A DNA stretch of 32,726 bases from Bacteroidales bacterium (GTDB lineage: Bacteria > Bacteroidota > Bacteroidia > Bacteroidales > Paludibacteraceae): NCBI GenBank assembly GCA_022777485.1, contig JALFGC010000101.1, forward strand, positions 1-32,726. Reading direction: 5' to 3'. This document shows positions 1 to 32,726 of the stretch, piece by piece (positions within the stretch are counted from its first letter, which is position 1; every line of letters starts with the position of its first letter). The notes beneath the pieces were generated by a model that saw only the letters and a program-made list of their open reading frames with translations, searched no databases and was not told the origin of the DNA. Position numbers and translations under genes: made by a program.

Positions 1-75
1 TTACGGCAAAGATATGCAAATACTATGTCAAAGAACAATGATTATTGTAAAAACTTATTTATAAATCAACCCATA

Positions 76-125
76 GTGTCAACGATGTACTGATACAAAA
101 GTGTCAACGATGTCTTGATACATGG
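76..125. repeat. 25-bp tandem direct repeat, two copies (GTGTCAACGATGTactgataca / GTGTCAACGATGTcttgataca)
   Basis: Read directly: gtgtcaacgatgtactgatacaaaa (76-100) followed immediately by gtgtcaacgatgtcttgatacatgg (101-125). Confidence 0.9.
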
Positions 126-148
126 CAATTAAGAATTAAGAAAGGCTT

Positions 149-400
149 ATGATTACCACGCATGTAGAGAACACCCTCGTGCTCGCTCGGGAGGCGGACA
201 CGCTGGTCGGAAAATTGGAGTTTGAGCAGACAGATACGGAGATGGTTATTCTCCATACCTATGCCTACCAAAGCGGTAGGGGGATAGGCTCCCCCCTGAT
301 GGAGGCGGCGCTGCAGTATGCCGAGCAACAGCACCTCACTATCCGCCCCGTATGCTCCTTTGCTGCAAAGTACATGGAGAGCAAAACCAAGGCTAATTAA
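149..400 (+). CDS. GNAT-type N-acetyltransferase, short YjdJ-like family
   Basis: 83-aa ORF with a GRGIGSPLMEAALQYAEQQHLTIRPVCSFAAKYM core typical of the short acetyl-CoA binding GNAT family. Confidence 0.85.
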   Translation: MITTHVENTLVLAREADTLVGKLEFEQTDTEMVILHTYAYQSGRGIGSPLMEAALQYAEQQHLTIRPVCSFAAKYMESKTKAN

Positions 401-448
401 GAATTTTAGTGGTTAGTGGTTAGTGGTGGTATTAAGAATTAAGAATTT

Positions 449-1426
449 TTATGCTTTGTGAGTGAGGATGATGTAGATGATGATGGGGGCGCCGAAGAGG
501 GCGCTGACGGTGGAGATAGGGAGAGGGTAGGTGAAGACGGAGCAGACGAAGTCGCAGAGCAAGAGGATGTTTGCTCCGATGAGGGCGGAGGCCGGCAGGG
601 TGAGACGGTGGTTCGACGAGCGGAAGATACCGCGGGCGATATGCGGCACCGCCACGCCGATGAAGGCAATGGGACCGCAATAGGCTGTGATGCCGCCTGC
701 GAGCAAACCCGTGGCAACTACTATCCATAGCCGCACACGCTCCACGCGAATGCCTAAGCCTCGTGCGTACTCTTCGCCCAGCGACAAGCCGTTGAGGGGC
801 TTCATCAGGAAGAGGCAGATAAGCATACCTGCGCATACGACCGCTGCGAGGAGCGGCAACTGCTGCCAGCCGACATTGGTGAGCGAGCCGAGCGTCCAGA
901 CGATGAAGAGTTTGAGCGAGTCGGGGTTGGCGAAGTTTTGTATCAGGTTGACCAACGCGCCCGCGATAGAGCCGAACATCATGCCGACGATGAGCAGGGA
1001 CACATTGCTTCGCACTTTGTGAGAGACAGCCATCACCAGCAGCAGGACGAGCGCCGCGCCGAGGATGGCGGCTGTGAAAGTGGAGAAAGCGGTATGCAAC
1101 GCGGTGAGCGAGAAGCCGCACATGGTCAGCAATGCTACGCCGAGGCTGGCACCCGAAGACACGCCGAGGGTATAGGGACCCGCTAAGGGGTTGCGGAAGA
1201 GCGTCTGCATGAGCAAGCCCGACACAGATAGCCCGATGCCTGCCAACAGTGCCGTGAGCGCTTTGGGCAGGCGCAGGTTCAGCAGAATCTGACAAGAGAG
1301 GGCATCGCTTTCATTGCCGAAGAGCGAGAAGGGATTGAGCCAAATAGTTCCTCCGCTAAGGTCTAATAGAAACAGCCCCAACAGGCTGAGGGAGAGCAAT
1401 ATGTATATGAGGGAGTGGGAACGCAT
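449..1426 (-). CDS. FecCD-family ABC transporter permease (iron siderophore/cobalamin type)
   Basis: 325-aa multi-TM protein; motifs LRLPKALTALLAGIGLSVSGLLMQTLFRNPLAGPYTLGVSSGASLG and GPIAFIGVAVPHIARGIF are characteristic of BtuC/FecCD permeases. Confidence 0.93.
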   Translation of the reverse strand: MRSHSLIYILLSLSLLGLFLLDLSGGTIWLNPFSLFGNESDALSCQILLNLRLPKALTALLAGIGLSVSGLLMQTLFRNPLAGPYTLGVSSGASLGVALLTMCGFSLTALHTAFSTFTAAILGAALVLLLVMAVSHKVRSNVSLLIVGMMFGSIAGALVNLIQNFANPDSLKLFIVWTLGSLTNVGWQQLPLLAAVVCAGMLICLFLMKPLNGLSLGEEYARGLGIRVERVRLWIVVATGLLAGGITAYCGPIAFIGVAVPHIARGIFRSSNHRLTLPASALIGANILLLCDFVCSVFTYPLPISTVSALFGAPIIIYIILTHKA

Positions 1427-1430
1427 TGCT

Positions 1431-1451
1431 AATTAAGAATTAAGAATTAAG
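1431..1451. repeat. Heptamer tandem array (AATTAAG)x3, 4 bp upstream of the minus-strand permease start
   Basis: aattaagaattaagaattaag read directly; permease start codon (cat) at 1424-1426. Confidence 0.9.
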
Positions 1452-1480
1452 AAAAAATCGTTCGAAGCGTAGCGAAGATA

Positions 1481-1740
1481 AGAATTATGAGGGCAAATGC
1501 TCTGAATTTTTAACATTAATTTCCATGAATTTACCGTTAATTTCTCAAAAAATATTTTTGGATAATTTGTGGGCAATTTGCGGTAATTAATGTTCAATCA
1601 AAAGAATTATGAGTGCGCATGCTCTGAATTTTTAACATTAATTTCCATGAATATACCGTTAATTTCTCAAAAAATTTTTGGATAATTTGTGGGCAATTGG
1701 TGATAATTAATGTTCAATCAAAAGAATCATGAGGGCATTG
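1481..1740. repeat. About 120-bp intergenic tandem duplication (1481-1602, 1603-1722, truncated third start at 1723)
   Basis: Both copies read agaattatgag(n)4-5tgctctgaatttttaacattaatttccatgaat(t/a)taccgttaatttctcaaaaaat..tttttggataatttgtgggcaatt..taattaatgttcaatcaaa; period 122 then 120 bp. Confidence 0.92.
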
Positions 1741-1776
1741 AGAATTAGGACCACTGTCCACTAACCATTTTTCATC

Positions 1777-1796
1777 GCAAAGGTACTGCTTTTTGC
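1777..1796 (-). promoter_or_regulatory. Putative -7 region (GCAAAAAGCAGTACCTTTGC on minus strand) for the FecCD permease
   Basis: Matches the Bacteroidota -7 consensus TAnnTTTG, on the strand and side of the permease gene. Confidence 0.5.
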
Positions 1797-1828
1797 TGAA
1801 TTGTGCAAATTTCTTTTGCTAATTCGAG

Positions 1829-1847
1829 AAAAAAGCAGTATCTTTGC
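1829..1847 (+). promoter_or_regulatory. Putative -7 region (AAAAAAGCAGTATCTTTGC) for panB
   Basis: TAnnTTTG match upstream of panB, with the same A-tract + GCAGTA context as other promoters in the window. Confidence 0.55.
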
Positions 1848-1949
1848 CGCACAAATTGGAATTAGTCCGAGTACTCAGGTAGGTACCCCCTGCAAGAGTT
1901 CAAATAGAAAATAGTCAAATAGTAAATTGTCAAATTGTCAAATATAGTT

Positions 1950-2765
1950 ATGTCAGTACATGTACAAAATGCGCGGATGACGACCGCTAAGATTCGTCAG
2001 ATGAAAACTGCAGGTGAGAAAATCACCATGTTGACCAGTTATGACTTTACGCTCACTCGTCTCTTGGACGAGGCGGGGCTGGATATGATTCTCGTTGGCG
2101 ACAGCGCCAGCAATGTAGTCTGTGGCAACCAATACACCTTGCCTATCACGCTTGATGAGATGATATTTCTTACTAAATGCGTAGTGCGCGGTGCTAAACA
2201 TTGTCTGGTGGTTGCCGATATGCCCTTCGGCAGTTATCAAGTAAGTGTAGAGGATGGCGTGCGCAATGCCATCCGCATGATGAAAGAGAGTGGAGCAGAC
2301 GCGGTGAAGATGGAAGGCGGCGAGGAGATAGTGCCGCTGGTGCGCCACTTGGTACAGGCAGGTATCCCCGTTATGGGGCACCTTGGACTGACCCCGCAGA
2401 GTGTGAATCAGTTCGGTGGCTACGGGCTACGGGCGAAAGACGAGAGAGAGGCAGAGAAACTGCTGCGCGACGCGCAACTGCTGGACGAGGCGGGCTGCTT
2501 CTCTATCGTGCTGGAGAAAATCCCTGCTGCATTGGCGGAAAAGGTTACGGAGGCGGTGAGTTGCCCCACTATCGGTATCGGCGCAGGTAACGCAACAAGC
2601 GGGCAGGTGCTGGTGCTGCATGACATGCTGGGGCTGAACACGGGCTTCAAACCGAAGTTCCTGCGCCACTTTGCTGAATTGGCGGGCGAGGTAAGCACGG
2701 CGGTGGGAAATTACATTGAGGCTGTGAAGGACGGTAGTTTCCCGAATGCCGAGGAAGCGTATTGA
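1950..2765 (+). CDS. panB: 3-methyl-2-oxobutanoate hydroxymethyltransferase
   Basis: MTTAKIRQMKTAGEKITMLTSYDFTLTRLLDEAGLDMILVGDSASNVVCG...GDMPFGSYQ-like, GGEE, GIGAGNATSGQVLVLHDMLGL: PanB family. ATG at 1950 preferred over the TTG at 1935 used in the ORF track. Confidence 0.96.
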   Translation: MSVHVQNARMTTAKIRQMKTAGEKITMLTSYDFTLTRLLDEAGLDMILVGDSASNVVCGNQYTLPITLDEMIFLTKCVVRGAKHCLVVADMPFGSYQVSVEDGVRNAIRMMKESGADAVKMEGGEEIVPLVRHLVQAGIPVMGHLGLTPQSVNQFGGYGLRAKDEREAEKLLRDAQLLDEAGCFSIVLEKIPAALAEKVTEAVSCPTIGIGAGNATSGQVLVLHDMLGLNTGFKPKFLRHFAELAGEVSTAVGNYIEAVKDGSFPNAEEAY

Positions 2766-2783
2766 TATTTGACAATTGGACAA

Positions 2784-3087
2784 TTTACAATTGGACAATT
2801 GACAATGATATAGCAATACTCTGTAAGAATCCTTAGAATCTCGTCCCGACAAGTCGGGATAAATAGAGCGTAGCGAGCAGGATATATAACACCTTGCTTC
2901 GGGCTTTGCCCTCGCAGAGAAAGAGAGGATTTTTGGCAGAGGCTGCCATTTTTTACAATTGGACAATTGACAATGATATAGCAATGCTCTGTAAGAATCC
3001 TTAGAATCTCGTGAGCGTAGCGAGCAGGATATATAACACCTTGCTTCGGGCTTTGCCCTCGCAGAGAAAGAGAGGATTTTGGGCAGA
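2784..3087. repeat. Duplicated intergenic cassette: copy A 2784-2940, copy B 2952-3087; copy A carries a 21-bp insertion with a CCCGACAAGTCGGG palindrome
   Basis: Both read tttacaattggacaattgacaatgatatagcaat(a/g)ctctgtaagaatccttagaatctcgt...gagcgtagcgagcaggatatataacaccttgcttcgggctttgccctcgcagagaaagagaggatttt. Extra cccgacaagtcgggataaata at 2845-2865 in copy A only. Confidence 0.93.
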
Positions 3088-3091
3088 ATTG

Positions 3092-3175
3092 TCCATTCGT
3101 AAATTGTCAGATTGTCAAATAGTAAATTGTCCAATCGTAAATTGTCAAATCCTAAATTGTCAGATTGTCAAATAT
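3092..3175. repeat. Degenerate TAAATTGTC(A/C)AAT(n) short-repeat array ending at the peptidase start codon
   Basis: ...gtaaattgtcagattgtcaaatagtaaattgtccaatcgtaaattgtcaaatcctaaattgtcagattgtcaaatat-atg; inverted copies (gacaattggacaatttacaattggacaattgac) at 2771-2803. Confidence 0.85.
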
Positions 3176-5284
3176 ATGGGGTTTATGAAAAAGGTATTCG
3201 TTTTTTTCTTTTCTATGGTGTTACTATCAAGTTGTGTGAAGACTGCAGATAGCGTGCTCACGGAGCAGGATGTGCAGGAGACCGTGGCGGCAGTGATGGC
3301 AGCGAAACCCGAGGCAGATAGTGCGCGGGTAGCACGCGGTGTGGCGCAGGCGGCGGCGCTGTGGCAAGCGCAGGATGGCACGGCAGAGGAGTTCAAGGCG
3401 TTTGCCGTGGCGCAAGTGGCGGCGAACGATACGGAGAGAGCCGCACTGATGGAGCAGTTGTCGCGTATATGGGAGCGGTGCTACGAGTCGGCGGATATGC
3501 TGTCGGTGGAGTTGCTCAAGCCTACGCAACTGACCAATGCCGCTACCCCGGGCGAGCCCGACTGGATTATGAGTGCCTATAGCCCCATGGCGCATTTCAG
3601 CGATGATATGTTTGCCAACAAGATGGCGTTTCTCACTATCTTGAACTTCCCGCACTATACTTTGGCGGAGAAGAATACGCTCGGCGGAGAATGGTCGCGC
3701 TTCGAGTGGGCTGCCGCCCGCATGGGCGATATGTTCACCACCCGCGTGCCTGCTCGTGTGGAGCAGGAGGTAGCACAAGCGTATGCCGACGCAGAGAACT
3801 ATATTGCTGACTACAATATCTATATGGGCAGCCTGCTCACGGAGGACGGGCGGCGGCTCTGGGACGAGGATGTGGTGCTGCTTTCCCATTGGAACCTACG
3901 CGATGAACTGAAAGCCAATTATGGTAAAGACACCCTCTCGCAAGAGCGGCAGGAGATGATTTTCAGGGTAATGCAACGCATTATCGACCAATCAATTCCT
4001 CGGGCGGTTATCAATGCACCATGCGACTGGAAACCCTATTCCAACACCTGTGCGCACCCTAATCGGGAACCAGATACGCGTTACGAGCGTATCTTGGGGC
4101 ATTTCCATGCCTATCAGCAGGTAGATGTTTATTGTCCGCAAGCCCCCACGGCTATCATCCGTAATTTTGAGGAGAGTATTGAGATGCCGATGGCGCAGAT
4201 AGATTCGCTCTTCCGCAGCCTGCTCTCTGCGCCGGAAGTGGCGGCTGTCGGCAAACTGATTGAGCAGCGATTAGGACGCGGCTTGCGCCCATATGATATA
4301 TGGTACGACGGCTTCAAAACGCGCGCGACTTTAGACCAAGATGCGCTGACGGAGCAGACCCGCCGTCGCTATCCCGACGCAGAGGCTTTCCGCAGGGATA
4401 TGCCGAGGATGTTGCAGACGATGGGCTTTGCGCCGGAGAAGGCAAGAGAGATTTGCAGCCATATCGTGGTGGAGCCTGCTCGCGGCTCGGGGCATGCTTG
4501 GCCCGCACTCGGACGCCAAGAGCCCGCTCGTTTGCGTACCCGAATAGGGCAGGGTGGTATGGACTACAAGGGCTACAACATCGCCGTGCATGAATTTGGA
4601 CACAATGTGGAGCAGGTGCTCGACCTATATGATATAGACTACTACACCCTCGCCGGTGTACCCAACACGGCATTTACCGAGGCGTCGGCTTTCCTCTTCC
4701 AAGCCCGCGACTTGGAGTTGCTGGAGAATAAGAAGTCTCCCACTAAGACCCTCTCTAACTCCCCCTTAAAGGGGGAGAATAGTTCCCTCCCTTTAAGGGA
4801 GGGGCAGGGAGGGTCTAAGTCTCCCTCTATGGGCGATGTAGAGGGTCTTGACTTGGACATCTTCTGGTCAATGTACGAGATTATGGGTGTGAGCCTTGTG
4901 GATATGCAGATGTGGCAGTGGCTCTATGCCCATCCGGAAGCCGATGCAATATCGCTGCGCGAGGCGACACTCCGCATTGCCAAAGAGGTATGGAATCAAT
5001 ACTACGAGCCTGTGTTAGGAGAGCACGACTGTACGCTGTTGGCTATATATTCCCATATGGTGGATGTGCCGATGTATTTGCCTAATTACCCGATTGGCAA
5101 TATCGTGCAGTTCCAGTTGAGTCAGCACTTGCGCCAATGCCCTACACCGCAGGCATGGGCGGAGGAATACACCCGTATCTACCAACAAGGTCGCCTAACG
5201 CCTAACCATTGGCTGCTACAGGCTGTAGGCGCTACGCCGAGCATAGACCCTATGTTGGAGGCAGTACGAAAAGCGTTGCAATAA
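3176..5284 (+). CDS. HEXXH zinc metallopeptidase, predicted lipoprotein (gluzincin-like; exact family uncertain)
   Basis: Lipobox signal MKKVFVFFFSMVLLSSC; YKGYNIAVHEFGHNVEQ (HEXXH) followed by PNTAFTEASAF (possible third ligand Glu, reminiscent of M3). Start 3176 or 3185 rather than 3011. Confidence 0.75.
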   Translation: MGFMKKVFVFFFSMVLLSSCVKTADSVLTEQDVQETVAAVMAAKPEADSARVARGVAQAAALWQAQDGTAEEFKAFAVAQVAANDTERAALMEQLSRIWERCYESADMLSVELLKPTQLTNAATPGEPDWIMSAYSPMAHFSDDMFANKMAFLTILNFPHYTLAEKNTLGGEWSRFEWAAARMGDMFTTRVPARVEQEVAQAYADAENYIADYNIYMGSLLTEDGRRLWDEDVVLLSHWNLRDELKANYGKDTLSQERQEMIFRVMQRIIDQSIPRAVINAPCDWKPYSNTCAHPNREPDTRYERILGHFHAYQQVDVYCPQAPTAIIRNFEESIEMPMAQIDSLFRSLLSAPEVAAVGKLIEQRLGRGLRPYDIWYDGFKTRATLDQDALTEQTRRRYPDAEAFRRDMPRMLQTMGFAPEKAREICSHIVVEPARGSGHAWPALGRQEPARLRTRIGQGGMDYKGYNIAVHEFGHNVEQVLDLYDIDYYTLAGVPNTAFTEASAFLFQARDLELLENKKSPTKTLSNSPLKGENSSLPLREGQGGSKSPSMGDVEGLDLDIFWSMYEIMGVSLVDMQMWQWLYAHPEADAISLREATLRIAKEVWNQYYEPVLGEHDCTLLAIYSHMVDVPMYLPNYPIGNIVQFQLSQHLRQCPTPQAWAEEYTRIYQQGRLTPNHWLLQAVGATPSIDPMLEAVRKALQ
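4733..4825. repeat. In-frame palindromic repeat element inserted in the peptidase CDS, flanked by 9-bp direct repeats AAGTCTCCC
   Basis: aagtctccc at 4733-4741 and 4817-4825; between them actaagaccctctctaactcccccttaaagggggagaatagttccctccctttaagggaggggcagggagggtct (75 bp). Terminal inverted AGACCCT/AGGGTCT; two internal palindromes centred on TTTAA/TTAAA. Confidence 0.88.
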
Positions 5285-5352
5285 GCCACAAACCGGTGTT
5301 TTGTTTATTTTATGCCAAAGAACAGAGGTACTTTGGCATGCAATTTGTGGCT
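5284..5352. other. Nested inverted repeat between the peptidase gene and sodB (possible terminator or structured leader)
   Basis: Outer arms agccacaaa (5284-5292)/tttgtggct (5344-5352); inner arms atgccaaag (5312-5320)/ctttggcat (5331-5339). Confidence 0.6.
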
Positions 5353-5399
5353 ATTAGGGTGTAACACAATACAGTGTTGCCATTAAACCTATTAACCTT

Positions 5400-5993
5400 A
5401 TGTTAACCTATTCTTTTCAACTGCCCGAGTTGGGATACCAACTCTACGATTTGGCTCCTATGATGAGCCAGCAGACGCTCTCTTACCATTATGGTAAACA
5501 CTTTCGTGCTTATGTGGATAATCTGAATCGGCTTGTGTCCGGTTCAGAGTATGAAGGTCTTCCTTTAGAGGAGATAGTTCGTCGTGCGCCGGAGGGGGCG
5601 TTGGCGAATAATGCGGGGCAAGTGCTCAATCATCAACTATTCTTTGAGCAACTGAAACCTACAGAGAAAGCCAAAGAACCATCCGGTGAGTTACTATTCT
5701 TGATAGAGCAGTCTTTTGGTTCTTTCACTCGTATGCATGATTTGCTTTTTGAGGCTGCTATTTCGCTTTTTGGCTCCGGATGGGTGTGGCTTGCAACGGA
5801 CAAAGAGGGGCATTTACACATCTTGGCATTGCCCAATGGAGATAACCCTCTGCGCCACGACATGAAATCTCTATTGGCGATTGATGTATGGGAGCATGCT
5901 TACTATCTGGATTATCAAAATCGCAGGGCGGATTATCTGAAGAATCTATGGTTGTTGCTGAATTGGAGTATTATCTCAGCGCGGCTGGGGTAA
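5400..5993 (+). CDS. sodB: Iron/manganese superoxide dismutase
   Basis: HYGKHFRAYVDNLN, GQVLNHQLFF, FGSGWVWLA and DVWEHAYYLDYQN: Fe/Mn SOD ligand motifs. Confidence 0.95.
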   Translation: MLTYSFQLPELGYQLYDLAPMMSQQTLSYHYGKHFRAYVDNLNRLVSGSEYEGLPLEEIVRRAPEGALANNAGQVLNHQLFFEQLKPTEKAKEPSGELLFLIEQSFGSFTRMHDLLFEAAISLFGSGWVWLATDKEGHLHILALPNGDNPLRHDMKSLLAIDVWEHAYYLDYQNRRADYLKNLWLLLNWSIISARLG

Positions 5994-6034
5994 ATGCAAC
6001 ATCCATAGCATGCGGCGAACCGCCTACCTTTAAC

Positions 6035-6068
6035 CGTTGCACCTGTGCTCCTTCCCACAGGTGCAACG
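6035..6068. terminator. Bidirectional terminator-like hairpin between convergent sodB and holA
   Basis: Perfect 13-bp stem cgttgcacctgtg (6035-6047)/cacaggtgcaacg (6056-6068), 8-nt loop. Confidence 0.75.
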
Positions 6069-6072
6069 ATTG

Positions 6073-7113
6073 TTAATGCATGATTTTGTAGATGAGTTCT
6101 TTCCAGAGGTCTGCGTCGGTGGCAGATGGGTTGTTGATACCTTTGAGTCGGGCATCGGTGTCGCGGAAATAGCCTACTATGCGGAAGGTCTTGCCTGCGG
6201 AGTAGCGCTTGGCGGCGGCAGCGTAGTCTTTGACGAAATAGGGATTGATGCCTAAAGCGGCGGCTGCTACCCGCTCTGTCTTATCGGGCAGGTAGTGGTA
6301 CATCATCAGGTTGACGAAGAAGTTATAGAGCACGCCCAACTCCTTTATCATAGTGTGGTCTTTCGAGGTGGCAAAATACTGCGTGATACGGTTGGCTTTG
6401 AGTATGTCGCCTTGGATGAGTGCCGTTTGCAGTTCAAAGATATTGAAGTCCTTGCTGATACCTACGTTGCGCTCCACCAGCGCGGGGTCAATGCGTTTGC
6501 AGCCTTCGGGGCGACCGTCTATCAGTTTCTGCAATGCGCCTACAATCGCCGTCAGGTTGGTGCCGAGGTTGTCCGCCAACAGTTTTGCTACGCGCGGGTC
6601 AATGGCGAGTTCTATGCCTTGGGCTTTGAGTTCGGCATTCTTTTGTTGCATGTAGGCGGTAATCCATTTCTCCACTTGGTAGTCGCGCAAGGGGTCGCTT
6701 TGCATTACCACTGCACCGCTTTTATCGAGTTTTTTCCACCAAGATTGGCGTTTATCGGGTGTGCCGTATTTGTAGCAGATTACCAGCACGGTGTCGGGCT
6801 GCGGGTTGTCGAGATACAAGCCCAGTGCGTCCCATTTCTTGATGTTCTGCGCCTCTTTCACGATGACCACTTTCCTGCCTCCCATCATGGCAAACCCCCT
6901 CGCTGCGGAAATAGCGGGGGCGATGTCAGCGCCTTGCATCTCCTTGCCGTAGAGCACTATCTGGTCGAAGGCTTTAGAGGCTTCGTCCAACACATTCTGC
7001 TCTATGTAGTCCGCCACTTGGTCAATGTAATAAGGCTCTTCGCCGCAGAGCATATACACGCCCGCGTATTTGCCTTGCTTGAGGTCGCGTATGCAGGTTT
7101 CGTAGTTGGTCAT
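6073..7113 (-). CDS. holA: DNA polymerase III subunit delta
   Basis: GVYMLCGEEPYYIDQVADYIEQ...ARGFAMMGGRKVVIVKEAQNIKKW...LADNLGTNLTAIVGALQKL: HolA family. Confidence 0.93.
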   Translation of the reverse strand: MTNYETCIRDLKQGKYAGVYMLCGEEPYYIDQVADYIEQNVLDEASKAFDQIVLYGKEMQGADIAPAISAARGFAMMGGRKVVIVKEAQNIKKWDALGLYLDNPQPDTVLVICYKYGTPDKRQSWWKKLDKSGAVVMQSDPLRDYQVEKWITAYMQQKNAELKAQGIELAIDPRVAKLLADNLGTNLTAIVGALQKLIDGRPEGCKRIDPALVERNVGISKDFNIFELQTALIQGDILKANRITQYFATSKDHTMIKELGVLYNFFVNLMMYHYLPDKTERVAAAALGINPYFVKDYAAAAKRYSAGKTFRIVGYFRDTDARLKGINNPSATDADLWKELIYKIMH

Positions 7114-7853
7114 TTTCTCCAGAAGGCTACTTGGTTAGGGTCGTTCTCATCGCGTTGGATATGTTTCTTGATATTATCGCGCCCGTAGCGGAACATCATG
7201 AAGCAGAAGGCGTAGAAAAGCGCAATCAGTATGCCACTCAACATAGTGCCGACATTCGCCATCATCAGCAATGCGTCATACACTCCGTGTAGCAGCACGG
7301 GCACCCACAGAATCCGACCCTGCATGCGCCAACTCACGTCGCCGAAATAGACCAACGAGTAGAAATAGCCCATGGCTACGGCAAACATGAAGTGCCCGGG
7401 CACGGCAAAAATCGCACGCTGGATAGCCACTGTCTCCCACTCGTTGATGTTGCTGAACAGATACACGATGTTCTCCGTCCCCGCAAAGCCCATCCCCACC
7501 GCGCAGGCATACACAATCCCATCAAAACGCTCATCGAAATAGCGATTGTGCCGAAGGAAAAGCGCCAATACCAGCAGTTTCACGCTCTCTTCGGGGATTG
7601 CGGCTCCCACAAAAGCATTCCACGCTGCGCCCAATAGGGTGGTCGGACTCTCGGACACAATGCCGAATCCTTGGAAAAATCCCTCAACGAGTGCCGCCAA
7701 GAAAGCAGATAAAATGCCCAATCCGACGGCTTTAAGCACCTCTGTTATCGGCTCGCGCTGATATTTGTCGCGCAGCCAGATATAGAGCACCAGCAGGAAC
7801 GCAGGCAGTATAGCGGCGAATATGATGATAGTTAGTTGCATGTTTTCAGCCAT
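7110..7853 (-). CDS. PrsW-family intramembrane metalloprotease
   Basis: Multi-TM; GAAIPEESVKLLVL (EExxK-type motif), FDGIVYACAVGMGFAGTENIVYLF, RAIFAVPGHFMFAVAMGYF. ATGA overlap with holA. Confidence 0.9.
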   Translation of the reverse strand: MAENMQLTIIIFAAILPAFLLVLYIWLRDKYQREPITEVLKAVGLGILSAFLAALVEGFFQGFGIVSESPTTLLGAAWNAFVGAAIPEESVKLLVLALFLRHNRYFDERFDGIVYACAVGMGFAGTENIVYLFSNINEWETVAIQRAIFAVPGHFMFAVAMGYFYSLVYFGDVSWRMQGRILWVPVLLHGVYDALLMMANVGTMLSGILIALFYAFCFMMFRYGRDNIKKHIQRDENDPNQVAFWRK

Positions 7854-9961
7854 TTATTAAGCCAAGCGAAGTAGGTGCGCTGCCAGAGGATACCGTTCTG
7901 CGGTTGCAGCACCCAGTGGTTCTCATCGGGGAAGATGAGCAACTGTGCGGGTATGCCTTGCATCTTTGCCGCGTCGAAGGCAGCCATGGCTTGATTAGCG
8001 AGGATGCGGTAGTCTTTCTCGCCGTGAATACAGAGGATAGGGGTGTCCCATTTGTCCACGAAGCGGTGGGGCGAGTTAGCAAAGGTACGTTGCGCGGTGG
8101 GATTGTTCTTCTCCCAGTACGCACCGCCCATATCCCAGTTGGCGAACCATTTCTCCTCGGTCTCGAGGTACTGCATCTCCATGTTGAAAATCCCGTCGTG
8201 TGCGATGAAGGCTTTGAATCGCTTGTCGTGGTGTCCTGCGAGCCAATAGACGCTGAATCCGCCGAAGGAAGCTCCTACGCAGCCGAGGTGGTCGCGGTCG
8301 ATATAGGGCTCGCGGCAAATCTCGTCAATGGCAGTCAGGTAGTCGCGCATGCACTGCCCGCCGTAGTCGCCGCTGATGGCAGCATTCCACTCATAGCCGA
8401 AGCCCGGCAACCCGCGGCGGTTGGGCGCTACCACGATATAGCCTTGCGCCGCCATCGCCATGAAGTTCCAGCGGTAACTCCAAAACTGGCTCACAGGCGA
8501 CTGAGGTCCGCCCTCGCAGAAGAGCAGGGTGGGGTATTTCTTCGCGGGGTCGAAATGCGGAGGATAGACCACCCATGTCAGCATCTGCTTGCCATCGGTC
8601 GTCCGTTGCCAACGCGGCTGCACGGTGCCCATCGCTACCTGCGAGTAGATATTTCCGTTCTCATTGGTGAGCGGAGCGATGACTTGGTTCGTATCCATCG
8701 CATAAATCTCGTTGGCGCGCTCCATGGAGTGGCGCAGGCAGATGAGGTCGCTGCCTATATGCCCGCCTAACTCATAGTCGTACTGCCCGTCTGGCGTCAG
8801 TTGGCTGATACAAGGTGCTTGGTCGCTGCCGAATACCACCTGATAAATACGCTCCGTCCCATGCCATACGGCGTTGAAAACAAGGGTATTGTTATCCTTC
8901 CAGTAGTAGGAATCCACATTGCTGTCCAGCCCCTTGCTGAGGAACACTTTTTTACCGCTGCGGGTGTCCATGGCGAAGAGCCGATTCTCGTCGCTCTCGT
9001 AGCCGTCGTGCTCCATGCTGAGCCATGCAATCCACTGCCCGTCGGGCGAGTAGGCGGGGTTGGTGTCGTAGCCGAGGTTATCTTCGGTGATGTTGCGTGT
9101 CTCGCCGGTCTCGGTGTCGTACAGATAGATATCGGAGTTGGTGGAGACGGCATACTCAAGCCCTGTCTTCTTGCGGCAGGTGTAGGCAATGGTCTTGCTG
9201 TCGGGACTCCATGAAAGTTGCTCCGTGCCTCCCCACGGGCGCATCGGGCTCTCGAAGACCGTCCCTTTCAGCAGGCTGCGACTGCCCGCTACCGCCAGCG
9301 TCCGCTTATCCATCGTGAGTGCGCAGAGGAATGGCTGCGGCACCTCGTCCACCCACTCGTCCCAATGTTTATACATCAGATCTTCCACCACACGTCCGCT
9401 CGCCTGCGGCAGGTCGGGGTAGATGTCAGCCGTCGTCGGATGACTTTTTACCGTTGAAACCAAGAGAATCTGCCGATTGTCGGGCGAGAGCAAGAAACCC
9501 TCGATGGGCTGCTCAAACCCCGTCAGCGTAAGGTCGCGGCTGTGGTCTTTCCAGTCGGTCAGACATACCTTCCCGCCTTTCATATAGAGCAACCTCCCGT
9601 CGTTCGTCCAAGCAGGTTGTCCTCCCACGAACTCATCAACCACCCTGACAAGTCGGGGTTTGCCCGTGTTAGACGGGCTGTATTCGCACACTCGCACCCA
9701 CGTGGTGGAGCGGTTCTCCGCCACGCTGTAGTACGACACCGTGTATGCCACCAGCGACAATTCTTCGTTGGGCACCACGCTGCCGATGCGTCCCATCGCC
9801 CACAGGGCTTCGGGAGAGAACACATTGTCGGAGATGGTAATCTCAGGCTTATGGATAGGAGTCTTTTCGGCATTGTTTTCCGATTGTTCATGGAGTGCGC
9901 CGCAGGCAGCGGATAATAGGGCAATCATTGCCAGGAAAGGGTATTTGATGGATTGTTTCAT
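7832..9961 (-). CDS. S9-family peptidase (prolyl oligopeptidase/DPP-like), predicted lipoprotein
   Basis: LLSAACGAL lipobox; WD40-like propeller repeats; GASFGGFSVYWLAG nucleophile elbow; CIHGEKDYRI and DENHWVL. Confidence 0.92.
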   Translation of the reverse strand: MKQSIKYPFLAMIALLSAACGALHEQSENNAEKTPIHKPEITISDNVFSPEALWAMGRIGSVVPNEELSLVAYTVSYYSVAENRSTTWVRVCEYSPSNTGKPRLVRVVDEFVGGQPAWTNDGRLLYMKGGKVCLTDWKDHSRDLTLTGFEQPIEGFLLSPDNRQILLVSTVKSHPTTADIYPDLPQASGRVVEDLMYKHWDEWVDEVPQPFLCALTMDKRTLAVAGSRSLLKGTVFESPMRPWGGTEQLSWSPDSKTIAYTCRKKTGLEYAVSTNSDIYLYDTETGETRNITEDNLGYDTNPAYSPDGQWIAWLSMEHDGYESDENRLFAMDTRSGKKVFLSKGLDSNVDSYYWKDNNTLVFNAVWHGTERIYQVVFGSDQAPCISQLTPDGQYDYELGGHIGSDLICLRHSMERANEIYAMDTNQVIAPLTNENGNIYSQVAMGTVQPRWQRTTDGKQMLTWVVYPPHFDPAKKYPTLLFCEGGPQSPVSQFWSYRWNFMAMAAQGYIVVAPNRRGLPGFGYEWNAAISGDYGGQCMRDYLTAIDEICREPYIDRDHLGCVGASFGGFSVYWLAGHHDKRFKAFIAHDGIFNMEMQYLETEEKWFANWDMGGAYWEKNNPTAQRTFANSPHRFVDKWDTPILCIHGEKDYRILANQAMAAFDAAKMQGIPAQLLIFPDENHWVLQPQNGILWQRTYFAWLNKWLKTCN

Positions 9962-9982
9962 AACATGTTTAGCATTGCGTGT

Positions 9983-11221
9983 TTAGTCTCTGCGGAAGAG
10001 GTCGCGGGTATAGACTTTGTCTTGCACATCGTCAAGGCAGGCATCGTAGCGGTTGGCGATGATGGCTTGCGATTGTGACTTGAACTGTGCGAGGTCGTTT
10101 ACTACGATGGAACCGAAGAAAGTGGAGCCATTAGGTAGGGTGGGTTCGTAGATGATGACCTGTGCCCCTTTGGCTTTCACGCGCTTCATGATACCTTGTA
10201 TGCTCGACTGGCGGAAGTTGTCGGAGTTGGACTTCATCGTCAGTCGGAAGACGCCGATGGTGCAGGGGTGTTCTTCGGCTGCATTGTATGAGCCGTTGTG
10301 GAAATAGTCGTAGTACCCCGCCTTGGCGAGCACGCGGTCGGCGATGAAGTCCTTGCGCGTGCGGTTGCTTTCCACGATGGCTTCGATGAGGTTCTCGGGT
10401 ACGTCTTGGTAGTTGGCGAGCAACTGCTTGGTGTCTTTAGGCAGGCAGTAGCCGCCGTAGCCGAAAGAAGGGTTGTTGTAGTGGGTGCCGATACGGGGAT
10501 CAAGGCAGACGCCGTTGATGATGTCTTGTGTGCTCAGCCCTTTCATTTCGGCGTAGGTGTCGAGTTCATTAAAATAGGAGACTCGCAACGCGAGGTAGGT
10601 GTTGGCAAAGAGTTTGACCGCTTCCGCCTCGGTGAAGCCCATGTAGAGGGTGGGAATATCGGTCTTGACCGCGCCCTCTTGCAGCAGTGCGGCAAAAGTG
10701 TGCGCTGCGTTGAGCAGACGCTCGTCCTGCATGTTGGTGCCAACGATGATACGCGAGGGGTAGAGGTTGTCGTAGAGGGCTTTGCTCTCGCGCAGGAACT
10801 CGGGCGAAAAGAGGATGTTTTGGCTACCTGTTTTCTGTCGCAGGCCCTCGGTGAAACCGACAGGAATGGTTGATTTGATAACCATGATGGCTTCGGGGTT
10901 CACCTCCAAGACCAAGCGCACCACGCTCTCCACCGCTGAGGTGTCGAAATAGTTGCGCTGCGGGTCGTAGTTAGTGGGCGCGGCTATCACCACGAACTCC
11001 GCCTGCGAGTAGGCTGCCCGCGCATCTAATGTGGCGGTCAGGTCGAGCGTCTTCTCCGCAAAGAACTTCTCGATGTACTCGTCTTGGATAGGCGACTGCC
11101 TGCGGTTAATCATCTCTACCTTTTCGGGCACGATATCCACTGCCAGCACTCTGTGGTGTTGCGCCAAGAGGGTTGCCATCGACAACCCCACATAACCCGT
11201 TCCTGCTACTGCGATAGTCAT
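9983..11221 (-). CDS. ugd: UDP-glucose 6-dehydrogenase-like nucleotide-sugar dehydrogenase
   Basis: [82 protein letters not shown]. Confidence 0.9.
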
Positions 11222-11227
11222 GTTCAG

Positions 11228-11357
11228 TTATGAATTATGAATTATGAGCGCCCATGCTCTTTTTAATTATGAATCTTGAATTATGAATTATGAGTGGTCT
11301 GCTCTGAATAGTTGGCATACAATGAACTCATAATTCATAATTCAAAATTCATAATTA
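11228..11357. repeat. AATTATG heptamer arrays with a 31-bp near-perfect inverted repeat
   Basis: taattatgaatcttgaattatgaattatgag (11264-11294) is complementary to ctcataattcataattcaaaattcataatta (11327-11357) with one mismatch; further copies at 11228-11248. Confidence 0.93.
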
Positions 11358-11359
11358 TC

Positions 11360-12658
11360 TTATAGTCTTCCGTCTACGAGTGTCCTGTCCACGAAGTTCT
11401 TCACATCGAAGATGATGGCGCCTTGCTCTTTGTATTGGGCGAAGGGGAAGGATTGGAACTCGTTGTGCGCCACGCAAGCGATGATGGCATCGTAGTGCTT
11501 GGTGGGGTCGATAGCGGATAGCAGTGTCTTGCCGTACTCATGCTTCACCACCTCAGGCGATGCCCACGGGTCGAAGATATCTACTTGACAGCCAAACTCC
11601 TCCAACTCGGTGGCGATGTCCACGACTTTCGTGTTGCGACAGTCCGGGCAGTTCTCCTTAAAGGTAACGCCGAGCAACAGCACATTGGCATCCTTTATCT
11701 TGTGGTCATGCTGAATCATGAGTTTCAGCACCTTGTCCGCAATGAACTTCGCGATAGAGTTGTTCACTGCCCGTCCGGAGAGAATAACTTGTGGGTCGTA
11801 GCCAAGCGACTTGGCTTTGTGGGCGAGGTAGTATGGGTCCACGGAGATGCAGTGCCCGCCCACCAGTCCGGGGCGGTATTTCAGGAAGTTCCACTTCGTG
11901 CCCGCCGCCTCTATCACGTCGTTGGTGTCAATACCCACGCGGTCGCAGATAAGTGCCAACTCGTTCATGAAAGAGATGTTCACATCACGCTGCGAGTTCT
12001 CCACGGCTTTGGCTGCCTCCGCCACTTTCATGTTGGGCGCGCGGTGGGTGCCGTTCTCGAGAATGCTGTTGTAGAGCGCGTCCACCAGGTCGGCTATCTC
12101 GGGCGTTGAGCCGGAGGTGATCTTCTTAATCTTCGTCAGGGTGTTCACCTTGTCGCCAGGGTTGATACGCTCCGGGGAGTAGCCGCAGAAGAAGTCTTGG
12201 TTGAATCTGAGCCCGCTGAAGCGCTCCAATACGGGGACGCAGTCTTCCTCGGTACAACCCGGGTAAACGGTGGACTCGTAGATAACGAGGTCGCCCTTGC
12301 GCAGCGTCTTGCCGATGGTCTCACTGGCTTTCAAGAGGGGTGTCAGGTCGGGGTTGTTGAAGCGGTCAATGGGTGTGGGCACCGTAACGATATAGGTGTT
12401 CGCCTGCACGAGGTCGTCCGCACACGCAGAGAAGGACAAGCCCTTTGTCCCAAGGCTCTCCGCGAAGAGGGCGCGTGCCTGCGCCATGCCGGCGAGGTCT
12501 GCTTCCAGCGTATGGTCTTCGCCCGCTTCCAACTCAGCCACACGCGCTTTGTTTACATCAAAACCAATCACACGGTATTTCTTTCCGTACTCAATAGCCA
12601 ACGGTAGCCCGACATACCCGAGTCCTACCACGGCAATCACTCTGTTTTCTAAATTCAT
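11360..12658 (-). CDS. Nucleotide-sugar dehydrogenase (TviB/WbpO-like UDP-HexNAc dehydrogenase)
   Basis: VIAVVGLGYVGLPLAIEYGKKYRVIGFDVN, TPIDRFNNPDLTPL, VIYESTVYPGCTEEDCVPVLE, YSPERINPGDK. Confidence 0.92.
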   Translation of the reverse strand: MNLENRVIAVVGLGYVGLPLAIEYGKKYRVIGFDVNKARVAELEAGEDHTLEADLAGMAQARALFAESLGTKGLSFSACADDLVQANTYIVTVPTPIDRFNNPDLTPLLKASETIGKTLRKGDLVIYESTVYPGCTEEDCVPVLERFSGLRFNQDFFCGYSPERINPGDKVNTLTKIKKITSGSTPEIADLVDALYNSILENGTHRAPNMKVAEAAKAVENSQRDVNISFMNELALICDRVGIDTNDVIEAAGTKWNFLKYRPGLVGGHCISVDPYYLAHKAKSLGYDPQVILSGRAVNNSIAKFIADKVLKLMIQHDHKIKDANVLLLGVTFKENCPDCRNTKVVDIATELEEFGCQVDIFDPWASPEVVKHEYGKTLLSAIDPTKHYDAIIACVAHNEFQSFPFAQYKEQGAIIFDVKNFVDRTLVDGRL

Positions 12659-12710
12659 TGTTCCTTTTGTAGAATTTGGTTAGTACATTAATGTTTTTAA
12701 TAAATCAGCC

Positions 12711-12733
12711 CACAAAGTTACTGCTTTTTTTTG
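12711..12733 (-). promoter_or_regulatory. Putative promoter -7 region (CAAAAAAAAGCAGTAACTTTGTG on minus strand) of the TviB-like gene
   Basis: TAnnTTTG match with A-tract/GCAGTA context. Confidence 0.55.
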
Positions 12734-12978
12734 AAATACACAAGAAATAGTATGTTTTTTCGTAGAAATTTCGATTCTATGCAGGTTTTGCGGGTAAGGT
12801 ATCGGATAGCATAAACTCGCCAATAGAGAATCTTGTGCAGCCCGTTTCGCAGGCAAGGGATGTTGAGCGAGAAGAAGAGAATTGCCATGAGGACGGCTGC
12901 TCAAATGATATAATAATTGAATTATGCAAATCCTATGTTGCATTTTTGTGAAATAACCCTCTGCTATTGTGTATTCCA

Positions 12979-13007
12979 TTTTTTATTTGTATCTTTGCAG
13001 CCGATTT
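12979..13007 (+). promoter_or_regulatory. Putative promoter (TATTTGTATCTTTGCAGCCGATTT) of the acyl-CoA synthetase gene
   Basis: TATCTTTG -7 box; the following CAGCCGATTT is shared with the DUF2723 promoter. Confidence 0.55.
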
Positions 13008-13041
13008 ACAATCCTTTGTCAAATAAAACAATAACAACAAT

Positions 13042-14949
13042 ATGGATAAGCGATTGACTATCATTGATTTTGTAGAGAAATACACTCGTGAGTATGCAGA
13101 CCATGTCTTCCTCCGCGAGAAAGTGGACAACCAATGGACGGAAACGACCTACGCGCAGACCCGCGAGCAGGCGCATGTCATCGGTGCAGGCTTGATGGCA
13201 CTGGGTTTGGAGAAAGGTGAGCGCGTGGCGCTGCTCTCGCAGGGGCGCAACCTTTGGGTTACCGCGGAGTTGGGTATCCTCTATGCCGGCGCGGTGAATG
13301 TGCCGCTCAGCATTAAGTTAGCCGAGGCGAGCGATTTGCTCTTCCGTGTTCAGCACTCCGATGCCTGCTTCATCATTGCCTCGGAGCAGCAGTTGCCCAA
13401 GATTCGCAAGATACTGCCCGACTGCCCCAATGTGCGTCATGTCATCGTGCTTGACCCAATAGAAGAGTACGGCGAGAAGGAGATGGGTATTGATGAGGTA
13501 ATGCAGCGTGGGCGCGACTTCCTTGCTCAAACACCCGAAGCCTTCGTGGAGCGATACAAGTCGGTGCAGCCAGATGACTATGCCAACATCTCCTACACCT
13601 CCGGCACCACGGCAGACCCGAAGGGTATCCTGCTGACCCACCGCAACTACACCGCCAATGTAGAGCAGGCTCGCTCTATCATCAGCGTGCCGCGCGACGC
13701 CGTCATGCTTATCATCCTGCCGCTTGACCATTGTTTTGCGCATGTGGCGGGCTTCTACACAATGATGTCCTACTGCGGCTCTATCGCTACCGTGCCCGTT
13801 GGCAAGACTCCGATGGCTACGCTCAAGAACATCCCTATCTCCATCAAGGAAGTGCGTCCGCATGTCATGCTCTCGGTGCCTGCGTTGGCACGAAACTTCA
13901 AAAAGAGTATCGAAGGCGGTATCAAAGCCAAAGGTCCCGTGGTGGAGAAACTCTACAATTTCGCGCTCAACAATGCCATAAAATATAATAAGGAGTATTG
14001 GAACCAAGGCGGTTGCCAAGCATGGCGCAAGCCTTTGGTCAAATTGTTTGACAAGATTATCTTCAAGGCAGTGCGCGAGGGCTTCGGCGGGCGAATGCTC
14101 TTCTTTGTGGGCGGCGGAGCATTGTTGGACATTGAGTTGCAGCGCTATTTCTGCGCGGTGGGCATGCCGATGTTCCAAGGCTACGGCTTGAGCGAAGCGA
14201 CTCCTATCATCTGCGCCAACTCCACGGGGCATGCCATCTTCGGCTCCAGCGGTCGTATCGTGAAGCCGTTGGACTTGAAGATTTGCGATGCCGAAGGAAA
14301 CGAGGTTCCCGACGGCGAGCGCGGCGAGATAGTCATCCGCGGCGAAAATGTGATGGCGGGCTATTGGAAGAACCCCGAGTCCACGGCGAAGACCATTGTG
14401 GATGGCTGGCTCCACACGGGCGACATGGGCTATGTGACGAAGAAACACCCGGGCTTCCTTTGGGTGGTCGGGCGCTTCAAGTCGCTACTTATCAGTGCCG
14501 ACGGCGAGAAGTACAGCCCCGAAGGCTTCGAGGACGGACTGACGGACGGCAGCAAGTATGTTGAGCAAGTGGTGCTGCACAACAATCAAGACCCCTATAC
14601 CATCGCGCTCATCGTACCCAACAAAGATACGCTCAAGGAATATGCGCAGAGCAAGGGCGTTGACCCTAAGACAGATGAGGGGAAACGACTGATGTTGCAG
14701 AAGATACAGGACGAGGTGAACGAGTACCGCAAGGGCGGCAAACACTATGGCGAGTTCCCCGAACAGTGGCTTCCGAAGGCGCTGGCTGTCCTGCCCGAAG
14801 CCTTTACCGAGCAGAACCACATGGTCAACTCTACGATGAAAATTGTCCGCGGGAAGGTAGAGCAGCACTACCAAGACCGTATCGACTATGCCTACACCCC
14901 CGAAGGAAAAGAACTCTTTAACCCGCAAAACATGCAAGCATTCGGATAA
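13042..14949 (+). CDS. AMP-dependent long-chain acyl-CoA synthetase/ligase
   Basis: NISYTSGTTADPKGILLTHRNY (AMP-binding motif), GYGLSEATPIICAN, GWLHTGDMGYV. Confidence 0.95.
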   Translation: MDKRLTIIDFVEKYTREYADHVFLREKVDNQWTETTYAQTREQAHVIGAGLMALGLEKGERVALLSQGRNLWVTAELGILYAGAVNVPLSIKLAEASDLLFRVQHSDACFIIASEQQLPKIRKILPDCPNVRHVIVLDPIEEYGEKEMGIDEVMQRGRDFLAQTPEAFVERYKSVQPDDYANISYTSGTTADPKGILLTHRNYTANVEQARSIISVPRDAVMLIILPLDHCFAHVAGFYTMMSYCGSIATVPVGKTPMATLKNIPISIKEVRPHVMLSVPALARNFKKSIEGGIKAKGPVVEKLYNFALNNAIKYNKEYWNQGGCQAWRKPLVKLFDKIIFKAVREGFGGRMLFFVGGGALLDIELQRYFCAVGMPMFQGYGLSEATPIICANSTGHAIFGSSGRIVKPLDLKICDAEGNEVPDGERGEIVIRGENVMAGYWKNPESTAKTIVDGWLHTGDMGYVTKKHPGFLWVVGRFKSLLISADGEKYSPEGFEDGLTDGSKYVEQVVLHNNQDPYTIALIVPNKDTLKEYAQSKGVDPKTDEGKRLMLQKIQDEVNEYRKGGKHYGEFPEQWLPKALAVLPEAFTEQNHMVNSTMKIVRGKVEQHYQDRIDYAYTPEGKELFNPQNMQAFG

Positions 14950-14967
14950 GCGGATTACTAAATAACA

Positions 14968-15002
14968 ACACAAAAGGGGAAGATTTTCTTCCCCTTTTGT
15001 GT
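14968..15002. terminator. Terminator hairpin downstream of the acyl-CoA synthetase
   Basis: Perfect 16-bp stem acacaaaaggggaaga/tcttccccttttgtgt, 3-nt loop. Confidence 0.85.
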
Positions 15003-15094
15003 GTCTTTATCAGTTTTACTTGGCGGGCTTGTGGATGGAAAATCTTAATAATAGTACATTTCTTGTTCGGGATTTCCTTGCTGCCGACCCACGG

Positions 15095-15127
15095 GAGACT
15101 CGCGAGAGACCCGCGAAAAATACGCGA
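15095..15127. repeat. Three 11-bp units (gagactCGCGA, gagaccCGCGA, aaaataCGCGA)
   Basis: Read directly; degenerate at the 5' end of each unit. Confidence 0.7.
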
Positions 15128-15225
15128 GAAAGGAACGGAGGAATAACGGCGAAGGAATCTTAACAATTGTACATTTTTAAGAACGAAATAGGTAGGGGTT
15201 GGGAAAGTGTGTTGTGGTTGTACTG

Positions 15226-15270
15226 TTATTATATTCTTTCGCTACATGGTGTAGCGAAAGAATATAGTAA
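15226..15270 (-). terminator. Long hairpin downstream of gcvT
   Basis: 21-bp stem ttattatattctttcgctaca (15226-15246)/tgtagcgaaagaatatagtaa (15250-15270), one non-Watson-Crick position, 3-nt loop, 10 bp past the gcvT stop. Confidence 0.7.
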
Positions 15271-15280
15271 TGGTTTAGCC

Positions 15281-16348
15281 TTAGACAATCTTTGCGGGGA
15301 TGAGTTTCTCGCGAATCTTGATGTAGATGATGGTCTCTTTCTTTGCAAAGGCAGTCTTCACATAGCCCATGCCGATACCTACTTTGGTGTTCGGTAGCAT
15401 GATACCGCTGGTTACGTTGCCGATGATGTTGCCCTCAGCGTCGCAAATCTCATAGCCGTTGCGGGGGATAGCCCGCTCTTGGCACTCGAAGTGCACCAAT
15501 TTGCGTTGCACGCCTTCGGCTTTCTGTTTCAGCAGGAACTCCTTGTCGATGAAGTCCTTCGCATCGAACTTGGTAATCCATCCGAGCCCTGCCTCGAGGG
15601 GGGAGGTAGTGTCGTCAATGTCGTGCCCGTAGAGGCAATACCATTTCTCCAAACGGAGACTGTCGCGTGCGCCCAAACCGATGGGTGCCAATCCGAAGTC
15701 TTTGCCGACCTCGAAGAGCGCATTCCAAATCTGCTCGGCATACTCTTTCGGGAAGTACAACTCGAAACCGCCTGCGCCGGTGTAGCCCGTGTTGCTCAGG
15801 ATAACACCCTGCACGCCAGCAAAAGACCACTCGCGGAAACTATAATAAGGAATAGCGCTCAGGTCTGCATCGGTCAGCAGTTGCAGCATCTCAGTGGCTT
15901 TCGGACCCTGCACGGCAAGTTGCGCATAGCGGTCGGAGGCGTTCTCAAGGCTCACACCGAAGGTGTTATGCTCGTTCACCCATGCCCAGTCTTTATCGAT
16001 ATTGCCTGCATTAACTACCATCAGGTATTTCGTGGTGGAGTATTTGTAGATAATCAGGTCGTCCACGATACCGCCTTTTCCGTTGGGCATGCAGGTGTAT
16101 TGCGCCTTGCCGGCGTCCAGTTTGCTCACATCGTTGGTGGTGATGTACTGCAAGAAATCCAATGCCTTCTCACCCTTTACCCAGAACTCACCCATGTGGC
16201 TCACATCGAACACGCCCACGCCGTTGCGGACAATCATGTGCTCTTGGTTGATACCCGTGGGGTATTGGATAGGCATGTTAAAACCGGCAAAGTCTGCCAT
16301 CTTTGCGCCCAACGCAATATGGGTCGCGGTGTACGGAGTCGTTTTCAT
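15281..16348 (-). CDS. gcvT: Aminomethyltransferase (glycine cleavage T protein)
   Basis: [72 protein letters not shown]. Confidence 0.97.
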
Positions 16349-16352
16349 GTTT

Positions 16353-17261
16353 TTATAGATTACTAATTGTTTGCAAGTTTTTATCCAATTGTTCTACGCT
16401 GCTGGCGCCGATGATGACGCTTGTAACGCCTTCTTGTCGGAGTAGGTATTGGAGTGCGTATTGTGCTAATGTAAGTCCTTGTTCTTTGGCTTCGTCGTTG
16501 AGTTGGCGCACGTGCGCCATCAGTTCGTCGGTAATCTGCTCGCGTTGCAAGTAGCCCTCGGGACGCGCGGCGCGGCTGCCTTCGGGGATACCGTTCAGGT
16601 ATCGGTCTGTCAAGATACCCTGCGCCAGCGGTGAGAAGCAGATAAAGCCAGATCCGTGCTGTTGCGCTAATGGTAGGTTCTGCTCCAGTTTCTCGGTGAA
16701 GAGCATGTTCGCTTTGTATTGGCTTAGTACGCATGGCACATGGGCGTCTGCAAGGTATCGGTAGCATTCCACCTGCTTGTCGGCGGGGTAGTTGCTGATA
16801 CCGGCATAGAGGGCTTTGCCGCTACGAACAATATCTACCAACGCCTGCATCGTCTCTTCGATAGGTGTGTTAGGGTCGTAGCGGTGGGAATAGAAAATAT
16901 CGAAATAGTCGAGCCCCGTGCGTTTCAGGCTTTGGTCGCATGAAGCCATTAGGTACTTGCGCGAGCCTCCGTCTCCGTAGGGTCCATCCCACATGCGGTA
17001 GCCCGCTTTGGAGGAGATAATCATCTCATCGCGGTGGGTAGCAAGGTCTTCGCGCAAGACGCGACCGAAAGTAATCTCTGCGCTACCGGGCAAGGGCCCG
17101 TAGTTGTTGGCAAGGTCAAAATGCGTGATGCCTGCCTCGAACGCTCGCAGCAAGATAGCCCGCGCATTCTCATGCCTGTCCACGCTGCCGAAGTTATGCC
17201 AAAGTCCTAAGGATAGCACCGGCAACTGCAACCCGCTATGTCCTGAATACCTGTACTGCAT
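16353..17261 (-). CDS. Aldo/keto reductase (YghZ/L-glyceraldehyde-3-phosphate reductase-like)
   Basis: [69 protein letters not shown]. Confidence 0.93.
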
Positions 17262-17280
17262 AGACGATATATTGCTAAGG

Positions 17281-18492
17281 TTATGCTTTCTCTACTATCT
17301 TGAGTATCACTTGCATGGCTTTCTCCATGGATGGGATGGGTAGGTACTCGTAGCGGCTATGGAAGTTCTCACCGCCGGCGAAGATGTTCGGGCAGGGTAG
17401 CCCCTCGAAAGATAGTCTTGCACCGTCGGTGCCTCCGCGGATAGGCTGCACTTTCGGTGTGATGCCCACCTCTTTCATCGCTTCTTCTACGAGCGTAACG
17501 ATGTGCATCACAGGCTCCACTTTCTCGCGCATGTTGTAGTATTGGTCTCGAATCTCTATCTCTGCGGTGCCCTCGCCGTACTCTCGATTTATTTTCCGCA
17601 CAAGGTGCTCCATCTCGCGTTTGCGGCTCTCGAAACGATGGCGGTCGTGGTCGCGGATGATATAACTGAGCGTGGTCTCCTCCACGGTGCCGCTCATGCC
17701 AACAAGGTGGTAGAATCCCTCGTATCCCTGCGTGTGCTCGGGCGTCTCCCAGCGCGGGAGCATCACTGCTAATTGGTAGCCGATGCGCATGGAGTTAATC
17801 ATCTTGTGGTAGCCATAACCCGGGTGGACATTCACGCCGTGGATATGAATCTTCGCGCTTGCCGCATTGAAGTTCTCAAACTCTAACTCGCCAACCGCAC
17901 CGCCGTCCATGGTGTACGCAAAGTCGCACCCGAACTTCGCTACATCGAAGTGGTCTGCGCCCTGTCCGATTTCCTCGTCGGGCGTGAAGCCTACGCGAAT
18001 CTTACCATGCTTAATCTCGGGGTGTTGGAGCAGGTACTCGCACGCGGATACAATCTCCGCGATACCGGCTTTATCGTCTGCTCCAAGCAGTGTCTTGCCG
18101 TTTGTAACTATGATGTCTTGCCCTGTATAGTGCTGTATCTCAGGGTATTTGCTGACTTCGAGTACGATGTTCTCCTCTTCGTTGAGCACGATGTCCTTGC
18201 CGTCGTAGGCTTTCACTACTTGTGGCTGGATATGCTTGCCGCTGGCGTCGGGCGCGGTATCCATGTGGGCGATAAAGCCGATGGTGGGCTTGCCCTCTGT
18301 GTTGGCAGGAAGGGTCGCCATGATATATCCGTTATCGTCTAACTCTACCTCCTGCAATCCGATGGTTTTCAGTTCATCGCGAAGGTACTTTGCAAACTCC
18401 ATTTGCCCCGGGGTAGAGGGCGTCATGTTGGTTTCTTCATCCGAAGTCGTGCAAAATGACACATACTTCAAAAAGCGAGCGGTAATATCCAT
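17281..18492 (-). CDS. pepT: Peptidase T (tripeptide aminopeptidase, M20)
   Basis: [76 protein letters not shown] at 18492 preferred over 18570. Confidence 0.95.
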
Positions 18493-18536
18493 AACTATAC
18501 TGTTTTTGATAAGGATTTCAAGATAAACTAATTCGC

Positions 18537-18559
18537 GTGCAAAGGTACTACATTTTTTC
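18537..18559 (-). promoter_or_regulatory. Putative -7 region (AAAAAATGTAGTACCTTTGC on minus) of pepT
   Basis: TACCTTTG on the minus strand upstream of pepT. Confidence 0.5.
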
Positions 18560-18627
18560 TCAATTTCCAAATTTTTTACATAAAAAAAGTAACTGGTGCA
18601 AAAAATAGCACCAATTACTCTCCTTAG

Positions 18628-19551
18628 TTATAGTACAATATCCATTTTCTTCCAGTCTCCTGCCGCAAATGCCAAGATGTTGTCGCACACATTCTCGCAC
18701 ATATCTAATCGTCCTTCCCAAGTGCCTGTACCCGTATGGGGCGATAGTAGCACATTATCCATCTCCAGCAGTGCAGGGCTAATCATCGGCTCATGCTCGA
18801 ACACATCCATCGCTGCTCCTGCTATCTCGTTTTCGCGAAGTGCCTCTATCAGTGCGGCTTCGTCCACATGTGCCCCTCGCGCTGTGTTGATAAGATAAGC
18901 CGTCGGCTTCATCATCCGCAACTCTCGCGTACTGATTAGGTGGTGAACAGCAGCGGTGTAGGGTAGGTTAAGCGACACAAAATCAGCCGTCTGCAAAAGT
19001 TCATCAAAGCCGAGAAACTGCGCCTCATAACGTCCCTCAATATCCTCAGGAAGTCGATGTCTATTATGGTAAATGATTTGCATTCCGCTTGCCAAGGCTC
19101 GTCGTGCCAGCGACTGTCCTATGCGACCCATTCCTATGATTCCCAATGTCTTCCCATACAGCGAATGGCTCAGGTTGTTCATCACGCCAAACGGCTCTGC
19201 GGTCCCTGCTCGCAACTGTCGGTCAAACTCTGCTGTCCGTCGTGCTATGCCTATCATCAGCGCAAATGCTAACTCCGCCGTCGGCTCTATCACAGGCTGC
19301 GGTGTGTTGGTTACGCGAATGTCTCGCTCACGGCATGCCTCCAAGTCGATATTGTTATAACCTACGCCGAAGTTAGCCACTAACCGAAGCCGCGGCATGC
19401 CGGCAATCATCTCCCGCGAAACAGGCTTATCAAAAGTGGATACCAACACTTCTGCCTCCTCGAAAGGCGCATAGAGCCCAAACTGCCCTTTGTTGTATGT
19501 CAGTCGCCGAAATCCTTCAGCAGGCAGTTGTGTAGTGAAAGCGATTTGCAT
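18628..19551 (-). CDS. D-isomer-specific 2-hydroxyacid dehydrogenase
   Basis: GKTLGIIGMGRIGQSLARRALASGMQIIYHNRH, NTARGAHVDEAALIEAL, LLSPHTGTGTWEGR. ATG at 19551 (MQIAFTTQLPAEGF) likely. Confidence 0.92.
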   Translation of the reverse strand: MQIAFTTQLPAEGFRRLTYNKGQFGLYAPFEEAEVLVSTFDKPVSREMIAGMPRLRLVANFGVGYNNIDLEACRERDIRVTNTPQPVIEPTAELAFALMIGIARRTAEFDRQLRAGTAEPFGVMNNLSHSLYGKTLGIIGMGRIGQSLARRALASGMQIIYHNRHRLPEDIEGRYEAQFLGFDELLQTADFVSLNLPYTAAVHHLISTRELRMMKPTAYLINTARGAHVDEAALIEALRENEIAGAAMDVFEHEPMISPALLEMDNVLLSPHTGTGTWEGRLDMCENVCDNILAFAAGDWKKMDIVL

Positions 19552-19634
19552 TGTGGGTTTGAGATAAGGTGTTGTTTTATAATCCGTTGGCAAAGGTTCT
19601 GCTTTTTTCAAAGATATGCAAATAAAAGGGCATG

Positions 19635-21107
19635 CTATTCCTCAAACTGGTAGCAGCCGGCATCGGGGCGCTTATTCGCTCGGCTAATGCCATTGCGGTC
19701 AAAGGGATAGGGGAGAGCAGCAATAGAGTCGCCTATGCCTCTGGCAGGCGAGAGGGTGTCGAGACGGAAATCATAGTAGCGGTACTCCTTATATTTATAA
19801 TAGGTATTGCGGAAAACCTCCACGGTGTCTTCTTCCGACCAATAGATATTGCTGTGTGCATGGGGAATGGTCAGCGAGTCGGTCTTGAGGTAGTTGCCGT
19901 ACCATTCGCCGGCGTAGTATTGCGGCAGGGGAGTTGCCAACACTAATTGATTGCGCCTACTGCCTGTGATAATCGAGTTGCGCACACTTACATTCGTAGC
20001 CGCACCTGTCTTGCTTAGGTTATTGATGTACACGCCTGCTACATCTTCTTTCTGCGTCGATTGGATGTTCACATTGGTAGAGCCGAAATAGGAAGCAATG
20101 GTGGTATGCACAATGTCGTACTCGCCTCCGTCCAGATACAGGCAGTAGGAAGCGCAGTTGCTAATCTCCGTATTGGCAATGGTGGCATTGGTGTTTTGGA
20201 GCACTACGCCATACAAAGCATGGTTGTGCAGCCGACTATTCTGGAGGAAGAGCGAGGGCAGGTCTTCTGTTCGCTCGCTGTAGCAGTAGAGTCCGATATT
20301 TCCTCCCTCGCAGGTAAGAAAATCGAAGGCATAGGTAGCGCTTGGTGCGTCTTTGTAGTTGAGCAGATAAAGCCCGTCCCACATACCTGCGGCATAGCGG
20401 TAGGGAACGGAGTCGAAGAGCCTGTCTAAACGGTCTCCACGCATGGTAATCGGCTGATTCATAGTGCCTACGGCTTCCATATCGCCCAAAGCAAAAATAG
20501 CCGCTCCTTGGTGCATATACAGCGTAGCCCCTGCCTCAATGCTCATCTTCCCGCCTATCAAAACCGAGTCGTAAATCAGGTATGGTTTATCGCGTTTGAA
20601 GACAAAGTCCCGCGCATACTCCGTGCGTCTTTTTGCGCTACGAATCAATACTACATCCTGCCCGTAGGCTTCGAGTATCACTTGCTGTACTCCTTGCGGT
20701 AAGCCGAAGAGCAGTGTGTCGCAAATGAATACCGGCGAGTTGCTGTCCTGCGGGTCGATGGTGGCACGGATAAAGACAAACATCGAATCCCCGCCAGCGA
20801 TGGTAATCTTTCTTCCTTGATTGGCTGGTGAGGAGCCTCCGTCCAGAGGCTCTCCATTCATATTCACGCGGAAGTATTTGCCGTTAGCCAATGCTACGCG
20901 CTCTATCTGCAGTGCATTCTTGTTGGGATTGAAGACCATTAGCCGTTGCGTAGAAGAGCCGATGGAGGTGAATACTGTGTCAAACAGCACGGTATCCCGA
21001 GAGAAAGCCAAACGGCAGTTCGGGTCATCGGTGAGACGGTCGGCTTGGCAACCGAATAGTAGCCCGATGAGGCAGAGAAGCAATATACCAATAGAATACT
21101 TGCGCAT
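19635..21107 (-). CDS. Conserved Bacteroidales lipoprotein, possible right-handed beta-helix
   Basis: Lipobox CLIGLLFGC; mid-region with short repeated strands (NSRLHNHALYGVVLQNTNATIANTEISNCASYCLYLDGG) resembling parallel beta-helix rungs. Confidence 0.7.
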   Translation of the reverse strand: MRKYSIGILLLCLIGLLFGCQADRLTDDPNCRLAFSRDTVLFDTVFTSIGSSTQRLMVFNPNKNALQIERVALANGKYFRVNMNGEPLDGGSSPANQGRKITIAGGDSMFVFIRATIDPQDSNSPVFICDTLLFGLPQGVQQVILEAYGQDVVLIRSAKRRTEYARDFVFKRDKPYLIYDSVLIGGKMSIEAGATLYMHQGAAIFALGDMEAVGTMNQPITMRGDRLDRLFDSVPYRYAAGMWDGLYLLNYKDAPSATYAFDFLTCEGGNIGLYCYSERTEDLPSLFLQNSRLHNHALYGVVLQNTNATIANTEISNCASYCLYLDGGEYDIVHTTIASYFGSTNVNIQSTQKEDVAGVYINNLSKTGAATNVSVRNSIITGSRRNQLVLATPLPQYYAGEWYGNYLKTDSLTIPHAHSNIYWSEEDTVEVFRNTYYKYKEYRYYDFRLDTLSPARGIGDSIAALPYPFDRNGISRANKRPDAGCYQFEE

Positions 21108-21890
21108 TTATTCAAAGTTGAAAGTGAGTACCAATGCCCTGTTGAGCATCTTTTTCATAGGACCGGTGAATACCTGCTGTTCGGGGAGGGGATCCGTATA
21201 AGTATCAATGGTTTTCAGTTGGTTAGCAAAACCTACTCGGTAAGTCAATTGGGGGCAGAACTTAAACCAAGAGAAATAGAAATCACACCCAAGTCCGCCT
21301 TCTACAAACCCATCGAACACTTTTGTTTGCACATAATCTTCCACCTTACTCGGGTTCACATTGAACGCTACGCCACCGCCCACCAGCAGATAAGGTCGGT
21401 AGTTGCGTTCGCGGCTGGCAGACCATTTTAAGTAAACAGGGACGGAAATGGGAATGCAGAGCAGGTTCTGCGTCTTTATCTTGTCCGGACCTACCTGCCA
21501 ACCCTCGTAGGGACCATTTTTTGTCGCATAGGAGATAGTGCGTTGTGCAAACTCCAAGCCCGGAGTGATACGCAAATTAAGGTGCTTCGACAGCCGCAAG
21601 TCCATTACGAATGCTACCCCAAATCCCGGTAGCAGACTACTTACCCGCGCATACATCACCTCGCCGCCAAGCGGCGCAATAGACTGATGAGAGTCGGTTA
21701 TACCATACGACATGAAGTTCAAACCCAATTGAAACCCCATGTGGAAGAACTTATCGTCCACATATGGGTTATTCTGCCCGTGGCAAGGGATAATCTGCCG
21801 ACCTACCAAAAGTAGGCAGACAAGCAACAATCTGCGAGTTAATACTTTTAGTTTGTAATTAGGAATTGCCATGTTGCCTCTATTAAACAA
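21108..21890 (-). CDS. porT: PorT-like outer-membrane beta-barrel protein (type IX secretion family)
   Basis: FFHMGFQLGLNFMSY, LPGFGVAFVMDLRLSKHLNLRITPGLEFAQR, NYRPYLLVGGGVAF: matches my recollection of PorT/SprT conserved blocks. Start may be internal (MAIPNYK at 21872). Confidence 0.72.
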   Translation of the reverse strand: MFNRGNMAIPNYKLKVLTRRLLLVCLLLVGRQIIPCHGQNNPYVDDKFFHMGFQLGLNFMSYGITDSHQSIAPLGGEVMYARVSSLLPGFGVAFVMDLRLSKHLNLRITPGLEFAQRTISYATKNGPYEGWQVGPDKIKTQNLLCIPISVPVYLKWSASRERNYRPYLLVGGGVAFNVNPSKVEDYVQTKVFDGFVEGGLGCDFYFSWFKFCPQLTYRVGFANQLKTIDTYTDPLPEQQVFTGPMKKMLNRALVLTFNFE

Positions 21891-21896
21891 TTAGCA

Positions 21897-22337
21897 TTAG
21901 CTATTCAGAAGCCATTCTACCGCTTCGGCATAGCATTTGATGCCAATTCCCATGATAGTGTGTTGGCAGACGTCGGTCAGGAGACTGATTTGCCGAAAGG
22001 CTTCCCGCTGCCGAATATCCGAAATATGCACCTCTACCACAGGGACGGGCACTATCGCCACAGCGTCGCGCAGGGCTATGCTAGTGTGGGTGTATCCTCC
22101 AGCATTCAATACCACGCCGTCGTATCCGTTTACTGCATTGGCGTTGCGAAAAGCACACTCCTGCAAACGGTCAATCAAGCATCCCTCGTGGTTACTCTGG
22201 TAGTAGTCCAGCGACACCTCGGGGAACTGCCGACGGAGGTCGTTAAGCACATCTTCCATGGTCTTGCTACCATAGATATCGGGCTCGCGTCGCCCTAACA
22301 TATTTAGGTTGGGTCCGTTGATAATCAGGATACGCAT
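21897..22337 (-). CDS. aroQ: 3-dehydroquinate dehydratase, type II
   Basis: ILIINGPNLNMLGRREPDIYGS, YQSNHEGCLID, VVLNAGGYTHTSIALRDA, VPVVEVHISDI. Confidence 0.97.
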   Translation of the reverse strand: MRILIINGPNLNMLGRREPDIYGSKTMEDVLNDLRRQFPEVSLDYYQSNHEGCLIDRLQECAFRNANAVNGYDGVVLNAGGYTHTSIALRDAVAIVPVPVVEVHISDIRQREAFRQISLLTDVCQHTIMGIGIKCYAEAVEWLLNS

Positions 22338-22487
22338 AGGTTTTGCTGTGTTCAGTTAAATTCTTTTACTCCATTAAAAGCCATTAAAGAATCATTAAAA
22401 ACTTTTAGGGCGGTCTGTTTGTGGGTCTTCGCGGAGATATAGTGCTTCATGCAAATCTGCCGCTGAAAGTAAGATGATAGACAGTAT

Positions 22488-22551
22488 ATGCTCTCGGTTA
22501 TCCTACGTATATCCTACGTATATCCTACGTATATCCTACGTAATGCTCTCG
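22488..22551. repeat. Four exact 11-bp repeats (TATCCTACGTA)x4 between 9-bp direct repeats ATGCTCTCG
   Basis: 22499-22542 tatcctacgta x4; atgctctcg at 22488-22496 and 22543-22551, 55 bp apart (5 x 11). Confidence 0.95.
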
Positions 22552-22601
22552 TGTTGGACTATGTAGGAAAGGCTTTTATGTTAGGGGGCTCTTTGTCGGT
22601 T

Positions 22602-24617
22602 CTATCTTGCGCCTGAGATGGAGAGCAGGAACTCATCGTTGTTCTCCGTTCGCTCCATCACCCCTTTCAGTCTCTCCATCGCCTCAATGCCGTTCATATC
22701 GCTCAGTTGTTTGCGAATCATCCACATGCGGGAGAGCACATCCTGCGGTAGCAGCAAGTCGTCGCGGCGGGTGCTAGAAGCGGGTATGTCCACCGCGGGG
22801 AAAATACGCTTGTTTGCCAGTTTGCGGTCGAGTTGCAACTCCATGTTGCCCGTCCCCTTGAATTCTTCGAAGATGACATCATCCATTTTGCTGCCTGTCT
22901 CGGTGAGTGCGGTGGCGATAATCGTCAGGCTACCACCGTTTTCTATGTTTCGTGCCGCTCCGAAGAAACGCTTTGGCTTGTGCAAGGCTTGCGCCTCCAC
23001 ACCTCCGGATAGCACTTTGCCGCTGGATGGCGCTACGGTGTTGTATGCGCGTGCCAGACGCGTAATGGAGTCGAGCAGAATCACCACATCGTGTCCGCTT
23101 TCGACCAGTCGTTTGGCTTTCTCGTGCACGATGTTCGCCACCTTTACATGGTTCTCTGCAGGCTCGTCGAAGGTAGAGGCTATCACCTCCGCATTCACGC
23201 TCCGCGCCATGTCCGTTACCTCTTCGGGACGCTCGTCTATCAGCAGCACAATCATATACACCTCGGGGTGGTTGGCAGCAATGGCATTGGCGATGTTCTT
23301 GAGCAGCACGGTCTTACCCGTCTTCGGCTGCGCCACAATCAGTCCGCGTTGCCCTTTGCCGATGGGGGCAAAGAGGTCGATGATACGGATGGAAAGCGGG
23401 TCGTTTTTGCCTGTGCAGAGGCGGAACTTCTCGGTAGGGAAGAGTGCGGTCAGGTTTTCGAAAGCGATACGATTTTTGGCTAACTCTGGGTCTAATCCGT
23501 TGATTCGTATCACTTTATCCATCGGGAAGAACTTATCGGGGTCTTTGTTCACGCGGATAGTGCACTCTACGGTGTCGCCTGGCTTCAGCCCGTATTGCCG
23601 AATCTGGTCTTTCGATACATAGATATCGTCCGGCGAGGGCAGGTAGTCGTAGTCGGCAGAGCGCAAGAACCCATAGCCGTCTGGGGTGTTCTCCAGTGTA
23701 CCCATTGCTATCACATTCTCTTTCAGGTCGATAGCCGGGCGCTGCTCCTTTTGTGGTTGTTTCTGCGTTTGTTGCGCTTCGGTGGGTTGCTGTGGTAGAT
23801 TAGTAGTTTGCAGGAACTCTTGCTCAGCGGACGCAGCATCTGCATTTTCATTCGACTCCGCGTTTGTTTCGTTAGAGGCGTTTAGTACGCCGGTGTTTGC
23901 GTCCATCAATTCGGCAGTCTCATCTTCCTCAGCGGCTTTCTTCTTGCGGCTGCGTCTTTTCTTCGTTCCTTCTTGCGCAGCGGCTTCGGCAACAGCAGCG
24001 ATAGCCGCTGCGTCTTCCTCAATAGCAACGGGTTCTTGGGCGGGTGCAACAGATGCCTTCTCGTCGCTCGTGGTCTCTTCGGCGGCTTTCGGCTTTTGCA
24101 TAGCCTGTCCGCGCATAGTCAGTACATCACCTATGCTGGGCTTTTTCTTTTTCGCTTCTGCTATTGCCTCGTCTTCCGGAAGGGCTACGGGATTGATTTC
24201 CAGCACGGAAGGCACAGCAATCACCGGCGCCGGTTCTTGCAGTTTCGGCAGCGGCTTGCGTGCCTCAATGGCGCGTACGGTCTTGTTTTGCTTGTGGTTG
24301 TTTTGTTTTAACTGCTCCTGCATCTCTTTCATCTGCTCCTGCTCGTTGCCCACGGTAGCGACCACTGTCTCACTCTTCATTCCTTGGGTCTCCACTTTCT
24401 TCACGGTCTTGGTGCCGCGGGTACGCACGCGGCGCTCTGCTTTCGCATCTTCTTTGGCTTGCACTTCGCGAGCACGGTTATCCGCCTGAGCATCTAAGAT
24501 AGCATAACTAATCTCGCGCAACGATTGCGACCGACGGGGCTTCAAACCCATCTGTTCAGCAATAGTGCGCACTTCTTCGAGCGTCATACGCTCCAGTTTG
24601 TTCAATTCGTATTGCAT
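22602..24617 (-). CDS. rho: Transcription termination factor Rho with long N-terminal low-complexity insert
   Basis: [25 protein letters not shown] (P-loop), [20 protein letters not shown]-type motif, [26 protein letters not shown]; about 250 aa rich in E/A/K/Q between the N-terminal helix bundle and the RNA-binding domain. Confidence 0.97.
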
Positions 24618-24794
24618 ATAATAATAAGGATAGATTCTATGTAAGAGCGCTCCACCATTAGATACTATGTTGTCTATCTCCTAACAACTTAGTGGATTAA
24701 CCTCAAACAGCGCGTAGCGCAGTTAACAATAAAGAATAATTGGGAAAGAAAGGCTATTAGCAAGACACTAAATCATCGCCTGTACAAAATCGTG

Positions 24795-24816
24795 TGCAAA
24801 GGTACGAAAAAAAAAT
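24795..24816 (-). promoter_or_regulatory. Putative rho promoter -7 region (TTTTTTTTTCGTACCTTTGC on minus)
   Basis: TACCTTTG on the minus strand, about 180 bp upstream of rho. Confidence 0.5.
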
Positions 24817-25003
24817 GATATATGCAAGTATTTTCCTTTTGCGAGGGCAAAAAAAATAAAAAATAATCATTTTCTTTTTATTTTTGTCGGTAAAACTATT
24901 TGCGAGACTGAATTTTCGTGAGGATTATATGCTAATAGATAGTACACACTGCTCGCTCGGTAGGTGTTTGTTTAGTAAAAATGCAAAGTAGGCTTGCATA
25001 TTC

Positions 25004-25030
25004 CAAAAAAAAGCAGTAACTTTGCAGCCG
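25004..25030 (+). promoter_or_regulatory. Putative promoter (AAAAAAAAGCAGTAACTTTGCAGCCG) of the DUF2723 gene
   Basis: TAACTTTG with A-tract/GCAGTA context. Confidence 0.55.
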
Positions 25031-25044
25031 ATTTGTGTTATTTG

Positions 25045-25067
25045 TAAACTCTAAACTCTCAACTCTA
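25045..25067. repeat. Heptamer array TAAACTC TAAACTC TCAACTC ending 2 bp before the DUF2723 start codon
   Basis: Read directly: taaactctaaactctcaactcta-atg. Confidence 0.88.
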
Positions 25068-28000
25068 ATGAAGAAGTTTAATCTATGGGATACTCTTTGC
25101 GGCTGGGTGGTGTTTGCCATCGCGGCAACGGTGTATCTCCTTACTATCGAACCCACCGCCAGTTTTTGGGATTGCGGTGAGTTTATTGCCAGTGCGCATA
25201 AGTTGGATGTAGGACATCCGCCCGGAGCACCGTTCTTCATGCTGATGGGGCATTTCGCGAGCCTCTTTGCTATGGACAACGGGCATGTGGCTATGTGCGT
25301 GAATGCCATGTCGGCATTGGCTTCGGCGTTCACCATCCTCTTCCTCTTCTGGACAATCACCGCGCTGGCAAAGCGGCTGGTGAAACCCGATTCGCTATGG
25401 AAAGGTATTGGCGTGCTGATGGCTGGCGCCGTCGGGGCATTGGCTTATACATTCTCCGACACGTTTTGGTTCTCCGCTGTGGAGGGCGAGGTATATGCCA
25501 GTTCGTCCCTATTCACCGCGATTGTGTTCTGGCTTATCCTCAAGTGGGACGAGCAGGCAGATGAGGCGGGTTCGGATAAATGGCTGATACTCATCGCCTA
25601 CCTGATGGGCTTGTCTATTGGTGTCCACCTGCTGAACTTGCTGACCATCCCCGCTATCGTGTTGGTATGCTATTTCCGTCGCTATCCCTTCTCGTGGAAG
25701 GGCGTATGTGTGGCCTTCTTGGCATCGGTGGCTATCTTGGCGTTTATCCTCTACGGTATCATCCCGGGCTTCCCGACGGTAGCAGGTTGGTTTGAGTTGC
25801 TGTTCGTTAACGGGCTCGGATGTCCGTTCAATACCGGACTGGCAGTGTATATCGTGCTGACTATCATTGCCTTGGGCGTGGCTATTTGGCTCACCGCAGG
25901 CAAGGACGAGGAAGAACAAAACGGGCTGACTACGCCGCAGATAGTATCCTTCGTCTGCGCGTTTGCGCTCTCGGGAGCAGCATTCCTGTTCGAAAAATGG
26001 TGGATGGGAGTGCTGGTATCGGCAGCATTGGTCGGACTATTGCTTTGGAAGAAGCAGGTGGTGTCCGCTCGACTCCTCAACACGGCTGCACTCATGGTAG
26101 CAGTTATTCTCATCGGCTACAGCAGTTATGCGGCTTTGGTTATCCGCTCCTCGGCACAGACACCTATGGACCAGAACTCGCCCGATAATGTCTTCTCGCT
26201 CAAATACTACCTCAACCGTGAGCAGTACGGCGACCGTCCGCTCTTCTACGGACAGACCTACAACGCCCCCGTGAAACTGGAGGTAAAAGGCAATATGTGT
26301 ATTCCTATTGAGAAACAAGGGCATGCACAATATGCTCCCGCACCGGAAGTGGAGGGCGAGAAAGACCGCTATGTAGTAACCGGATACAAGACTTCCTATG
26401 TCTTCATGGACGAGTTCATGATGCTCTTCCCGCGCATGTACTCCTCTCAAGCGAGCCATGTGCAGGCATACAAAGAGTGGGCAGAGGTGAAGGGCAAACG
26501 CGTGCGCTACGACTACTGCGGGCAGCAGAAGACAGAGTACTGCCCCACCTTCGGCGAGAACCTGCGATTCTTCTTCCGCTACCAAGTGAACTTCATGTAT
26601 TGGCGCTACTTCATGTGGAACTTTGCAGGTAGGCAGAACGATTTGCAATCCTACGGCGACTTGTCGAAAGGCAATTGGATAAGCGGTATCCCGTTCATTG
26701 ATAATGCCATGCTCGGCGACCAATCGAAACTGCCGACCGAACTGCGCGAGAACAAAGGGCATAATGTCTATTATATGTTGCCGCTATTGCTCGGTCTCAT
26801 CGGTATTGTTTGGCAGTGTGGCAAGCGTACGGCATCGGGTGAGCGCGAAGGCTGGAAGTCGTTTACGCTAACTTTCCTGCTCTTCTTCTTGACGGGACTT
26901 GCCATTGTGGTCTACCTGAACCAAACGCCTTATCAGCCGCGTGAGCGAGACTATGCCTATGCCGGCTCGTTCTATGCTTTCTGTATCTGGATTGGTTTAG
27001 GCGTGCTGGCGCTGACCGATTGGGTGAATGCCGCTGTTAAGAATGAGCGCGCGCGTGCGATTATCGCCGTATTCATCGGTATCGTCTGCCTGCTTGTACC
27101 CGCACAGATGGGGGCGCAAAACTGGGACGACCACGACCGCTCCAACCGCTATGTATGCCGCGACTTCGGCGCTAACTACCTGAAGTCTTGCGAGAAAGAG
27201 GCGGTTATCTTCTGCAACGGAGACAACGACACTTTCCCCCTTTGGTACAACCAAGAGGTGGAGGAAGTGGGCACCGACATCCGCGCTTGCAACCTCTCTT
27301 ACTTGCAGACCGATTGGTATATCGACGCCATGAAACGTCCGTACTACGACTCGCCGGGCTTGCCTATCTCGTGGGAGTACAAAGACTATATGCCCGGTAA
27401 GAACGAGATAGCATGGGTGGACAACAAACTCGGACCTGTGTCGGTGGACAAAGCGTTTGCTTTCCTCCGCTCCGACGACCCGCGCACGAAGAACCGCGAG
27501 GGAGAGAACTACCTGCCGTCTAATCAACTCTATGTAGAGACGCCCTCGGGCGAGCATATCACCTTCCGCTCGGCGCGCCGCTACACACGCTCCGAGATGA
27601 TGATTATGGAGATGCTCTCGCAGAACAGCATGCAAGGCTGGAAGCGTCCGTTCTACTTCGTGGTTACCGCCGGCAACGACTACTACCTCGGCTTGGAGCC
27701 GTATATGGAACTGACGGGTATGGCTTACCGCGTAACTACGGAGCGCAGTGCCGACGGGCAACCGCGGGTGAATACCGAGGTGATGTACGACAACATGATG
27801 CATAAGTTCGCATACGGCAATGTGAATATGCCGGGTATCTATCTGGACGAGAACACAATGCGTATGTGTCGCACCCACCGACTGATGTTCACCCAACTGG
27901 CAGAGGCGCTCATCCGCGAGGGCAAGCGTGATAAAGCCATTGAAGTGCTGGACTATGCCGAGGAAGTGCTGCCGGGCTATAATGTATCTTATGACTACAC

Positions 28001-28262
28001 TTCGGCTTCGATGGCATCAATGTACCTGATGTTAGGCGAGACGGAGAAAGGCAATGCGATACTCGACAAGGTGGCGCAGAATAGCGTGGAGTACCTCGAG
28101 TGGGGTGCATCGTTGGATAAGGCACACCGCTCCGCTGCACAAAGCACCATCCAGCACCACGCTGCCGTGCTCGGATATGTCCTGCAAACGCTCGACCGCT
28201 ACCATCAGAACGAACTCGTGGATAAGTACTACCCGTACTACGAACAATACGCAAGAAGATAA
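25068..28262 (+). CDS. DUF2723 multi-pass membrane protein (glycosyltransferase/TMEM260-like)
   Basis: N-terminal WDTLCGWVVFAIAATVYLLTIEPTASFWDCGEFIASAHKLDVGHPPGAPFFMLMGH is diagnostic for DUF2723; large C-terminal soluble part. ATG at 25068. Confidence 0.92.
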   Translation: MKKFNLWDTLCGWVVFAIAATVYLLTIEPTASFWDCGEFIASAHKLDVGHPPGAPFFMLMGHFASLFAMDNGHVAMCVNAMSALASAFTILFLFWTITALAKRLVKPDSLWKGIGVLMAGAVGALAYTFSDTFWFSAVEGEVYASSSLFTAIVFWLILKWDEQADEAGSDKWLILIAYLMGLSIGVHLLNLLTIPAIVLVCYFRRYPFSWKGVCVAFLASVAILAFILYGIIPGFPTVAGWFELLFVNGLGCPFNTGLAVYIVLTIIALGVAIWLTAGKDEEEQNGLTTPQIVSFVCAFALSGAAFLFEKWWMGVLVSAALVGLLLWKKQVVSARLLNTAALMVAVILIGYSSYAALVIRSSAQTPMDQNSPDNVFSLKYYLNREQYGDRPLFYGQTYNAPVKLEVKGNMCIPIEKQGHAQYAPAPEVEGEKDRYVVTGYKTSYVFMDEFMMLFPRMYSSQASHVQAYKEWAEVKGKRVRYDYCGQQKTEYCPTFGENLRFFFRYQVNFMYWRYFMWNFAGRQNDLQSYGDLSKGNWISGIPFIDNAMLGDQSKLPTELRENKGHNVYYMLPLLLGLIGIVWQCGKRTASGEREGWKSFTLTFLLFFLTGLAIVVYLNQTPYQPRERDYAYAGSFYAFCIWIGLGVLALTDWVNAAVKNERARAIIAVFIGIVCLLVPAQMGAQNWDDHDRSNRYVCRDFGANYLKSCEKEAVIFCNGDNDTFPLWYNQEVEEVGTDIRACNLSYLQTDWYIDAMKRPYYDSPGLPISWEYKDYMPGKNEIAWVDNKLGPVSVDKAFAFLRSDDPRTKNREGENYLPSNQLYVETPSGEHITFRSARRYTRSEMMIMEMLSQNSMQGWKRPFYFVVTAGNDYYLGLEPYMELTGMAYRVTTERSADGQPRVNTEVMYDNMMHKFAYGNVNMPGIYLDENTMRMCRTHRLMFTQLAEALIREGKRDKAIEVLDYAEEVLPGYNVSYDYTSASMASMYLMLGETEKGNAILDKVAQNSVEYLEWGASLDKAHRSAAQSTIQHHAAVLGYVLQTLDRYHQNELVDKYYPYYEQYARR

Positions 28263-28265
28263 TGT

Positions 28266-28430
28266 TTGGATAAAGGATAAAGGACACAGGATAAAGGACT
28301 TATTACCTTCGTCTCTGAGGTTTCAGAGTCGGCACTAATTTGTCTTTCATTCTTCGTCTAATGTACTATTTTGTCTTTCATCCTTTATCCTTTATCCTTC
28401 ATCCAAATAAACATCCTTAATCCTTAATCC
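28266..28430. repeat. Heptamer arrays in inverted orientation (GGATAAA... / ...TTTATCC) plus TTAATCC array before the COG0523 gene
   Basis: ggataaaggataaaggacacaggataaagg near 28267-28297; catcctttatcctttatccttcatcc 28379-28404; catccttaatccttaatcc 28412-28430. Confidence 0.88.
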
Positions 28431-28438
28431 AAAGAATA

Positions 28439-29743
28439 ATGTATACTCCTGTTCCCGTCCTGCTGCTAACGGGTTATCTTGGCAGCGGAAAGACGACATT
28501 GCTCAATCGTATTCTCTCCAACACGGAGGGGATACGGTTTGCCGTTATAGTGAATGATTTAGGTGAGGTGAACATCGATGCCGACCTTATTCAAAAGGGT
28601 GGCGTGGTGAGCCAGCAAGACGACAACCTCGTGGCATTGCAGAACGGTTGTATCTGCTGCACGCTGAAGATGGACCTTATAGACCAGTTGCGCGACATCA
28701 TTAACATGAAGCGCTTCGACTATATCGTCATCGAAGCGAGTGGCATCTGCGAACCAGCACCGATTGCGCAGACTATCAGTTCGATGGCGACACTCGGTCC
28801 GCAGTATATCACCAACGGCATACCGCGTCTTGACAGCATCGTGACCGTGGTGGACGCGCTGCGCATGAGAGATGAGTTCAACAACGGCAACGCTCTGACA
28901 CGCGACGGACTTGAAGACGAAGACCTCGAAAACCTCGTAATACAGCAGATAGAGTTCTGCAACACGATACTTCTGAACAAGGCTGCGGAGGTGAGCGCTG
29001 ACGATCTGCGCAAACTCACCGAGATAATCCGCGCCATTCAGCCTAAAGCAGAAATCATACCATGCAACTACGGCGACGTAGACTTGGAGCGTCTGCTCAA
29101 CACCGGTCGCTTCAACTTCAACGAGGTGGCTACATCGGCTGCATGGATCAACGAGATTGAGAATCATCACGGCGATGAGGAGGATGACGACGATGAGGAG
29201 GAGGAGGAGCATGAGAACCATCATCACGACCATGAAGATGAAGATCATGAACATCATCATCACGACCATGAAGATGAAGAGCACGAGCACCATCATCACG
29301 ACCACGACTGCCATGGCGGTTGCGGACATCACCATCACCACGACCATGAAGGCGGCGAAGTGGAGGAGTATGGCATTGGCACGTTCGTATATTATCGCAG
29401 AAAGCCGTTCGACATGAACTTCTTCGACAACTTCGTGGCACGTCTGTTCCCGAAGAACGTCATTCGATGCAAGGGATTGTGCTGGTTCAAGGAAGAGCCC
29501 GACATGTGCTATCTCTTTGAGCAGGCAGGTAAGCAGATGGAGCTGAAAAATGCCGGACAGTGGTACGCCACAATGCCGAAGGACGAACTGCAGCAGATGC
29601 TCGAACGTGAAGAAGGACTGCGCAGAGACTGGGACGAGAAGTATGGCGACCGTATGCAGAAGCTCGTGTTCATCGGTCAGAAACTCGACAAAAAGACAAT
29701 AAAAGAACAGCTCGACATGTGTCTTACGGATGTAGAACTGTAA
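28439..29743 (+). CDS. COG0523/CobW-family P-loop GTPase with histidine-rich metal-binding region
   Basis: LLTGYLGSGKTTLLN (Walker A), NGCICCTL (CxCC), HHHDHEDEDHEHHHHDHEDEEHEHHHHDHDCHGGCGHHHHHDH, C-terminal CobW_C-like RCKGLCWFKEEPDMCYLFEQAGKQMEL. Confidence 0.93.
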   Translation: MYTPVPVLLLTGYLGSGKTTLLNRILSNTEGIRFAVIVNDLGEVNIDADLIQKGGVVSQQDDNLVALQNGCICCTLKMDLIDQLRDIINMKRFDYIVIEASGICEPAPIAQTISSMATLGPQYITNGIPRLDSIVTVVDALRMRDEFNNGNALTRDGLEDEDLENLVIQQIEFCNTILLNKAAEVSADDLRKLTEIIRAIQPKAEIIPCNYGDVDLERLLNTGRFNFNEVATSAAWINEIENHHGDEEDDDDEEEEEHENHHHDHEDEDHEHHHHDHEDEEHEHHHHDHDCHGGCGHHHHHDHEGGEVEEYGIGTFVYYRRKPFDMNFFDNFVARLFPKNVIRCKGLCWFKEEPDMCYLFEQAGKQMELKNAGQWYATMPKDELQQMLEREEGLRRDWDEKYGDRMQKLVFIGQKLDKKTIKEQLDMCLTDVEL

Positions 29744-29771
29744 AAGGACTTACGGAATTATAACATAAAGC

Positions 29772-29803
29772 AAGAGGGTATGGCGGAATAGCCATACCCT
29801 CTT
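29772..29803. terminator. Terminator between convergent COG0523 and pepD genes
   Basis: aagagggtatggc/gccataccctctt 13-bp perfect stem, 6-nt loop, followed by tattttttag. Confidence 0.88.
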
Positions 29804-29819
29804 TATTTTTTAGTCTGCG

Positions 29820-29843
29820 TGGGTATGACATGGATGCCATACC
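29820..29843 (-). terminator. Second hairpin (gggtatg...cataccc) on the pepD side
   Basis: gggtatgacatggatgccataccc read directly. Confidence 0.5.
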
Positions 29844-29851
29844 CTTCTATA

Positions 29852-31300
29852 TTAGAGATGCTTCATGATGTCGAGCAGGTGATCCCAAACCATCTGAACA
29901 GTCGGGATGTGCAGACGCTCGTCAGGAGTATGCACGTCGCGCAGCGTAGGACCGAACGAAACCATATCGAGGTTCGGGTAGCGCTCCGAGAACAGACCGC
30001 ACTCCAAGCCAGCGTGGATGCCCTTAACGATAGGATCCTTGCCGAAGAGCTTCTTGTACGACTCTACAGCCACCTTCGTGAGCTTGCTGTCCGGGTTCAT
30101 CTTCCAAGCGGGATAGCCGTCGCTCATCTTCACCTCAGCGCCAGCCAGTTCGAAGGCAGCTTTCACGGTGTTAGTCTCGTTCTCGAGGTTGCTCATCACG
30201 TTAGAGCGCTGCGAAGCCACTACGTTGATCTCGTTCTCTGCGGTCTGAACGCTTGCCACATTGTTAGAAGTCTCGACCATGTATGCCAGAGCCTCGTCCT
30301 GGCACATAGCGAACACGCCGTTGTCGACAGCCTGCATGCAGAGGATGAAGCGGCGGCTTGCGTCCTTCGGCAGTACGCTCTCAGCGTCGGTGCTACCGAG
30401 GTTGAACTCCATAACCGGCTCGGTTACGTGGAACTCCTCCTCGATGTTAGCTGTGAACACGTTCCAGTCGGCACGAACAGTCTCCTTCTCGCTTGCCGGA
30501 ACAGCGAATACGATGCTGCCGTCGCGAGGAATAGCGTTGTGCAGCTTGCCCGAGTTGAACTTAGCGAGGCGAAGATCCATCTTCTCCTGCTCCTTGTAGA
30601 GGAAACGAGCGAGAATCTTGATAGCGTTGGCGCGCTTCTTGTTGATATCGTCGCCAGAGTGTCCGCCCTTCAAGCCCTTTACCGAAGCTGTGAGGAAGAA
30701 CATACCCTCGGGAGCAGCCTCACGCTCGAATGTGAAGCGAGCCGAAGTAGTCTTTCCGCCGGCGCAAGAGATGAAAATCTGTCCTTCGTCCTCAGAGTCG
30801 AGGTTGATGAGCATATCGCCTTTCATGAAACCTGCCTTCATGCCCATAGCACCAGTGAGACTTGTCTCCTCGTCGCGTGTGAACACACACTCCAGCGGTC
30901 CGTGCTCGATGTCGTCGCTGTCGAGGATAGCCAGTTCGATGGCGCATCCGATGCCGTCGTCAGCACCGAGAGTTGTGCCCTTAGCGTTGAGCCATTCGCC
31001 GTCGACATAAGTCTGAATAGCGTCGGTGTGGAAGTTGAAGTCTACGTCTACGAGTTTGTCGCAGACCATGTCCATGTGGCTCTGCAGGATGAGTGTAGGA
31101 GCGTTCTCATGACCCTTTGTAGCCGGCTTGCGGATTACTACGTTGCCCGTCTCGTCGGTCTCGGTCTCTAAGCCGTGGCTCTTGCCGAACTCCTGAAGAT
31201 ACTCAATCATGCGCTCCTCATGCTTTGAAGGGCGCGGAATCTCATTGATTTTAGCAAACTGCTCGAACACGCGAGCAGGTTTCAATTCGCAAATGCTCAT
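29852..31300 (-). CDS. pepD: Aminoacyl-histidine dipeptidase (M20 cytosol non-specific dipeptidase)
   Basis: LILQSHMDMVCDK, GTTLGADDGIGCAIELAIL, FTRDEETSLTGAMGMK, GLKGGHSGDDINKKRANAI. Confidence 0.96.
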   Translation of the reverse strand: MSICELKPARVFEQFAKINEIPRPSKHEERMIEYLQEFGKSHGLETETDETGNVVIRKPATKGHENAPTLILQSHMDMVCDKLVDVDFNFHTDAIQTYVDGEWLNAKGTTLGADDGIGCAIELAILDSDDIEHGPLECVFTRDEETSLTGAMGMKAGFMKGDMLINLDSEDEGQIFISCAGGKTTSARFTFEREAAPEGMFFLTASVKGLKGGHSGDDINKKRANAIKILARFLYKEQEKMDLRLAKFNSGKLHNAIPRDGSIVFAVPASEKETVRADWNVFTANIEEEFHVTEPVMEFNLGSTDAESVLPKDASRRFILCMQAVDNGVFAMCQDEALAYMVETSNNVASVQTAENEINVVASQRSNVMSNLENETNTVKAAFELAGAEVKMSDGYPAWKMNPDSKLTKVAVESYKKLFGKDPIVKGIHAGLECGLFSERYPNLDMVSFGPTLRDVHTPDERLHIPTVQMVWDHLLDIMKHL

Positions 31301-31351
31301 TTTCCTTAATTTTTTTATGTTGATGTTATAATAATCTGAATTTTCGGTAAA

Positions 31352-31387
31352 TTATTTTGCCATACCGCCGATTTGCCGTACCTTTGT
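31352..31387 (+). promoter_or_regulatory. Putative plus-strand promoter (TTTTG...TACCTTTG)
   Basis: attattttgccataccgccgatttgccgtacctttg; -33 TTTG-like and -7 TAnnTTTG-like elements at plausible spacing. Confidence 0.45.
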
Positions 31388-31399
31388 ACCGATATGGGC

Positions 31400-31491
31400 G
31401 GTGCAGCCTATCTTCTGCAAAGATAGCGCAAATCGAGCGCAATGAAGCTTGCTTCAAATTGCCGAGGTGCAGCCTATCTTCTGCAAAGATA
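31400..31491. repeat. 26-bp exact direct repeat GGTGCAGCCTATCTTCTGCAAAGATA (31400-31425 and 31466-31491) with intervening hairpin
   Basis: Both copies read directly. Each has TATCTTTGC on the minus strand; the spacer has the inverted gcaatgaagc/gcttcaaattgc. Confidence 0.95.
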
Positions 31492-31529
31492 ATGTAAAAG
31501 GTAGACACCACAAAATAAAAAAATATAAT

Positions 31530-31724
31530 ATGATTAAATTAATGCTTATAAGCCTCGCTGTAGTGGCAGTAGCCTTCGCTTTGTTGTCGATAAAGGTGCT
31601 GCTGAAACGCAATGGCAAGTTCTCTTCACAGCACGTACACGACAATCCGGGCTTGCGCAAGCAGGGCATCCACTGCGTGATGGACCAGGACCGCGAAGCC
31701 CGTGAGCGCAACGGTGCCTACTAA
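31530..31724 (+). CDS. Small single-TM conserved hypothetical protein
   Basis: MIKLMLISLAVVAVAFALLSIKVLLKRNGKFSSQHVHDNPGLRKQGIHCVMDQDREARERNGAY: one TM helix plus a basic tail; resembles a small family common in Bacteroidota. Confidence 0.7.
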   Translation: MIKLMLISLAVVAVAFALLSIKVLLKRNGKFSSQHVHDNPGLRKQGIHCVMDQDREARERNGAY

Positions 31725-31826
31725 TATGCCTAAGTTGTATATAGTGGTACTAACTGATTTGTCTATAATATATAATGTATAGACAGGCAGGCACTTAAAA
31801 TGATAAAATTAAAAAACAGAATAAAT

Positions 31827-32453
31827 ATGAACAAGAAAAACATTTTCGGCGCATTTGCACTCGCAACTGTAGCCGCTTTCGCAATGACCTCTTGCGACAA
31901 GTCGAAGAGTCAGGTTGACGAGAAGAAGGTAGAGAGCAAGCAGGCTGTGCCTTCAGACGCAAAGATTGCGTATGTAGAGGTAGACAGCATCATGTCGCAG
32001 TACAAGTTCTGCAAGGACTACTCGCTCATTCTCCAGAAGAAGGGTCAGAACATCCAGAACACACTCGCACAGAAGCAGCACGCTCTTGAGCAGGCTTACG
32101 GCAACTTCCAGCAGAAGGTTCAGCAGAACGCCTACACACGCGAGCAGGCAGAGCAGATCCAGATGTCGCTGCAGAAGCAGAACAGCGACCTTCAGGTGCT
32201 CAACCAGCGTCTGAGCGGCGAGTTCCAGGCAGAGACAGAGAAGTATAACAACGCTCTGCGCGACTCTATCCAGCACTTCCTCGCTGTATACAACAAGGAC
32301 AAGAAGTATGGCTTGATTCTGAGCAAGGCAGGCGACAACATCCTCTACGCCGACAAGGCTTACGACATCACCAACGAGGTGATTGCAGGCTTGAACAAGG
32401 CTTACAAGCCGGCGGCTCCTGCAAAGGAGGAGAAGGCTGCTAAGAAGAAGTAA
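31827..32453 (+). CDS. OmpH/Skp-like lipoprotein
   Basis: Lipobox FAMTSCDK; IAYVEVDSIMSQYKFCKDYSLILQKKGQNIQNTLAQKQHALEQAYGNFQQKVQ coiled coil; KYGLILSKAGDNILYADKAYDIT. ATG at 31827. Confidence 0.88.
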   Translation: MNKKNIFGAFALATVAAFAMTSCDKSKSQVDEKKVESKQAVPSDAKIAYVEVDSIMSQYKFCKDYSLILQKKGQNIQNTLAQKQHALEQAYGNFQQKVQQNAYTREQAEQIQMSLQKQNSDLQVLNQRLSGEFQAETEKYNNALRDSIQHFLAVYNKDKKYGLILSKAGDNILYADKAYDITNEVIAGLNKAYKPAAPAKEEKAAKKK

Positions 32454-32502
32454 GTATTTCTGCAAAGAAAAAGTAAGGCTTCTTTACAGACAAAATGCAT
32501 AT

Positions 32503-32545
32503 AACCGGAGACAATGCTGCCAATAGCATAGTCTTCGGTTTTTTT
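32503..32545 (+). terminator. Rho-independent terminator after the OmpH-like gene
   Basis: aaccggagac-a-atgct-gccaat-agcat-a-gtcttcggtt followed by ttttt. Confidence 0.88.
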
Positions 32546-32643
32546 GTGCTCGTACACTTTGTCGCTTATTTTGCAAATTCACGTTGTGAGTGAAGATTTT
32601 TAAACAAAACGCCAATTAAAACACAAAAATATCTATCAAATGT

Positions 32644-32676
32644 TTCTTTGTATTAAAATATTTGTTACTTTTGCAA
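32644..32676 (+). promoter_or_regulatory. Putative promoter for a gene beyond the window edge
   Basis: tctttgtattaaaatatttgttacttttgc: TTTG plus TAnnTTTG-like box (TACTTTTG). Confidence 0.45.
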
Positions 32677-32726
32677 TCGTATTGTATGCCTTTAGTGTAA
32701 AATTGATACAATTAATAATTGGAGAG

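Follow-up and report, generated by a model that had tools for sequence, protein, structure and literature searches.

A metallopeptidase gene from a Bacteroidales bacterium (family Paludibacteraceae; GCA_022777485.1, contig JALFGC010000101.1) very probably contains one member of a dispersed family of non-autonomous palindromes of REPIN/BIME-like form, inserted in frame in a loop of the encoded protein and tolerated there; the factor mobilizing it would act in trans. The window, the whole stretch of 32,726 nucleotides that was analyzed, contains the following features at this locus.

3176 to 5284, plus strand: metallopeptidase gene, secreted or lipoprotein-like, with an MGFMKK...LLSSC signal and an HEFGH motif.
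4733 to 4745, plus strand: left AAGTCTCCC followed by ACTA; the 9-mer is the same as the start of the C' unit and is not a target-site duplication.
4746 to 4816, plus strand: dimeric palindromic element A-B', 71 bp, AGACCC...GGGTCT, with a terminal stem and two hairpins.
4746 to 4780, plus strand: unit A, AGACCCTCTCTAA plus hairpin CTCCCCCTTAAAGGGGGAG (4759-4777), encoding TLSNSPLKGEN.
4783 to 4816, minus strand: unit B, inverted (B'), hairpin CCCTCCCTTTAAGGGAGGG (4785-4803) plus GGGAGGGTCT; the plus strand encodes SLPLREGQGGS.
4817 to 4849, minus strand: decayed unit C, inverted (C'), AAGTCTCCCTCTATGGGCGATGTAGAGGGTCTT, of which the first nine bases form the right AAGTCTCCC.

The host peptidase matched no family in Pfam, NCBIfam or the PDB; its TEASAF sequence is the probable third ligand. 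The listed open reading frame starts at 3011 (GTG), but its opening 55 codons derive from upstream repeats. This spurious N-terminal extension is supplied by a near-perfect tandem duplication of ~150-170 bp (98-99%) at 2784-3100, immediately upstream of the gene. Arrays of a CAAATTGTC/TAAATTGTC repeat with a 15-bp pitch were found at 1885-1961 and 3077-3176, the latter being translated within the frame listed from 3011. The window also contains intergenic ~120-bp tandem repeats (91-94%) at 1480-1736 and, at 29157-29316, a 9-bp-pitch repeat in the 434-aa ORF 28439-29743; the stretch it encodes is rich in His, Asp and Glu and possibly binds metal.

The original prediction placed a 9-bp direct repeat at the edges of an inserted palindrome. 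Both copies of AAGTCTCCC were indeed found, at 4733-4741 and 4817-4825, and the 9-mer has no other occurrence in the window. The 84-bp distance from one copy to the other keeps the reading frame, which is open across the insert, and the two halves of the element are imperfect inverted copies of each other (27/34 identical), both as anticipated. The proposed extent of the inserted DNA was correct as to its AGACCC/GGGTCT inverted ends, but not as to a start at the edge of the direct repeat, as ACTA (4742-4745) intervenes on the left. The element consists of two inverted, related units of ~34 nt, each with a GC-rich hairpin at its end, separated by a short linker. The adjoining C' unit shared 31 of 35 positions with the consensus of C (2 flanking bases included), the runner-up place in the window reaching 21/35, and was also recovered independently at 4817-4849 by BLASTN. 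Because the right AAGTCTCCC opens this C' unit, the repeat-derived stretch extends to about 4733-4849. The predicted fold of the stretch is far better than that of shuffled sequence (z -3.8; 0/200 shuffles).

The possibility was considered that the element is MITE-like and was inserted by a classical DDE transposase, in which case AAGTCTCCC would be a 9-bp target-site duplication. An exact 9-bp direct repeat with its copies 84 bp apart and the inverted ends of the element are consistent with this explanation. However, the right copy is part of C' and the left copy lies 4 bp off the element, so the 9-mer was rejected as a duplication and, contrary to what had been proposed, is repeat sequence and not a mark of transposition. 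Flanking direct repeats were evaluated in 50 dimers and did not exceed those of shuffled sequences (1.54 vs. 1.29, a value equaled or surpassed by 35/500 shuffles). The 9-mer was unique to the window copy among these dimers, the next longest flank repeat being 5, and no target-site duplication of fixed length was found in the set. Insertion by a DDE transposase is thus very unlikely.

The ends of the element are sharp. In 50 dimers the boundaries read A/GACCC...GGGTC/T, with an A preceding GACCC in 38 and a T following GGGTC in 46; the two ends are fully complementary at the terminus, a match that drops off two bases beyond it, and the terminal GACCC and GGGTC are paired in all 35 independent dimers. 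Measured from GACCC to GGGTC, A-B' dimers are 66, 69, 72, 75 or 78 bases long, every one a multiple of three. A-C' dimers are 68 bases long, or 78 with a longer linker. The linkers are variable in sequence and constant in length within a class. Capture of host DNA was considered as the source of this variability and rejected, since linkers resembled their own flanks no better than in cross pairs, except at one locus (L161).

Intact peptidase orthologues in a set of 61 genomes from the genus and the order aligned with the window protein to about residue 575 and again from about residue 615, and none of them had an alignable peptide at the insert. The orthologues are typically exactly 28 codons shorter, and twenty-odd are without the insert. 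The insertion site is a loop of variable length directly after an RDLxLL stretch, and a single-sequence AlphaFold model, too poor to be informative (pLDDT 37), had the insert in coil between helices. Judged by these alignments, the element is an insertion into a protein loop, and the in-frame insertion that had been predicted was upheld. The expected 84-bp absence in relatives was borne out by the typical 28-codon shortfall, but a clean empty site with a single AAGTCTCCC was not found. The closest genomes are only about 60-65% identical in the peptidase protein, so an empty site for the window copy was not seen at the nucleotide level, and its exact boundaries and order of events are therefore deduced. 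When C' is counted as repeat as well, the host loop would be shorter than in all relatives, and an older part of the loop may therefore have given way to C'.

Ordinary low-complexity expansion of the loop, with no mobile element involved, would agree with the variability of this loop among orthologues. One orthologue (L020, genome G032) has another repeat-like peptide, KSQISNVKSQMSN, at the same loop. However, the inserted DNA is a multicopy palindrome common to unrelated genes and intergenic sites, and simple expansion is effectively refuted.

The copy number was determined by BLASTN against the bacterium's own genome assembly (1.97 Mb, 108 contigs, 90% complete), which returned 51 matches with a 93-bp query and 50 with an A-C' dimer, establishing the element as a multicopy palindromic repeat as had been supposed. 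The 46 fetched regions contained 74 distinct clusters, 19 of which were multi-unit. Units A, B and C have a related AGACCC head, after which comes a GC hairpin whose center is TTAAA-like. When genome contigs were searched with the exact A-unit pattern, at least 113 stretches of Bacteroidales MAGs carried the unit in nearly identical form; among the matches listed, the sources were rumen and gut MAGs labeled Prevotellaceae, Bacteroidaceae, Bacteroidales or Paludibacteraceae. The family, all copies of which are known from MAG assemblies, is on this evidence dispersed and multicopy, with an A unit that is nearly the same in other Bacteroidales. The statement that intergenic copies are common in Bacteroidota was right in that similar sequence is common, but many copies are intragenic. 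Detectable copies are few in the window's genus outside the own genome. The exact A-unit pattern gave 0 matches in IMG/VR contigs, phage and plasmid records contained no match to the element, and Rfam returned nothing above the gathering score, only sub-threshold chance hits.

The reading frame of intragenic clusters was called from codon usage on both flanks, and in-frame and out-of-frame clusters were compared with a null of one in three. All 16 intragenic clusters of the own genome were in the same phase and open and none was out of phase (P 2e-8), and at the loci of named relatives 49 were in frame and 2 out (P 2e-21). The error of the classifier was estimated from random 70-bp stretches, of which 741 were scored as in frame and 12 as out of phase. 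Intragenic copies that are retained are thus almost always in phase and open. Open reading frames of at least 250 aa contained 35 of the 74 own clusters, compared with 66% of random places, and 80 of 122 named clusters, compared with 74%; this deficit is expected if many intragenic hits are purged. Each orientation of the units checked has a single open frame, encoding short hydrophilic peptides (KTLSNSPLKGEN, KSPFKGDLEGL, SLPLREGQGGS).

The host genes are real: a Pfam domain was found in 19/20 own and 9/10 named open reading frames carrying inserts. They include dihydropteroate synthase (DHPS), a RecQ-like helicase, a Clp-type ATPase (ClpA/C-like), TrmO, a GltD/NfnA-like protein, class I and alanyl tRNA synthetases, a RecF/RecN/SMC-type ATPase, an ABC-F-like ATPase, GH97, porins and a UvrD-like helicase. 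In FolP/DHPS, a unit-A insert of exactly 13 codons lies right after the TPDSF motif; it was present in the own genome only and in 0/26 aligned orthologues. Two long frames of the own genome have repeats between domains. At L078:1646-2956 (contig C42), PcrB-like and deaminase domains are joined in one frame, and a three-unit repeat lies at the exact point where they meet; the pair are separate neighboring genes in several relatives and one open frame in others. At L087:1938-5339 (contig C108), a four-unit repeat stretch (aa 565-614) lies between the AcrB-like and TolC/OEP-like domains of a 1134-aa frame.

Another possibility is that the element is a canonical REP/REPIN of a RAYT (TnpA-REP) system, mobilized by the genome's own RAYT-like protein. 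The architecture is REPIN-like with no target-site duplication, in-frame copies inside genes are known for RAYT-linked REPs (PMC6006769, PMC3733652), and the genome encodes one RAYT-like HuH protein (C92:15903-16916), which was missed by the Pfam Y1_Tnp model and found with a profile made from relatives. In these relatives the HuH Y1 family comprises proteins of 330-400 aa with weak REP_Tyr_transpos matches. Such proteins are widespread in the genus (L120, L121, L123-L130) and have a conserved C-terminal domain (ISEGEKQI..ALREAG..GFP) that is barely touched by Pfam Y1_Tnp. The region C92:15546-17218 (L132) contains the 361-aa RAYT-like HuH frame, bordered on either side by arrays of a hairpin repeat of its own, CTTCTTCGTATTACGTCGGCTAGCTGCCGACATTCCC. 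However, the repeat that flanks the gene on both sides (TTCGTATTACGTCGGC...) differs from A, B and C and was found nowhere else in the genome by the search used, no A/B/C unit lies beside the gene, and the own RAYT was rejected as the mobilizer for this reason. At RAYT-like loci of other genomes, A/B/C units were present at 1/48 (0/20 in the genus and 1/28 among named genomes, ~700 bp from the match), and the units are without the GTAG/CGTC tag. No cognate RAYT flanked by A/B/C units was found in the own assembly, which is ~90% complete and may be missing one, and no mobilizer of the units was identified in the own genome or at the RAYT-like loci searched. Mobilization by the genome's own RAYT-like protein is accordingly improbable.

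The conservation of the hairpins was evaluated with RNAalifold in 29 dimers. Two hairpins were recovered, with changes on both sides at 4/15 pairs, and the counts per unit agreed; the stems of the hairpins are retained and show some compensatory changes, whereas the linkers vary. At insertion sites common to two species, the half of the element that had not been used for selection was 94% identical (323/342), compared with 86% (3709/4338) for the flanking gene; the associated P of 5e-7 is too optimistic because several pairs share a member, and the trend was the same at all sites compared. An earlier test at shared sites (third-position differences of 4% vs. 25%) was discarded as biased, the loci having been fetched by the exact unit-A pattern, and was repeated with the half that had played no part in selection. 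Between L143 and L175, a C-G pair of hairpin 1 has changed to T-A at the same site, a compensatory change.

At shared sites the element is thus more conserved than its flanks, which fits either selection on the hairpins or homogenization between copies. Purely neutral junk would not be expected to show this degree of conservation, which may be due to selection at the nucleotide level or to gene conversion. The element might accordingly work as a DNA or RNA structure, for example in mRNA stability, translation pausing, or nucleoid or repair binding, and be kept by selection at the nucleotide level. The higher identity at shared sites, the compensatory change and the retained stems favor such a role. 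However, the independent site pairs are few, the same picture would be expected from a recent spread or from gene conversion between copies, and the occurrence is patchy with few detectable copies in genus relatives. We regard a structural role as rather unlikely.

The reading we prefer remains that of a non-autonomous palindrome tolerated in a loop. A trans-acting enzyme would insert a unit or dimer to give a new copy, and would most plausibly be HUH/Y1-like, acting on single-stranded hairpin DNA and leaving no target duplication. Insertions that shift the frame, read into a stop or fall in the folded core would be purged. Those in loops and linkers would persist because the checked units have just one open frame in each orientation, and this yields short hydrophilic peptides. 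In the peptidase, a C' unit and an A-B' dimer would have accumulated in a loop that already tolerated changes in length, and the insert peptide is probably without a function of its own.

A broader interpretation, which we put forward tentatively and regard as possible though doubtful, is that these repeats represent a class of two-hairpin mobile elements that has spread horizontally in rumen and gut Bacteroidales, is independent of RAYTs and fitted to coding DNA, and has a structure conserved within host genes. The fit to coding DNA is suggested by the single open frame per orientation and by A-B' lengths that are solely multiples of three. If this interpretation is correct, the short linker peptides would be a recurrent source of protein variation, housekeeping enzymes included. 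In many species of Bacteroidales the family inserts loops in proteins with housekeeping functions (dihydropteroate synthase, tRNA synthetases, helicases, a Clp ATPase), and it offers natural multi-site material on how non-autonomous DNA becomes protein and how copies cross species. It also bears on whether intragenic hairpins are tolerated or selected. For annotation, such loops should be read as insertions and not as conserved domains.

Protein-coding palindromic repeats were described first from Rickettsia and later from a handful of REP-rich genomes. Claverie and Ogata, in 2003, reportedly described the Rickettsia palindromic elements as in-frame gene insertions. The AGACCC family is like them in being multicopy, palindromic, in frame in functional genes and absent from orthologues. 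The Rickettsia-like logic of the original prediction thus held, more broadly than supposed, given the in-frame counts of 16:0 and 49:2 and the absence of the insert from peptidase and FolP orthologues. In contrast to the Rickettsia elements, the family occurs in Bacteroidales, is built of separable ~34-nt hairpin units and has an A unit that is near-identical across many species. As far as is known the sequences are unrelated, and the likeness is one of kind with no homology claimed. Members of RPE-1, -4 and -6 lie in frame in functional genes and the family is also intergenic, according to Ogata 2002 as cited in PMC3733652.

The open-access papers searched, a scope that leaves out most subscription journals, contained no description of the AGACCC family or of in-frame palindromes of Bacteroidales or Prevotella. 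REPs form mosaic arrays without target-site duplication, some inside open reading frames such as repair genes, and intragenic copies are in frame in Opitutus terrae, Thauera and others (PMC3733652). A REPIN is defined as two inverted head-plus-hairpin units (PMC6006769), and AGACCC dimers resemble REPIN/BIME in being such a pair with sharp ends and no target-site duplication. The element is REPIN-like in form yet departs from REPs in two defining traits, as the tag is absent and no cognate RAYT was found. Unlike REP families with a GTAG/GTGG or CGTC tetranucleotide at the foot, the dimers examined have an AGACCC head, and neither GTAG nor CGTC is present in the units. REPs are mostly intergenic, whereas AGACCC copies lie inside long open reading frames in about half (own genome) to two thirds (named genomes) of cases. 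The in-frame REPs known from Cyanobacteria and from Bacteroidetes, the phylum of the window, lie in tnpAREP genes of subclass 2.4 (PMC6006769) and so in the transposase genes themselves, whereas the hosts of AGACCC copies are unrelated to transposases and often have housekeeping functions. The AGACCC family appears to be distinct from the recognized in-frame palindromic repeats.
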